Shown here: positions 1 through 64,000 of the stretch, in pieces
How the letters are laid out: every line of letters starts with the position of its first letter
Position numbering within the stretch: the stretch's first letter is position 1
Source of the DNA: Deltaproteobacteria bacterium
GTDB taxonomy: Bacteria; Desulfobacterota; Desulfomonilia; UBA1062
Length of the DNA: 64,000 nucleotides
Direction: 5' to 3'
Assembly: GCA_029552245.1 (NCBI GenBank)
Contig: JAKPDW010000077.1
Span: 1-64,000 of the forward strand
Program-made: the position numbers and the translations under genes
Notes under the pieces: model-generated
The model's input: the letters and a program-made list of their open reading frames with translations, nothing else
Told to the model about the DNA's origin: nothing
Databases searched by the model: none

Positions 1-217
1 CAACTTCGATCTCGCCAGAGAAGGGCGACTCGCTTTCGCATTGCTCAGCCAGTCTCTTTCGAAGGGCCTTCAAGATCCTGTTCACACTGTTCCTGCTCAC
101 ACCGGTGAGCTCTGCTATCTTCGTCGCCTCAAGATCCATGGGAAAATACCTCACAATAAGACGAAAAACCCTCTCGGAAATGTGCGAACGATGACAGTAC
201 CTGTTAACCTTGTCCAT
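1..217 (-). CDS. IS1595-family (ISXO2-like) transposase, N-terminal 72 residues
   Basis: The minus strand from an ATG at 217 reads MDKVNRY, then SHISERVFR, TKIAELTGVSRNSVNR and ESPFSGEIEV. This is the characteristic start of IS1595/ISXO2-type transposases: a helix-turn-helix segment followed by the ESPFxGxxEVDE stretch that opens the DDE catalytic domain. The frame stays open to the window edge, so the catalytic domain lies outside and intactness cannot be judged. The AT-rich codon choice contrasts with the GC-rich neighbours, which fits acquired DNA. The identification rests on recalled family motifs, with no search run. Confidence 0.75.
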   Translation of the reverse strand, partial: MDKVNRYCHRSHISERVFRLIVRYFPMDLEATKIAELTGVSRNSVNRILKALRKRLAEQCESESPFSGEIEV

Positions 218-262
218 AAGCCAACTTATAGCACTTTTCACGTGCCAAAGTTGTCATGAACC
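1..262 (-). mobile_element. End of an IS1595-family insertion sequence, cut by the window edge
   Basis: The element is recognised from the transposase N-terminus it encodes on the minus strand. The region is visibly more AT-rich than the rest of the window. A candidate terminal repeat, read on the minus strand as GGTTCATGACAACTTTGGCA, lies at 243-262, just outside the transposase start. The other end is outside the window, so neither the inverted-repeat pair nor a target duplication can be checked, and the outer boundary is an estimate. Confidence 0.5.
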
Positions 263-448
263 TTTCGTAATCCCGGGTGCTCAAGAGGGAAAGAAGAACG
301 CCCAGGCAGCCTCCAACTCGCCGATTTCCGGCCCGATCGTCCGCCTCAGTGCGAAGCGGCGTCAGAATCCGCACGTACCGCCCAACAAGGGGATGACGCC
401 TGGGCGCTTCAGGGAGGGGCTGGGATAGCCGGGGCGTGTACCTTTTGC

Positions 449-474
449 GTACCCGTGTACGCGTAACCGGGTAC
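449..474. other. Inverted repeat of unknown role between the IS end and the fmdB terminator
   Basis: GTACCCG (449-455) and CGGGTAC (468-474) are perfect inverted repeats with a 12-base loop, flanked by TTTT on the left and AAAAAA on the right, so the potential stem is longer. On neither strand is the stem followed by a T-run, so it is not an ordinary intrinsic terminator. The surrounding stretch 263-448 holds no gene I can support. Confidence 0.35.
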
Positions 475-501
475 AAAAAAGCCACCCGCACCTTCGGGCG
501 C
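475..501 (-). terminator. Intrinsic terminator of the hrcA-grpE-dnaK-fmdB operon
   Basis: Read on the minus strand, a GC-rich stem-loop (arms 495-501 and 481-488, with one internal mismatch) is followed directly by six T residues (complement of A475-480). It lies about 80 bases past the fmdB stop and points the same way as the operon. Confidence 0.7.
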
Positions 502-581
502 CCTTTCGAGACCGAGAGACCTGATACCGCGGCGGCACGAGGAGGCGCCCGAACGTCACGCGCGCTTTGAGGCGTGCTGTT

Positions 582-923
582 TCAGTCTTCGTCCTTGATG
601 ACGCTAGAAGGGTCCGTCCTGATCCTTTCGAGCTTCGCCTTGAACTCATCGTTCGGCTTGACGCCCGCCTTCTTCAGCATGTGCTCGGCGTGCAGGCCGA
701 TGTTGCGCGTGTCCCGGTAGAAGGAGTCGTCGAGCCTCGAGGCCGGGTCGTAGCTCGACAGCCGGTCCGAAGCGCTCCTGTGGTAGTTGGCGCCCGACAT
801 GACCCTCTTCATGCCGGTCGACGAGCAGGCCTCGCAGCACAACCCTTCAGGGTCCTTGTAGCCTTGGACGAGGACGGTGGTGACCCTGCCGCAACTCGTG
901 CACTTGTATTCGTAGATGGGCAT
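582..923 (-). CDS. FmdB-family zinc-ribbon protein
   Basis: A 113-residue protein starting MPIYEYKC, the hallmark of the FmdB/CxxC_CXXC_SSSS regulatory-protein family. Cysteines at positions 8 and 11, and a second cluster at C29, C30 and C33, form the predicted zinc ribbon. The rest is a charged, probably helical tail. The ATG at 923 is preferred over an upstream in-frame ATG because the family always starts with this motif. It lies 49 bases after dnaK on the same strand and precedes a terminator, so it is probably the last gene of the heat-shock operon. FmdB proteins were first linked to formamidase/amidase gene regulation; the molecular role is not known. Confidence 0.85.
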   Translation of the reverse strand: MPIYEYKCTSCGRVTTVLVQGYKDPEGLCCEACSSTGMKRVMSGANYHRSASDRLSSYDPASRLDDSFYRDTRNIGLHAEHMLKKAGVKPNDEFKAKLERIRTDPSSVIKDED

Positions 924-972
924 GCTGTCGTTCTCAGGGGCCCTGGGGATGAGCCCCGGGGCCCCCATGCGC

Positions 973-2889
<1,917 letters not shown>

Positions 2890-2917
2890 GTGAACTATCC
2901 TCCCGAAAAGTGTATCG

Positions 2918-3475
2918 TCACGCAGCCACCGTGACCTTCGCAGGCCTCAGCACCCTGTCGTTGAGCATGAAGCCTTTCTCGACCTCGTCCACGACCGTCC
3001 CGGCCGCAAGGTCTTCCCTCGAGACCTGCATCATGGCCTCGTGGTATCTCGGGTCGAACGCTGCGTCTTGGGTTTGTATAGGTTCCACCCCGTGTCTTTT
3101 CAAGGTATCCAAGAGCAGGCGCTCTATCATCTGGAGCCCCGTGATGAACGGCTCGTCGTCGGGATAGAGGTCCCTGGCGGTAACGATGGACTTCTCGAGC
3201 GCGTCGTAGACGAGCAGGAAGTCCTTGAGGACCGCCTCCTTGCCGTACTTGACGACCTCCTCGTGCTGGCGCTGCTGGCGCTTGCGCATGTTGTCCATCT
3301 CCGCCAGCGCCCTGAGGTACTTGTCCTTGTACTCGTCCACCTGCGCCTTGAGTTCCTCGTACGAAGGCCCTTCTTCGGCAGGGGCGGACGGCTCACCGGT
3401 ACCTTGGCCTTGTTCCTGCATCAGGGATGAGGTGTTTTCTCCCTGTTCATCGTTTATCTTCTGCTCTTGCGTCAT
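2918..3475 (-). CDS. grpE: Nucleotide exchange factor GrpE
   Basis: A 185-residue protein with the GrpE layout: an acidic/Gln-rich disordered N-terminus (1-45), a long charged coiled coil (about 45-105, including [13 protein letters not shown]) and a C-terminal beta-wing with FDPRYHEAM. GrpE drives ADP release from DnaK. The start is one base after the hrcA stop, and its GGAGG ribosome-binding site lies within the end of hrcA, so the two are probably translationally coupled. dnaK follows 28 bases downstream. Confidence 0.97.
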
Positions 3476-3476
3476 G

Positions 3477-4508
3477 TCACATTTCCTCCAGGAGCTCGCT
3501 CAAGATGTGTGCCATGTACCCCACCAGCGGGATCACCCGCGAGTAATCCATCCGTATGGGACCGATCACGCCGAGGGACCCGACCGGGACGTTCCGGCGG
3601 GAATACCCGCTCGCCACCATGCTGAAGTTGTCCATGCCCAGGTGTTCCATGTCCTCCCCCAGCAACACGGAGACACCCGGCACCTCGAGCACACGGTTCA
3701 AGATCCTCACGATCCTCCCCTTGTCCTCGAACGCGTTCACGATGTCCTTCAGCTTGTCGAGGTCTGCAAGGTCGGGCTTGTTGAACACCGTCTCCTTTCC
3801 CTGGATCACGACATCGGGGACGTCTTCCACCGCGTTGAGGGCCGTGATGCCGAGGTCGAGGGCCTGGGACACGATGGAATCGAACACGGCCTTCTCGCTC
3901 TTCATCTCCCTCATGAGGGCGTCCCTCATCTCGTGGATGGTGAGGTCGTGGTAGGTCTCGTTCAGGTAGTTCGCGAACTGGTCGAGCTTGTTCTGTGCAA
4001 TGTCCTCGCCCTTGACGACGTGGTTGTAGACCATGCCCGCCTTGCTCACGACGATGACCATGATCCTGCCCATGTCCAGCCTCACGAAATCTATCCTCTT
4101 GAAGTGGAAGGCGTCCATCCTCGGCAGGATGATGATCGAGGCGTTCTGGGATATCTGCGACAAGAGCACCGAGGCCCTCCTGAGCGTCTCCCTGATGTCG
4201 GCGGCGCCCCTGGTCATCTGCCTGGCTATGAGGTTCTTCACGCTCTTGGCGAGCGATTTCACCTCCATGATGTCGTTGAGGTAGCGCCTGAAACCCTCGG
4301 GCGTCGGTATGCGTCCGGCCGAAACGTGCGGCTGCTGGAGCATGCCCATCTCCTCGAGGTCCGCCATCACGTTGCGTATCGTCGCCGGCGAGAGCTCGGT
4401 CATGTACTTGCGGGAAATGATCCTCGAGCCCACGGGCTCGCCGGTCTCGACGTATTCCCGTATGATGGCGTTCAGTATCTTCTTGTTCCTGTCGCTCAAC
4501 TCGGTCAT
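3477..4508 (-). CDS. hrcA: Heat-inducible transcription repressor HrcA
   Basis: A 343-residue protein beginning MTELSDRNKKILNAIIREYV, with the winged-helix segment (GEPVGSRIISRKY, SPATIRNVMADLEEMG) in the first 70 residues and the GAF-like and dimerisation parts behind it, ending at VGYMAHILSELL. The ATG at 4508 is chosen over an in-frame ATG at 4577, because the longer version would run through the promoter and the CIRCE operator. HrcA binds CIRCE and represses the groE/dnaK heat-shock genes, so this operon is predicted to be autoregulated. Confidence 0.96.
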   Translation of the reverse strand: MTELSDRNKKILNAIIREYVETGEPVGSRIISRKYMTELSPATIRNVMADLEEMGMLQQPHVSAGRIPTPEGFRRYLNDIMEVKSLAKSVKNLIARQMTRGAADIRETLRRASVLLSQISQNASIIILPRMDAFHFKRIDFVRLDMGRIMVIVVSKAGMVYNHVVKGEDIAQNKLDQFANYLNETYHDLTIHEMRDALMREMKSEKAVFDSIVSQALDLGITALNAVEDVPDVVIQGKETVFNKPDLADLDKLKDIVNAFEDKGRIVRILNRVLEVPGVSVLLGEDMEHLGMDNFSMVASGYSRRNVPVGSLGVIGPIRMDYSRVIPLVGYMAHILSELLEEM

Positions 4509-4519
4509 GGCGGCGGACC

Positions 4520-4546
4520 TTAGCACTCGATGACTCTGTCTGCTAA
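4520..4546 (-). promoter_or_regulatory. CIRCE operator (HrcA binding site)
   Basis: TTAGCACTC (4520-4528), nine bases, then GTCTGCTAA (4538-4546). The left arm matches the CIRCE consensus exactly; the right arm matches 7 of 9 positions of GAGTGCTAA, and the 9-9-9 spacing is canonical. It lies between the -10 element and the hrcA start codon, overlapping the predicted transcription start. Confidence 0.93.
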
Positions 4547-4553
4547 CAATCAC

Positions 4554-4582
4554 CTTATAGAAGCTCGGGCCCCCCATGTCAA
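4554..4582 (-). promoter_or_regulatory. Sigma70-type promoter of the heat-shock operon
   Basis: On the minus strand there is a perfect TTGACA (4577-4582), a 17-base spacer and TATAAG (4554-4559). The predicted start point falls at about 4547, at the edge of the CIRCE element, which is the usual arrangement for HrcA repression. Confidence 0.85.
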
Positions 4583-4781
4583 TATCCGAGCACCCGGGTG
4601 GGGACGGGCGGACCGGTACGGACGGCGGCGGGGGTGAGGCCCCGCCGCGTTATGGCCTTCACGCAGGATGCATGCGTCCACCCTCTCATTCACGACTGGA
4701 CAAGGAGGTGGTTTTAGTAATAAAGAGGCACCGGGACAGAGGGGGTGCGCCCCCTCGAAAGGTTACGACACCGAGGATCCG

Positions 4782-6443
4782 ATGAAGGAAGCGATCGAAC
4801 ACCTGCTGAGGGAGGCGATAGGAGACCTCGTCCGGTCCGGAGCCATCCCACCCGTGGACACCGACAGGGTGAGCCTCGAGGTGCCGCCGGAGAAGACCTT
4901 CGGCGACTTCTCGACGAACATCGCGCTCGTGTCCGCGAAGAAGGCCAAGATGCCCCCCCAGAAGCTCGCCTCCACCATCGCATCGACGCTCGCCCGGCAC
5001 GACGACGTGTTCGAGAGGGTGGAGGTGGCCGGCCCCGGCTTCATCAACCTCCACGTCGCGCCCGGCGTCTGGATCAAGGAGCTCAGGCGCATCGTGGAGC
5101 TCAAGGCCTCCTACGGCAGGTCGAATGCGGGCAGGGGCAGGAAGGTGCAGGTGGAGTTCGTGAGCGCCAACCCCACGGGCCCCCTGCACGTGGGGCACGG
5201 CAGGGGCGCCGCCGTGGGGGACACCCTCGCCCGCATACTGGACGCGGCGGGTTTCGACGTGCAGACCGAGTACTACGTCAACGACGTGGGCAACCAGATG
5301 AACAACCTGGGCGCATCGGTGCTCCATCGCTACCGGGAGCTCCACGGCGTCGAGAGCGCCTTTCCGGAAAACGGCTACAAGGGCGACTACATCAGGGAGA
5401 TCGCGGCAGAGCTGAAGGCGGAGCGCGCCGACAGCCTGATGGGCATGCCGGAAGATGAGGCCCTGAGGGTCTGTCGCGATTTCGCCGCCGCGTCCATCAT
5501 GAACGGGATCAGGAAGGACCTCGAGCTGTTCAACGTCAGGTTCGACAGGTGGTTCAACGAGTCGAGCCTGTACGAGGCCGGCAAGGTCGAGGAGACGCTC
5601 GGCACCCTGAGATCCAGGGGGCTCACCTACGAGGAGGACGGGGCCCTCTGGCTGAAGACGACGGCCTTCGGGGACGAGAAGGACAGGGTGTTACGCAAGA
5701 AGGACGGTTCCCTCACGTACTTCGCCCCGGACATCGCCTACCACAAGGACAAGCTCGCGCGCGGCTTCGACTGGATCATAGACATCTGGGGTGCGGACCA
5801 TCACGGGTACGTCCCCCGCATGAAGGCGGCCATGTCGGCCATCGGCGCCCCCGAGGACTGCTTCCACGCCCTCCTCATCCAGCTCGTCTCCCTCGTCAGG
5901 GGCGGGGCCGCGGTTCAGATGTCGACCAGGGCCGGCGAGTTCGTGACGCTCAGGGAGATCATCGACGAGGTGGGCAAGGACGCGGCGAGATTCTTCTTCA
6001 TGATGCGCCGCTCGGACGCGCAGCTCGTGTTCGACCTCGACCTCGCGAAGAAGAGGTCCGAGGACAACCCCGTCTTCTACATCCAGTACGCCCACGCGAG
6101 GATATGCTCGATCCTCAAGAACGCGGCCGAGCTCGGCATCGAGCCCTCCTGCAAGGAGGCGGACCTCGACGTCCTGTCCTCTGGTGACGACCTCGAGCTC
6201 GTCAAGGTCCTGGCGGCGTGCCCGGACGTCGTCGTCGACGCGGCGCTGTGCCTCGAGCCCCACAGGATTGCCTTCTACCTCCTGGATGTTGCCTCCGCTT
6301 TCCATAGGTTCTATAATAGGAACCGCGTGATATCCGACGACGTGACGCTGCGCGCGGCCAGGCTCGTGCTCGTGGACGCCGCGCGCCAGGTCATCGCGAA
6401 CACGCTCGCCCTCATGGGCATAGACGCACCCGAGACGATGTAG
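4782..6443 (+). CDS. argS: Arginyl-tRNA synthetase
   Basis: A 553-residue class I synthetase that charges tRNA-Arg. The N-terminal Arg-specific additional domain is followed by the catalytic Rossmann fold with the HxGH signature as HVGH at 136-139 (within FVSANPTGPLHVGHGRG). The KMSK-like loop is QMSTR at 379-383, and the C-terminus is the DALR anticodon-binding domain, ending at ANTLALMGIDAPE. The start MKEAIEHLL fits the family; an in-frame ATG at 4668 would add 38 unrelated residues. It is divergent from hrcA and followed after five bases by the SPOR-domain gene, probably in one transcript. Confidence 0.97.
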   Translation: MKEAIEHLLREAIGDLVRSGAIPPVDTDRVSLEVPPEKTFGDFSTNIALVSAKKAKMPPQKLASTIASTLARHDDVFERVEVAGPGFINLHVAPGVWIKELRRIVELKASYGRSNAGRGRKVQVEFVSANPTGPLHVGHGRGAAVGDTLARILDAAGFDVQTEYYVNDVGNQMNNLGASVLHRYRELHGVESAFPENGYKGDYIREIAAELKAERADSLMGMPEDEALRVCRDFAAASIMNGIRKDLELFNVRFDRWFNESSLYEAGKVEETLGTLRSRGLTYEEDGALWLKTTAFGDEKDRVLRKKDGSLTYFAPDIAYHKDKLARGFDWIIDIWGADHHGYVPRMKAAMSAIGAPEDCFHALLIQLVSLVRGGAAVQMSTRAGEFVTLREIIDEVGKDAARFFFMMRRSDAQLVFDLDLAKKRSEDNPVFYIQYAHARICSILKNAAELGIEPSCKEADLDVLSSGDDLELVKVLAACPDVVVDAALCLEPHRIAFYLLDVASAFHRFYNRNRVISDDVTLRAARLVLVDAARQVIANTLALMGIDAPETM

Positions 6444-6448
6444 GGGTC

Positions 6449-6982
6449 ATGGGAAAGAAGAGAAAGAGGCGCACAGGCGGCCCACACAAGACCACGTCGA
6501 CGGCGAAAAACGTGGCGCTCCTGTTCCTTTCCCTGGGCATGGTCGTCTGCTCCTGCATCGTCTACGCGTACCTGTTCGGACGTCACGGCATCACCCTGGA
6601 TCCGCTCCAGAAGGCCATAAGCGGCTTGTCCTCGGAGGAGAGGCCCGACAAGCCGTACCCGGAGACCGGGCCCACTCCGCCCAGGCAGCAGGCGGCGAGC
6701 GCCTACGACTTCATGTTCTACGACATGCTCGGCAACAAGGACGAGGCCCACAGGGAGACCGGGTCCTACAGCGTCCAGGTGGCGGCCTTCAAGTCCGAGG
6801 AGAGCGCGAAGACCATGGCGAGGTCCCTGGAAGACAAGACGAGGGTCAAGTTCAGGATCGATCGCAAGGGTCCCTCCTATTTCGTAAGGTGGGGCAGCTT
6901 CTCCACCAAGGAGAAGGCCGACAGGCAGTGCGCCAGGCTCTCGGAAAAACTCGGGCGGGAGTGCATCGTGGTCAGGATGTAA
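6449..6982 (+). CDS. SPOR-domain membrane protein
   Basis: A 177-residue bitopic protein with a Lys/Arg-rich cytoplasmic start (1-20), one transmembrane helix (about 21-43), a Pro/Glu-rich linker and a C-terminal SPOR domain (about 106-177: YSVQVAAF, then KGPSYFVRWGSFSTKEKA). SPOR domains bind denuded peptidoglycan glycans at division septa, so a role in cell division or envelope remodelling in the periplasm is likely. It begins five bases after argS, a neighbour pairing often seen for such proteins. No specific FtsN-like motif can be claimed. Confidence 0.88.
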   Translation: MGKKRKRRTGGPHKTTSTAKNVALLFLSLGMVVCSCIVYAYLFGRHGITLDPLQKAISGLSSEERPDKPYPETGPTPPRQQAASAYDFMFYDMLGNKDEAHRETGSYSVQVAAFKSEESAKTMARSLEDKTRVKFRIDRKGPSYFVRWGSFSTKEKADRQCARLSEKLGRECIVVRM

Positions 6983-7031
6983 CGTACCGGGGGCCGTCCT
7001 TGTCCCCCCGGCGGTTGAGGAGGTTGGAGCC

Positions 7032-8081
7032 ATAATCCTGCACGTTGTCGGGGCGCGGCCCCAGTTTATCAAGCTCGCCCCTGTCACCAGGGCCTTCAGG
7101 GAGCTGGGTCTGCCGTACAGGATCCTCCACACCGGGCAACACTACGACCCCTCCATGTCCAGGGCCCACTTCGACGCCCTCGGCCTCGAAGAACCCCACT
7201 ACCACCTCGGGGTCGGCTCCGGGACCCATGCCAGGCAGACGGCCCGCATGATGGAGGGCATCGAGGATGTCCTCGTCTCGCTCAGGCCTTCCCTGGTGTT
7301 GGTCTACGGGGACACCAACTCGACCCTGGCGGCCTCGCTGAGCGCCGCCAAGCTCAAGATCAAGGTAGGTCACGTCGAGGCGGGCGTGAGGAGCTTCGAC
7401 AGGACCATGCCCGAGGAGATCAACCGGGTCGTTGCGGACCACCTGAGCGAACACCACTTCTGCCCCACCGCAGGCGCCCTCGGGCTGCTCGAGAGGGAAG
7501 GGATCAAGGGCCTGCTCACGGGCGACGTGATGTACGACGCCATCCTCCAGTCACGCCCCGATACCCTCGTGAACCCCTTCCCGACCCCGTACGCGCTCGT
7601 CACCATCCACCGGGCGGAGAACACGGACGACGAGGCCCGCTTCAGAGGGATCTGGGCAGGGCTGGAACTCGTCTCGAGAGAACTACCGGTGATCTTTCCC
7701 GTCCACCCGCGCACGAAGGCCGCCCACGAAAGGCTCCTGGCATGCGGAACGGGACGCATCAGGGTGATCGATCCCGTCGACTACCTGACCATGCTCGCCA
7801 TGATCCGGGACGCGTCCCTCGTGATCACGGACTCGGGCGGCGTCCAGAAGGAGGCCTTCCTCCTCGAGACGCCGTGCGTGACGGCGAGGGAGTCCACCGA
7901 ATGGCCGGAGACCGTGGATGCCGGCGCCAACATGCTGTGCCCGGCGGCCCCTGACGAGGTGTACCGGGCCGCCCTCGCCATGCTGGGAAGGACCGTGAAG
8001 GCGGAGGCCAACCCCTTCGGCGACGGGGGCGCCGCGAAAGCGATCGCGGCCTTCCTCAAGGAGCGCTACGGCGGTCCCTGA
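7032..8081 (+). CDS. wecB: UDP-N-acetylglucosamine 2-epimerase (non-hydrolysing), apparent ATA start
   Basis: It interconverts UDP-GlcNAc and UDP-ManNAc for surface polysaccharides. The reading gives HVVGARPQFIKLAPV at the N-terminus (nucleotide-binding GARPxxxK), then GDTNST, HVEAGVRSFD, EEINR and TDSGGVQKEA, all expected in WecB-type GT-B-fold epimerases; the length of about 349 matches. The family start falls on ATA at 7032, with AGGAGG at 7018-7023, eight bases upstream. No ATG, GTG or TTG lies in frame before it. The first ATG (7155) would delete the nucleotide-binding motif. Either ATA (or CTG at 7038) is used, or the base is a mutation or error. Confidence 0.9.
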   Translation: MILHVVGARPQFIKLAPVTRAFRELGLPYRILHTGQHYDPSMSRAHFDALGLEEPHYHLGVGSGTHARQTARMMEGIEDVLVSLRPSLVLVYGDTNSTLAASLSAAKLKIKVGHVEAGVRSFDRTMPEEINRVVADHLSEHHFCPTAGALGLLEREGIKGLLTGDVMYDAILQSRPDTLVNPFPTPYALVTIHRAENTDDEARFRGIWAGLELVSRELPVIFPVHPRTKAAHERLLACGTGRIRVIDPVDYLTMLAMIRDASLVITDSGGVQKEAFLLETPCVTARESTEWPETVDAGANMLCPAAPDEVYRAALAMLGRTVKAEANPFGDGGAAKAIAAFLKERYGGP

Positions 8082-8096
8082 GTCCCCTGGGAAAAG

Positions 8097-8113
8097 CCGG
8101 CCGAAGAGGCCGG
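8097..8113 (+). terminator. Hairpin after wecB
   Basis: CCGGCC and GGCCGG form a perfect six-pair stem around a GAAGA loop, 16 bases after the wecB stop. There is no T-run, so termination is only possible. The following AT-rich stretch leads to the next gene, whose ribosome-binding site GAAAGGAG starts at 8153. Confidence 0.35.
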
Positions 8114-8164
8114 ACGATATACACTGATATTTCATGAACATCGTTGCACTGAAAGGAGAAGGTC

Positions 8165-9118
8165 ATGAGCAACACACCGCACAGCGCGCCTGGTGCGCGC
8201 GAACTCCTGGCCAGGGCGTTGCAGGAGGCATCCGGGCCGGACGTCCTGAAGGCGATCGACACCTTCCGGGCCTGCGCAAGGGAGTACCTCAAGACAAGCC
8301 ACTTCATGAAGGCGATCGCGGTCGCCAAGAGGGCGAAGAGCGTGCTCGGCCCGCACCCGAGGGTGAGGGCCCTGCTCGTCGAGACCTTCCTCGCCGCGGG
8401 CCTCGTGGGCGACGCGAAGAAGGAACTCGAGTGCGCGGCGCAGGCACTCGGAAGGGATGACCACCACTTCTTGGCCGCGCTCGACGACCATGCCTTCCTC
8501 GAGGTACTGGTAGCCGCCGTTCCCGTCGCCTATCCCAAGGGCAGGATCGTGGTGAGGCGCAACGAGACGGGGAAGGACGTCTTCACCATCCTGGAAGGCG
8601 CCTGCGAGGTGGCGAGGGAGGGCAAGACCCTCGCGGTGCTCAGGCGGGGGGATGTCTTCGGCGAGATCTCGTTCTTCGGCTCGAGCGCGCGCAGCGCCAC
8701 GGTAAAGACCCTCGAGAGGAGCCTGCTGCTCAGGCTGCCCTGTGAGGAACTGGAAGGGGCGATCGCGAGGAACCCCCTCATCTCGGAGGTCCTCGAAGGG
8801 GTGTACGGCGAGAGGCTGATCAGGAAGGCCTCCGAGGACATGGACGACGGGGTCCGCCTCGAGGCCCAGCCGGAGCCCATAGCGACGCTCAGGTTCTCCA
8901 AGGGCCAGGAGATCCCGATCAACCCCCAGGGCAGCGTGGCGATCGTCAAGCACGGCATCGTGGAGGTCGACTACGACAACCTCTGCCTGAAGACCAAGCG
9001 CTACTACAGGCCCGGCTCGATCCTCGCCCGCGCTCGGGCGAGGGCGGTGGCGGGCACGGACGTGGTGATCGTGCTCGCGAGCGTCCCGCAAAAAGACCGG
9101 GGCGACAAGATCCCGTAA
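8165..9118 (+). CDS. Cyclic nucleotide-binding-domain protein
   Basis: A 317-residue soluble protein. The N-terminal third (about 15-105) is alpha-helical and TPR-like. Residues about 120-220 form a cNMP-binding/Crp-type beta-roll, with GRIVVRRNETGKDVFTILEG and the phosphate-binding-cassette-like stretch RRGDVFGEISFFGSSARSAT. The FGEIxxF...R[ST]A pattern is the cNMP fold signature, although such cassettes often do not bind nucleotide. A remote second beta-rich segment follows (about 230-317). No DNA-binding helix-turn-helix is visible, so it is not a normal CRP regulator. It looks like a stand-alone gene with its own ribosome-binding site. Its ligand and function are unknown. Confidence 0.8.
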   Translation: MSNTPHSAPGARELLARALQEASGPDVLKAIDTFRACAREYLKTSHFMKAIAVAKRAKSVLGPHPRVRALLVETFLAAGLVGDAKKELECAAQALGRDDHHFLAALDDHAFLEVLVAAVPVAYPKGRIVVRRNETGKDVFTILEGACEVAREGKTLAVLRRGDVFGEISFFGSSARSATVKTLERSLLLRLPCEELEGAIARNPLISEVLEGVYGERLIRKASEDMDDGVRLEAQPEPIATLRFSKGQEIPINPQGSVAIVKHGIVEVDYDNLCLKTKRYYRPGSILARARARAVAGTDVVIVLASVPQKDRGDKIP

Positions 9119-9126
9119 GTGACGAG

Positions 9127-9254
9127 GAGACGGCCGCTTCGAACACCCCCGAAGCCCGTCCGGGGAGATCGCAGGTGCCGGGAGGGCTCTTGGGCGGCCG
9201 TCTCGCCCGGGGGTTTGAAGCCCGGCGGGAGAGACGCTCCCCGAAGTCTCTCCC
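9127..9254. terminator. Nested inverted repeats between convergent genes
   Basis: Two perfect inverted repeats fill the space between two convergent genes: GAGACGGCCGC (9127-9137) with GCGGCCGTCTC (9194-9204), and GGGAGAGAC (9227-9235) with GTCTCTCCC (9246-9254, 10-base loop). Neither is followed by a T-run. A bidirectional, factor-assisted transcription end is the simplest reading. Confidence 0.45.
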
Positions 9255-9342
9255 TGTTGACGGCGGGAAGACGGCTCGGGGGTCATGGACCTGCACGCGT
9301 CATGCCCCCCGGGACGCCCACATGAGAGGCCGGGGGGTGTCC

Positions 9343-10086
9343 TCAGCCTGGGCCGGCGACCACCCCCGCGGCGACGGCCATGACGATGCCTGCCGCCACG
9401 GCCACGTTCAGCGACTCGGTCGGCCCCGCCATGGGGATGCGCACCCTGTGATGGGCGCGGGAAGCGAGCACCGGGCTCAACCCCGAGGCCTCCCGGCCGA
9501 GGCAGAGGGCGAACCGACCCTCGAAGAGGGCCGGGGCCGGGGTTTCGTCCCCGTCTATGGTGAGCGCCACCAGCCTATGCGAAGACGCCACGATCTCCTC
9601 GTGGGTGCCTCTCGCGACGGCGACCCCCAGGCACGACCCCATGGACGCCCTCACCGCCTTGGGGGAGAAAGGGCTCGCGGTGTTCGGCAAGATCACGACG
9701 CCCCTGAAACCGAACGCCTCGGCGGTCCTTATCACGGTCCCCACGTTCCCCGGGTCCTGGAGGCCGTCCAAGACCACGATGCGGTCCTGGCCGAGGACCT
9801 CCTCCATCCTGGCCCACGGCACGTCGAACAGCGCCAGCAGGCCCTGGCTCGTCTCGGTCTCCGCGAGGGTGGCGAACAGTGCGTCGGAGAAGACCGCATC
9901 CGGGCTCGCGGGCAGGGCGTGAGCGCCGAGGAACGAGGCGCTCACCGCGATCGTCCTTGGCCTGAGCCCCCGCGAAAGGGCGTCCTGGACCAGGCGCCTG
10001 CCCTCGAGCACCATGACGTCCCTGCTCCTCTTCAGGCGGCAGATGGCCTTGTAGACCTTGTTGCCCCTGCTCGTAAGCACGGCCAT
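9343..10086 (-). CDS. SpoU/TrmH-family RNA 2'-O-methyltransferase
   Basis: A 247-residue SPOUT-class enzyme that transfers methyl from AdoMet to a ribose 2'-OH in rRNA or tRNA. An N-terminal substrate-binding domain (NKVYKAICRLKRSRD, VLEGRRLVQDAL) resembles the L30e-like part of RlmB/TsnR proteins. The knotted catalytic domain shows LDGLQDPGNVGTVIRTAEAF, LCLGREASGLS and IPMAGPTESLNVAVA, which are SpoU motifs 1, 2 and 3. The ATG at 10086 begins MAVLTSRGNK, 20 bases after the slipin gene on the same strand. The exact target nucleotide cannot be read from sequence. Confidence 0.9.
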   Translation of the reverse strand: MAVLTSRGNKVYKAICRLKRSRDVMVLEGRRLVQDALSRGLRPRTIAVSASFLGAHALPASPDAVFSDALFATLAETETSQGLLALFDVPWARMEEVLGQDRIVVLDGLQDPGNVGTVIRTAEAFGFRGVVILPNTASPFSPKAVRASMGSCLGVAVARGTHEEIVASSHRLVALTIDGDETPAPALFEGRFALCLGREASGLSPVLASRAHHRVRIPMAGPTESLNVAVAAGIVMAVAAGVVAGPG

Positions 10087-10106
10087 GGCCGGCCCGGCAC
10101 CCCTGT

Positions 10107-10853
10107 TCACTTCTTCAGAAACGGCCCCAGGAGCTCTATGGGCAGGGGGATGATCGTGTTGGTCGAACCCTCGGACGAGATCTCCCGAACGGTCTGGAGA
10201 TACCTGAGCTGCACGGCGATGGGCTCCTTGGCTATGACCTGAGCCGCCTCGAAGAGCCTCTGGGCGGCTTGGTACTCGCCCTCGGCGTTGATCACCTTGG
10301 CGCGCCGCTCCCTTTCGGCCTCGGCCTGGCGCGCCATGGCCCGCTGCATCTCCTCGGGCAGGTCTATGTGCTTGAGCTCGACCGCCGACACCTTGATGCC
10401 CCAGGGATCGGTCTGCCTGTCGAGGATGCTCTGGATGTGGAGGCTCACCTCCTCCCTCTTGGAGAGGAGTTCGTCCAGCTCCGCCTGGCCGCACACCGAG
10501 CGCAGGGTCGTCTGGCTGAGCTGGCTCGTCGCGTACAGGTAGTTCTCCACCTCGATGACCGCCTTGAGGGGGTCGATCACCCTGAAGTACACGACGGCGT
10601 TGACCTTGACCGTCACGTTGTCCCTGGTGATCACGTCCTGGGGCGGGACGTCCTGAACGATGGTCCTCATGCTGAGCCTGATGAACCTGTCCACGAGCGG
10701 GATGATGATGATGAGCCCGGGGCCCTTGGGGGTGCCGAGCACCCTGCCGAGCCTGAAGACCACGGCCCGCTCGTACTCGTTGAGCACCTTCACCGCCGAG
10801 AGCAGGAACAGGACAACGAGGACAACGATGGTGACGACGACGTAGCCTGCCAT
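10107..10853 (-). CDS. Slipin (stomatin-like SPFH/band 7 membrane protein)
   Basis: A 248-residue protein with an N-terminal membrane helix (about 4-21) followed by an SPFH domain ([43 protein letters not shown]). A charged coiled-coil segment ([19 protein letters not shown], about 170-205) comes next, then a short C-terminus. Slipins oligomerise on the inner face of membranes and are usually paired with an NfeD protease-like partner; none is adjacent here. The start is certain because an almost perfect anti-16S complement (GGAGGTGATCC) directly precedes the ATG, which predicts strong translation. Confidence 0.93.
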
Positions 10854-10876
10854 GGATCACCTCCAAGAGTCTCTTG

Positions 10877-10919
10877 CACCTCGAGGTGTACGATGGTCCC
10901 AGCCCGCGACGACTGTCAA
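10877..10919 (-). promoter_or_regulatory. Candidate slipin promoter and 12-base palindrome
   Basis: On the minus strand a perfect TTGACA (complement of 10914-10919) is followed after 18 bases by a weak CATCGT (10890-10895). The perfect palindrome CACCTCGAGGTG occupies 10877-10888, where the transcript would begin, so it could be an operator. Confidence 0.4.
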
Positions 10920-11105
10920 GGGGATTGTGCAGGGGACCCCCGGCCGGTTTCCCGTCTCCCTGACCGGGTCGTGCACACGCTTCCTCAGGGCCCCGCCCTC
11001 GTCGGGCACGCACCCGGCCGGAGCCCCGCACGACACGCACCGCGACCCTCGTCGCCTTCGACGATGCGCTTGCTTTCCCGGGCGCTTTTTGTCTTTAGTG
11101 GATCA

Positions 11106-11759
11106 GTGCTCATCTTCGCAGCCGACATCCACTTGAGACCCGAGGCCGAGGCAGAGACATCCCTCTTCGAGCGCTGGGCGTCGCGCATGCTGGCGGAAGG
11201 CTCGCGGCTCTACATCCTGGGAGACCTCTTCGACTACTGGTACAGCGGGCTGGAGAGGCGGTTTACGAGGCTGCTCGAGGTGCTGGCCACCGAGCGGGTC
11301 CTCATCCTGAGGGGCAACCGCGACTTCCTCCTCGGGAACAGGCATCTGGCCGGGCTACACGTTGCAGAAAGAGAGGAGGTCGTCATCGAGGCCGGCTCCA
11401 GGCGCATCCTCGCGTGCCACGGCCACACGCTGACCGTCGCGGACAGCGGGTTCAGGCTGCTTCACCGCTACGGGTGGCCGGCTTTGTCCCTGCTCGACAG
11501 GGCCTTGCCGTATGCCCTCAAGGAGCCTGTCGCGCGGCTGCTGGTCTCCTCGTCCAGGGTTGTGCGGGCCTCTTCCCTGGACGTGCCCCCAGGCATCCAC
11601 CGCGCGCGGGGGGTGGACCTCGTGGTCTGCGGCCACCTCCACCGAGCCATCGAGCGGGAAGGTCTCGTGGCTTTGCCGGCCTTCTGCGAGACCCCTTCCT
11701 GGCTCGCGTGGGATCCCGGCTCGAGCGCTCCGCCCGCCATCCAAACCGGGGCCGGTTGA
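11106..11759 (+). CDS. lpxH: UDP-2,3-diacylglucosamine diphosphatase, LpxH-like
   Basis: A calcineurin-like metallophosphoesterase of about 217 residues with the LpxH motif order: DIH at the start (metal ligands D7, H9), ILGDLFDYW, LRGNRDF, ACHGH and VCGHLH. The GNRD motif and size match LpxH, which cleaves UDP-2,3-diacylglucosamine to lipid X in lipid A synthesis at the inner membrane. The GTG at 11106 places DxH where the family has it. An in-frame ATG at 11064 would add 14 residues; neither has a convincing ribosome-binding site. It is divergent from the slipin gene. LpxH versus a related phosphoesterase cannot be settled by sequence alone. Confidence 0.85.
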   Translation: MLIFAADIHLRPEAEAETSLFERWASRMLAEGSRLYILGDLFDYWYSGLERRFTRLLEVLATERVLILRGNRDFLLGNRHLAGLHVAEREEVVIEAGSRRILACHGHTLTVADSGFRLLHRYGWPALSLLDRALPYALKEPVARLLVSSSRVVRASSLDVPPGIHRARGVDLVVCGHLHRAIEREGLVALPAFCETPSWLAWDPGSSAPPAIQTGAG

Positions 11760-11787
11760 CGAGGCGTCACACCGGCAACGACGGCGT

Positions 11788-11819
11788 CCCCCGGAGAGCC
11801 CCAAACCCCTTCTTCCGGG
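11788..11819. terminator. Hairpin between convergent lpxH-like and TraB-like genes
   Basis: CCCCGGA (11788-11794) and TCCGGGG (11813-11819) are perfect inverted repeats in the 158-base space between two genes that end toward each other. There is no T-run. A role in ending transcription is likely by position only. Confidence 0.35.
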
Positions 11820-11917
11820 GAAAGGGGCAGACCTGTCACGCCCTCCCGCGAGGGCCCCCACGGCACTTTCATCACCGGATGCGGGGTTTTCCCCGGGGCA
11901 CAAGCGCAGCGGTTCGC

Positions 11918-13072
11918 TCACATCCTCACCGCGAGCCTCGCGAGAACGGGAGCGGCTATGAACACGCCCACGCTGCTGCCCAGGTTCGACATGAAGAACA
12001 CGAGCAGGATTCTGGTGATGGGGTTCTGCCACCACCCCTTCAGGGTGAGGATGTCCTCGTGGATGCGTTCGAAATCCACGACCCTCGGCCTCTTGAAGTA
12101 GGCCTCGCTCATGCCCGCGAACCAGCCGGAGGCGAGCGCGGGGTGGAGCGTGGTCAAAGGCGCGACGAGGGTGGCCACGACCACCGTGACCGGGTGGGCC
12201 ATGGTCAGGGCCGTGGCGAGAGCGGTGCATGCCATGGTGATCCCCGCCCACCAGGCGATCATCCGGATCCCGCTTGCGGCCCCGCCCGTGACGAAGCCCG
12301 CGAGCACGAGCGCGACGAAGGCCGCGGGCAGCACCCACCCCCAGTACCTGAAGCCGCCCTCGGGGATCTCCTCGAGCGGACCGATATCGTACGAGGTGTC
12401 ACCGAGCCTGGCCGCGACCCCGGCCAGATGCCCCGCCCCCAACACGGCCACCACCCTCCTGGCCTCGAGGTCCGCGATCTTCTTCGCCATGTACGCGTCA
12501 CGCTCGTCGACGAGCACCTTCTTGACCGTCGGCACCGTCTTCGCCATGGCGTCCACCGCCACCGTGAGCGCGTCCTGTTCCTTGAGGCGCTCGATGTCGT
12601 CCTCGCCGAGCTCGTCCGCCTCGAACACCGCCACCAGTGCCGCCCACAACAGCTTCACCTTTTCGAGGAAGCTCAAGGTCCTCCAGGCTCTAGCGAGCGT
12701 CACGCGCACGTCCCTGTCCACGAGGGCCACCTCGATGCCGGATGCCTCCGCCTCTTCCATGGCCGCCCTCATCTCGTCGCCGGGCTTCACCCCGAGCCGC
12801 TTCCCGATGCGCCTCTGGAACGACGACAGCACGAGGTTCGCGAGCAGGAACGACGCCTTCTTCTTCCGGATGACCTCGAAGATGTCGGTCTCCTGCCACA
12901 GGCCCGGGTTCCTCATGACGTCGCGACGCTGCGAGCAGAGCTCCACGGCCACGACATCGGGCCTCACGGAAAGGATCGTTTCCCTGACCTCCTCGACCGA
13001 GCTCTTCGAGACATGGGCCGTCCCCACGAGCGTTATTTCGCGGTCTCCAAGGCGTATGGTCTCGACGGGCAT
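11918..13072 (-). CDS. TraB/PrgY family membrane protein
   Basis: A 384-residue protein with the TraB domain in the first 230 residues: VGTAHVSKSSVEEV, DVVAVELCSQRRDVM, DRDVRVTLARAW and VLGAGHLAGV, which are the conserved TraB/Tiki blocks (GxxHxS, ExC/D). Four or five hydrophobic segments follow (about 250-384). Members include PrgY/TraB (pheromone shutdown in enterococci) and many uncharacterised bacterial and archaeal proteins, and the fold is related to metal-dependent Tiki proteases. The ATG at 13072 is chosen because the longer open frame has no matching sequence. The nitroreductase gene lies 23 bases upstream. The function is unknown. Confidence 0.85.
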   Translation of the reverse strand: MPVETIRLGDREITLVGTAHVSKSSVEEVRETILSVRPDVVAVELCSQRRDVMRNPGLWQETDIFEVIRKKKASFLLANLVLSSFQRRIGKRLGVKPGDEMRAAMEEAEASGIEVALVDRDVRVTLARAWRTLSFLEKVKLLWAALVAVFEADELGEDDIERLKEQDALTVAVDAMAKTVPTVKKVLVDERDAYMAKKIADLEARRVVAVLGAGHLAGVAARLGDTSYDIGPLEEIPEGGFRYWGWVLPAAFVALVLAGFVTGGAASGIRMIAWWAGITMACTALATALTMAHPVTVVVATLVAPLTTLHPALASGWFAGMSEAYFKRPRVVDFERIHEDILTLKGWWQNPITRILLVFFMSNLGSSVGVFIAAPVLARLAVRM

Positions 13073-13095
13073 GCCTGTCCTCCGGTCTTCAGGCG

Positions 13096-13596
13096 TCACT
13101 TCCTGAAGAAAACGAGCTCTTCGAGCGCCTTCCTCGCAGGAGGCCTCGGTGCCGGCCCCCTGGGGTGGCCGACGGCCAACACCGCCATGAGCTCGAAGCC
13201 CTCGGGCGCCTCGAGGAGTTCCTTGAGCTCTGCCTCGGACCTCAGGATCTCGCCGATCCACACCGCCCCGAGCCCCTCCGCGTGCGCCTCGAGCAGCATG
13301 TTCTGGATGCAGGCGCCTATGGCCTGCACGTCCTTGGTGCGGTGGTACGACGCCTCCATGTCCAGGAACACGGCCACCAAAACGGGCGCCTGGGCGAGGA
13401 TCCGGGAATACCTCGTGAGGCGGCTCACCTGTTCCACCAGGCCCCTGTCGGTGATCACCGCGAATCTCCAGGGCTGGTTGTTCATGCCCGAGGGCGCCCA
13501 CCTGCCCGCCTCCAGGATCCTCTCGACGAGCCCTTCCCCCACCGGCCTGGGTTCGAACGACCGTATGCTGCGCCGGGAGACTATGAGGTCAAGCAC
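13096..13596 (-). CDS. Nitroreductase-family flavoprotein
   Basis: A 166-residue protein starting MLDLIVSRRSIRSFEPRPV, with the FMN-binding signature of the family (RRSIRSF, GRWAPSGMNNQPWRFAVI) and the GACIQNMLLEAHAEGLGAVWIG helix region. Such enzymes reduce nitro, quinone or enone compounds with NAD(P)H as homodimers with FMN. The substrate cannot be predicted. The start codon overlaps the last eight bases of prfB, so translation is probably coupled. Confidence 0.92.
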   Translation of the reverse strand: MLDLIVSRRSIRSFEPRPVGEGLVERILEAGRWAPSGMNNQPWRFAVITDRGLVEQVSRLTRYSRILAQAPVLVAVFLDMEASYHRTKDVQAIGACIQNMLLEAHAEGLGAVWIGEILRSEAELKELLEAPEGFELMAVLAVGHPRGPAPRPPARKALEELVFFRK

Positions 13597-14702
13597 GGGC
13601 GCCTCCCCCCGTCGCCTGCTTCATCAGAAAGGCGTCGATGAACTGCGCGATGTCCCCGTCGAGCACCGCATCCACGTTGCCCACCTCGAGATTCGTCCTG
13701 TGGTCCTTGACCATCTGGTAGGGCTGGAGCACATAGGACCGGATCTGCGACCCCCAGGCTATCTCCTTCTTGCCCTTCGTGAACTCGCTCAGGCGCTCCT
13801 TCTGCTTCGTTTCCTCGAGCTCGTAGAGCTTGCTCGCCAAGAGCTTCATGGCGAAGGCCTTGTTCTTGTGCTGGGATCGCTCGTTCTGGCACTGGACGAC
13901 GATGCCCGTGGGGAGGTGCGTGATGCGGACGGCCGAGTCGGTCTTGTTCACGTGCTGTCCGCCGTGTCCCGAGGAACGGTACGTGTCTATCCTCAGGTCC
14001 TTCTCGTCGATGACGATGTCGATGTTCTCGTCCACCTCCGGCGTCACCATGACCGAGGCGAACGAGGTGTGCCTGCGCTTGTTCGCGTCGAAGGGGGAGA
14101 TGCGCACCAGCCTGTGCACCCCGGTCTCGCCCTTGAGCAGCCCGAAGGCCCACTGGCCGGATATCTCCACCGTCGCGTGCTTGATCCCGGCCTCCTCGTC
14201 GGAGGAGATGTCGATGATGCGGGTCGCGTACCCGTTCTTGTCCGCCCACCTCAGGTACATGCGGAGGAGCATCTCCGCCCAGTCCTGGGCCTCGAGCCCG
14301 CCGGCGCCCGCGTGGATCTCGAGGAAGGCCGACTTGGGGTCGTCCCTGCCGGAGAGGATGTGGGTCTTCTCGATCTCCGCTATGTGGCGCTCCAGGTCCT
14401 TCAGCGAGGTCTCGATGTCCGAGGCCAGCGCGTGCTCGTCCTCCTGGGCGAGCTCGACCAGGACGTTGAGGTCTTCCCAGATGCCCGTGACGGTCTTCCA
14501 CTGCTGGAGGATGGGCGAGATCCTGGAGCGCTCGGAGTTGAGATCCCTCGTCCTTGCCTGGTCGCTCCAGATCTCGGGCCGGCTCAGGAGCTCGTCGATC
14601 TCGGCGAGCCTCTTCTCGCGCGCGGGGATCTCAAAGATACCCCCTCATGGCGTTCAACCGCTCACCGAGGGGCGCCATCTGCTGCTGGATGTCCGTTATC
14701 AT
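13589..14702 (-). CDS. prfB: Peptide chain release factor 2, with programmed +1 frameshift
   Basis: RF2 recognises UAA and UGA and releases the finished chain. The gene starts with ATG at 14702 (MITDIQQQMAPLGERLNAMRGYL) and meets an in-frame TGA at codon 24. After a +1 shift at CTT-TGA the frame continues EIPAREKRLAE to the natural stop, giving 370 residues. The catalytic SGHGGQHVN, followed by RITHLPTGIVVQCQNERSQHKN in the same region, is intact. The length of 1114 bases (371 x 3 + 1) agrees with one shifted base. The start overlaps the lnt stop as ATGA, and the end overlaps the nitroreductase start. Confidence 0.97.
14631..14645 (-). other. RF2 programmed frameshift site
   Basis: On the minus strand AGGGGG (14645-14640), TAT, CTT and TGA (14633-14631) follow directly. 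This is the classical prfB recoding element: an internal Shine-Dalgarno-like sequence, a slippery CUU and a UGA read by RF2 itself. It autoregulates RF2 synthesis. Confidence 0.96.
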
Positions 14703-16255
14703 GAGTTCCTGGCTTTACCACCTGGCCGGGCGCGTGTCAACGACGCCAAGGCCCACGCGGTCGAGGACACCGCCCACAGGAAGGGGACGAGGGGGCCGAA
14801 GCGGGTGTACAGGCTCATGAAATCGATCATCTCGACCTCGGCCACGATCACCCCCTCCTCGAGGAGGCCGATGCTCCCCTTCACCCTGCCGAACGGGTCC
14901 ACCACCGCCGAGATCCCATGGTTCACCGAGCGGACCATGTACCTCCTCGTCTCGATCGACCTGAAACAGGCCTGCTGGAGGTGCTGCCACGGCGTGGACC
15001 ACGTCTTGAACCACGCGTCGTTGGAGATGTTCACGATGAGCCTCGCGCCGGATCGCACGAGCGTCCTCGCGAGCCCGGGAAAGACGCTCTCGAAGCAGAC
15101 GAGGACACCGAGATCGCCCACGGGCCTGAGGCTTTGCCCGGGCACGAAGTCCCCGACCTCGGAGGTAAGCGACCCGAAGAAACGTCTCAGCTGGCGCTCG
15201 AACGGCAGGTATTCCCCGAAGGGTACGAGGTGCACCTTGTCGTAGAAGCCCTCGATCCTCCCCCTCCTCAAGAGGTAGGCACGGTTGTAGAACCGCCCGT
15301 CCTCGTAGGCCGGGCTTCCCACCACGAAGCCCGCGTCCACCTGCCTGCTCAGCTCGAGGACCCTTTCGGTCTGGGGCCACTGCCTGAACAGGTAGAAGGT
15401 GCAAGCGGTCTCGGGCCACACCACGAGCCGGGCCCCTTCCGACAGGGCCTTCCTCGAGAGCTCGAGGTAGGTCCCGAGCACCTCGTCGGTGCGTTCGGGC
15501 CTCCACTTCTCGTCCTGGGGGACGTTCGCCTGGACGACGCCCACTGTGAGGCCGGGTCCCTCGAAGTCCGTGAAGTGGAGCCTCGCCCACCCGAACACCG
15601 TGCATGCGCACACCACGACGAGGGCCGACACGAGACCCGCGTACCGGCCCCTCACGGCCTGGAAGAGGGCGACGTTGAAGGCCATCACGACGGCGCCCAC
15701 GAGGAACACCCCCCCCAGCTCGGCCACCTGCGCGAACTCCAGGAAGGGCAGCTGGGAGTGGCCCAACAGCGCCCACGGGAAGCCCCCGAAGACCGCGTAC
15801 GACCTGAACATCTCGAGGCCGGCCCAGATCCCCGGCAGGATGAAGGCCGCCCCGGGGGAGCCGGCGAGGGCGGACCCGGCCGCCGCGAAGGCGCCGAAGT
15901 AGAGCGCGAGGTAGATGAGCAGGAGTGCGAGCAGTCCCAAGGCGGCGGGCATGCCCATGCCGCCGTAGGTGGTCATGACCAGCGCGATCCAGTAGGCGAT
16001 CCCGGCCCAGGCGACCACGCCCGCCACGAAGCCCGCCAGGAAGGCCTTCCCCGCCCCCGCGCCGTCGACCGCCCACAGGAGTGGGACGGCGAAGACCCAG
16101 GCGAGCCACCATTGGTCGAAGTGGGGGAAGGCGAGGAAGTAGAGGGTGCCGGAGAAGACGGGGAGGATGACGATCCTCGCGCAGCCGCGCGACAACCAGG
16201 CCTTTGGGCGCAAACCGTCTGCACCGGTCGATGCAAGGAGGGCGGGGAACCTCAC
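14699..16255 (-). CDS. lnt: Apolipoprotein N-acyltransferase
   Basis: A 518-residue inner-membrane enzyme that adds the third acyl chain to lipoproteins. About seven hydrophobic segments occupy the first 235 residues, then a periplasmic nitrilase-like domain (about 240-480) follows, and a last membrane helix. The catalytic triad is visible as the Glu in WPETACTF, the Lys in YDKVHLVPFGEYLPFE and the Cys in LVCFESVFP. The GTG start overlaps the corC stop by four bases, and the stop overlaps the prfB start by four, so corC-lnt-prfB-nitroreductase form a coupled operon. The corC-lnt pairing is conserved in many Proteobacteria. Confidence 0.96.
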   Translation of the reverse strand: MRFPALLASTGADGLRPKAWLSRGCARIVILPVFSGTLYFLAFPHFDQWWLAWVFAVPLLWAVDGAGAGKAFLAGFVAGVVAWAGIAYWIALVMTTYGGMGMPAALGLLALLLIYLALYFGAFAAAGSALAGSPGAAFILPGIWAGLEMFRSYAVFGGFPWALLGHSQLPFLEFAQVAELGGVFLVGAVVMAFNVALFQAVRGRYAGLVSALVVVCACTVFGWARLHFTDFEGPGLTVGVVQANVPQDEKWRPERTDEVLGTYLELSRKALSEGARLVVWPETACTFYLFRQWPQTERVLELSRQVDAGFVVGSPAYEDGRFYNRAYLLRRGRIEGFYDKVHLVPFGEYLPFERQLRRFFGSLTSEVGDFVPGQSLRPVGDLGVLVCFESVFPGLARTLVRSGARLIVNISNDAWFKTWSTPWQHLQQACFRSIETRRYMVRSVNHGISAVVDPFGRVKGSIGLLEEGVIVAEVEMIDFMSLYTRFGPLVPFLWAVSSTAWALASLTRARPGGKARNS

Positions 16256-17079
16256 GCCTGGTCCTTCTTGCCGGGCACCCTGACGACGAGCTTGCTTATC
16301 CTCCTCCTGTCGGCGCCCGCTATCTCCAGCACGACGCCGGCGTGCTCGAAGAGCTCCCCGACCCGGGGGATCCGCTGGAGGCTGGACGTGACGAAACCCG
16401 CCACCGTGTCGTAGTCTCCCTCCGGCACGCTGATACCGAAGGTCTCCGCGAACTCGTCGACCGGCATCTTGGGGTCCACCGCATAGAGTCCCTCACCCAG
16501 GGGCTCCACGTACCCCTCGAAGTCGTCCCCCTCCTCGCCTATCGCGTCGCCGATGATCTCTTCCATGACGTCGGCCACGGTCACCATGCCGTCCACCCCG
16601 CCGTACTCGTCGATCACGATGGCGATCTTGGTCCTCTTCTCTCGGAACTCCTTGATGAGGTCGGTGAGCCTCTTGCCCTCGGGGACGAAGAAGGGCTCGT
16701 GGAGCAAGGACCGGATGCCCGGCAGATCGTCCCTGTCCTTCCAGTACCTGAGGAGGTCCTTGGCGTGGAGGATCCCCACGATGTTGTCCATCGTGCCCTC
16801 GTAGACGGGAACCCTGGAGTATCCTTCCTCGGTGAAGACCCTCGCGGCGTCGTCGAGGTCGGCGTCCACGCTCAGCGCGACGATATCGCCCTTGGGGACC
16901 ATGATCTCGCTCGCAGTGGTGTCCCTGAGGAACAGGATGTTGTGGATCATGTCCCCCTGGTCCTCGTCGATGATGCCCTTCTCCTCGACCTCGTCGAGGA
17001 TCTCCTCGATCTGCCTGCGGGTGTCGTCGGCCCGCTCCCCCTCGCCCGTGCGCGTGAGGTAGAGCCAGAGGCGCCTCAT
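16252..17079 (-). CDS. corC: CorC/HlyC-family CBS-domain protein
   Basis: A 275-residue soluble protein. The N-terminal helix-rich part (IEEILDEVEEKGIIDEDQ) leads into two CBS domains (about 50-170, with REIMVPK-like SEIMVPKGDI, GYSRVPVYEG and VIDEYGGVDGMVTVADVMEEI). The C-terminal CorC_HlyC transporter-associated domain (about 185-270) follows. Family members are linked to magnesium/cobalt efflux and other membrane transporters. The ATG at 17079 matches the usual family start, but the frame is open to 17247 and an in-frame TTG exists, so the exact start is uncertain. It is the first gene of the corC-lnt-prfB-nitroreductase operon. Confidence 0.9.
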   Translation of the reverse strand: MRRLWLYLTRTGEGERADDTRRQIEEILDEVEEKGIIDEDQGDMIHNILFLRDTTASEIMVPKGDIVALSVDADLDDAARVFTEEGYSRVPVYEGTMDNIVGILHAKDLLRYWKDRDDLPGIRSLLHEPFFVPEGKRLTDLIKEFREKRTKIAIVIDEYGGVDGMVTVADVMEEIIGDAIGEEGDDFEGYVEPLGEGLYAVDPKMPVDEFAETFGISVPEGDYDTVAGFVTSSLQRIPRVGELFEHAGVVLEIAGADRRRISKLVVRVPGKKDQA

Positions 17080-17153
17080 CAGGGTGTCGGCAGGCTTCGC
17101 ATCCTCTTTTCTGTCCAAACGGCCTTCGCTCCCGTCATCTAGGCTACGAATTC

Positions 17154-17174
17154 CCCTTGTAACCAAAACAAGGG
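17154..17174. promoter_or_regulatory. Perfect inverted repeat between divergent corC and moxR
   Basis: CCCTTGT (17154-17160), seven bases, ACAAGGG (17168-17174). It lies in the roughly 190-base space between the two divergent starts and is AT-richer than its surroundings. It could be an operator for either direction. No clear -35/-10 pair was found nearby. Confidence 0.4.
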
Positions 17175-17270
17175 ACCCAGTCAATGGACCCCCGGGACGC
17201 GGACGGTCTTTCACGAGAGGGCCAGGTGTGGTAAGGATAGGGATCACCCACGAAACCAGGAGAACCTACC

Positions 17271-18107
17271 ATGGAGACCCGCGAGTTTACCGGAGGCGCG
17301 AGATACGTACTGGATGCAGAACTCTCCCGGATCGTCAACGCCAGCATCAAGCTCGAGATGCCGCTGCTCGTCAAGGGCGAGCCTGGGACGGGCAAGACCC
17401 TGCTGGCGCACGCCATTGCGGAGAACCTGTCGATGCCGCTCATCGTCCTCAACGTGAAATCCAGCATGAAGGCCGTCGACGCCCTGTACCAGTACGACAC
17501 CCTCACGAGGCTCAACGACAGCCGCTTTGGAGACTCAAAGCGTGACGTGAGCAACATCGAGGACTACATCAAGATGGGCAAGATCGGCCAGGCCTTCGTG
17601 TCCGACTGCAAGACCGTCCTGCTCATCGACGAGATAGACAAGGCGGACACCGACTTCCAGGACGACCTCCTCGACGTGCTCGACCAGATGTCCTTCGACA
17701 TCATCGAGATCGACAAGACCGTGCGCGCCAAGCACCGGCCGGTCGTGGTGATAACGAGCAACGCCAAGAAAGACCTCTCCGACCCGTTCCTCGGACGCTG
17801 CATCTTCCACCACATCGCCTTCCCCGAGCCCGAGATGATGGAAAAGATCGTCAAGGCGCACTTCCCGGACCTCGACCGCAGGGTGTCACAAGCGTGCATC
17901 GAGACCTTCTACCGGCTGAGGAACCTCAGGGGCGTCGAGAAGAAGCCGGCCACCAGGGAGCTCATCAACTGGATCAGGATCCTGCTCATGGACCCGTCCT
18001 TCGACCCGAAACACCTCGTGCGGGGCGAGGTCCCGTACCTGGGTGTCCTCTTCAAGAAGAGCGAGGACTTCAAGATCGCGCAGCGTCTCACAGGCTCGGG
18101 ATCATAA
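17271..18107 (+). CDS. MoxR-family AAA+ ATPase
   Basis: A 278-residue ATPase with Walker A GEPGTGKT at 36-43, Walker B VLLIDEIDKAD near 117-127, sensor-1 VVITSNAKKDLSDPFLGRC and arginine-finger region. MoxR ATPases act as chaperones that insert cofactors or assemble complexes together with a VWA protein, and that partner is encoded 21 bases downstream. This version resembles the subgroup paired with CoxE-like VWA proteins. AGGAGA seven bases before the ATG supports the start. The client is unknown; no dehydrogenase or metalloenzyme is encoded beside it. Confidence 0.92.
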   Translation: METREFTGGARYVLDAELSRIVNASIKLEMPLLVKGEPGTGKTLLAHAIAENLSMPLIVLNVKSSMKAVDALYQYDTLTRLNDSRFGDSKRDVSNIEDYIKMGKIGQAFVSDCKTVLLIDEIDKADTDFQDDLLDVLDQMSFDIIEIDKTVRAKHRPVVVITSNAKKDLSDPFLGRCIFHHIAFPEPEMMEKIVKAHFPDLDRRVSQACIETFYRLRNLRGVEKKPATRELINWIRILLMDPSFDPKHLVRGEVPYLGVLFKKSEDFKIAQRLTGSGS

Positions 18108-18128
18108 GGGGGCGGGCGGTAACGGGCC

Positions 18129-19319
18129 GTGTTCACGGAGTTCTTCTACCTCCTCAGGGAACAGGGCGTCCCGGTGACCCCCACCGGGTTCCTCAAACTC
18201 CACGAGGCCCTCGCGAAGGGCTGCATCACCTCGCTGGAAGACTTCTACGCCGTGACGAGGGCGGTGCTCGTCAAGTCGGAGCGCCTCTTCGACCTCTATG
18301 ACAGGGTCTTCGCCCACGTCTTCAAGGGGGCGCGGCTCGAGTCCCAGCTGGAAGACGAGATCGACCTCGCGATCAGGAGGCTCCTCGAGGACTGGCTGAA
18401 GGACCCCAAGGCCCTGGCCGACTTTCTCGGCCTCGACGAGAAGAGCCTCGCCAAGCTCACGCCCGAGGAGCTGGAAGAGTACTTCAGGCGCCGCCTCGAG
18501 GAACAGACCGAACGCCACGACGGGGGCGACAGGTGGATCGGCACCGGCGGCACCTCTCCCGTGGGCCACTCGGGGTACCACCCGGGGGGCATGCGCGTGG
18601 GCGGGTCGTCGCGGATGAAGTCCGCGGTCAAGGTGGCCCTGGAACGCAGGTACAAAGACTATACCGAGGACACCAGGCTCGGCCCGTCACAGATCTCGGA
18701 CGCCCTCAAGAGACTCAGGCACATGGTGCCCGCGGGCCCCAAAGACCGCCTGAGCATAGAGAAGACCATCCGGGCCACCATGAAGAACGCGGGCGAGATA
18801 GAGATCGTGTTCGACGCCTCCTTGAAGGACAAGCTCAAGGTCATCCTCATGATCGACAACGGCGGGTTCTCCATGGACCCGTACGTCCACGTGGTGCAGG
18901 TCCTGTTCAACCACGCGAGGAACAACTTCAAGGATCTTCAGGTGTTCTACTTCCACAACACCATATACAACCGCGTCTGGAGAGACCCGCAGCGGTACGA
19001 GAAGCCCGTGTACCTGGAAGAGCTCGCGAGGCTCGACCCGGAAACCAGGCTCATCATCGTGGGTGACGCGTCCATGGCCCCCTACGAGCTCTTCAGCCGC
19101 AACGGCTCCATCATGTACAACTCCAAGAGCGACCCCAGCATCGTGAAGCTGGAATTCCTTGCAAAGACGTTCAGACATAGTGTATGGCTCAACCCGAAAT
19201 ACGAGTACACCTGGGCCCACACGCAGACCATAGGCGCGATACGGGAGATCTTCCCCATGTTCGAGATCACGCTCAAGGGGCTGGAGGAGGCCGTGGGGTA
19301 CTTGACGAGAAGGAACTGA
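18129..19319 (+). CDS. VWA domain containing CoxE-like protein
   Basis: A 396-residue protein with a GTG start. The N-terminal half is helical (about 1-160, VPVTPTGFLKLHEAL, TPEELEEYFRRRLEE), and the C-terminal half is a von Willebrand A domain (about 230-390) with VILMIDNGGFSMDPYV. That MIDAS-like loop reads DNGGFSM, where DxSxS is canonical, so metal coordination may be altered. VFYFHNTIYNRVWRDP and IIVGDASMAPYEL complete the fold. It follows the MoxR ATPase after 21 bases and is certainly its partner. A tRNA gene follows. Confidence 0.9.
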   Translation: MFTEFFYLLREQGVPVTPTGFLKLHEALAKGCITSLEDFYAVTRAVLVKSERLFDLYDRVFAHVFKGARLESQLEDEIDLAIRRLLEDWLKDPKALADFLGLDEKSLAKLTPEELEEYFRRRLEEQTERHDGGDRWIGTGGTSPVGHSGYHPGGMRVGGSSRMKSAVKVALERRYKDYTEDTRLGPSQISDALKRLRHMVPAGPKDRLSIEKTIRATMKNAGEIEIVFDASLKDKLKVILMIDNGGFSMDPYVHVVQVLFNHARNNFKDLQVFYFHNTIYNRVWRDPQRYEKPVYLEELARLDPETRLIIVGDASMAPYELFSRNGSIMYNSKSDPSIVKLEFLAKTFRHSVWLNPKYEYTWAHTQTIGAIREIFPMFEITLKGLEEAVGYLTRRN

Positions 19320-19326
19320 CGGGTGC

Positions 19327-19403
19327 GCGCCCGTAGCTCAGTAGGATAGAGCGTAGGCCTCCGGAGCCTAAGGTCACAGGTTCGATCCCTGTCGGGCGCG
19401 CCA
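19327..19403 (+). tRNA. tRNA-Arg (anticodon CCG)
   Basis: A complete cloverleaf with acceptor arms GCGCCCG (19327-19333) and CGGGCGC (19393-19399), discriminator G and an encoded CCA. The D arm holds GCTCAGTAGGATAGAGC. The anticodon stem TAGGC/GCCTA carries loop CTCCGGA with anticodon CCG at 19361-19363, and the T arm is ACAGG-TTCGATC-CCTGT. It decodes CGG. It follows the VWA gene by seven bases. Confidence 0.98.
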
Positions 19404-19411
19404 CGACGAAC

Positions 19412-19448
19412 GCCTCGCCCGGCGAGGCTCAAGGGTCCTGAACCCTTT
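19412..19448 (+). terminator. Double hairpin after tRNA-Arg
   Basis: GCCTCG/CGAGGC (19412-19428) and AAGGGT/ACCCTT (19431-19447) form two adjacent stems directly after the tRNA. The second is followed by only a short T-rich end. Probably the tRNA transcript end; the rlmN start is at 19453. Confidence 0.5.
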
Positions 19449-19452
19449 CCCA

Positions 19453-20574
19453 GTGCTCATGAAGGTGCGAACCATACCGAAGACGACCTCGCTCGCCACG
19501 GCGGGTACGGGCGCCCCGCCGCAAGGCCGTGCCCGCATCCCGTGGGACGCCGCCGGCGCGGGGCTTCCCAACATCCTCGACATGGACAAGCACGGCCTCA
19601 GGGGGCTGTTCGCAGGCGAACCCTACCGGGGTGACCAGGTGTACGGCTGGCTCTTCTCGAAGGGGGTGCAAGACTTCAACGACATGACCGACCTGCCGAA
19701 GGACCTGCGGGCCCGGCTCGCTTCCCAATGGGCCATAGCGTATCCCGAGGTGGTCTCGCACAAGGTGTCGGCGGACGGCACCGAGAAATTCGCATACGCC
19801 CTCGCGGACGGCTGCATCGTGGAGAGCGTCCTCATCCCTGAGAAAGGCCACTATAGCGTATGCGTCTCCTCCCAGGTGGGCTGCGCCATGGGGTGCAGGT
19901 TCTGCCTGACCGCCACGCGGGGGTTCACCAGGAACCTGAGCCCCGGGGAGATCGTATCCCAGGTCCTCATGCCCATTCGGGCGTACCCAGAGAGGCGCTT
20001 CACCAACGTGGTGTTCATGGGCATGGGCGAACCGCTGTTGAACTACCCCAACGTGATCAAGGCCGCCAACATCCTGGCCGACCCCGCGGGCGTCCAGATC
20101 TCGAAGCGCCGCGTCACCGTCTCCACCTGCGGGATCGTGCCCGCCATAGAGACGTTCCCCAGGGACACCGAGGCCGGCCTCGCGGTCTCTCTGAACGCCA
20201 CCGACGACGAGACCCGCTCTTTCCTCATGCCCATAAACAAGAAGTACCCGCTCGCCGATCTCCTTGCAGCGCTCAAGGGGTTCGACATGCCGAGAAGGAG
20301 GCGCATCACCGTGGAATACGTGCTCCTCAAGGGCGTGAACGACGGGGTCGAGCACGCACGCAGGCTCGTGAGACTCCTCCACGGCATAAGGGCCAAGGTC
20401 AACCTGATACCGTTCAACCCCTGGCCCGGCTGTCCCTTCGAGGCGCCCGAGCCCTCTCGCGTCCTGGAGTTCGAGGCCGTGCTCAGAGACAGCCCCTTCA
20501 CCGTGATGATCAGGAAGGAAAAGGGCAAGGACATCCTCGGCGCCTGCGGCCAGCTGGCAGGAGGTATACCGTGA
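19453..20574 (+). CDS. rlmN: Dual-specificity 23S rRNA/tRNA (adenine-C2) methyltransferase RlmN
   Basis: A 373-residue radical-SAM enzyme that methylates A2503 of 23S rRNA and A37 of some tRNAs. The CxxxCxxC iron-sulfur motif is CAMGCRFC with Cys144, 148 and 151. The second conserved cysteine near the C-terminus is C365 in ILGACGQL. GMGEPLLNYPNV, VSTCGIVPAI and LAVSLNATDDETR are RlmN blocks. The N-terminal 35 residues are extra and unconserved, so the start (ATG 19453) is less sure than the rest. It overlaps the next gene by four bases (GTGA). Confidence 0.96.
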   Translation: MLMKVRTIPKTTSLATAGTGAPPQGRARIPWDAAGAGLPNILDMDKHGLRGLFAGEPYRGDQVYGWLFSKGVQDFNDMTDLPKDLRARLASQWAIAYPEVVSHKVSADGTEKFAYALADGCIVESVLIPEKGHYSVCVSSQVGCAMGCRFCLTATRGFTRNLSPGEIVSQVLMPIRAYPERRFTNVVFMGMGEPLLNYPNVIKAANILADPAGVQISKRRVTVSTCGIVPAIETFPRDTEAGLAVSLNATDDETRSFLMPINKKYPLADLLAALKGFDMPRRRRITVEYVLLKGVNDGVEHARRLVRLLHGIRAKVNLIPFNPWPGCPFEAPEPSRVLEFEAVLRDSPFTVMIRKEKGKDILGACGQLAGGIP

Positions 20575-21587
20575 GGGATCACGCCACGCTCGTGGAATTC
20601 ATGAGTGACCCGTCGAGCTACCCTGAACCGACGGGTTCGGTCGAGGTCGTCCAGACGCACATCTCGTGGGTCTTCGTCTGCGACGAGTTCGTCTACAAGG
20701 TGAAGAAGCCCGTCGACTTCGGGTTCCTCGACTTCACCACCCTGGACAAGCGAAGGTTCTACACCGAGGAGGAACTGAGGCTGAACAGGAGGTTCTCTCC
20801 CGAGGTGTACCTCGAGGTCGTCCCTGTCTCGCTCAAGGGGGGAAGATTCATCCTGGGGGACGGCTCCTACGTGGTGGAGTACGCGCTCAAGATGCGGCGC
20901 ATCAGCGAGGATTGCATGCTCCACAGGCTCCTGGCCGGAGGGCTCGCGGACGAAGCCATGCTGGGTCGCGTGGGCCTCCACCTGGCCCGTATCTACGGGG
21001 GCATCCCGAGCACGGAGGAGGCCCGGCGTTACGGGAGCGTGGAGACCGTCTCGTTCAACGTCAACGAGAACTTCGAGCAGACGGCCAGGTACGTTGGCGG
21101 GCCCGTCACCGCGTCCCAGTACGACGAGATCCGCTCCTGGAGCCTGGATTTCCTGGACAGGAAGCAGGCGGTCTTCGACTCGAGGCAGAAGCTCGGGTGG
21201 ATCAAGGAATGCCACGGAGACCTCCACCTCCAGCACATATGCGTGGACCGGGAGAAGATCTTCGTGTTCGACTGCATAGAGTTCAACGAGCGGTTCCGCT
21301 ACGGCGACGTGGCTTCCGACGTGGCCTTCCTGTCCATGGACCTCGACTACAACTCGAGGACGGACCTCTCCAAGGCGTTCGTGGAAGGCTACCTCGCGGG
21401 GTCGAAAGACACGGGGCTCCTGGACGTGCTCCGGTTCTACAAGGTTTACAGGGCGTACGTGAGGGCCAAGGTCACCTCCTTCATGCTCGACGACGAGGGG
21501 CTCGAACCTCCACTCAAGGAGGAGGCGATGGCACGGGCTTCCCGGTACTACGCACTCGCCCACCGCTATGTCACGAGCGAAGATTGA
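20571..21587 (+). CDS. Aminoglycoside-phosphotransferase-like kinase (COG2187 type)
   Basis: A 338-residue protein with a GTG start preceded by GGAGGT. The sequence has the COG2187 pattern: TGSVEVVQTHISWVF, KVKKPVDFGFLDFTTLDKR near the N-terminus, KMRRISEDCMLHRLL, and the kinase catalytic loop HGDLHLQH at 215-222 followed by FVFDCIEFNERFRYGDVASD with the metal-binding Asp. These domains are usually fused to a C-terminal P-loop kinase (COG0645). Here that second half is a separate gene at 22499-23101, with a PHP gene between. The substrate is unknown. It overlaps both rlmN and the PHP gene, indicating one operon. Confidence 0.82.
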   Translation: MRDHATLVEFMSDPSSYPEPTGSVEVVQTHISWVFVCDEFVYKVKKPVDFGFLDFTTLDKRRFYTEEELRLNRRFSPEVYLEVVPVSLKGGRFILGDGSYVVEYALKMRRISEDCMLHRLLAGGLADEAMLGRVGLHLARIYGGIPSTEEARRYGSVETVSFNVNENFEQTARYVGGPVTASQYDEIRSWSLDFLDRKQAVFDSRQKLGWIKECHGDLHLQHICVDREKIFVFDCIEFNERFRYGDVASDVAFLSMDLDYNSRTDLSKAFVEGYLAGSKDTGLLDVLRFYKVYRAYVRAKVTSFMLDDEGLEPPLKEEAMARASRYYALAHRYVTSED

Positions 21588-22449
21588 CCTCCACATCCAC
21601 TCGCGGGAGGGCTCCGACGGGAGGTGGACCCTCCGGGAGATCTTCGAGGAGGCTCACAGGCGCGGCCTCACCCTCGTGTCCGTGACCGACCACGACTCGC
21701 TCGGCGGCCAGGCCCAGGCGCTGGAACTGGCCTCGGGCTACGGGATCGGGTACGTCACGGGCGTGGAACTCAACGTGACCTTCACCCACCCGGACTGGAC
21801 CGGCGGCAAGCCGTTGAGCCTCGACTTTCTGGGTTACGGCGTGGACATCTCGGACGATGCGCTCAACGCCAGGCTCGAGGAGCTCAGGGCGTACCGCAGG
21901 CAAAGGGCCGCCATGATCCTGGAAAGGATCAACGAGGCCTTCGCGAGAGAGAACAGGGAGCCCCTGACGGCCGCGGACATGGCGGCCATCGAGGCCGAGG
22001 CCGACGGCTCCCTCGGCAGGCCCCACATCGCCAGGTACCTCGTGGCCAAGGGCATCGTGGCCACCCGCCAGGAGGCCTTCGACAGGTACCTCGTGTCCTG
22101 CGACGTGCCCAAGCTGCCCCTCGGCATCGAGGAGGCCTCGGCCCTCGTACGCGGCGCAGGGGGCAGGATCGTGCTCGCGCACCCCGACGACCCCAACGGC
22201 ACCTCGTTGGTGCAGGCCGCGGGCTCTCTCGAGGACAGGGCGCGCATGATCGAGGAGACCATGCTCCCCTTCATAGACGGCATCGAGTGCTGGCACACGC
22301 GCCACACGGAGCGTGCGGCCTCGTTCTACAGGGCCTTTGCCGACAGGCGCGGCCTCATCGCCACCGGCGGATCCGACTGTCACCAGAACCCCGTGATCAT
22401 GGGAAGCGTCCCAGTCCCGGATTGTGTCGCCGGCTTCTTTGGCGTATAA
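21568..22449 (+). CDS. PHP-domain phosphoesterase
   Basis: A 293-residue member of the PHP superfamily with the metal-binding motifs DLHIHS (7-12), VTDHDS, a mid-protein GRPHIARYLVAKG block and GSDCHQN near the C-terminus. The GRPHIAR segment is typical of the TrpH/RNase AM-like group, which hydrolyses 3',5'-nucleotide bisphosphates and trims short RNA ends. The start overlaps the upstream kinase gene by 20 bases. The precise substrate is inferred from the family, not shown. Confidence 0.85.
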   Translation: MSRAKIDLHIHSREGSDGRWTLREIFEEAHRRGLTLVSVTDHDSLGGQAQALELASGYGIGYVTGVELNVTFTHPDWTGGKPLSLDFLGYGVDISDDALNARLEELRAYRRQRAAMILERINEAFARENREPLTAADMAAIEAEADGSLGRPHIARYLVAKGIVATRQEAFDRYLVSCDVPKLPLGIEEASALVRGAGGRIVLAHPDDPNGTSLVQAAGSLEDRARMIEETMLPFIDGIECWHTRHTERAASFYRAFADRRGLIATGGSDCHQNPVIMGSVPVPDCVAGFFGV

Positions 22450-22498
22450 GGGGAAAGGCCCTGTCGGCCTGTCACGTCGAGCGAGGGGGTGAGCCACA

Positions 22499-23101
22499 TT
22501 GAGGGAGCCGTTCAAGGCATTCGTTGAGAGGGAGATCGGCGAGGGCATGGTGATCATCGCCTGCGGGCTGCCCGCCACGAACAAGACGGAGACCACGGAG
22601 GTCATCGCCAGGCTCAAGGGCTACACCATGCTCAGGACCGACATCATCAGGAAGGAGGTCCTCAAGGACGAGGACATCTTCGACGAGAAGGTGGCCTCCG
22701 ACATGGACAAGAGGAAGCTCGTCTACGACACCATGTTCGCCCGGGCCGACGAGCTCGCATCCATGGGCAAGGGCGTGATCCTCGACGCCACGTTCATCAC
22801 GCAGGCGCTCAGGAAGAGGGCCGCCGAGGTGGCCTCGCGCCACGGGAGGACGCTGCTCATACAGCAGACGTCGTGCTCCCAGAAGTACTCCCTGGACAAG
22901 ATCTCCCGGCGGACCAAGGACAACTACGAGTCGAACGCGCTCACGCCCGAGGCATACCTGAACAACAAGAAGAAGTTCGAACCGGTGGACCTGGACGATC
23001 TCAAGCGCGCATTCCCCGACCTGAGGATCGTGCACCTGCTCGTGGAGACCGAGTCCGACTCGGAGGACGGCTGGTACGTCATCGGCAAGACCGTGAGGTG
23101 A
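22499..23101 (+). CDS. P-loop kinase-like protein (COG0645 type) with altered Walker A
   Basis: A 200-residue protein starting with TTG, preceded by GAGGGGGTGAG. The N-terminal loop reads GLPATNKT (23-30), where GLPxxGK[ST] is expected; the second Gly is Asn28, but the Lys and Thr are kept. RTDIIRKEV, VYDTMFARADELASMGKGVILDATF and the arginine-rich lid follow COG0645 kinases. This protein is normally the C-terminal half of a fusion with the COG2187 kinase encoded two genes upstream, so the pair probably works together. Whether the altered loop still binds ATP is open. The substrate is unknown. Confidence 0.8.
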   Translation: MREPFKAFVEREIGEGMVIIACGLPATNKTETTEVIARLKGYTMLRTDIIRKEVLKDEDIFDEKVASDMDKRKLVYDTMFARADELASMGKGVILDATFITQALRKRAAEVASRHGRTLLIQQTSCSQKYSLDKISRRTKDNYESNALTPEAYLNNKKKFEPVDLDDLKRAFPDLRIVHLLVETESDSEDGWYVIGKTVR

Positions 23102-23162
23102 GAGAAGCCGTTCGGGCTGATTCGCCTTCCCCGAACGGCACCCGCTGCAAGGAGGACCTGGC

Positions 23163-23939
23163 ATGATACACCGCAGACTCGTCTGTGCCGTCGTGGCGGC
23201 CTCCCTGGCGCTCACGTGGGGCTGCGCCGCACAGTTCATGCAGAAGAGGGAACTCTCGAGACCCATGGTATCGATCGCCATGGGCAAGATCCAGGAAAAC
23301 GACATCCAGGGTGCGCTCATAGAGCTCAGGAAGGCGGCCTCGGCCAACCCCACCGACCCTGAGGTCTTCTACGCCTATGCGCTCGCGTACTGGAAGTCCG
23401 ACAAACCGGACAGGGCCATCGAGTACGTGGACAAGGCCATCGAGTACGCGCCCAAGCTCGAGGTCGAGCATCCGGGGCTGGCGAGCGAGGCGTACAACCT
23501 CAAGGGCTCCATCCTCGTGACCATGGGCAGATACGACGAGGCGGCGGCCGCCTTCAAGAAGGCGTTGTCAGACGAGCTCTACCAGACACCCGAGTTCACC
23601 CTGTACAACCTCGCCACCCTCTACCTCAGGAAACACGACCTCGACGCCGCGATGGACAACGCACAGAAGGCCCTCGAGAAGAACTCGCACTACGCACCGG
23701 CTTGGCACGTCCTGTCCAAGATCCACATCGCCCGGGGGAGGCCCAACGAGGCCATAGACTCCCTCAAGCACGCGATCCTCGAGTTTCCCGGCTACGTGGA
23801 AGCGCGATGGGACCTGGCCGGGCTCTACCTCCAGATGGGGGCTCGCGAGCTCGCGCGGGAGCAGCTCACGGATATCGTCCAGCTCGACCCTGGCGGGACC
23901 TACGGCACGATGGCCGCCGAGAGGCTCAAGGGGCTCTAG
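23163..23939 (+). CDS. TPR lipoprotein (PilF/PilW-like)
   Basis: A 258-residue protein with a lipoprotein signal (MIHRRLVCAVVAASLALTWG, then C21 as the lipidated cysteine; the lipobox TWGC is loose). About five tetratricopeptide repeats cover 40-255, with the usual A-x-x-x-[FY]-x-x-A and P-positions (for example GRYDEAAAAFKKAL, GRPNEAIDSLKHAI). The size and layout resemble the type IV pilus pilotin PilF/PilW, which localises the secretin; a pilus secretin is encoded at 55138-56766, so this role is possible but unproven. AAGGAGG before the ATG supports the start. Confidence 0.82.
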   Translation: MIHRRLVCAVVAASLALTWGCAAQFMQKRELSRPMVSIAMGKIQENDIQGALIELRKAASANPTDPEVFYAYALAYWKSDKPDRAIEYVDKAIEYAPKLEVEHPGLASEAYNLKGSILVTMGRYDEAAAAFKKALSDELYQTPEFTLYNLATLYLRKHDLDAAMDNAQKALEKNSHYAPAWHVLSKIHIARGRPNEAIDSLKHAILEFPGYVEARWDLAGLYLQMGARELAREQLTDIVQLDPGGTYGTMAAERLKGL

Positions 23940-24082
23940 GCGGCAAGGATCCACCTCCGTCGGGCACGGTCTCGGCGAGGTGCCGCCCTTGTGTCGATGG
24001 AACGGGGCGAAGGGCCGAGAGACCGCCGCCACCCCCTGCCCAGGCGCCTGTGCCGCTTTACCCAAGTTTTACACGATGTCCA

Positions 24083-24111
24083 TTGACGCACCCCCATGAT
24101 TGTCATATATG
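24083..24111 (+). promoter_or_regulatory. Sigma70-type promoter of the SGNH lipoprotein gene
   Basis: TTGACG (24083-24088), a 17-base spacer and TATATG (24106-24111) in an AT-rich island. It predicts a leader of about 120 bases before the ATG at 24238. That leader contains one short hairpin (GGGCGC-CCAG-GCGCCC, 24195-24210). The remaining stretch 23940-24082 holds no gene I can support. Confidence 0.7.
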
Positions 24112-24237
24112 TAAGACAATAATTCCATGAGGTTCCGCCCCCTGGCGGGTTTCTGCGAGATCAGGACGACCTTTGCCGCCGCCACGGTATGCACGGGCGC
24201 CCAGGCGCCCCATCTCATGCATGGAAGGGGGATTGCA

Positions 24238-24963
24238 ATGCACGACATGAAGTCAGGGAAGGTTTTCAGGTATTCCGTCCTGCTCGCGGCTGTCCTCGTG
24301 ATGACCGGGTGCTCGCTCCTCAGCGTGCCTGTCATCAGGAACGCGAGCCGCAACGACGTGGTGAACCTCGGGGATTCCATCTTCGCGCTGTCCGGCAAGA
24401 TCCAGGACTACCTCCACTCGTGGTCGGGCCAGACGTTCAGGCGTTACGCCCTGTCCGGCTCCATGATCGTCCACATCGAGGACCAGTACTCCGACGCAAA
24501 GGCGGACAACCCGAACATCGCCACCATCTTCATGGACGGCGGCGGGAACGACATCCTCATACCCGCCACGCTGTTCGACCCGTACAACTGCAAGGTGGAC
24601 TGGTGGGAGTCCGGTCTCTCCTCGACGTGCAAGGCGCTCATCAACGACATCTACGTGGACGTCGTCGACCTCCTCAACCAGATGGGGAGGGACGGGGTGG
24701 ACAACATCATCTACCTCGGGTACTACCGGCTCAAGAACGGGCTCATCGGCAGCACCTCGCTCAACCCCGCGGTGGACTACGGGGACGCCAAGCTCGCCCT
24801 CGCGGTCCAGAACGCCACGGCCGTCCCGAACTACAGGGTTTTCATCGACCCACGGTCATCCATAACGAGCTCCGACATCATCTACGACGGTGTCCATCCG
24901 AGCGACTCGGGGTCCATGAAGCTGGCCACCCTCATCTGGGCCAAACTCCAGCCGCTCCTGTAG
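24238..24963 (+). CDS. SGNH/GDSL-hydrolase lipoprotein
   Basis: A 241-residue predicted lipoprotein: basic start, hydrophobic stretch (about 11-23) and C25 in VLVMTGC. All SGNH blocks are present: GDS with nucleophile S47 (NLGDSIFAL), GGGND with N104 and D217-G-V-H220 (YDGVHPSDSG) as the catalytic Asp/His pair. The protein should be a serine esterase or lipase-like enzyme on the cell envelope. ATG 24238 is chosen because GGAAGGGGG precedes it; an upstream in-frame ATG would bury the signal. A lipase-chaperone-like gene lies 410 bases downstream on the same strand. The substrate is unknown. Confidence 0.85.
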   Translation: MHDMKSGKVFRYSVLLAAVLVMTGCSLLSVPVIRNASRNDVVNLGDSIFALSGKIQDYLHSWSGQTFRRYALSGSMIVHIEDQYSDAKADNPNIATIFMDGGGNDILIPATLFDPYNCKVDWWESGLSSTCKALINDIYVDVVDLLNQMGRDGVDNIIYLGYYRLKNGLIGSTSLNPAVDYGDAKLALAVQNATAVPNYRVFIDPRSSITSSDIIYDGVHPSDSGSMKLATLIWAKLQPLL

Positions 24964-24971
24964 AAGGCATG

Positions 24972-25002
24972 GGGGAGCGGGTTCGCAGAGACCCCGCTCC
25001 CC
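24972..25002 (+). terminator. Strong hairpin after the SGNH lipoprotein gene
   Basis: GGGGAGCGGG and CCCGCTCCCC form a perfect ten-pair stem with an eleven-base loop, nine bases after the stop codon. There is no T-run, but position and strength favour a terminator. Confidence 0.5.
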
Positions 25003-25373
25003 GTATCCTGCGCCGCCCCGCGTGAAGCGGGCTTCACGGCCGAGGGGTCTCGATGCACGCGCTCGGCCGGGAGGGCCCGGCCGACAGAGAACGGCTGCTC
25101 GCTCCCGCCGGGGCCGGGCGGCGACGGGAAAGCCGCCTCACCCCGGGCACTGCCTCCGCCCTTTCCCGGCGGCGCCCGCAGGGCGCGGCGGGCCTTTGCG
25201 CCCAAGGCCTTCGCCCGGGACTTTCCCGTCTCCCGTGCAGCCGCCCTCGCGAGGCCGCCATGCGCGAGCGACAGGGGAGAGCGTGACGTCAAGGGCTATC
25301 CTGCGCGTCGCAGGCCGGCGACGGTTGCATCAGGCGGCGCCTGAGGGTATCCTGATCACCGCTGGGGTCCTCC
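25003..25373. other. GC-rich intergenic region without a supported gene
   Basis: Open frames exist on both strands here (for example 24882-25292 minus) but they have low-complexity Arg/Pro/Ala composition, no ribosome-binding sites and no recognisable domain. Short GC inverted repeats are present. No clear promoter was found ahead of the gene at 25374. Confidence 0.4.
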
Positions 25374-26402
25374 ATGGCAAAAAGGACAACCTACATCATC
25401 TCGGTGCTCGCGGCGATCACCGTCATCGCCGTCGCCGCCCTGGTCTTCTCCGGGCCCGGGCACCCGGAGAAGGCACGAAAAGGCGACCCTGCACACGGCA
25501 TTGCCGCCCCGGGGATCCTCGGCGCGCCCGGCGTCTCTCCGGACGCCATGCTCGAAGAGGAGTACGTAAGGGAGCTCAGGAAGTACTACGGCCCTACCAT
25601 CTCGAAGAAGTCCACCCAGGCGTCGCTCTTCTTCCTCAGGAACCAGCTGGCAGGCCTCGGCAAAGGGGGAGCGCCCGGCCTCTTCGAGCGGATCCTGAAA
25701 CGGGCCTTCCCGGCGAACGCGAAAGACATCCTCGAGACCATCGCGAAGCTGGACCTCTACGAGAAGTGGCTTGTGGACAACAGGCGCATGCTGCTTTCCC
25801 TGCCTCCGGAGCAGCGGCTGGAGGTGCTCTGGCGGAAGAGGACCGAACTCTTCGGCCCAGAGGCCAGGGAGATGTTCTCCGGCGAGATGCTCGCCGTGGA
25901 GGCCCGCACGGCGAGGGTGAGAGAGACCTTGGACGCCTTGGACGAAGCAGCGGACACCCCCATGGACGACAGGCTCGAGCTCTACGAGGACGTGCTCAGG
26001 CAGACCTACGAGAACACCCCCGAGGCCTTCATCCTCCAGCAGAAGGAACTCCTCGCCAGGGTGTTCTTCAGCATCGACTCGGTGCAGGATGAGCTCAGGC
26101 GCATGGACCCGGTCGCACGCCAGCAGGAGATCAACAGGATCAGGCGGAAGATGGGCATGAGCGAGGAGGAGATCGCGGCCAGGACGAAGAGGGACCAGGA
26201 CAGGGAGCTCAGGTGGCAGATAGGGCTCAGGTACATGGAGGAACGGGAGGCCCTCGAGAGCCGGTACACGGGCGCCGAGCTCGAGGAACGTCTCAAGGCC
26301 CTCAGGCAGGAGTATTTCGACGACGAGGCCACGACCATAGAGCTCGAGGAGCAACAGGGGTTCTTCAGGTTCAAGAGGCCCCGGATCTACGGGAGGAACT
26401 AG
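25374..26402 (+). CDS. Lipase foldase (LifO/LimK)-like membrane-anchored chaperone
   Basis: A 342-residue protein with a short cytoplasmic start, one membrane helix (about 7-26), a Gly/Pro-rich linker and a long charged helical domain. The segment LPPEQRLEVLWRKRTELFGPEAREMFSGE strongly recalls the conserved core of lipase secretion chaperones, and LRKYYG stands where those have the FDYYLSA-type motif. Foldases are membrane-anchored in the periplasm and refold one lipase partner. The only nearby candidate client is the SGNH lipoprotein encoded just upstream. The match is by recalled pattern and should be treated as probable, not certain. Confidence 0.65.
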   Translation: MAKRTTYIISVLAAITVIAVAALVFSGPGHPEKARKGDPAHGIAAPGILGAPGVSPDAMLEEEYVRELRKYYGPTISKKSTQASLFFLRNQLAGLGKGGAPGLFERILKRAFPANAKDILETIAKLDLYEKWLVDNRRMLLSLPPEQRLEVLWRKRTELFGPEAREMFSGEMLAVEARTARVRETLDALDEAADTPMDDRLELYEDVLRQTYENTPEAFILQQKELLARVFFSIDSVQDELRRMDPVARQQEINRIRRKMGMSEEEIAARTKRDQDRELRWQIGLRYMEEREALESRYTGAELEERLKALRQEYFDDEATTIELEEQQGFFRFKRPRIYGRN

Positions 26403-26660
26403 GGGGGATAGGGACGTCCCCGCGACCCATGAGCCTGCAGAGAGCCGGGTATGCCATGGATCGACGGGGGGACAGAGACGGCCTCGGGCAGAGGATCCCG
26501 CAGGTCATGCACGGCCGGCCGGTTCCCGCCGGGAGGAAGGCCTCATCCTCTGCCGGGGGGCCTTCCCGATGACATGCCGGCCTCACGTGAGACCCAGCAT
26601 CGACAAGGGAAGCCTCAGGCTTACACCGCTCGAGAGAGGACGGAGAAGGGAGAGCACCGC

Positions 26661-27206
26661 ATGAAGAAAAAGGACGATGCAACCTTCGGGGCGCGCATCC
26701 GGGCCCTGAGGCTCGAGAAGGGGTTGAGCCTCGAGGACCTCGCGGGTGAAACCGGGTACCCGCCGGAGCTCCTCGGCCGGGTCGAAGACGGGCTCGTGGC
26801 TCCGCCGGTGGCGCTCGTCCTGCAGCTGGGCAGGGCATTCAGGGTGGACATCGAGCAGCTAGCAGGGGAGACGGAACGGCGCGCCACCCAGAGACGCGCC
26901 AGGAGCCACAAGAAGCGGGTCGCCTCCTACGCCTACACCCCCCTCACCAACCCGGCCCCCGACAAGCACCTGCGCGCCTACCTGGTGAGCCTGGAAGCTC
27001 ACGAGGACCACAAGGGCGTCGAATACCACCACGAGGGCGAGGAGTTCATCTACGTCCTGGAGGGCAGCCTGGTCGTCAGGGTGGGCAGGAACGTCACGAC
27101 CCTCGAGAAGGGCTCGAGCATCCACTTCAACTCCGCGCTCCACCACACGCTCAGCAACCCGTCGGACCTCAAGACCGAGCTCCTCGTGGTCATATACGTA
27201 CCGTAG
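26661..27206 (+). CDS. XRE-family regulator with C-terminal cupin domain
   Basis: A 181-residue protein. Residues about 7-62 form an XRE helix-turn-helix (GARIRALRLEKGLSLEDLA, YPPELLGRVEDGLVAPP). Residues about 105-181 form a cupin beta-barrel with YHHEGEEFIYVLEGSL and HFNSALHHTLSNP, including the His/Glu metal ligands. This architecture is common for regulators of small-molecule metabolism. The ATG at 26661 follows GGGAGAGCACCGC. It lies ten bases before the acyl-CoA dehydrogenase gene, so it probably regulates that gene. The effector is unknown. The preceding 26403-26660 has only GC hairpins. Confidence 0.9.
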   Translation: MKKKDDATFGARIRALRLEKGLSLEDLAGETGYPPELLGRVEDGLVAPPVALVLQLGRAFRVDIEQLAGETERRATQRRARSHKKRVASYAYTPLTNPAPDKHLRAYLVSLEAHEDHKGVEYHHEGEEFIYVLEGSLVVRVGRNVTTLEKGSSIHFNSALHHTLSNPSDLKTELLVVIYVP

Positions 27207-27216
27207 GAGGCGCGCA

Positions 27217-28356
27217 GTGCCCCACCAACTCAACGCCGAACAGGAAATGATCAGGCTGATGGCCCGCGACTTCGCCCGGAAGGAGCTCGAACCGTATGCG
27301 GCAGAGCGCGACAGGGAAGGGATCTTCCCTCTGGACGTGGTGAAGAAGATGGGGGACCTTGGGTTCCTGGGCATGATGGTGCCCCCGGAATACGGCGGCG
27401 CCGGGGCCGGCGCCGTGAGCTACTGCCTGGCGGTACAGGAGATCGCGTATTCCTGCGCCTCCACCGCGGTCACCATGTCGGTTGCGAACCTGTCCACCGA
27501 ACCCCTGCTCAAGTTCGGGGACGAATCCCAGAAGCGCCGCTACCTCGAGAGGCTGGCCAGGGGGGAACTGCTCGGCTGCTTCGCGCTGACCGAGCCGGGT
27601 GCAGGTTCCGACCCCGGGAGCCTCAGGCTCAGGGCAGAAGACAGGGGCGATCACTTCCTCCTGAACGGCACAAAGGTGTTCATCACCCACGGCGCGTACG
27701 CTGACGTCGTCAATCTTATCGCCAGGACAGGGCCGGACAAGGGGAACAAGGGACTGAGCGCCTTCATCGTGGAGAGGGGGACCCCAGGGTTCCGCGTGGG
27801 GGCGACGGAGAAGAAGATGGGCCTGAGGGCTTCCAACACGGTGGAACTCGTGTTCGAGGACTGCAAGGTCCCGAGGGAGAACCTCGTCGGGAGGCCCGGC
27901 CTCGGGTTCACCATCGCCATGACCGCGCTCGACAGCGGCCGCATAGGGATCGCGTCGCAGGCCACGGGGATCGCGCGAGCCTGCCTGGACGAGGCGGTCG
28001 CGTACGCGAGGCAGAGGAGGCAGTTCGGCAGGACCATCGGCTCCTTCCAGGCAATCCAGTGGATGATCGCGGACATGGCCACCTCCATCGAGGCGTCGCA
28101 CCTGCTGACCCTCGAGGCGGCGAGGAGCAAGGATCTCGGCCTCCCGTTCACCTCGCAGGCCTCCATGGCGAAGCTCTTCGCATCTGAGACGGCGAACAAG
28201 GCCGCCTACCACTGCCTCCAGATCCACGGCGGGTACGGGTACACCATGGACTTCAAGGTGGAGAGGCTCTACCGAGACGCGCGGGCCACGACCATCTACG
28301 AAGGCACATCCGAGATCCAGCGCCTCGTCATCGCAAGGCGTTTCCTCAAGGAGTGA
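27217..28356 (+). CDS. Acyl-CoA dehydrogenase
   Basis: A 379-residue FAD enzyme that oxidises acyl-CoA to enoyl-CoA. It shows the family order: helical N-domain, the FAD-binding stretch CFALTEPGAGSDPGS, the FITHGAYAD region, QFGRTIGSFQAIQWMIADM, QIHGGYGYTMDFKVERLYRDAR and IYEGTSEIQ, where E362 is the catalytic base position of short-chain acyl-CoA dehydrogenases. The start is GTG with AGGAGG upstream. It is in one unit with the XRE-cupin gene. Chain-length specificity cannot be decided. No electron-transfer flavoprotein gene is in the window. Confidence 0.95.
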   Translation: MPHQLNAEQEMIRLMARDFARKELEPYAAERDREGIFPLDVVKKMGDLGFLGMMVPPEYGGAGAGAVSYCLAVQEIAYSCASTAVTMSVANLSTEPLLKFGDESQKRRYLERLARGELLGCFALTEPGAGSDPGSLRLRAEDRGDHFLLNGTKVFITHGAYADVVNLIARTGPDKGNKGLSAFIVERGTPGFRVGATEKKMGLRASNTVELVFEDCKVPRENLVGRPGLGFTIAMTALDSGRIGIASQATGIARACLDEAVAYARQRRQFGRTIGSFQAIQWMIADMATSIEASHLLTLEAARSKDLGLPFTSQASMAKLFASETANKAAYHCLQIHGGYGYTMDFKVERLYRDARATTIYEGTSEIQRLVIARRFLKE

Positions 28357-28467
28357 AGGCCCATCCGCAAGACTCGGGCCTGCGGGTCGAGCCCCTCCCT
28401 CTCGGATGGAGGGCGACGTCGAGACGACGAGGCCACGGGCCCGCGGACACGCCCGCCCGGGGACCCG

Positions 28468-30327
28468 TCACGGCGTTTTCTTCGATCCCGCCTTCTTGAG
28501 GGCTATCCTGAGCGCGGTGATCGCCGCGGGGGTCATGCCCTCCACGAGCAAGGCCTGCCCCACCGTGGCGGGCCTGACGGCGTCGAGCCTGCACCTGAGC
28601 TCGTTGGAGAGCCCGGGGACGGCGGCGTAGTCGAACGTCGGGGGGATCTCGACGCCCTCCATATCCCTGAGGCGCCTGGTCTCCTCGAGCTGGCGGGCGA
28701 TGTACCCCTCGTACTTGATCCCGATTTCCGCCTCGATACCGGCTAGCTCACTCGAGACAGGGACGAGGCCTCTGTCCCTGAGGTGTTCCATGGTGATCCC
28801 GGGTCTCTTCAAGAGCCTCTCGAGCGTCGTGCGCGGGGCGTCGTCATTGCCGGGGGAGAGCGCCCCGGGCAGGTCCCTGGGCACGGTCACCGTCGTCTTC
28901 CGGAGGTGTTCCCTCAGGGACGAGACCTCCGCCTCCACGGCCTGGACGCGCTCGAACCGGTCTCTCCCTATGAGGCCGATCTTGAGCGCCTCGCCGCTCA
29001 GCCGGAAGACCGCGTTGGTCTCCCTGAGCACGAGCCTGTGCTCGGCCCTGGAGGTGAAGAGCCTGTAGGGCTCGCTCACGCCTTTCGTGACGAGGTCGTC
29101 GATCATGACCGCGATGTAGGCCGTCGAACGGTCGAGGACGAACGGGGGCTCATTCTTGATCTTGAGCGCCGCGTTGACACCGGCCACCAGTCCCTGGCCG
29201 GCCGCCTCCTCGTAGCCGGAGGTGCCGTTGACCTGTCCCGCGAGGTACAGCCCTTCGACCCTCTTGGTCTCGAGCGTCCTCATGAGCTGGGTGGGTTTCA
29301 CGTAGGCGTACTCTATGGCGTATGCGGGTCGCACGATCTCCGCCCGCTCGAGCCCGGGGACCGAGCGGACGATCTCCCACTGGATCTCCACGGGCATGCT
29401 GTTTCCGAGCCCGGATGCGTAGACCTCCCGGGTGTCGAGACCCTCGGGTTCGATGACGACCTGGTGGCCGTCCCTGTCACCGAAACGCATCACCTTGTCC
29501 TCGAGCGACGGGCAGTACCTGGCGGGTGTGCCGGTGATCGCGCCGGAGTAGAGCGGGCTTTTGCCGATGTGCCTCCTGACGAGCTCGTGGGTGGCGGGCG
29601 AGGTCCTCGCCAGGTAGCAGGGGACCTGGGGGAGATGCGGCCCCCTGGAGTCGAACCCCAGCGGCATGCAGCCCTCCTGTGAATCCTGCCGTTGCAGCGC
29701 CGAGAGATCGATGGTGTGCACGTCGAGGCGCGGCGGGGTCCCGGTCTTGAACCGCCCCATCTCGAACCCAAGGGCCTCGAGGCTCTCCGCCAGCTCGTAG
29801 GAGGCCTCCTCCCCGGCCCTGCCCGCCTTCTGTCGGGTGTCGCCGATGTGGATGAGGCCCTGGAGGAACGTCCCGGCGGTGATCACGACCGCGCGGGCCC
29901 TGTACAGGACCCCGAAGCGGTCTTTGACGCCGGTTATGCGAGTCCCGTCGAGAACGAGGGAATCCACCCGCACCTGCCTGAGGTGGATGCCCGCGGACTC
30001 CACGCGCCTCCTCACCGCCGCCTCGTAGAGCCTCCTGTCGTTCTGGGTCCTGGTGGCGCGCACCGCCGGTCCCTTCTTGGTGTTGAGCACACGGTACGAG
30101 ATCGCGGTCTCGTCGGCCGCCTCCGCCATGATGCCGCCCAGCGCGTCGATCTCCTTGACGAGGTGGCTCTTTGCGAGGCCGCCGATGGAGGGGCTGCAGG
30201 GCATCCTCCCGATGGCGTCCACGGACAGGGTGAAGAGCGCCGTGTCCATGCCGAGCCTGCGCGAGGCGAGTGCGGCCTCGACCCCGGCGTGCCCCCCGCC
30301 GACCACGATGACGTCGAAGATCTCCAC
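28468..30327 (-). CDS. mnmG: tRNA uridine-5-carboxymethylaminomethyl modification enzyme MnmG (GidA)
   Basis: A 619-residue FAD protein that, with MnmE, modifies the wobble uridine of several tRNAs. The FAD-binding GGGHAGVEAALA lies near the N-terminus. MPCSPSIGGLAKSHLVKEIDALGG, TGTFLQGLIHIG, GRFKTGTPPRLD and GQVNGTSGYEEAAGQG are strict MnmG blocks, and the C-terminal helical domain (PPTFDYAAVPGLSNE) is complete. It lies nine bases after the endonuclease III-like gene on the same strand. Its 3' end faces the acyl-CoA dehydrogenase gene across about 110 bases with several GC hairpins. Confidence 0.97.
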   Translation of the reverse strand: MEIFDVIVVGGGHAGVEAALASRRLGMDTALFTLSVDAIGRMPCSPSIGGLAKSHLVKEIDALGGIMAEAADETAISYRVLNTKKGPAVRATRTQNDRRLYEAAVRRRVESAGIHLRQVRVDSLVLDGTRITGVKDRFGVLYRARAVVITAGTFLQGLIHIGDTRQKAGRAGEEASYELAESLEALGFEMGRFKTGTPPRLDVHTIDLSALQRQDSQEGCMPLGFDSRGPHLPQVPCYLARTSPATHELVRRHIGKSPLYSGAITGTPARYCPSLEDKVMRFGDRDGHQVVIEPEGLDTREVYASGLGNSMPVEIQWEIVRSVPGLERAEIVRPAYAIEYAYVKPTQLMRTLETKRVEGLYLAGQVNGTSGYEEAAGQGLVAGVNAALKIKNEPPFVLDRSTAYIAVMIDDLVTKGVSEPYRLFTSRAEHRLVLRETNAVFRLSGEALKIGLIGRDRFERVQAVEAEVSSLREHLRKTTVTVPRDLPGALSPGNDDAPRTTLERLLKRPGITMEHLRDRGLVPVSSELAGIEAEIGIKYEGYIARQLEETRRLRDMEGVEIPPTFDYAAVPGLSNELRCRLDAVRPATVGQALLVEGMTPAAITALRIALKKAGSKKTP

Positions 30328-30336
30328 GACCCACCC

Positions 30337-31074
30337 TCACTCAGGGCTTCCCGGTGCGCCCGCCTGGGGGCGAAGGCTTCCATCTCCTGCCGGGATCGGG
30401 AGACAGCCTGGTCCACCGAGCGGGCAATCGCCGCACCGCACCCTTTTCGCCCTGCAGTAATCCTTGCCCACGTACACGAGGTGCGCGTGGAGATCCTTGT
30501 ACACCCCCAGGTTCCTGGGCAGCGAGCCCTCGAAGAGGGCCCTGACTTCCTCGTAGTCCGCACCAGGCCCTATGACGCCGTGCCGCGAGAGGATCCTCTT
30601 GGTGTACGCGTCCACGACGAACACGAGCCGGTTTGCCGCATAGCAGCATATGCTGTCCGCGGTCTCCCTGCCTATCCCGTTCACCCCCAGGAGCGCAAGG
30701 CGCAGGTCGGAGTCGCTGAGCATGAAGAGCCTCTCGAGCGAGGCGCCGAAATCCCTCGTGATCAGGGTGACCAGGTTCTTCAGGCGCGCGGCCTTGACGT
30801 TGTAGTAACCAGCCGGCCTGATGAGCCGCGCGAGCTCTTCCGGGCTCAGGCCGTGGATGCCCTCGACGCTCAGGAGGGACGAGGCCTTGAGGTTCGCGAT
30901 GGCCTTCTCGACGTTTCTCCAAGCGGTGTTCTGGGTGAGGACGGCGCCGACCATCACCTCGAAGGGGGTTTCTCCGGGCCACCAGTGCGAGGGCCCGTAG
31001 TGGGCGAAAAGGACGGCATGGAGTCCGGCGGGGTCGAACGGGAACGTCTCAGCCCTTGCAGGAAGTGTCCTCAT
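30337..31074 (-). CDS. Endonuclease III-like HhH-GPD DNA glycosylase with Fe-S cluster
   Basis: A 245-residue base-excision repair enzyme. The helix-hairpin-helix is LLGVNGIGRETADSI (about 129-142), the catalytic Asp is D155 in VVDAYTKR, and C207-x6-C214-x2-C217-x6-C224 should hold a [4Fe-4S] cluster. The lysine that makes endonuclease III a bifunctional lyase is replaced by E137, so this is expected to be a monofunctional glycosylase of the COG2231 type. The last cysteine spacing (x6 rather than x5) is also slightly off the Nth pattern. The start overlaps the enoyl-CoA hydratase gene by 26 bases. Confidence 0.88.
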   Translation of the reverse strand: MRTLPARAETFPFDPAGLHAVLFAHYGPSHWWPGETPFEVMVGAVLTQNTAWRNVEKAIANLKASSLLSVEGIHGLSPEELARLIRPAGYYNVKAARLKNLVTLITRDFGASLERLFMLSDSDLRLALLGVNGIGRETADSICCYAANRLVFVVDAYTKRILSRHGVIGPGADYEEVRALFEGSLPRNLGVYKDLHAHLVYVGKDYCRAKRVRCGDCPLGGPGCLPIPAGDGSLRPQAGAPGSPE

Positions 31075-31831
31075 GTCCCTTGCTCTTGACGACGGCCTTC
31101 ATCCTCTCCCTGATGTCACCCTTGATGTTGAAGAGCATGGAAGTCATCTCGAGCTCGTATTCGAGCGCCGCCTTCGCGTCGAGCCTGCTCACCACGTCGA
31201 GGCTCCTCTTTACGGCCTTGACCACCTCCGGCGACCTGCCTACGAGCTGGCCCGCGCACCCCATCACGTCGTCCCTGAAGAACTCGGGCGCCACCACCCT
31301 GTTGACGAGCCCGATCCCGTAGGCCTCGCGTGCGCCTATCGGATCGCCCCTGAGCGCGAGTTCCCTGGCTCGTGCCATCCCAACGCGCGCCACCAGGGGG
31401 GTGAGCAGGGGATTGAAGCCGTACTTGATCTCCGGGTGCGCGAAGATGGCGCTCTCCGACGCTATGATCATGTCGCCCATGAGCGCGAGGTTGAAACCGC
31501 CGCCGAAGGCTATGCCGCTGACCGCGGTGATGATGATCTTGTCCTGGTCGAGCAGCAGGGTGTACAGCTCGAGGGCCAGCCTGAAGTACTCGGCCGCATC
31601 CTCGGCGCTGAAGTACGGGGCCTCCTTGAGATCGATCCCGGCTGAGAAGCACTCGTCGCCTCCCGTGAACACGACGACCCGCACGGAAGACGACTCGTGG
31701 AGCACCGAGCTGAACACGTGGTGGATCTCCCTCATCAACCCGAAGGAGAGCGCGTTGAGTTCGTGCTTGCGGTCCATCTCCACGACCGCGACGGCGTCCG
31801 TTATGTCGGCCTTGACGAACTGGTAGGCCAT
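31049..31831 (-). CDS. Enoyl-CoA hydratase/isomerase family protein
   Basis: A 260-residue crotonase-fold protein. The oxyanion-hole segments are ECFSAGIDLKE and GIAFGGGFNLALMGDMI; the downstream FAHPEIKYGFNP carries the acidic catalytic region. It could hydrate or isomerise enoyl-CoA in fatty-acid or aromatic degradation, in line with the acyl-CoA dehydrogenase nearby. GGGAGGG lies eight bases before the ATG. It heads the unit with the DNA glycosylase and mnmG genes, an unusual mix of functions. The substrate is not predictable. Confidence 0.93.
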   Translation of the reverse strand: MAYQFVKADITDAVAVVEMDRKHELNALSFGLMREIHHVFSSVLHESSSVRVVVFTGGDECFSAGIDLKEAPYFSAEDAAEYFRLALELYTLLLDQDKIIITAVSGIAFGGGFNLALMGDMIIASESAIFAHPEIKYGFNPLLTPLVARVGMARARELALRGDPIGAREAYGIGLVNRVVAPEFFRDDVMGCAGQLVGRSPEVVKAVKRSLDVVSRLDAKAALEYELEMTSMLFNIKGDIRERMKAVVKSKGHEDTSCKG

Positions 31832-31860
31832 CGGGGTTCCCTCCCATGCGTGTTGTACGA

Positions 31861-31889
31861 CATCTACAACCAGGCACCCACCCTGTCAA
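31861..31889 (-). promoter_or_regulatory. Promoter of the enoyl-CoA hydratase-glycosylase-mnmG unit
   Basis: On the minus strand a perfect TTGACA (complement of 31884-31889), 17 bases and TAGATG (31861-31866). The predicted start is about 23 bases before the hydratase ATG. The -10 element is only a fair match. Confidence 0.55.
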
Positions 31890-31941
31890 TCGGGGAATGC
31901 TTGATAGTTCCTCGCTCTTTCTGGTAAGGCGGTATTCTTGA

Positions 31942-33429
31942 GTGAGCTGCCTTCGAGTCAGCGAGGTGAACGAGTACGCCCGGCAGGCCCTGGCCCAGAG
32001 GTTCGGGTCCCCGGTCTGGGTGGTGGGGGAGATCCACGGGCTCAAGACCCACGCCAAGTCCGGCCACGTCTACTTCGACCTGGTGGAAAAGGGCCCGGAC
32101 ACGAACGAGGCCTATATCGCCAAGATCGCCTGTGCCTTTTTCCAGGGCTCCGTCGCGGCATGGCGCAGGTCGCTTGCGGCAAACGGCTTTCGGGACTTCG
32201 ACCTCGCATCCGGCATGGAGGTGAAGCTCAGGGCCAAGGTCGACCTCTTCGTGCGCGAAGGGAGATACCAGCTCATCGTGAGCGAGGTGGACCCGACCTA
32301 CACCCTCGGCGCCATAGCCAGGATCCGGGCCAAGACCATAGAACTGCTCAAGGCCTCCGGCCTTCTCGAGAAGAACAGGTCACTCCAGCTGGGTCCCGTC
32401 CCGCTCAGGATAGGTCTCGTCACGTCGGTGGACTCGGCCGCGTACCGCGACTTCACGAGCATCATCCAAAAGAGCGGGTTCGCCGTGTCCGTGTTCGTCT
32501 TCGACGCCCACATGCAGGGCGACAGGGCCGCCGGGGAAGTGGCCCGGGGGATCAGGGTCCTGGCCGCCATCGAGGGCCTGGACGTCATAGCCATCGTCAG
32601 GGGGGGCGGCGCGAAGACCGATCTCATCGCCTTCGACGATATCGGCATCTGCAGGGCCATAGCGACCTGCCCGGTCCCGGTGATCACCGGCATCGGCCAC
32701 GAGATAGACCTGTCCGTGGCCGACATGGTCGCTCACCGATGCCTCGTCACCCCTACGGACGCGGCGAGATTCCTCGTCTCTCGGCTCGAGGAGGCGTGGT
32801 CGTTCCTCGAGGGCTCGGCGAGCCTCCTCGAGAAGTCCTCCTTGCAGACCATCGACATGGCATCGCGCGCGCTCGAGCTCGCCTGCACGAGGCTCGCCCT
32901 GTACGCCAGGACGCGGACTCAACGCATGCGATCCGCTTTGGAATCGGCCGCCGCCCGGTTCACGGCCGGTGCATCCTCAACGGCGGCCCTCCACACGGAA
33001 AGGCTCCTGGGGCTCGCGAGATCCCTCGGGCACAGGGCTTCGGGGTGCCTGCGCGAACACGCCGCCTTGCTCGACTCGAGGTCCGCCCTGCTCGCGGGCG
33101 CGACCAGGCATGTCCTGTACCGGGGCCTCGCCGAGTTCTCCGCGACCCTGGATTCCCGCCTCAGGGACCTGTCGCAGGGCATCGGGGTGCAGCTGGAACG
33201 CCTCGACAGGCTCGAGAGGGCGGCGAACGTCCTCCATCCGCGCCACACGCTCGACAGGGGATACTCCCTGACCCTCGACAGCGCCGGAAGGGTATGCACG
33301 GATGCTCGTCACGTCGGGCTGGGTGCATCGATAACGACCGTCCTCGCTCACGGCAGGCTGCATTCGACGGTCGAGAGAAAGGAACACGCAGACGATGAAG
33401 ACGCGAAAGAAGGGCAAAGGATACTCTGA
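31942..33429 (+). CDS. xseA: Exodeoxyribonuclease VII large subunit
   Basis: A 495-residue subunit of the single-strand DNA exonuclease. An N-terminal OB fold (VNEYARQALAQRFGSPVWVVGEI) is followed by the catalytic core, with IGLVTSVDSAAYRDF, VRGGGAKTDLIAFDD and TGIGHEIDLSVADMVAHRCLVTPTDAA. A long coiled-coil C-terminus ends with LDRGYSLTLDSAGR. The start is a GTG with a weak ribosome-binding site. The 3' end overlaps xseB by 35 bases, so the two subunits are made together. Confidence 0.96.
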   Translation: MSCLRVSEVNEYARQALAQRFGSPVWVVGEIHGLKTHAKSGHVYFDLVEKGPDTNEAYIAKIACAFFQGSVAAWRRSLAANGFRDFDLASGMEVKLRAKVDLFVREGRYQLIVSEVDPTYTLGAIARIRAKTIELLKASGLLEKNRSLQLGPVPLRIGLVTSVDSAAYRDFTSIIQKSGFAVSVFVFDAHMQGDRAAGEVARGIRVLAAIEGLDVIAIVRGGGAKTDLIAFDDIGICRAIATCPVPVITGIGHEIDLSVADMVAHRCLVTPTDAARFLVSRLEEAWSFLEGSASLLEKSSLQTIDMASRALELACTRLALYARTRTQRMRSALESAAARFTAGASSTAALHTERLLGLARSLGHRASGCLREHAALLDSRSALLAGATRHVLYRGLAEFSATLDSRLRDLSQGIGVQLERLDRLERAANVLHPRHTLDRGYSLTLDSAGRVCTDARHVGLGASITTVLAHGRLHSTVERKEHADDEDAKEGQRIL

Positions 33430-33634
33430 GGTCCTCAGAGAGCTCGAGGAAACCATAGAGAGGATGGGCAAGGGCGAAGTCCCCATCGACGAGCTCGAGG
33501 AGACGATCAGGCAGGCGTCCGAGAAGATCCGCTTCCTCAGGGAACGACTGAAGGCGACCGAGGCTGAGGTGACGAGGGTGCTGGCCGAGATCGAGCAGGG
33601 ACCTTCGGGATCCGACGGCCAGAAAGAGCCTTGA
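33395..33634 (+). CDS. xseB: Exodeoxyribonuclease VII small subunit
   Basis: A 79-residue helical protein with the XseB pattern: YSEVLRELEETIERMGKGEVPIDEL at 10-34, then a long amphipathic helix. It binds the coiled coil of XseA. It starts inside the end of xseA, in another frame. A weak terminator and a repeat pair follow. Confidence 0.93.
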   Translation: MKTRKKGKGYSEVLRELEETIERMGKGEVPIDELEETIRQASEKIRFLRERLKATEAEVTRVLAEIEQGPSGSDGQKEP

Positions 33635-33676
33635 GCTCGGCGATCCTTCCCGGGACGATCCGCATCTCGGCCGGAG

Positions 33677-33763
33677 CCCCCCTGCTCGAGGAGCCCCCGC
33701 CACATCCCGGTCCGCTTGGGCCTGTTTTTCCCCGAAACCCCCCGCTCGAGGGGCTCCCGCCAC
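33677..33763. repeat. Pair of imperfect direct repeats in the xseB-aminotransferase gap
   Basis: A 27-base unit starting CCCCCCTGCTCGAGGAG (33677-33703) recurs as CCCCCCGCTCGAGGGG (33738-33763), both ending CCCGCCAC. The period is about 61 bases and each copy contains a CTCGAG-centred near-palindrome. No reading frame explains the repetition. The role is unknown. Confidence 0.6.
33709..33729 (+). terminator. Weak intrinsic terminator after xseB
   Basis: GGTCC-GCTT-GGGCC (one G-T pair) followed by TG and five T residues at 33725-33729. It points the same way as xseAB and lies 75 bases after the xseB stop. Confidence 0.5.
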
Positions 33764-33786
33764 GAACGGAAGCCGGCGCCGCCCGA

Positions 33787-33816
33787 TTGACCACGATCCG
33801 CGAGCTCTGCTATACC
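33787..33816 (+). promoter_or_regulatory. Promoter of the aminotransferase gene, possibly giving a leaderless mRNA
   Basis: TTGACC (33787-33792), 18 bases and TATACC (33811-33816). The expected start point, about seven bases after the -10 element, coincides with the ATG at 33823, and no Shine-Dalgarno sequence precedes that ATG. Confidence 0.5.
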
Positions 33817-33822
33817 GACGGC

Positions 33823-34965
33823 ATGAAGCCTTCCTCCACCTCTCTCGACATTCAGCCCTTCCTCGTCATGGACGTCATGGAGAGGGCGAACACCCTGGCC
33901 TCGGCGGGGAGGGACGTGATCCACCTGGAGGTGGGGGAGCCGGACTTCGACACCCCCCCATGCATCCGGAGGGCGGCCTGGGAGGCCATGGAAAAGGGCA
34001 AGACCCACTACACCGACTCCCTGGGCATACCCGAGCTGAGGGAGGCGATCTCGGGGCACTACGCCCGGACGTACGGGGTCAAGGTGGACGTGGACCGCAT
34101 CGTGGTGACGGCGGGGTCGTCCCCGGCGCTCCTCCTGGCCATGGCATGCCTCATCGACGCCGGCGACACGGTCATGATGACCGACCCGTACTACGCGTGC
34201 TACCCGAACTTCGTCAAGGTGCTCAAGGGCACACCCCTCTTCGTGCCCACCGGCAGCGCAGACGGGTTCCAGCTCGACCCCGGCAAGGCCCACGCCCTCA
34301 TCAAGCCGTCCACCAGGGCGATCGTCGTGAACTCCCCCGCGAACCCCACGGGTGTCTGCCTGGATGCCGAGCACATGAAGGCCATCGCGTCCTTGGGCGT
34401 CCCCGTGATCTCGGACGAGATCTACCACGGCCTCGTCTACGAGTCTGAGCAGCACACGATCCTCGAGTTCACCGACGAGGCCGTGGTGATCAACGGCTTC
34501 TCCAAGGCCTATGCCATGACGGGCTGGAGGCTCGGCTGGGCGATCTTCCCCGCCCACATGATCCGCTCCGTGCAGAAGCTCCAGCAGAACCTCATGATCT
34601 GCGCGCCGTCCGTGGCCCAGTGGGCGGGGGTCGCGGCGCTGACGGAAGCCGGCCCGGACGTGGAACGGATGCACCGGACATTCGGTCGCCGCAGGAAGGT
34701 CATGCTCGACGAGATGGCCAGGTGGCGGTTCAATGTAGAGGTCGAGCCCACAGGCGCATTCTACGTGCTCGTGAACATGCGGAAGTACACGAAGGATTCC
34801 AGGGCCTTCGCCATGGAGATCCTCGAACGCACAGGTGTGGGCGTGACCCCCGGGATCGACTTCGGCAGCGGCGCAGAGGGGTACATCCGGTTCAGCTACG
34901 CCAACTCGGAGACGAACATCGTGGAGGGGATCAGCCGCGTGGCACGGTTCCTCGAGTCCGTATGA
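33823..34965 (+). CDS. Class I/II pyridoxal-phosphate aminotransferase (AspAT-like)
   Basis: A 380-residue fold-type I aminotransferase. HLEVGEPDFDTP and HYTDSLGIPELREAI are N-terminal marks. VTAGSSPALLLAM binds the phosphate, NSPANPTGV and SDEIYHGLVYE follow, and K228 in GFSKAYAMTGWRLGW is the Schiff-base lysine. YIRFSYANSE carries the carboxylate-binding Arg. This motif set matches the aspartate/aromatic-type group; the substrate is not determined. Its stop overlaps the engB start as ATGA, so the two are coupled. Confidence 0.93.
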   Translation: MKPSSTSLDIQPFLVMDVMERANTLASAGRDVIHLEVGEPDFDTPPCIRRAAWEAMEKGKTHYTDSLGIPELREAISGHYARTYGVKVDVDRIVVTAGSSPALLLAMACLIDAGDTVMMTDPYYACYPNFVKVLKGTPLFVPTGSADGFQLDPGKAHALIKPSTRAIVVNSPANPTGVCLDAEHMKAIASLGVPVISDEIYHGLVYESEQHTILEFTDEAVVINGFSKAYAMTGWRLGWAIFPAHMIRSVQKLQQNLMICAPSVAQWAGVAALTEAGPDVERMHRTFGRRRKVMLDEMARWRFNVEVEPTGAFYVLVNMRKYTKDSRAFAMEILERTGVGVTPGIDFGSGAEGYIRFSYANSETNIVEGISRVARFLESV

Positions 34966-35558
34966 AGGTGAGGATCAGGGACGCATCGTTTTCCGGCGTG
35001 TATCCCCACGTCGATATGGGGTTGCCCCAGGTGGCGTTCGCGGGCAGGTCCAACGTCGGCAAGTCCTCGCTCATCAACGCGCTCCTCAACCGCAAAAACC
35101 TGGTGCACACGAGCAAGAAGCCCGGCAAGACGAGGACGGTCAACTTCTACCGGGTGGAATCCGTCGAGCTTGCGCCCCTCTACCTCGTCGACCTCCCCGG
35201 TTACGGCTATGCAGAGGCGCCGAAGACCGTCATCGAAGCCTGGCGCCAGGCGATCTCCTCCTACCTGGCGGGCGCCGCCGCCCTCCGCCTCCTGGTGCTC
35301 CTCGTGGACATCCGCCGGGACATCGGGGACCACGAGCGCCTGCTCATACAGCTCGCCTCGAAGACGAAAGCGGGGCTCCTCGTGGCCGCGACCAAGGGCG
35401 ACAAGCTGGGCCATGGGCAAAGGACACTGCGAGTCGCCGAACTCTCGAGGCAGGCACAGGCCGGCGTGGTGCTCACCTCCGCCCACGACCGCACGGGGGT
35501 GGATGACCTCTGGGACCACATCGCGTCTGCGGTCCGGCAGGAAGGCCGACCTCGATGA
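34962..35558 (+). CDS. engB: Ribosome biogenesis GTPase EngB/YsxC
   Basis: A 198-residue GTPase needed for 50S subunit assembly. G1 is GRSNVGKSS (28-36), the G2 region is KKPGKTRTVNFY, G3 is DLPGYGYA and G4 is TKGDK (TKxDK type); G5 is in TSAHDRTG. The length fits the family. The ATG overlaps the aminotransferase stop by four bases. Confidence 0.95.
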   Translation: MKVRIRDASFSGVYPHVDMGLPQVAFAGRSNVGKSSLINALLNRKNLVHTSKKPGKTRTVNFYRVESVELAPLYLVDLPGYGYAEAPKTVIEAWRQAISSYLAGAAALRLLVLLVDIRRDIGDHERLLIQLASKTKAGLLVAATKGDKLGHGQRTLRVAELSRQAQAGVVLTSAHDRTGVDDLWDHIASAVRQEGRPR

Positions 35559-35622
35559 CCAGGGAGTGGATCCCGATCCCCCTGTTCATCGCCCGGCAGG
35601 TTGTGCTATCATTCCCTCCGCC

Positions 35623-35886
35623 ATGAGAGACGCGCACACCATGGGGTTCGACACGCTCCTGCCCCTCGTCATCCTGGTGCTCTTCTTCGCCGTACCCTCG
35701 TTGTTCCGGTTCCTGGCGAGGCATTCCAAGACAGGCCTGCCGAGATCGGTCGGCGGCCCCACGGAAGCGCCGTCAGCCCGGAGGGAAGACGAGCCGGAGG
35801 GCGAAAACCCGTGGCGGGATCACGAAGCCGAACGGCACCTCTCGGGAGAGCCAGACAACAGGCCCATCCACCCCAGATGGTTCTGA
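35623..35886 (+). CDS. Small single-pass membrane protein of unknown function
   Basis: An 87-residue protein I do not recognise. It has one clear membrane helix (about 9-29, LLPLVILVLFFAVPSLFRFL) followed by a polar tail rich in Pro, Glu and Arg that ends in PIHPRWF. A TATCAT box ten bases before the ATG region may be a -10 element; a weak TTCATC stands 16 bases upstream of it. It follows engB in the same direction. The composition of a real helix and a clean stop make it more likely a gene than not. Confidence 0.6.
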   Translation: MRDAHTMGFDTLLPLVILVLFFAVPSLFRFLARHSKTGLPRSVGGPTEAPSARREDEPEGENPWRDHEAERHLSGEPDNRPIHPRWF

Positions 35887-35930
35887 GAGCCGGGCCTTCC
35901 CGCCCCCAAGGCGCAGAGGGCGCCCGCCGG

Positions 35931-36389
35931 TCACACGGGCAGCACGAGGAACGGGATGGTGGGGTTCTTCATGAACTTTTCCGCCTGGTCCCCCTTGAAG
36001 CTCTTGAGCGCCCCGGTCGAGACCTCGTGGCCGACCACGAGAAGATCGATCTCCTTTTCCTTGATCACCTTGTTGATCGCCTCTATGGGCACCCCCCTGG
36101 TGACCAAGCGGTGTCTCGCGTCGACGCACTCGTCGCCGACCTGGCTGCAGATGGCGTACATCTTGTCCTTGGCCGCCTTGACGACCTCCTCTTCCAGCTT
36201 GTCGGTGTTGATGTGCGGCACGTAGAACCCTGCAGCGCTCCGTATGTCCGTGACGGTGTGGAGAACGAAGAGCTCGGCCTCGAGCAGGCAGGCCAGCTTG
36301 TGGGCGTACTCGACCACGTAGGCGCTGGACTTGGCGAAATCGATGTAGCACAGGATCTTCTGCGGTTTTTTCACCTTGGACTTCTTCAT
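35931..36389 (-). CDS. Universal stress protein family (UspA-like)
   Basis: A 152-residue single-domain Usp. The first strand KILCYIDFAKSSAYVVEYA, the middle LFVLHTVTD and the C-terminal IDLLVVGHEVSTGALKSFKG, then NPTIPFLVLPV show the fold. The ATP-binding consensus G-2x-G-9x-G(S/T) is poorly kept (VGHEVSTGALKSF), so it may be a non-nucleotide-binding member. It lies seven bases after the CheY-like gene and is the last gene of the signalling block. Confidence 0.88.
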   Translation of the reverse strand: MKKSKVKKPQKILCYIDFAKSSAYVVEYAHKLACLLEAELFVLHTVTDIRSAAGFYVPHINTDKLEEEVVKAAKDKMYAICSQVGDECVDARHRLVTRGVPIEAINKVIKEKEIDLLVVGHEVSTGALKSFKGDQAEKFMKNPTIPFLVLPV

Positions 36390-36396
36390 CGTCTCT

Positions 36397-36789
36397 CTAC
36401 CTCCTCCCGGCAGGATATGGGTCTGCTTCCGAGGACACCCGGTCTATCACGCTCTTGAGGTCCCTGAGCCTGAACGGTTTCGCCATGAACGCGTTCGCCC
36501 CGCGCTCCAGCGCTATCCGCTCCGCCTCGCGGACCGAGTATCCCGTGACGAGGATCACCGGCACGTTGGGGTAGCGCGTGCGTATCTCTTCCATCAGGGT
36601 GAACCCGTCGATCCTGGGCATGTGGATATCGCTCACCACCACCTCCACGTCCCTGGTCCCGAGACACGACAGCGCCTCGTCCCCGTCCAGGGCCGTGTGC
36701 ACCAGGTACCCGTGCATGTTCAGGTACTCGGCCACCATCCGGACCATCTCCGGGGAATCGTCAACGATCAGGATGCTCTTGCCCGCCAC
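36397..36789 (-). CDS. Single-domain response regulator (CheY-like)
   Basis: A 130-residue receiver domain with acidic pocket D10-D11, phosphoacceptor D54 in VVSDIHMP, T/S switch in ILVTGYS and K104 in MAKPF. It has no output domain. It is encoded 28 bases inside the end of the preceding receiver gene and belongs to the kinase cluster 35931-40388. It is probably a phospho-target of the hybrid kinase or a relay partner. Confidence 0.94.
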   Translation of the reverse strand: MAGKSILIVDDSPEMVRMVAEYLNMHGYLVHTALDGDEALSCLGTRDVEVVVSDIHMPRIDGFTLMEEIRTRYPNVPVILVTGYSVREAERIALERGANAFMAKPFRLRDLKSVIDRVSSEADPYPAGRR

Positions 36790-37474
36790 CGTGAGAGTCC
36801 TCTCTCGCGAGGTCGATTATCTCACAACCCATGAGTGCAGGGTACTTCTTTGTGTGGGCGATGGTCAGGTTCGCCAGTTTCTCCATCACCCTCTTAATGA
36901 CGAACACCTGTTCCTCCATCAGGCGGAGGGTCTCCCTGACATCCGGCCTGGTCCCCACCCCGTCCTTGAGCTGGAGCATCTCGATGTTCCCGAGGATGAT
37001 GGACAAAGGCGTGTTGATGCGGTCCGACAGGGTGACCGCGGTCTTGGCGATGGCGCTCAGCTCCTGGAGACGTTGCTGTTCCATGCCGAAGTTCTGCATC
37101 TCCAGGGCCCTCTTCACCCTCAACACGAGCTCTTCCTCCTCGCACGGCTTGAGGAGGTAGTCGTACACCCCGAGCCTGAGCGCCCTTATCGCCGTCTTGA
37201 GCGAACCGTACCCCGTGATCACGATCACGAGCGTCCTGGGGGAGATGACCTTGACGTTCTCCAGGAGCTCGAGCCCTCCCATGCCCTCGAGCACGAGATC
37301 CGTGAGCACGAGGTGGTAGGTCTTTTCCCTGAAGAGCTCCAGGGCCCTCTCTGCGCTGGGGACGTCATCAACCTCGTATCCCCGCGCGGCAAGGATGTTT
37401 TTGAGAGAGTAGCGGACGATCTCCTCGTCGTCCACCACGAGGATCCTTTTTTTCAGCTCGTTGTCTTCACCCAT
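36761..37474 (-). CDS. Response regulator with a degenerate histidine-kinase dimerisation domain
   Basis: A 237-residue protein. Residues 10-125 are an intact receiver (D15-D16, D59 in VLTDLVLEG, K109 in LLKP). Residues about 130-225 look like the DHp helices of a histidine kinase: LQELSAIAKTAVTLSDRINTPLSIILGN matches the H-box, but the phospho-histidine place is D151 (SDRINTPL where AHEINNPL is usual). No ATPase domain follows. It might act as a phospho-dependent dimerisation adaptor for the neighbouring kinase. It overlaps the hybrid kinase gene by 22 bases and the next receiver gene by 29. Confidence 0.88.
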   Translation of the reverse strand: MGEDNELKKRILVVDDEEIVRYSLKNILAARGYEVDDVPSAERALELFREKTYHLVLTDLVLEGMGGLELLENVKVISPRTLVIVITGYGSLKTAIRALRLGVYDYLLKPCEEEELVLRVKRALEMQNFGMEQQRLQELSAIAKTAVTLSDRINTPLSIILGNIEMLQLKDGVGTRPDVRETLRLMEEQVFVIKRVMEKLANLTIAHTKKYPALMGCEIIDLAREDSHGGGQEHPDR

Positions 37475-39588
37475 TGCAGCTGCCTCGAGACCGTCTCCTT
37501 CAGCTCGGATATCCTGAAGGGCTTCCTGAGGTAGGTGACCTTGTTCCGTTCGAGGAACTCCTTCACCTGGTAGTCGTACGTGTCACCGGTGATGAACATG
37601 AACCTGTTCTTGAGCGAAGGGTTGCGCCTCACCGCCTCCTCGTAGAATTCCATGCCGTTCATCACGGGCATCCTGAGGTCCGAGATGATGAGCTCCCAGG
37701 AATACTCGTCGAGGTGCTCGAACGCGGACCTCCCGTTGTCGAAGGTCATGACATGGAAGTGGGGGCTCAGCGTGTCGACCATGAGGTCGAGGAGGGCCTC
37801 CTCGTCCTCCACCACCATGATGAGGCCCTGCATCTCGCCGAAACCGAGCGTGTCCGCCGCGTGCACCTTCTCGGGAGGGGTGAGGTCCTCATCGAGATCG
37901 CACGAGGCGGGGATCTTCATGGTGACCCGGGCTCCGCCGCCCGTGTTCTCGACCGTGATGTCACCCCTGTGTTCCGTGACGATCCCGAAGCATATCGACA
38001 ACCCGAGCCCCGTCCCCTTGTCGTTCGCCTTGGTGGTGAAGAACGGGTCGAATATCCGGTCCATGATGTCCTCCGGGATACCCGGGCCCGTGTCCTCGAC
38101 GCACACGCTGACGCAGTCGTCCTCGAGCGCTGACCTCACCCATATGGTGCCTTGGGATTCGCCTATGGCGTCGATCGCGTTGCTTATGAAGTTCACGAGA
38201 ACCTGTTCCATGCAGTTCATGTCGGCCTTCACGCGCAGAGACCCCTTCGGGTTCTCTGCGACGATGCGTATGCCGCGCTTCTTGCAGATGGGGGCATACA
38301 GGGTGACCGCCCTCTGGATCACCTCGCGCATGTCGAACACGGTCCTTTCCGGGGGCCTGTTCCTGGAGAACTTGAGCAGGGACTCGACGATCCCCTTGGC
38401 CGACTGAGCCGAGTTCACGATGATCGAGAGCCTCTTCTTGTCCCTCTCCGAGAGCCCGCTCGCGTCTATGAGCTCGAGGAAGCCCATGATCGGGGTCAGC
38501 TTGTTGTTGAGCTCGTGCGCTATCCCGGAGGTGAGCAGGCCGAGCGATGTCAGCTTCTCGGTCTGCCTGGTCTTCTGCTCGATCTTCACCCTGGCCGTCA
38601 CGTCGCGCACCACGACGAGGATCTCGCCTCCCTCGAGGGGCACCAGGAGAAACTGGCCGATCATCTCGTCTCTGGATCCCGTCCTCACGGTCAGCTCGAA
38701 ATCCGCTGATTCGCCGCCGTGCAGGGCGCGCGCCCTCTCGATGACGGTCCGGGCGGCAGCGTCTCCGAAGAGTTCGGCCAAGTGCGCCGGCCTGGAGCCG
38801 TGCCTTCTCTGCAGGGCCTGGTTCGAGAAAAGGACAGAGCCCTGCGTGTCGGCGATGCAGATCATCTCCTCGGTGGCGTCCACCACCGCCTTGTACCTCT
38901 GCGTGAGGATCCTCAAGGAATCTTCCTTGGCCCGCAGGGTGTGGCCGAGGTCCACGTTCCTCCGCCTGAACACCTCGGACACGTGGACGAGGGTGAAGAG
39001 GTTCCCTATGAGGAGTCCCAACAGCTCGAACACCCTGATGGAATGGACGTCGAAGAACCCCTTCGAAGAGTGCGAGAGGTTCATGACACCCACCGTGCTC
39101 CTGCCCTCCTTGATGGGCACGCAGAGCATGGAGCCGATGTTCACCCGCGCGGAGTCCATCCTCATGAAGAACTCGCACTCCTCGACATCCCCGACGACGA
39201 TGGGCCTGCCCCGGCTTGCGCACGTGCCGGCCACGCCCTTTCCGAGGGGAATCCTCAGGTCGGTGTTCGCGTTTTGCAGGGTCTTGCCTGAGGCCGCCTT
39301 GAGGACGATCTCGTCACCCTCCACCATGAAGATGGACGCGTTCTCGCATCTAGACTCGGACACCAGGACATCGGTGATGTACGTGAAGAAGTCCCGGCTC
39401 CTGTCCTCCTCGGAGACGTACTGAGAGATCTCGAAGATCGAAGAGAGGATGCCGATGGTCTGCTCGTAGAAGCCCGAGGTCTTGCCCAGCAGATCGAGAA
39501 GGATACGCTCCCGGTCGGTGACGGATTCCGGTGTGCCCCCCATTCGATCGCTCAGGTTATTCACGGCACGCCCAATGCCTCTCAACAC
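37453..39588 (-). CDS. Hybrid sensor histidine kinase (GAF-PAS-HisKA-HATPase-REC)
   Basis: A 711-residue soluble kinase without membrane segments. Order: helical start, GAF domain (about 45-200), coiled coil, PAS domain (about 225-335), HisKA with phospho-acceptor H358 in GIAHELNNKL, HATPase with N-box NFISNAIDAIG, G1 DTGPGIPEDI and G2 GTGLGLSI, and a C-terminal receiver with D637 in ISDLRMPVMNG. It senses an intracellular signal of unknown nature. The GTG start overlaps the HDOD stop by seven bases; a later ATG at 39543 is also possible. It forms an operon with HDOD, two receivers and UspA. Confidence 0.94.
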   Translation of the reverse strand: MLRGIGRAVNNLSDRMGGTPESVTDRERILLDLLGKTSGFYEQTIGILSSIFEISQYVSEEDRSRDFFTYITDVLVSESRCENASIFMVEGDEIVLKAASGKTLQNANTDLRIPLGKGVAGTCASRGRPIVVGDVEECEFFMRMDSARVNIGSMLCVPIKEGRSTVGVMNLSHSSKGFFDVHSIRVFELLGLLIGNLFTLVHVSEVFRRRNVDLGHTLRAKEDSLRILTQRYKAVVDATEEMICIADTQGSVLFSNQALQRRHGSRPAHLAELFGDAAARTVIERARALHGGESADFELTVRTGSRDEMIGQFLLVPLEGGEILVVVRDVTARVKIEQKTRQTEKLTSLGLLTSGIAHELNNKLTPIMGFLELIDASGLSERDKKRLSIIVNSAQSAKGIVESLLKFSRNRPPERTVFDMREVIQRAVTLYAPICKKRGIRIVAENPKGSLRVKADMNCMEQVLVNFISNAIDAIGESQGTIWVRSALEDDCVSVCVEDTGPGIPEDIMDRIFDPFFTTKANDKGTGLGLSICFGIVTEHRGDITVENTGGGARVTMKIPASCDLDEDLTPPEKVHAADTLGFGEMQGLIMVVEDEEALLDLMVDTLSPHFHVMTFDNGRSAFEHLDEYSWELIISDLRMPVMNGMEFYEEAVRRNPSLKNRFMFITGDTYDYQVKEFLERNKVTYLRKPFRISELKETVSRQLQWVKTTS

Positions 39589-40388
39589 AGGTTATCGACA
39601 ACGGCTGAGTTCGATCTATACCTGTTGCGCACTGTGTTTACAAGTTCTTTATAAGCGTGTTCGGCGCATGCCGGCGCAAACCGCTCGTAATCCGGGGTCC
39701 CGCCATCCATGCCCGCCTCCTCCGCCGAGGCTATGAAGTCTATGAGCCCGATCGTGGCCGAGAACCGCTCCCGGGGTTCGTGGTGCGCCTTGATCACCTG
39801 CACCACCTCGGGGGGGAACCGCCACCTCTCGGCGAGGATCCCCCCTGCACTGCAGTGATCGATGCCGTAACGTTCGCGCTCCTGAAGGGGCTCGGGCCAA
39901 AGGCGGGACGTTTTGCACAGACCGGGGTAACCCTCTGCATCCGCGCTCAACAGGACCATCCTCCCCAGGTCGTGGAGCAGGCCGCCCGTGAAGAGGACAT
40001 CCCGCTCGTTCCTTGTCTGACCGAGAGACCCGGCCACCACGGCCACGGCATAGGAGTGCGCCCACAGCATCCCCATCACCTCGGTCTGTGACCTGAACGC
40101 ATCGATCACGGCCGCAGACAGCGCAATGCACTTCACCATGTCCAGGCCGATGGTCCTGATGGCCTTGGCGATCCCCACGTGATGGTCCGAGTGCCGGTAG
40201 AAGGGTGAGTTCGCGAGCTTGACCACCCTGGCCGAGATAGCCGGGTCGCACGACACCGCCCGCTCGATCTCCTCGTGTCCGGCCGTCTCGTCCTGCAACA
40301 TGCGGAAAATCCGCATGCGGCTGGCATCCAGGGTGGGGAACCCCTCGATGTGACGCTCGACGAGACCAAGAGGGCAAGCCTGTTCCAT
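39582..40388 (-). CDS. HDOD-domain protein
   Basis: A 268-residue protein made of one HDOD domain (about 15-210): FPTLDASRMRIFRML, VSCDPAISARVVKLANSPFY, ALSAAVIDAF, and LLHDLGRMVL, then HCSAGGILAERWRFPP. HDOD proteins resemble HD phosphohydrolases without full catalytic residues and act in signalling, often in motility and surface behaviour. The ATG at 40388 is chosen because the open frame further upstream is low-complexity noise. It is the first gene of the kinase operon. Confidence 0.9.
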   Translation of the reverse strand: MEQACPLGLVERHIEGFPTLDASRMRIFRMLQDETAGHEEIERAVSCDPAISARVVKLANSPFYRHSDHHVGIAKAIRTIGLDMVKCIALSAAVIDAFRSQTEVMGMLWAHSYAVAVVAGSLGQTRNERDVLFTGGLLHDLGRMVLLSADAEGYPGLCKTSRLWPEPLQERERYGIDHCSAGGILAERWRFPPEVVQVIKAHHEPRERFSATIGLIDFIASAEEAGMDGGTPDYERFAPACAEHAYKELVNTVRNRYRSNSAVVDNLC

Positions 40389-40398
40389 TTCCCATAAT

Positions 40399-40419
40399 AA
40401 CGGTTTTTCAGTCACCGTT
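40399..40419 (-). promoter_or_regulatory. Inverted repeat directly upstream of the HDOD gene
   Basis: AACGGT (40399-40404), nine bases, ACCGTT (40414-40419), starting ten bases before the HDOD start codon and inside an AT-rich stretch. The position suits an operator or an RNA hairpin at the 5' end of the kinase operon. Confidence 0.4.
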
Positions 40420-40542
40420 CTTGAGCCCCCTCCGAGCGTCCTCTCTCCCGTCGTCTCGCCATGGTGCACCGCCAGTCGGCAAGACCTCTCGCATCCGCGG
40501 GCATCCCCGCGCCCGGACGGGGCGAGGCGGTCAAAGGCTCCC

Positions 40543-40649
40543 TGGGTTGTCCCACGGTCACCCGACGGCGTTCTCACTGCCTTTTGCTTTGCGTACACCT
40601 CAGGCGTCTCCAGCTGGGTTGTCCCGTGGTCACACGACGGCGTTCTCAC
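40543..40649. repeat. Two 35-base direct repeats in a 577-base gap
   Basis: TGGGTTGTCCC.. to ..CGACGGCGTTCTCAC occurs at 40543-40577 and 40615-40649 with three differences in 35 bases and a 37-base spacer. The gap 40389-40965 otherwise holds no supportable gene; near its right end TATAGA (40939-40944) may be the -10 of the GGDEF gene. See findings for why this is not called a CRISPR. Confidence 0.7.
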
Positions 40650-40965
40650 CCTCGACGGTCGGCAAAGGGCACCCACGGCCTGGTCGCGGGAATCACCGGG
40701 CGGACGCTCGCCCACGCGGGAAGGGACGGGAACGCCTGCGCGGGTCATGCCGAGGGTGACGCGGGCCACATCGCTCGAGACCCACGGCCGGCATCGCTCC
40801 AGACCGTATCCTCGCAAGGGTCATGAACGCTGGTACGCATCCGCGCGCTCCGGGTGCCCGCCCCACCCGGCATGGCGGAGACCACCGCGTTGAACCACGT
40901 CTTCATAAATCCCTCATGATTCTTGCCCGACTATCCGTTATAGAGACTTGAGAGAGATAGTTGCC

Positions 40966-41952
40966 ATGCAAGACACCGACGTTATTATGGCAGGCGAAAG
41001 GGGGGAGGCGCCGCCTTCGAGCCATTCGATGTCGAGAGAGATGTCAAAAGAGAAGAACGCGACAAGGATCCTCATCGTGGATGACGAGCCGGAGACCCTC
41101 GATCTCATCGCCGACTTTCTCGTCGGCGGAGGATTCGAGGTCGCCACGGCCACCACGGGCGAGGAGGCGCTGACCCTCGTCCAGAAGGACCTCTACCACA
41201 TCGCCGTGGTCGACCTCCACCTCCCCGGCATGACGGGTTCGGAGCTCCTCAGGAAGATCAAGAGTTCGAGGAACGATGTCCAGGTCATCATGATCACCGG
41301 TTACGGGACCATCAGGGACGCGGTCGAATGCATGAAACTCGGTGCGTCCGATTTCATAACGAAGCCCATCCTCCCCGACCACCTGAGCCTTACCATCCGG
41401 AGGATCCTCGAGGAGGCGAGGCTGAAGGAGGAGGCGGAGCTCGCGGATTACTACCGCAATCTCTCCCGCACGGACGAGCTCACGGGCCTGTACAACTTCC
41501 GCCACCTCATGACCGTGCTCAAGAACGAGGTCTCCAGGCACCTCAGGTACAACCGGGTGCTCTCTCTGGGCATGATAGACATCGACGACTTCAAGATCTT
41601 CAACGACACCAAGGGTCACGAGGAGGGAAACGTTCTCCTCGGCAGGCTCGCGCACGTCTTCAAGCACAATACCCGCAACTGCGACATCCTGGCCCGCTAC
41701 GGCGGCGAGGAGTTCGTGATCCTCTTCCCCGAGACCTCCATCGAGGAGGCCTCGGTGGTTTCCGCACGCATCCTGGCCACGGTGGAGGCCAACCTCGGCA
41801 TCACCGTCACCATAGGGCTCGCGAGCCTGCCCGAGCACTCGAGCGACGCCTCGGAGCTCATCAGGATGGCGGACACCGCCATGTACTGGGGTAAGGCGCG
41901 CGGCAAGAATCAGGTGGTCCTCTACGAACCGTCGATGGACACGTGCAGGTAG
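40966..41952 (+). CDS. Receiver-GGDEF diguanylate cyclase
   Basis: A PleD/WspR-like protein of about 328 residues: receiver domain (about 33-150, D39-D40, phosphoacceptor D83 in VVDLHLPGMTG, K in TKPI), a coiled linker (LEEARLKEEAELADYYR) and a GGDEF domain (about 165-325) starting RTDELTGLYN. The active site is GGEEF at 246-250, so cyclase activity is expected, and the RxxD inhibitory site RNCD (237-240) stands five residues before it. It makes c-di-GMP in the cytoplasm. The ATG at 40966 is preferred; TTG 40948 and later ATGs are possible. The 3' end overlaps the convergent J-protein gene by 31 bases. Confidence 0.93.
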   Translation: MQDTDVIMAGERGEAPPSSHSMSREMSKEKNATRILIVDDEPETLDLIADFLVGGGFEVATATTGEEALTLVQKDLYHIAVVDLHLPGMTGSELLRKIKSSRNDVQVIMITGYGTIRDAVECMKLGASDFITKPILPDHLSLTIRRILEEARLKEEAELADYYRNLSRTDELTGLYNFRHLMTVLKNEVSRHLRYNRVLSLGMIDIDDFKIFNDTKGHEEGNVLLGRLAHVFKHNTRNCDILARYGGEEFVILFPETSIEEASVVSARILATVEANLGITVTIGLASLPEHSSDASELIRMADTAMYWGKARGKNQVVLYEPSMDTCR

Positions 41953-42593
41953 AGATCCCCGGCCTTCCCCAGGGGCCCCCTCCTGCCCATGCCCCTGATC
42001 CTCAGGACGGTGCCCTGACCGGTGTTCGGGGGGATCTTCACCCTGATACGCCGCACGGTGAATCCCGGCCGGTACTCAAGGGTCACCGTCCGGCCCTGGC
42101 CCGCGTCGGCCACGGGCAAGACGAGACGCTCGTGCATGTCCATCACCGCGTGGAACATGCGCCGCGCACCCTCCGAGGCGAGCCTCGCCGCCGAACGCTT
42201 GAGGACCGCCGACGGCGGCCCCCCTACCACGATCGCCTCGTAGGCCACGATACGGCCCGCCCACAGGATCCGTTCCAGCCAGGCCCTGCTTATGGGCAGC
42301 CCCTCGAAGACCTCCCTGAAATCTTTGTTCGCGAAGATGTCCTCGAACACGGCCGCCCGGTCGAACGCCCCCTGCGTGCGCGCGTCGTAAGCCCTCCTCC
42401 TGGACTCGTCCACGAGCACCCCGTAGGCCTCGGTGATCTCCCTGAAGCGCTCGGCCGCCTCCTGGTCGTCAGGGTTGCGGTCCGGGTGGAACTTCATGGC
42501 GAGCTCCCTGTAGCGCTTCTTGATCTCGCGGGTCGAGGCGTCGGGGGAAAGGCCGAGCGTCCGGTAATAGTCCTTCGACACCGTTTTCGCCAC
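41922..42593 (-). CDS. J-domain (DnaJ-like) protein
   Basis: A 223-residue Hsp40-type co-chaperone starting GTG. The J domain occupies 8-75 with HPD at 36-38 (KFHPDRNP). No Gly/Phe region or zinc-finger domain follows. The middle part is unfamiliar, and the C-terminus (about 160-223: GFTVRRIRVKIPPNTGQGTVLRIRG, GDLYLHVSI) is a single substrate-binding beta-sandwich as in CbpA/DnaJ C-domains. It should stimulate DnaK. It lies eight bases after the phosphatase gene on the same strand. Confidence 0.9.
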   Translation of the reverse strand: MAKTVSKDYYRTLGLSPDASTREIKKRYRELAMKFHPDRNPDDQEAAERFREITEAYGVLVDESRRRAYDARTQGAFDRAAVFEDIFANKDFREVFEGLPISRAWLERILWAGRIVAYEAIVVGGPPSAVLKRSAARLASEGARRMFHAVMDMHERLVLPVADAGQGRTVTLEYRPGFTVRRIRVKIPPNTGQGTVLRIRGMGRRGPLGKAGDLYLHVSIDGS

Positions 42594-42600
42594 AGGGCCC

Positions 42601-43251
42601 CTACCTTTCCGACTGCAGGAACTTCTCCTCCGGCAGGACGACGGCGGTGAGCGGCCCCCCATAGACGGCCCCGGTGTCTATCCCTATCTTGTCCGGCTTC
42701 ACCAGCGGCCTGGAAAAGGGGGTGTGGCCGAAGACGACCTTGAGGGGGAGGCCCGTGGGGCGCGCGATGAACTCGTCCCTGATCCAGACCAGGTCCCTCC
42801 TGTCCTGATCCTTAAGGGAGACTCCCGGCCGGAGGCCCGCATGCACGAAGAGGTAGCCCCCCTCCTCGTGGAACCACTCGAGATTCGCATAGAACCTGCG
42901 GTGGGACTCGGGCATGGACCTCTGCACCTGTTCCCTCGAGGCGGGCCCGTCGGGGCCGACATAGGACTCGATCGTCCTGAGCCCGCCGTTCGCGAAGAAG
43001 ACCCTCTCGTTCCCGCCGAACTCGAGGTACTGGAGGAACATGTCCTCGTGGTTGCCCCTGAGAAACACGCAGTCGTACCTCGATGCACAATCGACGAGGA
43101 ACTCGACCGTCTCGAACACCTCGTCGCCTCGGTCCACGTAGTCGCCCAAGAACACGATGCGGTCATCAGCGCCCGGTTCGATCACCCTGAACAGGTCCTC
43201 GAGCTTGCCGAGGCAGCCGTGGATGTCCCCTATGGCTATCATCCTGCGCAT
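42601..43251 (-). CDS. PPP-family serine/threonine phosphatase or Ap4A hydrolase-like protein
   Basis: A 216-residue metallophosphoesterase with the PPP signatures GDIHG (8-12), GDYVDRG (36-42) and GNHE (66-69), then FVHAGLRPGVSL and VFGHTPF supplying the remaining metal-binding histidines. Such small bacterial PPPs act on phosphoproteins or on diadenosine polyphosphates (PrpE/ApaH-like). The sequence does not decide between them. The gene precedes the J-domain gene in a two-gene unit. Confidence 0.9.
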   Translation of the reverse strand: MRRMIAIGDIHGCLGKLEDLFRVIEPGADDRIVFLGDYVDRGDEVFETVEFLVDCASRYDCVFLRGNHEDMFLQYLEFGGNERVFFANGGLRTIESYVGPDGPASREQVQRSMPESHRRFYANLEWFHEEGGYLFVHAGLRPGVSLKDQDRRDLVWIRDEFIARPTGLPLKVVFGHTPFSRPLVKPDKIGIDTGAVYGGPLTAVVLPEEKFLQSER

Positions 43252-43299
43252 GGATCGTCGTTGCTTCCCTTTCGCCCCGTTCTTTCCTCGAGGGTGCCG

Positions 43300-44955
43300 T
43301 CACGGTGACGCAGACTTCTTCAGCTTGATCACCGCGATGCTCAACTCCGGTATCTTCTCAGACGCAATCTTCGAGCTCGGGTCTATGGCGCGTGCCGTCT
43401 TGTACGCATCGAGGGCCTTGGCGAGGTCGTCGAGCCTCGCACGGCCCTGCTTGGATGCAGCGCGGGACTCGTATGCACCGGCCAGGATCACCGCGACGTC
43501 GTGGTCCCTGTACCTCTCCAGGAAGGCCTTGCACGCCCTGATCACCGCTTCTTCGTCCTTGGCCCCCAGTGACGCCGCCACGAGGCCCCTGAGGTTTTCC
43601 CTCGTGGCCTGTCTCTTCGCCAGGTCCTCGTAGTACCTCTTGGCCTGCTGGTAGCGGGCGAGCTTGAGGGCGGTGCGCGCCGCGCCCGAGAGGGCGTCCG
43701 TGTCCCCGCCCGCAAGGCCGAGCACCCGCTCGTAGGCCTCCAGGGCCCCCTGGTGATCCCCGGCCTTCTCCCTGGACACCCCGAGGTTGTACCAGAGCAC
43801 CGCCTTGTCGGGAGAGATCCTTGCGGCGCGCTCGTAGTTCTCTATCTGGGACTTCGTCTCACCGAGCCTCCCGTTGACCATGGCCAGCTGTGCCAGCGCG
43901 TTCGCGTCGTCGGGGTACTGCTTCACGTACCGTTCGAGGAGGGTCTTGGCCTCGCGGTAATCCTTCCTCGAGAGCGCGTCCCTCACGAGCGGAACGAGGA
44001 TCTCCCTGTCCCTGGCAGAGGCGCCCGCCCCCCTGTACACCTCCATGGCCTTGCCCTCGAAGCCGGCCTGCTCGTAGGTCTTGGCGAGGTCGACCACCAC
44101 ATCCTGGTTGTTCGGGTCGAGTTCCATGGCCTTCTTGAGGTAGCTCACCCTGCCGTCGAAATCACCCTTCATGCCGGCTATGTAGGCCATTCTCCGGTAG
44201 ATCTCCACGTCGGCTGCTCCTGCGTCGACGATCCGTTTGCAGGCGTCCAGGGCCTCGTCGAGCCTGCCCGCCTTCAGGTAGAAGAGCGACAGGGAAGCCA
44301 GCAGCGTCGTGTTTTGCGGGTCCCGGGCCGAGTCCGCCTTGTAGATATCGATGAGGGACGCATAATCACCCTGGGCGGAAAGGAGGTCCGTGAGCCTCTT
44401 GAGGAAGGTCTCCTCCCTTGGGAAGGCCTCGTGGGCGGACCTCAGGACGGCGATCTTCTCCTTGTCGGTCTTCGCTGCAGCGAGCCTGTCCTCGAAGTCC
44501 TGCGTCGTAAGGGAGATCTCGAGCGGGACCTTGGCTATGACACGATCCAGGTAAGAGACCGTGATCGGCACGGAGTGGACGCCGGTGCCCATGAGACGGT
44601 CCCTGATCTCGGCGGTGTCTATGGGCTCGTTCACGTCGTTGGGCCTGCCGAATCCCTCGACGTCGGCCGTAAGGTAGGACTCGAAGAAGGTGTTCGCCGT
44701 GATCTTCCTGATGATGAGCGTCTCGCCGCCCTTGATCCTCAGCGACTGCCCGGCCTTGACCACGTTCGGTACGCCCTCCACGTCCGCCTCGAGCGACACG
44801 AAACGCGGCGGTTTCTTGAAGATGAACGAGATGGCCGCCTCCCTGAGATCGCCGAGCTTGCCGCCCAGCGGCACGACGAGGAAGAGCGCCGTTGCGATTG
44901 CCATCCCCACGATGACTACGATCGTGGCGTTTCCATAGGACGGTTTGTGCGACAT
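43300..44955 (-). CDS. Membrane-anchored TPR protein, divergent from the pilus genes
   Basis: A 551-residue protein with one N-terminal membrane helix (about 12-33, TIVVIVGMAIATALFLVVPL) and an extracytoplasmic domain of unknown type (about 45-160, beta-rich, VPNVVKAGQSLRIKGGETLIIRK). About nine TPR-like repeats follow (about 190-520). The ATG at 44955 is taken because a good promoter stands just before it. Position and form recall MshN, the TPR membrane protein of MSHA pilus clusters, and it is divergent from such a cluster here. That assignment is inference; the beta-rich insert is not something I recognise. Confidence 0.8.
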   Translation of the reverse strand: MSHKPSYGNATIVVIVGMAIATALFLVVPLGGKLGDLREAAISFIFKKPPRFVSLEADVEGVPNVVKAGQSLRIKGGETLIIRKITANTFFESYLTADVEGFGRPNDVNEPIDTAEIRDRLMGTGVHSVPITVSYLDRVIAKVPLEISLTTQDFEDRLAAAKTDKEKIAVLRSAHEAFPREETFLKRLTDLLSAQGDYASLIDIYKADSARDPQNTTLLASLSLFYLKAGRLDEALDACKRIVDAGAADVEIYRRMAYIAGMKGDFDGRVSYLKKAMELDPNNQDVVVDLAKTYEQAGFEGKAMEVYRGAGASARDREILVPLVRDALSRKDYREAKTLLERYVKQYPDDANALAQLAMVNGRLGETKSQIENYERAARISPDKAVLWYNLGVSREKAGDHQGALEAYERVLGLAGGDTDALSGAARTALKLARYQQAKRYYEDLAKRQATRENLRGLVAASLGAKDEEAVIRACKAFLERYRDHDVAVILAGAYESRAASKQGRARLDDLAKALDAYKTARAIDPSSKIASEKIPELSIAVIKLKKSASP

Positions 44956-44971
44956 AGGGGACTGGCTGGAT

Positions 44972-45000
44972 GTATTATCAAGATCTCCCCGGCATGTCCA
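44972..45000 (-). promoter_or_regulatory. Promoter of the divergent TPR gene
   Basis: On the minus strand TGGACA (complement of 44995-45000), 17 bases and TAATAC (44972-44977), predicting a start about ten bases before the ATG at 44955. Confidence 0.7.
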
Positions 45001-45097
45001 CGGGCTTTTTCCCCTCATGCGCCGCCTTCTCCCGGGAACGCTTTCCCGCCGCTCGCGGCCCCGGTCGCTCGCCGTTGCCCGCGATCTTCCCCTGTGC

Positions 45098-45126
45098 TTG
45101 ACTCCAAGACGGACGGGTGGTAAAGA
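45098..45126 (+). promoter_or_regulatory. Possible promoter of the pilus operon
   Basis: TTGACT (45098-45103), 17 bases and TAAAGA (45121-45126). The -35 is good and the -10 weak. It would give a leader of about 180 bases before the first prepilin gene. The rest of the gap 44956-45312 has no supportable gene. Confidence 0.4.
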
Positions 45127-45312
45127 TGGGTGTCTGGCATGTCATGAGGGAGCGAGCCTTGCCCCTTGAGAGGAGGCCGAACGGCAGTCCACCGCGCGAA
45201 GCCGCAGGATCTCGTGCAACCGCGGCACGCCATGCTCCCCTGACGCTCCATTGATGCATACCCGTCGCTTACCCCCCTTTGGAGCACAGACCCCTTTCTG
45301 CAGGAGGCGTCC

Positions 45313-46074
45313 ATGGGAGAGGGCGCGAGACCCCTCGAACACGCGGACCGGGTTGCCGAGGGCCCCGGAGGCCTTTTTGCCGACCCACCGGAGAAGGGCA
45401 TGAGCCTCGTGGAACTCATGGTTGCGCTCGCGTGCGCCTCGCTCGTGACCATCGGCCTGTACCACCTGTACCTCGTGTCCTCCACGTTCTACAAGGCCGC
45501 GAGGGATACCTGGTCCTGCATGCAGTCCCTGAGGGCGGCCTCGCTCGAGCTGCACACGGACCTGGCGCAGGCTGCGTGCCTCATGCCTCGCAGCCTGGCG
45601 TTCAGGGTCACGTCCAACGGTCTGTTCATAGCCGGCATACCCGTCACCTCCCAGCACCCGGGGATCCAGGTCCACCCGGTCAAGGCCCCGCCGTACTACG
45701 CCGTCATCGCCGAGACCGGCGGGGCGGCCTTGACGCTCGACACCGTGGATATCGACAGTGACGGCAGGCCGGACTTCTGGGCCTTCCTGGGGGTCATCAC
45801 CGACACGTCGGCGGGCGTCGTGTCCGGTTCGTACCGGCGGGGTTCCCTGCGCGTACCCATCGGCCATCCGGCCGACGTGCGCGCCGGCGAGCGGATCGTG
45901 CCCGCCGTCCACTACGAGCTCAAGCCGGACGGTCTCTACAGGAACTCCCAGCTTCTCGCCGAGGCGATCACGAGGTTCGAACCCCGCGCACTCGGGGGAG
46001 ATCTCTCCATCTTTCTGGAGGCCGCCTCTCATGAGGTTTCAAAACACGTGCACTTCCGCTTTCCCGTCAGGTGA
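45313..46074 (+). CDS. Type IV prepilin-like minor pilin (PilW/MshO-like)
   Basis: A 253-residue prepilin. The leader is unusually long (29 residues, ending PPEKG), followed by the mature N-terminus MSLVELMVALACASLV with the conserved Glu at +5 and a hydrophobic helix. The body is beta-rich with few recognisable features, including two or three cysteines. The length and the LVELMVALA start resemble the minor pilins PilW/MshO. AGGAGG lies six bases before the ATG, which supports the long leader. The 3' end overlaps the next gene by 44 bases. A prepilin peptidase is required but not encoded here. Confidence 0.85.
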   Translation: MGEGARPLEHADRVAEGPGGLFADPPEKGMSLVELMVALACASLVTIGLYHLYLVSSTFYKAARDTWSCMQSLRAASLELHTDLAQAACLMPRSLAFRVTSNGLFIAGIPVTSQHPGIQVHPVKAPPYYAVIAETGGAALTLDTVDIDSDGRPDFWAFLGVITDTSAGVVSGSYRRGSLRVPIGHPADVRAGERIVPAVHYELKPDGLYRNSQLLAEAITRFEPRALGGDLSIFLEAASHEVSKHVHFRFPVR

Positions 46075-47083
46075 GCGCGGCTTCATCCTTGCGCTCTGCC
46101 TCGTCTTCCTCACCGCAACGATAGCCCTGACCCTCGCCGCCGCCTCCCTGGCCCTCGTCCACCTCAAGTCGGCGGGTGCCTTCGCGGACATCCTCGGACG
46201 CACCCTGCTCGCCGGTGAAGGTGACGATGCGAAGCGGACATCCACCTTCCTGGGCGCGCCGGAGGGTTGGGACCACATCCACTTCTCCTCGGTACTCGTC
46301 GAGACGAGGACCGAAGGCGCCTGTGCATACTCCATGCGCGTCATGCAGAGCCAGCCGTGCTCGCCCATCCTTCCCATGGATCTTGTCCCGGCCCGATCTC
46401 CTGGCATCCTGGTGCTCCTGGACGACTCGCAGCTCATGCGCATCTCGTCGGGTTTCGACTACGAGCCCCAGGCACTCTACCTCAAGAACGCGGCGGGACA
46501 GATCGTGCGTGTCTCAGGCTGCAGCGAGATCGCATCGAGCCTTGCGACCACCGCCGGCACCTTCTTCAGGGGTGATTTCGGGAACAGCCACGAACGCGCC
46601 CCCACTGGCTCCTCCCGCACGGGCGCCATGTCGTGCTGGACGTTCGCCCTCTCGAACGTCTACCACCTCCTTGCCGGCCTCGATCATGCCTGCTTCGGGC
46701 TGGAGAGCACCTCAGGCGGCTTGAGGGCCCCCTTCTCCCCTTCTCCCGGCCCCATCACCAGGGTCCTCGCCTCGGCCTGTCCCACGGCGCCTGAGGCTCC
46801 CCTGGCGGAGGCGCTCTTCAGGGCGATCGACAGGTTCAACGATCCCAGGCTCGAACCCAGGCATATCGTGGTCGCCACGGCCGGGATCCCCCTCTCGGAC
46901 GGGGACTTGCCCGGCTGGCTCAGGGACTACGACAGGGACGGGGATCCCATGGACACCGCCGTCGAAGGTGAAGGGTCCCACTGCCTGGACGACGTCGCGG
47001 CATACGCACGGTCCCGGGGCGTCAGGGTGCACGTGATCGGTCCCGACACACCCCTTCTCCGGGCTGCGGCCTCAAAGGGCTGA
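46031..47083 (+). CDS. PilX-type prepilin N-terminus joined to a PilY1-like VWA domain
   Basis: A 350-residue protein. Residues 1-16 are a leader ending GERG; the following FILALCLVFLTATIALTLAA is a PilX/PilV-type transmembrane helix lacking Glu+5. Residues about 123-345 resemble the von Willebrand A region of the pilus-tip adhesin PilY1: GILVLLDDSQLM (MIDAS-like, second Ser missing), DYDRDGDP (299-306, calcium-loop pattern), GSHCLDDVAAYARSRGVRVHVIG. The frame stops with TGA exactly where VWA domains have a Gly-rich stretch (AAASKG-stop-GMF), and the following gene continues in the same frame. See findings. Confidence 0.75.
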   Translation: MRFQNTCTSAFPSGERGFILALCLVFLTATIALTLAAASLALVHLKSAGAFADILGRTLLAGEGDDAKRTSTFLGAPEGWDHIHFSSVLVETRTEGACAYSMRVMQSQPCSPILPMDLVPARSPGILVLLDDSQLMRISSGFDYEPQALYLKNAAGQIVRVSGCSEIASSLATTAGTFFRGDFGNSHERAPTGSSRTGAMSCWTFALSNVYHLLAGLDHACFGLESTSGGLRAPFSPSPGPITRVLASACPTAPEAPLAEALFRAIDRFNDPRLEPRHIVVATAGIPLSDGDLPGWLRDYDRDGDPMDTAVEGEGSHCLDDVAAYARSRGVRVHVIGPDTPLLRAAASKG

Positions 47084-47086
47084 GGC

Positions 47087-48175
47087 ATGTTCATGCCCAC
47101 ACCCGAAGGCCTGGCGCCTGCGGGTGTCACGGCGAGCCTCCCGCCCGTCGTTCACCCAGGCGGGGTGATCCACCTCCTGAACGCGGGAGGCAGGCTCGAC
47201 GTTTCGGGGGTGGGCGCCGACGTGTGGTCACGGGCGCGGCGGTCCGTGGCCGATCCCGGCGAGTGCTTCGCCTGCCAAGACATCGTTCTCAGGGGCGCGG
47301 CCCGTTCCGTCGCGCTCTCGGGACGCATGCTCGCGTGCACCACCTCGAGGGATGCCGCCGTCCTGATCGACCTCGCCGGAGGCGGCATCGAGTGGCTCTT
47401 CGAAGGCGCAGGAGGGGTCGTCTCGATCAGGAAAGACCGGGTGCTCGCAGGCCCGAACGCCTCGGGCGACCTTTCGTCCGTGGCATGGGGATCTGGACGC
47501 ATCTGGAGCCGGAAGGCCTCGTCCTGGGACGCATCGGCATCCACGGTCTACGTGGCGGACGGGGCTTCCCTCACCGCCGTGGGCATCGACGACGGAGAAC
47601 CGGTTTGCAGCATCGATGCAGGCCACGAGATCACGGTCGTCAGGTACGACCCGGTAACGGGCGAGGTGGCTGCCGGAACGTCCGACGGGCTCGTCCTGGG
47701 TTTCGACGCCGATCTGTCGTGGTCGAGCGTGCTTGCCACGGGTGACGAAGAAGCGGTCACAGACGTCAGGTCCTTCACCCTTTCCGGCAGAAGGCACGTT
47801 CTCGCGGTCACCCCCGACAGGGTCCACCTCTTTTCTGGAGCAGCCTTGACCTGGTCCGCATCCATCGCTCCCGGCCGCATCACCGGGGTCACCGTCATGG
47901 ATGCCAAGGTGTACCTGGTCGTGTGGCGGGTCCAAGACGGTATCCGCGGCGCGGACGAGGGCGTCTCCGCTCTCGTCGTGCTCGACGCGTCCACGGGCGG
48001 AATCCTGGAGGATACGACCCTGTGCACCGGCGTGGCGTTCGGCCCGAGCCTGGATGCAGACGCGGGGCTCCTGCGCCTCATCTCGTTCTCGGGTCAGCCC
48101 CTCGAGATCGATGTCTCGTCCCTCCCCCTCCTCACACCCCGCTTCATGGGCATGAAGATCCGCGGGGTCCCTTGA
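47087..48175 (+). CDS. Beta-propeller protein, in frame behind the VWA gene
   Basis: A 362-residue protein with no signal sequence of its own. Repeating beta-blade-like stretches (LSGRMLACTTSRDAAVLIDL, ASTVYVADGASLTAVGIDDGE, EVAAGTSDGLVLGFDADL, RRHVLAVTPDRVHLFSGAAL, KVYLVVWRVQDG, ALVVLDASTGGILEDT) suggest a WD40/PQQ-type propeller, as in the C-terminal half of PilY1. ATG 47087 is the second codon after the TGA of the preceding gene, in the same frame, with no good ribosome-binding site. Without read-through it would lack any export signal, although it should be extracellular. Confidence 0.7.
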   Translation: MFMPTPEGLAPAGVTASLPPVVHPGGVIHLLNAGGRLDVSGVGADVWSRARRSVADPGECFACQDIVLRGAARSVALSGRMLACTTSRDAAVLIDLAGGGIEWLFEGAGGVVSIRKDRVLAGPNASGDLSSVAWGSGRIWSRKASSWDASASTVYVADGASLTAVGIDDGEPVCSIDAGHEITVVRYDPVTGEVAAGTSDGLVLGFDADLSWSSVLATGDEEAVTDVRSFTLSGRRHVLAVTPDRVHLFSGAALTWSASIAPGRITGVTVMDAKVYLVVWRVQDGIRGADEGVSALVVLDASTGGILEDTTLCTGVAFGPSLDADAGLLRLISFSGQPLEIDVSSLPLLTPRFMGMKIRGVP

Positions 48176-48569
48176 GGGCCGACGCATCAGCGCTCACGCC
48201 CCGTCCCAGGGATGCCGGCCGGGAAGGACAATCGGGGAGACCTTGCGGGTCACCCTCCCATCTCCCGCTCCGCGCACCCATGCCATGGGCCGAGACCCTC
48301 ACAGGGCACCCCGCATGCACACCACCTTTCCCTCCCGACATACAGCATGCCACGGATGTCTTGTGAGACTGCAGAGCCCGTCCCGACCTTTCCCGTGGGC
48401 ATGACTGTCCGAAGGTCAGGCGGCGACGCTGTGCACCTGGAGGAGGGCGGGAAGCCCCTTCTCGTGCGGGTGTATTCAAGTGCGCTCACCCCCGTTCCGA
48501 TATGTCATGCAGGTTTCACCCCCTGCGAGGGTGGGCCCGGCAATGAAAAAGAGAACAGGAGGAACCCAC
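48176..48569. other. Non-coding stretch before the second prepilin gene
   Basis: No gene is supported here. Near the right end, GCAGG/CCTGC and CACCC/GGGTG stems (about 48508-48537) share bases and could form alternative hairpins just before the AGGAGG ribosome-binding site at 48557-48562. No known riboswitch motif was recognised. Confidence 0.35.
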
Positions 48570-49130
48570 ATGGAAAGGTTCAGACGCAAGGATACCAGGG
48601 GTTTCACCCTCGTGGAGCTGGCGCTGGTGCTCGTGATCATAGGCCTGCTCATCACGGGCGTCCTCAAGGGAGAGGCCCTCATCCAGAACGCCAAGATCAA
48701 GAAGCTCGTCAACCAGAAAGACTCGCTGACCGCCGCCTACTACGCCTTCTACGACAGGTACAACGTGTACCCCGGCGACGAGAACCAGGCGAGCATCCCG
48801 CCCAACGACACGCACAACGGCAACCAGGACGGTCAGATCACGGGCAACGAGTACTGGTACCTCTTCGAGGACTTGGTTCTCGCCCAGATCATCAACGGCA
48901 ACTACAACGGGACCGCCAACAGCTGTCCCCAGAACCCGTACGGGAGCTGGGCACAGATCCAGTGGAACGCGGCACTCCAGTCCAACGCGGTCGTGTTCAA
49001 CGCGATCCCGTACGACGCCGCCGAGCAGATCGACATGAAGTACGACGACGGCATTTACAACACCGGTGCCATCCGGGCAAACAGCGCCTACACGACCCAG
49101 ACGAACAAGATCCTCTACTGGCGCATGTGA
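48570..49130 (+). CDS. Type IV prepilin (likely major-type pilin)
   Basis: A 186-residue prepilin with a short leader (MERFRRKDTRG) and mature start FTLVELALVLVIIGLL, including Glu+5 at residue 16. KGEALIQNAKIKKLVNQ extends the helix. The C-terminal globular part is rich in Asn, Asp, Tyr and Gly (NDTHNGNQDGQITGN), a composition seen in extracellular proteins. AGGAGG seven bases before ATG 48570 selects this start over two upstream ATGs. Strong ribosome-binding and its own upstream gap suggest high expression, but which of the three pilins is the major one is not known. Confidence 0.9.
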   Translation: MERFRRKDTRGFTLVELALVLVIIGLLITGVLKGEALIQNAKIKKLVNQKDSLTAAYYAFYDRYNVYPGDENQASIPPNDTHNGNQDGQITGNEYWYLFEDLVLAQIINGNYNGTANSCPQNPYGSWAQIQWNAALQSNAVVFNAIPYDAAEQIDMKYDDGIYNTGAIRANSAYTTQTNKILYWRM

Positions 49131-49300
49131 CCCGCAAGGCACATCCCGGTTCGCCCGGAAAGCCTCGCTCGAAGGCAGGTGCCTTCATCCCGGCGAGGAC
49201 GATCGAGCCCGTCTCGCAGAGACCGGGGCTGTTGCAACCGTGGGAAGATCGCAGCTGAGGAGGCCCCCGGCGAGGAGACGGGGCCCGGCGGAAGGTGGCC

Positions 49301-50935
49301 ATGGAAAAGAAGAGGATCGGAGACCTGCTCAAGGACGCCGGCATCATAGGGGAGCGGGAGATCGGGCTCGCCCTCCTCGAGCAGCGCGCCACGAGGGAGC
49401 GCGTGGGCGACATCCTCCTGCGCCTCGGGCTCGTCACGCAGACCGAGCTCGCACAGGCCATAGCCAGCCAGTGCGGGATCGACTTCCTCGAACTCCGACA
49501 CTTCACGCCCCCGAGAGAGGCCCTGTCCGCACTGCCCGTTCAGTTCGCGCGCGAGCACTCGGTGCTGCCCGTCGGTCTCGAGGATACCACCCTGACCATC
49601 GCGACCAGCGAGCCTGACAACACGCGCGTCATCGACCTCGCCTCCAGGGTGTCCCAGCGGCGCGTCAGGTGCGTCGCCGCGTCGGCCTCACAGATACAGA
49701 AGCACATAGAGAAAGACTACTACCTTCTCGAACACCCCATCGACGAGGAGATCGAGCAGCAGCTCGAGCACGCAAAGTACAACCCCCAGGAGGTCGACCC
49801 CGAGAAGCTCTCCCGCCTCATCATCATGGCCGCGATCAACGCGAGGGCCACGGACATCCACATCACGCCGACGCCCAGGACCACCCAGGTGCACTACCGT
49901 ATCGACGGCATCCTGTACCCCTTCTACACCTTCCCGCTGGATCTCCATAACAGGATCGTCTCCGCGCTCAAGGTCAAGGCCGACATGGACATATCGGAGC
50001 AGAGAAAGCCCCAGGACGGCAGGATCTCCTTCGACTTCCTCAACGAGACCTACGACATCAGGGTGTCGACCCTGAAGGTCGCGCTCGGAGAGAACATGGT
50101 CATGAGGATCCTCTCCGCGTCCGAGGAGCTCTACAACATCAGGAGCCTCGGCCTCGAGGAGTCGGATGTCCTGAGGATCCACGACATCCTCCGCAAACCC
50201 TACGGCATGGTCCTCGTCACAGGCCCCACGGGGTCGGGAAAGACCACCACGCTGTACGCGGCGCTGAGGGAGATCAACGCCATCGAGAAGAACGTGGTCA
50301 CGGTCGAAGATCCCATCGAGTACAAATTCCCCCTCATCCGCCAGACCCAGGTGAACGAGAAGGCCGGATACACCTTCTCGAGCGCGGTCAGGGCCTTCCT
50401 CAGGCAGGACCCGGACGTCATCCTCATAGGCGAGATCCGCGACGCGGACACGGCGTCCATGGCCCTGAGAGCGGCCCAGACAGGGCACCTCGTCCTGTCC
50501 ACGATCCACGCGAACGACTCGGTGGGTGCCGTGCCGAGACTCAAGGATCTCGGGATGATGGACTACATGATCTCCTCTTCCCTCGTTTGCGTGATCGCGC
50601 AACGCCTCGTGCGCTCGCTCTGCCCCCACTGCAGGCAGGAATACCAATCTGGCGAGGACGAGATGCGCATCTTCGGCATCGCCCCGGGCACCAGGCTCTA
50701 CGCCCCGGTCGGATGCCCGAGGTGCATCAAGACAGGGTACCTGGGCAGGACCATGGTCTCCGAGATCCTCGTGGTGACCAAAGAGATAGAACGGCTCATT
50801 TCCACGGGGGCCCACCCCTTCGAGATCCGGGAACGGGCCCTCGAGGAGGGCATGGTGAGCATGGTCGCCGACGGCGCACGCAAGATCCTCTCGGGCAAGA
50901 CGAGCTTCAAGGAGGCGTGGAGGGTGTTGCGCTGA
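49301..50935 (+). CDS. mshE: Type IV pilus extension ATPase with MshEN c-di-GMP-binding domain
   Basis: A 544-residue PilB/GspE/MshE-type ATPase powering pilus assembly. The N-terminus has two 24-residue MshEN motifs, R5-I-G-...-Q28 and R34-V-G-...-Q57, separated by exactly five residues, the layout known to bind c-di-GMP. The ATPase core shows Walker A GPTGSGKT (308-315), the Asp box VEDPIEY, Walker B DPDVILIGEIRD, the His box GHLVLSTIHAND and the four-Cys zinc element (CPHC...CPRC) near the C-terminus. ATG 49301 follows GGAAGG; GTG 49295 is an alternative. It overlaps the next gene by one base (TGATG). Confidence 0.95.
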   Translation: MEKKRIGDLLKDAGIIGEREIGLALLEQRATRERVGDILLRLGLVTQTELAQAIASQCGIDFLELRHFTPPREALSALPVQFAREHSVLPVGLEDTTLTIATSEPDNTRVIDLASRVSQRRVRCVAASASQIQKHIEKDYYLLEHPIDEEIEQQLEHAKYNPQEVDPEKLSRLIIMAAINARATDIHITPTPRTTQVHYRIDGILYPFYTFPLDLHNRIVSALKVKADMDISEQRKPQDGRISFDFLNETYDIRVSTLKVALGENMVMRILSASEELYNIRSLGLEESDVLRIHDILRKPYGMVLVTGPTGSGKTTTLYAALREINAIEKNVVTVEDPIEYKFPLIRQTQVNEKAGYTFSSAVRAFLRQDPDVILIGEIRDADTASMALRAAQTGHLVLSTIHANDSVGAVPRLKDLGMMDYMISSSLVCVIAQRLVRSLCPHCRQEYQSGEDEMRIFGIAPGTRLYAPVGCPRCIKTGYLGRTMVSEILVVTKEIERLISTGAHPFEIRERALEEGMVSMVADGARKILSGKTSFKEAWRVLR

Positions 50936-52149
50936 TGCTTCTCACCTACAGCGCCATGCGGAAGGACGGCACCGTGATCACGTCCTCGGCGGAGTTCGAG
51001 GACATCGAGGAACTCGTCCAGACGCTTTCCGCAAGCGACCTCACGCTCGTCTCGTACAGGCGGCAAACCTGGCCGGGTATCGCCAGGATCATGGAATCCC
51101 TGCAGCCTTCCGTGGGAAGGATGGAGATCGTCGAGTTCTGCGAGTCCCTGGGCTCCATGATCGGGAGCGGTCTCCCCCTCTTGGACTCCCTCGAGACCAT
51201 CAGGGACACGGTCGGCTCGAAGAGGCTCAAGAAGGCGATCGGCGAGGTGATCTCCGAGATCTCCAGGGGGGAAAGCCTCTCGGGGGCCTTCTCCCACCAG
51301 GGCTCCGTCTTTCCCGCCATCCTCGTGTTCTTCTCCAAGATCGGCGAGGAAACGGGAACGATCAGGGATGCGCTCACCAACACCGCTTCCTACCTGAGGA
51401 AGATCGATGCGATCGTCTCGCAGGTGAAGAAGGCCTTCATCTACCCCTCCTTCGTCATGGCATCCATGGGATGCGTGATGATCTTCTGGCTCTTCTACGT
51501 GCTCCCGCGGCTCGTCACGACGTTTCAGGACATGAACGTGCGCCTGCCCGACATCACCTTGTCGCTGGTGAGGGTCGTGGGCTTCGTGCAGGCATACTGG
51601 TACCTCACCCCTGTCCCCCTTGTCCTCGCCGCAGCCGGCCTGTTCTTCGTCATGAAGCTCGATGCAGCGAGGTACGTGCTGACCGCGACGGCCTTCAGGG
51701 TCCCGCTCGTCGGCGACATGCTCAAGTCCTCCATGCTCACGCTCCTCTTCTCGAGCCTCTCGCTCATGCTCAGGTCGGGGCTCACCCTCACCCGGTCCCT
51801 GGACATCCTGCTCAAGCTTCACGGCAATCCCCTCGTCAGGAAGGTCATCACCTCGATCAAGCATGCCACCGCCTCCGGCAGCTCGCTCCTCGAATCCTTC
51901 GAATCGACGGGGTTCTTCGACGCGGTGACGCTCAAGATGGTGAGCGTGGGGGAGAAGACGGGCACCCTCGAGGGACGATTGGGCTACCTTGCCGACGTGT
52001 ACCAGGAGAAGACCTCCCGCTTCGTGGATGCCGCGGGCAAGATGATAGAACCCATGGTCATGATCCTGTCCGGCGGCCTCTTCATCTTCATCGTCGTGTC
52101 CCTCATCGGCCCGGTCTACGACCTCATGTCCCAGCTCGGAGGAGGTTGA
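50935..52149 (+). CDS. Pilus inner-membrane platform protein (PilC/GspF/MshG)
   Basis: A 404-residue polytopic protein with the two repeated T2SSF domains (about 65-190 and 265-390). The first shows FCESLGSMIGSGLPLLDSLE, the second LSLMLRSGLTLTRSLDIL, and each is followed by the GE(E/K)TGT motif (KIGEETGTIRDAL, SVGEKTGTLEGRL). Three membrane segments lie around 165-185, 215-235 and 375-395. It anchors the ATPase and the pilus base. It starts within the ATPase stop codon. Confidence 0.95.
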   Translation: MLLTYSAMRKDGTVITSSAEFEDIEELVQTLSASDLTLVSYRRQTWPGIARIMESLQPSVGRMEIVEFCESLGSMIGSGLPLLDSLETIRDTVGSKRLKKAIGEVISEISRGESLSGAFSHQGSVFPAILVFFSKIGEETGTIRDALTNTASYLRKIDAIVSQVKKAFIYPSFVMASMGCVMIFWLFYVLPRLVTTFQDMNVRLPDITLSLVRVVGFVQAYWYLTPVPLVLAAAGLFFVMKLDAARYVLTATAFRVPLVGDMLKSSMLTLLFSSLSLMLRSGLTLTRSLDILLKLHGNPLVRKVITSIKHATASGSSLLESFESTGFFDAVTLKMVSVGEKTGTLEGRLGYLADVYQEKTSRFVDAAGKMIEPMVMILSGGLFIFIVVSLIGPVYDLMSQLGGG

Positions 52150-52150
52150 C

Positions 52151-52801
52151 ATGCGACCAGTGCACGACACCGGGAGGATTTCTGGGCGGCACGGCGCCAA
52201 GAGCGGCTTCACGCTGATAGAGGTGGCCTTCGTCATGGTGATCCTCGGGCTGCTCATCGGGCTGGGTGCGCAACTCCTCCCCATGCTCGTCAAGCAGAAC
52301 AAGCTCAAGGACAACCGCGTCCTCGTGAAGGAGGCGAAGACGGCCGTCATCGGGTATGCGCTCGCGACCGGCAGGCTCCCCTATGCGAGCGCGAACACGG
52401 GCGGAAACGAGAGCGCAGGCAGGCTGAACGGGTACCTGCCGTGGGCCACCCTCGGCATACCGGGGAAGGACCCCTACAGCACCACCCTGTTCTACGCCGT
52501 CGACTCCCACCTGTGCTCGACGACCTCTGCGGCCCAGCTCAAGACCCGCCTGGCGGACCTCATCTCAGGGACCCTCACCCCCGACCTCTTCAGCGACGGG
52601 ACGAACATCAAGGCGGCGTTCATCGTGCTCTCGGCGGGCGAGGACTTCAGGGTGAACCCGCCGAACGACGACAACAACAACACCATCGTGGATATCTTCG
52701 ACAACAACCGCTTCGCATCGCCGTACGAGCCGTTCACTGCATCCTACGACGACGTCCTCGAGGCGGTGAGCCTCGCGTATCTCCACGGCCTCCTCCCCTG
52801 A
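52151..52801 (+). CDS. Type IV prepilin (MshC/MshD-like)
   Basis: A 216-residue prepilin with a 19-residue leader (ending GAKSG) and the mature N-terminus FTLIEVAFVMVILGLLI, with Glu+5 at position 24. The C-terminal half is rich in Asn/Asp/Thr (NDDNNNTIVDIFDNN) and has one cysteine. The gene begins one base after the platform-protein stop, with GGAGG inside that gene, so it is translationally coupled. Its sequence differs clearly from the other two pilins in the locus. Confidence 0.9.
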   Translation: MRPVHDTGRISGRHGAKSGFTLIEVAFVMVILGLLIGLGAQLLPMLVKQNKLKDNRVLVKEAKTAVIGYALATGRLPYASANTGGNESAGRLNGYLPWATLGIPGKDPYSTTLFYAVDSHLCSTTSAAQLKTRLADLISGTLTPDLFSDGTNIKAAFIVLSAGEDFRVNPPNDDNNNTIVDIFDNNRFASPYEPFTASYDDVLEAVSLAYLHGLLP

Positions 52802-52885
52802 GACCCGCCGGAGACCCCGACCTTATCGTCAAGAATGGCTGGGCGCCTGCCGAAACGATGGGAAACGGCTTCGGGAGAAGCAGTA

Positions 52886-54301
52886 ATGCGCCTTTGGGCT
52901 GCGAGGGGAAAGAAAGGGTACGCCGCGCTCCTCGGCGATGCCGACCACCGTGTCGCGCGGTACAGGATCGAGGGCGGGGCATGCGTGCTCGAGCGCGTCC
53001 AGGTCGTGGACACCCAGACCCTCTGCAAGCTCGCCACGAGACATCCCGGGGTGCGCGTCTGTATCTGTGCGCGGTCGGTCTACTCCGACATCGGAGAGTT
53101 CTCGCGTGTCTCCGAGGCCGCGGCCAAGGCCCACATCAAGACCACCGTCGACAAGATCGGCCTGTTCAGGGAGGAATACCGGATCTCCGCCATAAAGCTC
53201 GAGGATACGGACGATCTCAAGGGGAAGTATTCTTTCCTGGTCCTGCCCCTGTCCAACCTGAGCCCTCTCGGCATGCTCGACGAGGACAACGCGGTGGTGG
53301 AGGCGTGCTGCCCGGTGGAGGCGGCCCTGGCCGAGACGCTCAGGCTCTTCGAGAAGTCCATGGCCCTGCTCGTGGCCCAAGACGCACGGCATATCCGCAT
53401 CATCGCAGCCAAAGACGGGGTCATCTATTACCTGATCACCGTGAATGCCGCAGAATCCTTCGACCCCGTCGCGGAGACCGTATCGGGCATCAAGGAGATC
53501 ACCTCCCTGCTCGCCGGCACCCACAGGGAGAAAGTCGCCAAGATCTATCTCCTCGGCGCCGGGGAGGTTTCCCCATCCGATCTGGAGAGGCACGGCGTGG
53601 AGGTGGCAGGGGTCCCCGCGGCATTCGCTCCCGACACGGGCATCGAGTATGCATGCCTGTTCGGGACCGCGATGGGTCCCCGGTACGACTTCACCACCGA
53701 CAGGCTTCGAACCACCAGGACGCTCGTGAGGTTCTCACGCATCTCCATGGTGTGTTCCCTTCTCATGATCGTCATGAGCGCCGTGTGGCTTGGTCTCGCA
53801 TCCATCAACCATTCGAGCGCACGTTTTCTCGAGGCCAGGGCCGTGCAGGAATCGCGCAAGGTCTCCACCCTCGTGGGACGGCTCGAGAAGAGTGCATCCA
53901 CGGTGAACCTGAACGTGGACGTCTCCAGGATCAACGAGCTCATGAAGACCTACCGGGACTTCCAGAGCGAGCCGAGGTTCGATTCCCTCGTCGAGGCGGT
54001 CTGTGAGCTCATGCCCGAACACGTCTATCTCACGAGGGTCGCGCTCGAGAGAGGTACCCAGGGCCAGGGGGGCCAATCCCCCCGAGTGATCCCCGAGGCT
54101 GTCGAAGGCCAGAGGACGGCGCTGTCCAAGTCGTTCGGCCTCACCGTGGAAGGGCTCGTGAACGTCGCATACCCCGATTCGAAGACCGTCTTCTCGAGGA
54201 TCGTGTCCAGGATGAACTCCACGTACCAGGTCAAGAACGCCTCCTTCAGGCACACAGACGATACGAGCTGGTTCAAGCTCGAGTGCGAGGTGATGCCGTG
54301 A
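52886..54301 (+). CDS. PilM-PilN fusion-like pilus assembly protein (MshI-like plus PilN)
   Basis: A 471-residue protein. Residues 1-275 resemble the actin-like ATPase PilM/MshI (RLWAARGKKGYAALL, HIKTTVDKIGLF, AQDARHIRIIAAKDGVIYYL, KIYLLGAGEVSPSDL), although the nucleotide-binding motifs are poorly kept. A membrane helix follows at about 286-307, then a coiled-coil stretch and a periplasmic domain ending in a ferredoxin-like fold (FGLTVEGLVNVAYPDSKTVFSRIVSRM), typical of PilN. Normally these are two genes, here one chain. ATG 52886 is chosen from GGGAG upstream. It overlaps the next gene as GTGA. Confidence 0.82.
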   Translation: MRLWAARGKKGYAALLGDADHRVARYRIEGGACVLERVQVVDTQTLCKLATRHPGVRVCICARSVYSDIGEFSRVSEAAAKAHIKTTVDKIGLFREEYRISAIKLEDTDDLKGKYSFLVLPLSNLSPLGMLDEDNAVVEACCPVEAALAETLRLFEKSMALLVAQDARHIRIIAAKDGVIYYLITVNAAESFDPVAETVSGIKEITSLLAGTHREKVAKIYLLGAGEVSPSDLERHGVEVAGVPAAFAPDTGIEYACLFGTAMGPRYDFTTDRLRTTRTLVRFSRISMVCSLLMIVMSAVWLGLASINHSSARFLEARAVQESRKVSTLVGRLEKSASTVNLNVDVSRINELMKTYRDFQSEPRFDSLVEAVCELMPEHVYLTRVALERGTQGQGGQSPRVIPEAVEGQRTALSKSFGLTVEGLVNVAYPDSKTVFSRIVSRMNSTYQVKNASFRHTDDTSWFKLECEVMP

Positions 54302-54693
54302 GGTACTTCAAGGCTGCCGTGGCGCTCGGCCTCCTGGGCGCGCTCTTGCTTACCGTATCGGTCACGCTGCACCGCCAGAGCGTCCGGAACCTCTCGCGGG
54401 AGAAGGCGAGACTGGCCTACCTCACTACCATGGCCGGCCAGACGGCCGTGTACGAGGAAAAGCTCGAATCGGTCAAGAAGACCATGCCGAAGCTCGAGCT
54501 CCTCGCGGCCGGCGGGTCCGCCCAGATCGACTACGAGATCAGCATGACCGACAACGACCTCTCGCGCCTCATGGAAAAGACTAGGGACACGTACGCAGAC
54601 GGGATCTTCTTCCTGGAAAGCGCCGTTGCGGAGAGCACCTCCTTCGGAATCTCGGTGACCATGAAGGGCTTCAAGCTCGGGGGGAACCCGTGA
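54298..54693 (+). CDS. PilO/MshJ-like pilus assembly protein
   Basis: A 131-residue bitopic protein: a membrane helix (about 5-24, AAVALGLLGALLLTVSVTLH), a coiled coil (about 28-65) and a small alpha/beta domain with FFLESAVAESTSFGISVTMKGF. The layout and position between PilN-like and PilP-like genes identify it as the PilO-type alignment-complex subunit, although it is shorter than usual PilO (about 200). The GTG start overlaps the previous stop by four bases; the stop overlaps the next start likewise. Confidence 0.78.
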   Translation: MRYFKAAVALGLLGALLLTVSVTLHRQSVRNLSREKARLAYLTTMAGQTAVYEEKLESVKKTMPKLELLAAGGSAQIDYEISMTDNDLSRLMEKTRDTYADGIFFLESAVAESTSFGISVTMKGFKLGGNP

Positions 54694-55154
54694 CGATGAA
54701 GATAGACAACAGGCTCCTCGTGCTCTTCGCCCCGCATGCCGCGGCGCTGGCCGCCGTCGCCGCGGTCCTCTTCCTGATGCCGGCCGAGGCGCCCTACCGG
54801 GTCGAGAGACCGGAGATCCTGACGTTCATCGATCAACTCCACTCCGTGACCTTGACCGAGAGGCAACCTGAGGGCCGCTCGGGAGTCAAGGACGTGTTCA
54901 GGCACGAGTGGACCGTGTGGGGTCACGTCCCTGGGGAAGGCATGCAGGCGCGCGGCAATCCCACGGAGAAGGAAAGCGTCGAGGTAAGCCTCGTCGTGGA
55001 CGAGGGACCTGACGGTTATTGCATCATCAACGGAAAGAGGATGGAGACAGGTCACAAAGCGGACGGTTTCACCGTCGAATCCATCCAGAAAGACAGGGTG
55101 ACCATCGTCCGCACAAACGGGACCAGGGAGACATACCATGTCAAGCCATACTAG
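54690..55154 (+). CDS. PilP/MshK/GspB-like pilus assembly protein
   Basis: A 154-residue protein with an N-terminal membrane helix (about 11-30) and a periplasmic domain. The C-terminal part (GYCIINGKRMETGHKADGFTV, then ESIQKDRVTIVRTNG) has the HR-domain pattern of GspC/GspB/MshK proteins that contact the secretin. The start is GTG 54690 (GTGA overlap) or ATG 54696. The stop lies 17 bases inside the secretin gene. Confidence 0.78.
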   Translation: MTMKIDNRLLVLFAPHAAALAAVAAVLFLMPAEAPYRVERPEILTFIDQLHSVTLTERQPEGRSGVKDVFRHEWTVWGHVPGEGMQARGNPTEKESVEVSLVVDEGPDGYCIINGKRMETGHKADGFTVESIQKDRVTIVRTNGTRETYHVKPY

Positions 55155-56766
55155 GGGGATCACAGCGTTGACCGTCTGTCTTACGTCCCTTGCGCTCCTG
55201 TGCTCGTGCGCAGTGGACAGGGCCATGAAGCGCGAGTCGCCCGTCATCGAGAAGGAGATGGCGAGTAAGGCGCAGGTCGAACCGAGGCCGCAGGCACCCA
55301 TGAGGGTGGAGCCCAAGGAAGCGCCCCACGACCCGCTCAAAGGCAAGACCATAACGCTCACCGCCAAGAACGCTCCTTTCTCGGAAATCTACGCGGCCAT
55401 CGCCCAGAAGGCGGGGCTCGACCTCGTGATCGATTCACGGCTCATAAGCGCCCAACCCGAGCTCTCCACCACGGCCGCGCAGGTCCCATCCGGCGTGCAA
55501 GGCCAGTCGATGCAGCCTGCGGGGGCGCGGCGGTCCAAGATCGAGGTGCCGACGGTGTCCATCACGTTCACGAAGACGCCCCTGGACGAGGCGCTCTCAA
55601 GCGTCGACCATGCGCTCCACCTCTTCTCCAGCGTGAAGAGGAACACCCTGCACGTGAAGGGCACGGAGTCGAGGACGTTTTCGCTGACCTTCCTCTCCTC
55701 GCAGAAGGAGACCACGATCAGGGTGGGCGGCGACGTGATAGGGAGCAGTTACCTCGGATCGTCGTCGGGATCGTCATCGGGGTCGTCAGGGTCGTCCTCG
55801 GGCGATACGCTCAAGGGAGAGTTCTCGATCAAGGACACCGTCACGCCATCCTCGAAGGACATCTTCGCCCAGGTCGAGGAGACGGTGAAGTCATGCCTCA
55901 GCCCGTACGGGACCTATTCCCTCAACAGGGCGCTGGGATTCCTCGAGATCAACGACATGAGGGACACCATCGAGCGGATCGACGCCTACATCAAGACCCT
56001 CAAGGCGCACTACAACTCCCAGGTGCTCATCACGGCCAAGGTCATCGAGGTCTCGCTCAAGGACACGAGCAGGTACGGCATCGACTGGAGCAGCATACAC
56101 GGAACCATCAGGGACTACGCCTTCAACCCCATCAGCCAGCACCTCTCCCTCGACACCAGCACGCTCACGCCGGCCCTCGAGATCCAGGTGGGGTCGTCCA
56201 AGCACGGCTTTGACGCCGCCTTGAACGCCCTTGCCGAGTTCGGGGACATCAAGGTGCTGTCGAACCCCCGCATCAGGGTGACGAACGGCCAGAGCGCCCT
56301 CATCAGCGTCGGGACGAGTTCCTCGTACATCCAGGAGATCAAGGTCACGACCACGAGCGTGGAAGGCGGGTCGACGGTCATCACGCCCGAGGTCACCGTG
56401 GGGTCCATCTTCGACGGCGTCATGCTCGGCGTCGTGCCGAGCATCGACCTCGACAACTACGCGGTCAACCTGAGCATCACCCCGATCAAGAGCCGGATCG
56501 TGACGCTCGAGGAACGCACCGTGCACGACAACCTCTACACGCTGCCCAAGGTGGACCTCGAGGAGGTCTCGTCGCAGATCAGGGTCAAGAGCGGGAACAT
56601 CATCGCGCTCGGGGGCCTCATCAGCAAGGACCTTGCGACCGAGAACACGAAGGTCCCCATCCTCGGCGACATCCCGTACCTCGGCTACCTGTTCAAGCAG
56701 GAGAGCAAGTCCGTGCGGACCGCCGAGCTCGTGATCCTCCTGGAGCCCGTGATCCTCTCCGAGTGA
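55138..56766 (+). CDS. mshL: Pilus secretin lipoprotein (MshL/PilQ family)
   Basis: A 542-residue outer-membrane channel subunit. Lipoprotein signal with C24 in LLCSCAV. An N0/STN-like domain (KTITLTAKNAPFSEIYAAIAQKAGLDLVID) and a second N-domain follow, interrupted by a Ser/Gly low-complexity linker (about 204-222). The C-terminal secretin core (about 290-540) includes VLITAKVIEVSLKDTSRYGIDW, FGDIKVLSNPRIRVTNGQSALI, VKSGNIIALGGLISKD and VPILGDIPYLGYLFK. Lipid modification and size fit MshL better than PilQ. It is the last gene of the pilus operon. Confidence 0.93.
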   Translation: MSSHTRGITALTVCLTSLALLCSCAVDRAMKRESPVIEKEMASKAQVEPRPQAPMRVEPKEAPHDPLKGKTITLTAKNAPFSEIYAAIAQKAGLDLVIDSRLISAQPELSTTAAQVPSGVQGQSMQPAGARRSKIEVPTVSITFTKTPLDEALSSVDHALHLFSSVKRNTLHVKGTESRTFSLTFLSSQKETTIRVGGDVIGSSYLGSSSGSSSGSSGSSSGDTLKGEFSIKDTVTPSSKDIFAQVEETVKSCLSPYGTYSLNRALGFLEINDMRDTIERIDAYIKTLKAHYNSQVLITAKVIEVSLKDTSRYGIDWSSIHGTIRDYAFNPISQHLSLDTSTLTPALEIQVGSSKHGFDAALNALAEFGDIKVLSNPRIRVTNGQSALISVGTSSSYIQEIKVTTTSVEGGSTVITPEVTVGSIFDGVMLGVVPSIDLDNYAVNLSITPIKSRIVTLEERTVHDNLYTLPKVDLEEVSSQIRVKSGNIIALGGLISKDLATENTKVPILGDIPYLGYLFKQESKSVRTAELVILLEPVILSE

Positions 56767-56772
56767 GGCCCC

Positions 56773-57630
56773 TCACGACCCGGACAGGGCCATGAGCGCC
56801 TCCACGAGCCCTGCGTCAGGCTGACCGGTGCATCCGCCGAGGCGGATCCCGGGCTTTATGCGCTCACCGTGGAAATCGGAGCCCGCGCTCACCCACAGGC
56901 CGAGGGTGCGCGCCGCCTCCACGAGGCGGAGTTCCTGTCTTCCCGTGTGGTGCGTGCTGTACGCCTCGATCCCCCTGAGCCCCTCGGGCACGAGGCGCTC
57001 AAGCGACTCGACCGGTATGTCGCAGGGGTGTGCGAGCACGAGGATCCCCCTCCCCGCGAGGAGCCTCATGGTGTCCACGAGCCCGGGCAGGGCCCGCCTC
57101 ACGATCTCGCCCACGTCGCCCAGGGCGTAGTCCTGGTAGAAGCTCATGTACGGCGAGGACGCCTTGGGGCCCTCGAGGTAGGGTGCAAGCCTCGGGTCGT
57201 GCCTGTTCCTCCTCAACAGGGCGTCGAGCAGGGACACCCCGGTCGGCATGGACGAGCCCCACCCGTCAACGTCCTCGGCCCCGACCGAGAAGCCCATCCC
57301 CGTGAAGACCTCGATGACCTCGTGAGCCCTTTCCCAGGCACGCCTGCACGTCTCCTCGAGGAAGGCGCCGAGCACCCTGTCCGACGGCTCGAACCCGTAG
57401 AGGAGGAGATGGCGCTCCTCGCCCTCGAAGACCGTGGAGATCTCCACCCCCGTGAACAGGCGCACGCCGCGGGTCGATGCGATCAGCCGGGACTCGCGCG
57501 CCGCGGTCACATCCATGTGGTCGGTGAAGGCTATCCCTCTCAGCCCCGCCGCGCCCGCCATCTCGACGAGGGCGGCAGGGTCGTGTTGCCCGTCCGACGA
57601 ATATCGGGTATGGATGTGCAGGTCGTACAC
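56773..57630 (-). CDS. PHP-domain phosphoesterase (histidinol-phosphatase-like)
   Basis: A 285-residue PHP protein with a GTG start: YDLHIHTRYSSDG at the N-terminus, FTDHMDVT, VEISTVFEGE, LAHPCDIPVE and GSDFHGERIKPG near the end supply the metal ligands. It is more like the stand-alone PHP hydrolases/histidinol phosphatases than the TrpH-like protein at 21568. It converges on the pilus operon with only six bases between stops, and is divergent from the LOG gene. The substrate is unknown. Confidence 0.85.
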   Translation of the reverse strand: MYDLHIHTRYSSDGQHDPAALVEMAGAAGLRGIAFTDHMDVTAARESRLIASTRGVRLFTGVEISTVFEGEERHLLLYGFEPSDRVLGAFLEETCRRAWERAHEVIEVFTGMGFSVGAEDVDGWGSSMPTGVSLLDALLRRNRHDPRLAPYLEGPKASSPYMSFYQDYALGDVGEIVRRALPGLVDTMRLLAGRGILVLAHPCDIPVESLERLVPEGLRGIEAYSTHHTGRQELRLVEAARTLGLWVSAGSDFHGERIKPGIRLGGCTGQPDAGLVEALMALSGS

Positions 57631-57654
57631 GGCGGCTCAATGCTAGCATCACCG

Positions 57655-57683
57655 TTGCCGATAGGGCAAACAGACGCTATCGT
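57655..57683 (+). promoter_or_regulatory. Promoter of the LOG-family gene
   Basis: TTGCCG (57655-57660), 17 bases and TATCGT (57678-57683), followed by GGAGGG (57687-57692) five bases before the GTG at 57698. The leader would be very short. Confidence 0.55.
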
Positions 57684-57697
57684 TTTGGAGGGCGGAC

Positions 57698-58348
57698 GTG
57701 AAAGGCGAGCAGTACCTCATAGACCAGATCAAGCCCCAGGAATCCTGGAGGGTGTTCAGGATCATGGCCGAGTTCGTGGACGGCATCGAACAGCTCACCC
57801 CCCTGGAACCGGCGGTCACGATCTTCGGGTCGGCCAGGACGAAACCGGGGGAGAAGTTCTACGTGATGGCCGAGACCCTGGGCCGCCTGCTCGCCGAGGA
57901 GGGGTTCACGGTGATCACCGGCGGGGGGCCTGGGATCATGGAGGCGGCGAACAAGGGGGCGTTCGAGGCAGGGGGCCAGTCCGTCGGGCTCAACATAGTG
58001 CTCCCCTTCGAGCAGAAGCTCAACCCCTACACCACGATCCACATCAACTTCCGCTATTTCTTCGTGCGCAAGGTCATGTTCGTGAAGTACGCCATGAGCT
58101 ATGTCATCTTCCCGGGCGGCTTCGGGACCATGGACGAGCTCTTCGAGGCCCTCACCCTCATCCAGACGGACAAGCTCAAACCCTTTCCCGTGATCCTCGT
58201 CGGCTCCGACTACTGGGCGGGGCTCCTGGAATGGATAAACGAGACCATGCTGGGTGCGAACATGATCTCGCCCGAGGACAGGACCATCTTCACCCTCGTC
58301 GACTCGCCCAAGGACGCCCTGGAGATCATCAAGAACTCGAAGGTTTGA
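57698..58348 (+). CDS. LOG-family protein (cytokinin riboside 5'-monophosphate phosphoribohydrolase-like)
   Basis: A 216-residue Rossmann-fold protein of the TIGR00730/LOG family. It shows VTIFGSARTKPGEKFY, the glycine loop TGGGPGIMEAANKGA and the signature PGGFGTMDELFEALTLIQT, with the catalytic Arg/Glu region. LOG enzymes release the base from nucleoside 5'-monophosphates; many bacterial members act in purine salvage or are uncharacterised. GTG start with a good ribosome-binding site. It converges with proC after 24 bases. Confidence 0.92.
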   Translation: MKGEQYLIDQIKPQESWRVFRIMAEFVDGIEQLTPLEPAVTIFGSARTKPGEKFYVMAETLGRLLAEEGFTVITGGGPGIMEAANKGAFEAGGQSVGLNIVLPFEQKLNPYTTIHINFRYFFVRKVMFVKYAMSYVIFPGGFGTMDELFEALTLIQTDKLKPFPVILVGSDYWAGLLEWINETMLGANMISPEDRTIFTLVDSPKDALEIIKNSKV

Positions 58349-58372
58349 CACCCCCGGGGGCAACCGGGGAGG

Positions 58373-59179
58373 TCACCACCCCTCGGAGATCTCCCGCGCC
58401 TTCAGCCAGGCGGCCCTCACCGCCTCCATGACCGACGACCTGAAGGCCCCCGCCTCAAGCGCGGCGATCCCCTCGATGGTGGTTCCGCCGGGCGAGGTCA
58501 CCATGTCCTTGAGCTGGCCGGGGTGCTTCTGAAGCCTGAGGGCCATCTCCGCCGCCCCCTTGAGCGTGGCCCCGGCGAGCATGTACGCCAGGTCCCTGGG
58601 CAGCCCAGAGCGCACGGCGCCGTCTGCGAGCGCCTCCAGGAAGACGAAACAGAAGGCGGGACCGGAGCCCGACAGCGCGGTGACCGCGTCGAGGTGGCGC
58701 TCGTCGAGCTCGATGCACATGCCCACCGACTCGAAGATGCGCCTGACCGCCGCGCGATCCTCCTCGGAACACGCGCCCGTGGCGCACATCACCGATGCGC
58801 CCTGCCCCACGAGGCAGCATGCGTTGGGCATCACCCTGACGATGCGGGATCCAGGCTTGAGCATTGCCTCGAGCGCCTTCAGGGGGACCCCGGCGGCGAT
58901 GCTCACCACGAGCCTGTCGGCATGCGCACCCTTCATCCCGGCGACGGCGTCTCTCACCTGTCCGGGCTTGACCGCGAGGACCACCACCTCGCAGAGGGAG
59001 GCGAGCTCGTGTGCGTCCTTCACCTTCCTCACGCCGTAGACCCTCGCCATGTGGTCCATGCGCGCCTCCACGATGTCCGTGCAGGCCACCGTCGAGGTCT
59101 CCACCGAGGATCTTCCGATCAACCCGGCCACGATCGCCTCGGCCATGTTCCCGGCGCCGACAAATCCGATGGAGAGCAT
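58373..59179 (-). CDS. proC: Pyrroline-5-carboxylate reductase
   Basis: A 268-residue enzyme making proline from pyrroline-5-carboxylate with NAD(P)H. The Rossmann start IGFVGAGNMAEAIVAGL, VVLAVKPGQV, SIAAGVPL, VRVMPNACCLVGQG and the signature region ALSGSGPAFCFVFLEALADGAV, then LVTSPGGTT-type TSPGGTTIEGI, define ProC. ATG 59179 matches the family start; an ATG at 59197 would add six residues. It has no evident operon partner. Confidence 0.96.
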   Translation of the reverse strand: MLSIGFVGAGNMAEAIVAGLIGRSSVETSTVACTDIVEARMDHMARVYGVRKVKDAHELASLCEVVVLAVKPGQVRDAVAGMKGAHADRLVVSIAAGVPLKALEAMLKPGSRIVRVMPNACCLVGQGASVMCATGACSEEDRAAVRRIFESVGMCIELDERHLDAVTALSGSGPAFCFVFLEALADGAVRSGLPRDLAYMLAGATLKGAAEMALRLQKHPGQLKDMVTSPGGTTIEGIAALEAGAFRSSVMEAVRAAWLKAREISEGW

Positions 59180-59310
59180 CTCCACCCCCTCGACCACAGA
59201 TCTGATCTCAGCGATGCCACACCGAGCCGTGCCGAGTCAACCGGCACATGCATGACGACGAGGCCCGCGACGCTCAACTCGCGACCTCGATCTTCCGATA
59301 TCCTCTACGT

Positions 59311-60171
59311 ATGGACCATTCACGCTACCTCAGCAAGATCAAGGGATACTTCTTCGAGGAATCCACCATCACCCTGGGTACGGGCCACACCCAGAGGACC
59401 CAGCGGGTGAAGAACTACTGCATCGCCGAGCAGGTGGACGACGAGAAGGTCCGCCTCACCTTCCTCGGGAACGAGGGCAAGCCGACCGGTATCGTGATCG
59501 AGCTCCCGATCGACGAGTTTCTCAGGCGGTACACCCTCGACCCCGAGTACCGCGTCAAGACCAAGGAAGAGGCCGAACACGACCGCCACATCGCACTGGC
59601 CGAGAAGCACAGGGCAAGGGGCGAACACTATTCGGCCGAGTTCGAGTACACCAAGGCGCTCAAGATCGACCCGGACAGCATCAGGGCGAACTTCGGCATC
59701 GGCACCCTGTACATGGAGATGGGCGACACCGAGAAGGCCAAGGATGTCTTCAGGAAGCTCTCCGAGATCGAGGCCATCTTCGACGAGGAGAACAAGCACA
59801 TCTTCAACGAGTTCGGCATCGAGCTCAGGAAGGCCAACATGGTGGAGGAGGCCCTGGCCAACTACAAGAAGGCGATCACCATATCCCCCGACGACGAGCA
59901 CCTCTACTTCAACGTGGCGCGCCTCCACTACGACAAGAGGGAATGGGAGACGGCACTCGCCTGGCTCCAGAAGGCCCTCGACCTGAACCCCGAATTCGCG
60001 GACGCCAAGCGCTTCAAGTCGCTCATCCTCAAGGAGATGGAGGCGGGCGCTGATCCCGGCACTGGGCGAGAAGGCGCCGGCGAGGCGAAAGAAGACGACG
60101 GCGAGCCCAACGTCCCGTCCACGCCCGGTCAGCCCGGCAGGAAAGCGCCGACGCCTCAAGGCAAGGCTTGA
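59311..60171 (+). CDS. TPR-repeat protein of unknown role
   Basis: A 286-residue cytoplasmic protein without signal or membrane segment. Residues 1-95 form an unfamiliar basic/beta-rich domain (YFFEESTITLGTGHTQRTQRV, VVELPIDEFLRRY-like IVIELPIDEFLRRY). Residues about 105-245 contain four TPRs (GEHYSAEFEYTKALKIDP, GDTEKAKDVFRKLSEIE, ALANYKKAITISP, WETALAWLQKALDLNP). The C-terminal 35 residues are disordered, rich in Gly, Pro and Glu. The ATG at 59311 is taken; a longer frame from 59248 is possible. A TATCCT box lies six bases before the ATG. Function unknown. Confidence 0.78.
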   Translation: MDHSRYLSKIKGYFFEESTITLGTGHTQRTQRVKNYCIAEQVDDEKVRLTFLGNEGKPTGIVIELPIDEFLRRYTLDPEYRVKTKEEAEHDRHIALAEKHRARGEHYSAEFEYTKALKIDPDSIRANFGIGTLYMEMGDTEKAKDVFRKLSEIEAIFDEENKHIFNEFGIELRKANMVEEALANYKKAITISPDDEHLYFNVARLHYDKREWETALAWLQKALDLNPEFADAKRFKSLILKEMEAGADPGTGREGAGEAKEDDGEPNVPSTPGQPGRKAPTPQGKA

Positions 60172-60483
60172 GAGGCCCGCCTGGGGCCGATCGCCGTATC
60201 CCGACATACCCGGGGCATGCACATCCCCTGCACGAGCCAAGGTGAGCCATGCCAGGCACCCGCGGTCTCGGGCGTACACGCAGGGACCTTTGCCGGGTGG
60301 ACACGCCCCTTTACCGGGAACACACAGGGTCCCGACGACGCCTCGACGCCGATGGCATCACCGCCCCTGTTCCGACCAGGACATGACCGCCTCTCTCGCT
60401 ACGGCGCCGGGCGATGGCGCCGCGATCCCTGACGCCTGTCCCGCAGGCAGGGTATCCCACGCGAGGCTCGTCCCCTTCCCGAT
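60172..60483. other. Left part of a 950-base intergenic region
   Basis: No gene is supported. A short tandem similarity is visible (ACACGC..CCTTT(G/A)CCGGG at about 60267-60320). Codon patterns on all frames are unlike the neighbouring genes, and no known structured RNA (RNase P, tmRNA, SRP) motif was recognised in 60172-60955. Confidence 0.4.
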
Positions 60484-60509
60484 AAAACCCCTGGGCGCAG
60501 CCCAAGGGG
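60484..60509 (-). terminator. Leftward intrinsic terminator without an assigned gene
   Basis: Read on the minus strand, CCCCTTGGGC and GCCCAGGGG form a nine-pair stem with one bulged base and a three-base loop, followed by TTTTATC (complement of 60484-60487). No annotated minus-strand gene lies upstream; the paired repeats at 60508-60598 do. Confidence 0.6.
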
Positions 60510-60598
60510 CGTCATCGGCGCGGTGCCTTCTTGCAGTACCCCAGCCGTACCGCTGCGGCCTGGAGCAGACCAGGCGTCATCGACGCGGTGACTTCTTG
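60508..60598 (-). repeat. Two 26-base repeats, each followed by a hairpin (minus-strand sense)
   Basis: GGCGTCATCGGCGCGGTG.. (60508-60533) and GGCGTCATCGACGCGGTG.. (60573-60598) match at 24 of 26 positions with a 65-base period. Read on the minus strand, each is followed directly by a hairpin: CCTGG/CCAGG after the first, and the terminator stem after the second. The array looks like two tandem small-RNA-like units. Confidence 0.6.
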
Positions 60599-60961
60599 TT
60601 CAAACCTTCGAGCGGATTTGGGCATCGTGAGGGCCAGGGTTACCAGGCGCGCCTTGCCACGCACACCGCCCTTTCGACGTCGCGCCGCACGCCCACAAGG
60701 CTCGCACCCCACAGACGGACAACGGGGTGCGGCGTGCAGGGAGAGGGCTTGAGACAGGCGCCGGCATGCCCCTTGTCTGGTGAACCGGTGCACGCTTCAC
60801 CCTCGGCGCCGCCTGGCGGCCGCCGCGTCCGAAGACGAGGCCGAGCCCCAGGCGGGGCGGCCACTCGTTGCTGACCGTCTTGACGCCCCTCGTGCACCTG
60901 AGCTCACGGCGCACCCCTTTCCCCACGGACGATCGGCCCAGGCGCCGGAGGCCGCATGAAC

Positions 60962-60989
60962 AAAAAAAAGCAGGTCATGGCTGACCTGC
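60962..60989 (-). terminator. Perfect leftward intrinsic terminator in front of rarA
   Basis: On the minus strand GCAGGTCA-GCCA-TGACCTGC (60989-60970) is followed by eight T residues (60969-60962). This is a textbook terminator, facing away from rarA. The only minus-strand candidate before it is the micro-ORF at 61006-61077 or a small RNA. Confidence 0.85.
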
Positions 60990-61005
60990 AACGTATGAGG
61001 AGGTT

Positions 61006-61077
61006 CTACGGGGAATGGATCTTGAAGAACCTACGTATACCTATCGACACGAACCAGGATTGCTTGAGAGGCCCCAT
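61006..61077 (-). CDS. Candidate 23-residue micro-protein
   Basis: ATG at 61077 reads MGPLKQSWFVSIGIRRFFKIHSP and stops with TAG at 61006, 17 bases before the perfect terminator. AAGGA lies seven bases before the ATG. The peptide is basic and hydrophobic (a possible amphipathic or membrane-active helix). I recognise no family. A frame this short can occur by chance, so the support is mainly its fit between ribosome-binding site and terminator. A small RNA is the alternative. Confidence 0.25.
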   Translation of the reverse strand: MGPLKQSWFVSIGIRRFFKIHSP

Positions 61078-61122
61078 GGTGGATTCCTTCTCGCGGTCTC
61101 CTTTTCATGCTATACCTACGCC

Positions 61123-62406
61123 ATGAAGGGACAGACCCCGCCGCTCGCCTTCAGGCGGAGGCCCGTGCGCATCGAAGACCTCATGGGCCAGGAAGAGGCA
61201 TCCGCGCTCCTCGAGGACTTCTCGAGGGGGGCTGTCCGCTCGGCCATCCTCTGGGGCCCCCCGGGCAGCGGAAAGACGAGCGTGGCCTCCATCATCGAAC
61301 ACCTGTTCCCCGAGGACTTCCACGCCATCCAGGCCGTCTCTTCCGGTGTCCAGGAGATCCGTGCCGTGTCGAAAAGATCCCCCTCGGGCAAGACCCCGAT
61401 CGTCTTCATCGACGAGATACACCGGTTCACGAGGGTTCAGCAGGACTCGCTGCTCCCGATCGTGGAGAGCGCCGAGGTGATCCTCGTGGGTGCGACAACG
61501 GAGAACCCCTCCTTCGCCCTCACCCCGCCGCTCGTCTCACGCACCCAGGTGGTCCTCATGAAGTCGCTGGACGTGGACACCCTCGTCACGATCCTCAGGA
61601 GCGCCCTCGAACAGGACGAGATCCTGCTATCCATGAACAAGCAGGTGGCCGACGAGTGCATCGCCGCGATCGCCCGGGCCAGCGACGGGGACGCGCGAGC
61701 CGCCCTGAACCTGCTCGAGCTGGCCATGACGCGGATCGACAAGGAGGTCATCGAGCCTGGGGACATCGAGAGGCTCTTGAAACGCCCCCTCTACCACGAC
61801 AGCTCGGGCGAGTACCACTACGACCTCATCTCCGCCTTCCACAAGAGCGTGCGTGCGGGCGACGCGGACGCGAGCGTCTACTGGCTGGGCAGAATGCTGG
61901 AGGCAGGCGAGGACAGGCTCTTCATCGTCCGCAGGATGATCAGGATCGCGAGCGAGGACATAGGCCTTGCGGACCCGAACGCCTTGCGCATGGCCGTTGC
62001 GGCGCGGGACGCATTCACCTTCGTGGGGAGCCCCGAGGGGGAACTCGCCCTCTACGAGGTGGCCATATACCTCGCCTGTGCACCCAAGAGCAACGCGGTG
62101 TATCTCACCGAGCACCGCGTGAGGGACCTCATCAGGAAGACCGGGACTCCCGAGGTGCCGCTCCATCTCCGCAACGCACCCACCAAGCTCATGCGGGAGC
62201 TCGGATACGGAAGGGGTTACATCTATCCGCACGACGACTACGAGGGGGCGCTCGACCTCGCATACATGCCCGAGAGCCTCGGCGGCCTCGAGCTGTACAA
62301 GCCGAAGGACTCCGGCGTCGAAAAGAGGATCAAGGAGATACTCGATGCTCGCAGAAAGGCTCAGAAGGCTGGGTCAGGATCACATCGCAGACATCCTCGA
62401 GGATGA
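61123..62406 (+). CDS. rarA: Replication-associated recombination protein A (RarA/MgsA)
   Basis: A 427-residue AAA+ ATPase related to clamp loaders, acting at stalled replication forks. IEDLMGQEEASALL precedes Walker A GPPGSGKT (45-52). VFIDEIHRFTRVQQDSLLPIVE is Walker B, GATTENPSFALTPPLVSRTQ carries sensor 1 and the Arg finger, and GDARAALNLLELA is sensor 2. The C-terminal tetramerisation domain is complete (HLRNAPTKLM, YGRGYIYPHDDYEGA). The ATG stands six bases after a TATACC box with no ribosome-binding site; a 56-codon frame from 60956 overlaps it as ATGA. The next gene begins 62 bases before the stop. Confidence 0.94.
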   Translation: MKGQTPPLAFRRRPVRIEDLMGQEEASALLEDFSRGAVRSAILWGPPGSGKTSVASIIEHLFPEDFHAIQAVSSGVQEIRAVSKRSPSGKTPIVFIDEIHRFTRVQQDSLLPIVESAEVILVGATTENPSFALTPPLVSRTQVVLMKSLDVDTLVTILRSALEQDEILLSMNKQVADECIAAIARASDGDARAALNLLELAMTRIDKEVIEPGDIERLLKRPLYHDSSGEYHYDLISAFHKSVRAGDADASVYWLGRMLEAGEDRLFIVRRMIRIASEDIGLADPNALRMAVAARDAFTFVGSPEGELALYEVAIYLACAPKSNAVYLTEHRVRDLIRKTGTPEVPLHLRNAPTKLMRELGYGRGYIYPHDDYEGALDLAYMPESLGGLELYKPKDSGVEKRIKEILDARRKAQKAGSGSHRRHPRG

Positions 62407-63703
62407 GTCTCGGCGGCATGAGGCCATGCGCATCGAATCGGACCTCGGGGGGGTGGACCTCGATCTCGTGGAGAGGATCATGAGGGGGGAAGGGTTGGCC
62501 GAGGTGCCGCCTTCGGAGGTGAGGCCGGCCGCCGTGGTGCCGGCGTCATTCTCGTCCAGCCCGTCTGCGGCGCAGTGCGTTCTCGCAGGAAGGAGGCTCC
62601 TCGAACAGGGCAAGGTCGCGGCCCTCCTCGTCGCCGGGGGCCAGGCCTCGAGGCTCGGGGTGGAGTCACCGAAGGGGTGCGTGGAAGTCACCCCGCTTAC
62701 GGGAAAGACCCTGTTCAGGGTGTTCGCAGAGCAGATCCTCGCGCTCGGCAGGCGCTTCGGGAGACCCGTGCCCTGGTTCATCATGACCTCGCCGGTCAAC
62801 CATGCACAGACGGTGGAATACTTCACGGCGAACGACTTCCTCGGGCTTGACCCACGGATGGTGTTCTTCTTCCCCCAGGGAGTGCTGCCCTCGCTGACCG
62901 GAGAGGGGAAGTTCATCCTGGCACCGGAGGGGGGCCTCTACCTGAACCCGGACGGCCACGGCGGCGTGTTCAGGGCCCTCCTGACCTCCGGCATGTTCGA
63001 CGCGATGCGCGATCTGGGTATCGAGGAGATCTTCACCTTCCAGGTGGACAACCCCCTCGTCAAGGTGTGCGACCCGCTGTTCGTGGGGCTCCACAGCATG
63101 CAGGGCGCCTGCATGTCGTCCAAGGTCGTCAGAAAGGCGGGCTTCGACGAGAAGGTCGGGGTCATGGTCGAGTACGGAGGGAGGACGAGGCTCCTCGAGT
63201 ACAGCGACATGGACGACGCCATCAGGTACGCCACGGACGAAAACGGGGAGATGCTCCACTGGGCGGGGTCGATCGCGATCCACCTCATGAGGCTGGACTT
63301 CGCCCGGGAGGTGGCGTCGAGATCCCATGCCCTGCCCTTCCACAGGGCCGTGAAGAAGATCCCCGCCCTCGCGCCCGACGGGACGACCGTCACGGTCGAG
63401 GGGATCAAGTTCGAGACCTTCATCTTCGACGCCCTGGCGCACGCCCGGACGAGCGTCACCCTCGAGGTGACGCGGTCCGAGGAGTTCGCGCCCGTCAAGA
63501 ATCTCACCGGGACGGACTCCCTCGAGACATCGAGGGTCCTCCAGAGCAAAAGGCACGTCTCGTGGCTGCGTGCAATAGGCGTGGATGTCAGAGACGGGGT
63601 CACCGTGGAGATCAGCCCGCTGTTCGCGCTCGACAGGGAAGAGCTCGCCTCGAGGCGGGCCGAGATCGGTGACGTGATCACGCGGGACACCTACCTGGGG
63701 TGA
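62345..63703 (+). CDS. Eukaryotic-type UDP-sugar pyrophosphorylase (UDPGP/UAP1 family)
   Basis: A 452-residue nucleotidyltransferase of the UDPGP family. The nucleotide-binding loop is LLVAGGQASRLGVESPKG (95-111). FFFPQGVLPSLTGEGKFILAPEG and LYLNPDGHGGVFRALL are the UAP1/UGP blocks, FQVDNPLVKVCDP binds UTP, and VEGIKFETFIFDAL is typical of UDP-N-acetylhexosamine pyrophosphorylases. It likely makes UDP-GlcNAc or UDP-glucose, feeding cell-wall and surface sugars such as those used by WecB. Bacterial UDP-GlcNAc is usually made by GlmU, so this is the eukaryote-like alternative. The start overlaps rarA by 62 bases. Confidence 0.9.
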   Translation: MLAERLRRLGQDHIADILEDESRRHEAMRIESDLGGVDLDLVERIMRGEGLAEVPPSEVRPAAVVPASFSSSPSAAQCVLAGRRLLEQGKVAALLVAGGQASRLGVESPKGCVEVTPLTGKTLFRVFAEQILALGRRFGRPVPWFIMTSPVNHAQTVEYFTANDFLGLDPRMVFFFPQGVLPSLTGEGKFILAPEGGLYLNPDGHGGVFRALLTSGMFDAMRDLGIEEIFTFQVDNPLVKVCDPLFVGLHSMQGACMSSKVVRKAGFDEKVGVMVEYGGRTRLLEYSDMDDAIRYATDENGEMLHWAGSIAIHLMRLDFAREVASRSHALPFHRAVKKIPALAPDGTTVTVEGIKFETFIFDALAHARTSVTLEVTRSEEFAPVKNLTGTDSLETSRVLQSKRHVSWLRAIGVDVRDGVTVEISPLFALDREELASRRAEIGDVITRDTYLG

Positions 63704-63710
63704 GGTCGAC

Positions 63711-64000
63711 GTGGCAACGAGAGAGATACGGACCAGACGCCATACCATCGAGCTCAAGGAGACGAAGTGGGACATCTTCATATGGCTCGGGAGCTTCGTG
63801 GTGCTCGGGTTCGTGGTGGTCTTCGCCATGTACTCCTTCTACGGGGTGGAACGCGAGATGGCGGCCCAGTTCAACCGCGAACAGGGTCTCCTCGCACAGC
63901 AGACCGCCATGGGCATCGAGCAGTACATGCACGACATCACGAACATCCTCGAGCTCACGAGCCACATGGACCGCGTGAGCCAGGGAGACCCGGAGGCCAT
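63711..64000 (+). CDS. Membrane sensor protein, N-terminal part (runs off the window)
   Basis: The GTG at 63711 (GAGGT just upstream) opens a frame that continues past the window end. The visible 96 residues show a basic start, one membrane helix (about 20-44, FIWLGSFVVLGFVVVFAMY) and the beginning of a helical extracytoplasmic region (EREMAAQFNREQGLLAQQTAMG, then IEQYMHDITNILELTS). This is the usual start of dCache-type periplasmic sensor domains in histidine kinases, chemoreceptors and cyclases. The output domain is outside the window. It lies seven bases after the pyrophosphorylase gene. Confidence 0.75.
   Translation, partial: MATREIRTRRHTIELKETKWDIFIWLGSFVVLGFVVVFAMYSFYGVEREMAAQFNREQGLLAQQTAMGIEQYMHDITNILELTSHMDRVSQGDPEA

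Follow-up and report, generated by a model that had tools for sequence, protein, structure and literature searches.

A family-specific modular minor pilin carrying a PilY1-type VWA domain and a BamB/PQQ-type propeller, interrupted in one genome by a private in-frame TGA

The window, meaning the whole 64,000-nt stretch of DNA analysed here, contains a reading frame on the + strand that begins at ATG 46031, runs for 350 codons and meets a TGA at 47081-47083. Beyond this codon the same frame stays open until the TGA at 48173-48175. The original prediction described this interval as a composite of minor pilin, VWA domain and propeller divided by the TGA, and it is borne out: the coordinates are exact, the prepilin helix, VWA domain and propeller are all there, the relatives carry them as one protein, and the composite here would have about 714 residues. 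The fusion gene is preceded by a PilW-like gene, which overlaps its start by 44 nt here and in many relatives; for nearly all orthologues a PilW-like gene lies ahead of the fusion, either overlapping it or beside it. The filament machine on the 3′ side is complete, with two pilins, an MshEN-type ATPase, GspF, three linker proteins and a secretin. The features are as follows.

45313..46074, + strand: PilW-like minor prepilin with E5 present (GMSLVELM); the start codon is at 45313 or later
46031..47083, + strand: 5′ part of the fusion gene, with leader, helix, pilin module and PilY1-type VWA domain up to the TGA
47081..47083, + strand: private in-frame TGA within the final strand of the VWA domain; the residue in relatives is G (15), K, N, E, T or A
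47084..48175, + strand: 3′ part of the same ancestral gene, with the VWA end, linker and BamB/PQQ-type beta-propeller, without an export signal of its own
47084..47143, + strand: hairpins 3′ of the UGA, (a) GGCAT-GTTC-ATGCC with its loop 5 nt after the UGA and (b) one with the loop CUGGC at +27
48480..49130, + strand: type IV pilin-like protein (GFTLVE), with which the adjacent filament machine begins
49295..50935, + strand: assembly ATPase (T2SSE) with an MshEN c-di-GMP-type domain
50923..52149, + strand: GspF/PilC platform protein
52151..52801, + strand: second pilin-like protein
52835..54301, + strand: 488-aa protein with one central TM segment and no family match, in a putative PilM/N position by gene order
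54283..55154, + strand: two small proteins (54283-54693 and 54690-55154) in putative PilO/PilP-like positions, the second with a weak T2SSB match
55138..56766, + strand: secretin

The intact protein begins with a class III (prepilin) leader and a hydrophobic N-terminal helix, which spans residues 15-45 in the predicted model. The glycine at -1 (residue 17) is found in 18 of 19 aligned relatives and is followed by W, F or Y at +1. Glu5 is absent, residues 21-22 being A/V/M/I and L/Y/M/H/C and never E. The N-terminal stretch, at about residues 18-120, resembles PilX and GspK in having a helix without Glu5 and a small beta module. The Pfam N_methyl profile does not match the fusion, and PF14341 (PilX_N) gives a weak match (E 0.051) in one of 19 members.

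The second module, at about residues 123-357, is a VWA domain. Alignment with the VWA domain of PilY1 by hhalign returns a probability of 97% (E 1.1e-10), and 97.5% (E 5.5e-12) for the VWA part alone. D131 and D132 are invariant, and the MIDAS is partly degenerate. The stop-bearing copy has Leu at MIDAS position 135, where relatives have a small or acidic residue. A DxDxD motif at 299-303 is likewise invariant, usually with G next to it, and looks like a calcium loop, which suggests a putative calcium role. The stop-bearing copy (46031-48175) also lacks the cysteines that are conserved in 18 of 20 aligned sequences, at columns 273 and 638.

The propeller occupies residues 385-712 and is PQQ_2/BamB-like by profile in 12 of 19 members. 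It shares one frame with the VWA domain in the 20 full-length orthologues. A model of it built from three sequences has a core pLDDT of 75-95 and can be superposed on the propellers of BamB and of WD40 proteins (Foldseek E 1e-12; VIA Z 22-24, rmsd about 3); this model omits the first 78 residues of the propeller, and its blades number seven or eight. The full-length AlphaFold model from three sequences is poor (mean pLDDT 42). Searches of the PDB by sequence gave weak WD40, BamB and BatB matches and nothing stronger, and there was no match in the anti-phage library. The label of PilY1-like, given in the original prediction, is correct for the VWA domain and not for the propeller: none of 19 members matches the PF05567 propeller profile at E values up to 1, hhalign of the fusion propeller against the C-terminal half of PilY1 gives a probability of 2%, and the genome has a true PilY1 at another place. 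Judged by motifs and profiles, the fusion family is a conserved combination of an E5-less PilX-like pilin, a PilY1-type VWA domain and a BamB/PQQ-type propeller.

A whole-genome search located the fusion, without an internal stop, in 22 of the 23 further genomes belonging to this taxonomic family, four of the 22 being from the same genus. The single family genome without it is 77% complete. Among the 22 relatives, 20 encode the fusion in one full-length frame of about 710 residues, and two are cut solely by contig ends. One of these is broken off at the contig end and the other (G001) is spread over two contigs. A split gene in G001 was ruled out, as the two contig-end pieces overlap with identical sequence and the frame stays open, so this is one gene. 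No fusion is found in the 18 genomes of the sister family. In a sample of 297 genomes from the phylum, full-length matches are confined to family members; outside the family nearly all matches are short and cover the VWA end, in frames of up to 1500 aa, together with one propeller-only match.

The orthologue comparison proposed in the original prediction shows that the TGA is not conserved: all 22 relatives have a sense codon. The column holds Gly in 15 relatives, as had been expected, K in two, N in two and E, T and A in one each, and never Cys or a stop. The residues around the stop read AAASKG-TGA-GMFMP here, as against AAxKGGGxFMP in relatives. By hhalign the stop falls inside the conserved end of the PilY1-type VWA domain, with AAASKG-x-GMFMP aligned to ADKTHGNGKYF of the family's own PilY1. 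As the stop lies within the last VWA strand and not in a linker, it does not make a tidy domain split. The open continuation of the frame is far beyond chance, since both halves are one protein in the 22 relatives.

The 363 codons after the TGA are free of other stops and indels. They have a codon score of 0.20, as against 0.24 for the 5′ half, and the other frames are negative, in a scan that also ranks shadow frames high. The stop-bearing lineage accounts for 8.5% of the tree length of the VWA domain and 9.6% of that of the propeller on a fixed tree, both within the spread of the other lineages. By tree-length shares and codon score, no relaxed selection or extra decay is seen 3′ of the stop. 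The operon of the stop-bearing genome is somewhat more divergent as a whole, rather than in the fusion specifically, and the neighbouring operon genes are intact.

The gene is very probably an ancestral one-chain modular minor pilin which, in the sequenced genome, carries one private nonsense codon that is not programmed. Since the TGA is private and 22 relatives lack it, it is most likely either a recent true mutation, which is favoured, or an error from the consensus or a mixture of strains. One base change was among the three causes considered in the original prediction and is the best reading of them. In the second form of this explanation the gene of the organism is unbroken and the TGA exists in the consensus alone, through sequencing, assembly or strain mixture. 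The restriction of the TGA to one MAG is consistent with such an artefact, as are the unbroken state and normal evolution of the remainder of the gene. An artefact-like run also closes at least one contig of this assembly: contig C30 of the genome ends in about 22 C (L021 2712-2733), which resembles a short-read artefact. Against this, a short-read consensus seldom contains isolated substitution errors, and real nonsense mutations are common in adhesin genes. An artefact is possible, though rather unlikely.

The original prediction also allowed for a true split and for read-through, and neither is supported. In a true split, termination at the TGA would be followed by reinitiation at ATG 47087, with the propeller as a separate second subunit. 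This ATG lies 3 nt past the TGA and a purine-rich stretch (AAAGGGCTGAGGCATG) stands ahead of it, but the break falls inside the last VWA strand, and the N-terminus that starts at ATG 47087 contains no signal peptide, in agreement with the earlier claim that the propeller half has no export signal. As no relative has a stop or a split there, an ancestral or shared split is refuted, and a private one is hardly credible. Ordinary read-through or programmed suppression would give little full-length protein, or a phase switch of tip identity. The TGA column is occupied by many different residues, so whichever amino acid was inserted could be accepted, and the 3′ half has not decayed. However, no relative shares the stop, which argues against an evolved programme, and inspection by eye shows no switch-like repeat tract at it. 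TGA is also the terminator of 10 among 12 reading frames checked, that of the fusion itself being one of them, which marks it as an ordinary stop; a reassignment of TGA in the genetic code is ruled out on the same count. Suppression of this kind is very improbable. The variant in which the UGA is read efficiently by Sec-tRNA or a near-cognate tRNA, to produce a short pilin-VWA and a long pilin-VWA-propeller form whose ratio sets the adhesiveness of the tip, is likewise very improbable.

Decoding of the UGA as selenocysteine by SelB and tRNA-Sec would yield a full-length selenoprotein adhesin. A search for selA, selB and selC had been suggested with the original prediction, and tRNA-Sec (74.5 bits) and SelB (339.7 bits) were located in the genome, both over the cut-off, so the UGA is decodable in principle. 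The five-pair hairpin GGCAT-GTTC-ATGCC noted after the TGA is present as a local fold, and a longer fold replaces it by a bigger hairpin. A strong hairpin has its loop 27 nt from the UGA. In the bSECIS model the loop lies 16-37 nt from the UGA, with a G among the first two loop positions (PMC13188914). Neither hairpin conforms to this rule, as the CUGGC loop at +27 has no early G and the other loop lies at +5. Such stability is not unusual, as 53 of 1553 stretches of 79 nt taken from the window with matched GC content fold at least as well. The window is rich in GC, and a hairpin resembling the consensus arises at 35% of positions chosen arbitrarily in it. None of the 22 homologues has Cys or Sec at the aligned position, and the residues found there (G, K, N, E, T, A) lie in a VWA strand without redox context. 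A selenoprotein is thus extremely improbable.

A recent nonsense mutation in a one-chain fusion, the preferred reading, implies that the product as written would be 350 residues long, without the last VWA strand and the propeller. The protein is for this reason probably non-functional in the sequenced strain. In the intact state the fusion gene would probably be co-transcribed with the overlapping PilW-like minor pilin gene. The prepilin peptidase would process the fusion, after which its PilX/GspK-like helix without Glu5 would insert into the filament. From its homologues the fusion is predicted to sit beside the PilW-like pilin at the tip of a type IV filament, which the adjacent machine would build where that machine is present. 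The PilY1-type VWA domain and the BamB/PQQ-type propeller would form a head held covalently at the tip, whereas published tip models point to PilY1 normally being held non-covalently by PilX. The head could be presented for attachment or force sensing, as in PilB, CpaL and PilY1, and a role in adhesion is likewise suggested by these homologues.

The filament machine adjoins the fusion in most relatives, and several genomes carry the fusion without an adjacent machine, so the adjacent machine is a candidate for presenting it. In one of these (G004, 98% complete) the PilW-like gene and an intact fusion are kept at the same place (L029 7298-10118), and directly after them comes the PHP gene, which in the window lies beyond the machine. 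Nowhere does this genome have a close copy of the machine, the best ATPase being 39% identical and no secretin being detected at E 1e-20. Another machine may serve the fusion.

The stop-bearing genome has a canonical fimU-pilW-pilV-pilX-pilY1 operon on another contig (C27; L077 3848-9287), with intact frames and a comEC-like gene alongside. The canonical PilY1 begins MRNTKTFAILFIAAASVLLSTQARA, its own Sec-type signal, whereas the fusion begins with a prepilin leader. The presence of this separate operon indicates that the fusion would be a second tip protein and not a replacement for PilY1.

Modular pilins with a grafted VWA domain have been described. PilB of Streptococcus sanguinis is a modular minor pilin proposed to lie at the pilus tip, in which an N-terminal pilin module is followed by a VWA domain, as in the fusion; it differs in that it has no propeller, its VWA domain is not noted as PilY1-derived and it belongs to a monoderm T4aP (PMC8179133). 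CpaL of Caulobacter crescentus is also a minor pilin fused to a VWA domain, for which a tip location and surface sensing are proposed; it belongs to a Tad pilus, and a propeller is not described in the available part of that source (PMC12607857). PilY1/PilC shares the order of VWA domain and beta-propeller, the homologous VWA domain and a gene position after the minor pilins. It is, however, a non-pilin with a Sec-type signal and a PF05567 propeller, neither of which the fusion has. Minor pilins without Glu5 (PilX/GspK) have been proposed to sit at the top of the minor-pilin complex, with PilX holding PilY1 there (PMC7541494, PMC10191384). The fusion resembles them in its prepilin helix without Glu5 and its position after pilW, but PilX is short and binds PilY1 non-covalently, while the head of the fusion is covalently attached.

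The fusion of a pilin to a PilY1-like tip protein was presented as novel in the original prediction. This is correct in part, as a VWA domain on a minor pilin is already known from PilB and CpaL. A pilin fused to a PilY1-like propeller was not found in the literature searched, which was mostly open-access; VWA-pilins alone were found. Since VWA-minor pilin fusions are known, the architecture is not unprecedented and belongs with the modular VWA pilins, as a conserved variant specific to the family. The stop itself teaches little, being a private and ordinary event. What carries weight is that a whole bacterial family joins what is in effect PilX and a PilY1-type VWA domain to a different propeller, beside canonical PilX and PilY1. 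The fusion lends natural support to the model in which a minor pilin without Glu5 sits at the very tip and carries a VWA adhesin, and it offers a single-chain handle on tip mechanics.

A GGDEF response regulator is encoded near the operon at 40948-41952 of the window and is conserved in the locus of the relative without the adjacent machine (L029 3023-4000). Together with the MshEN-type ATPase (49295-50935), it gives a hint of c-di-GMP control of the filament.
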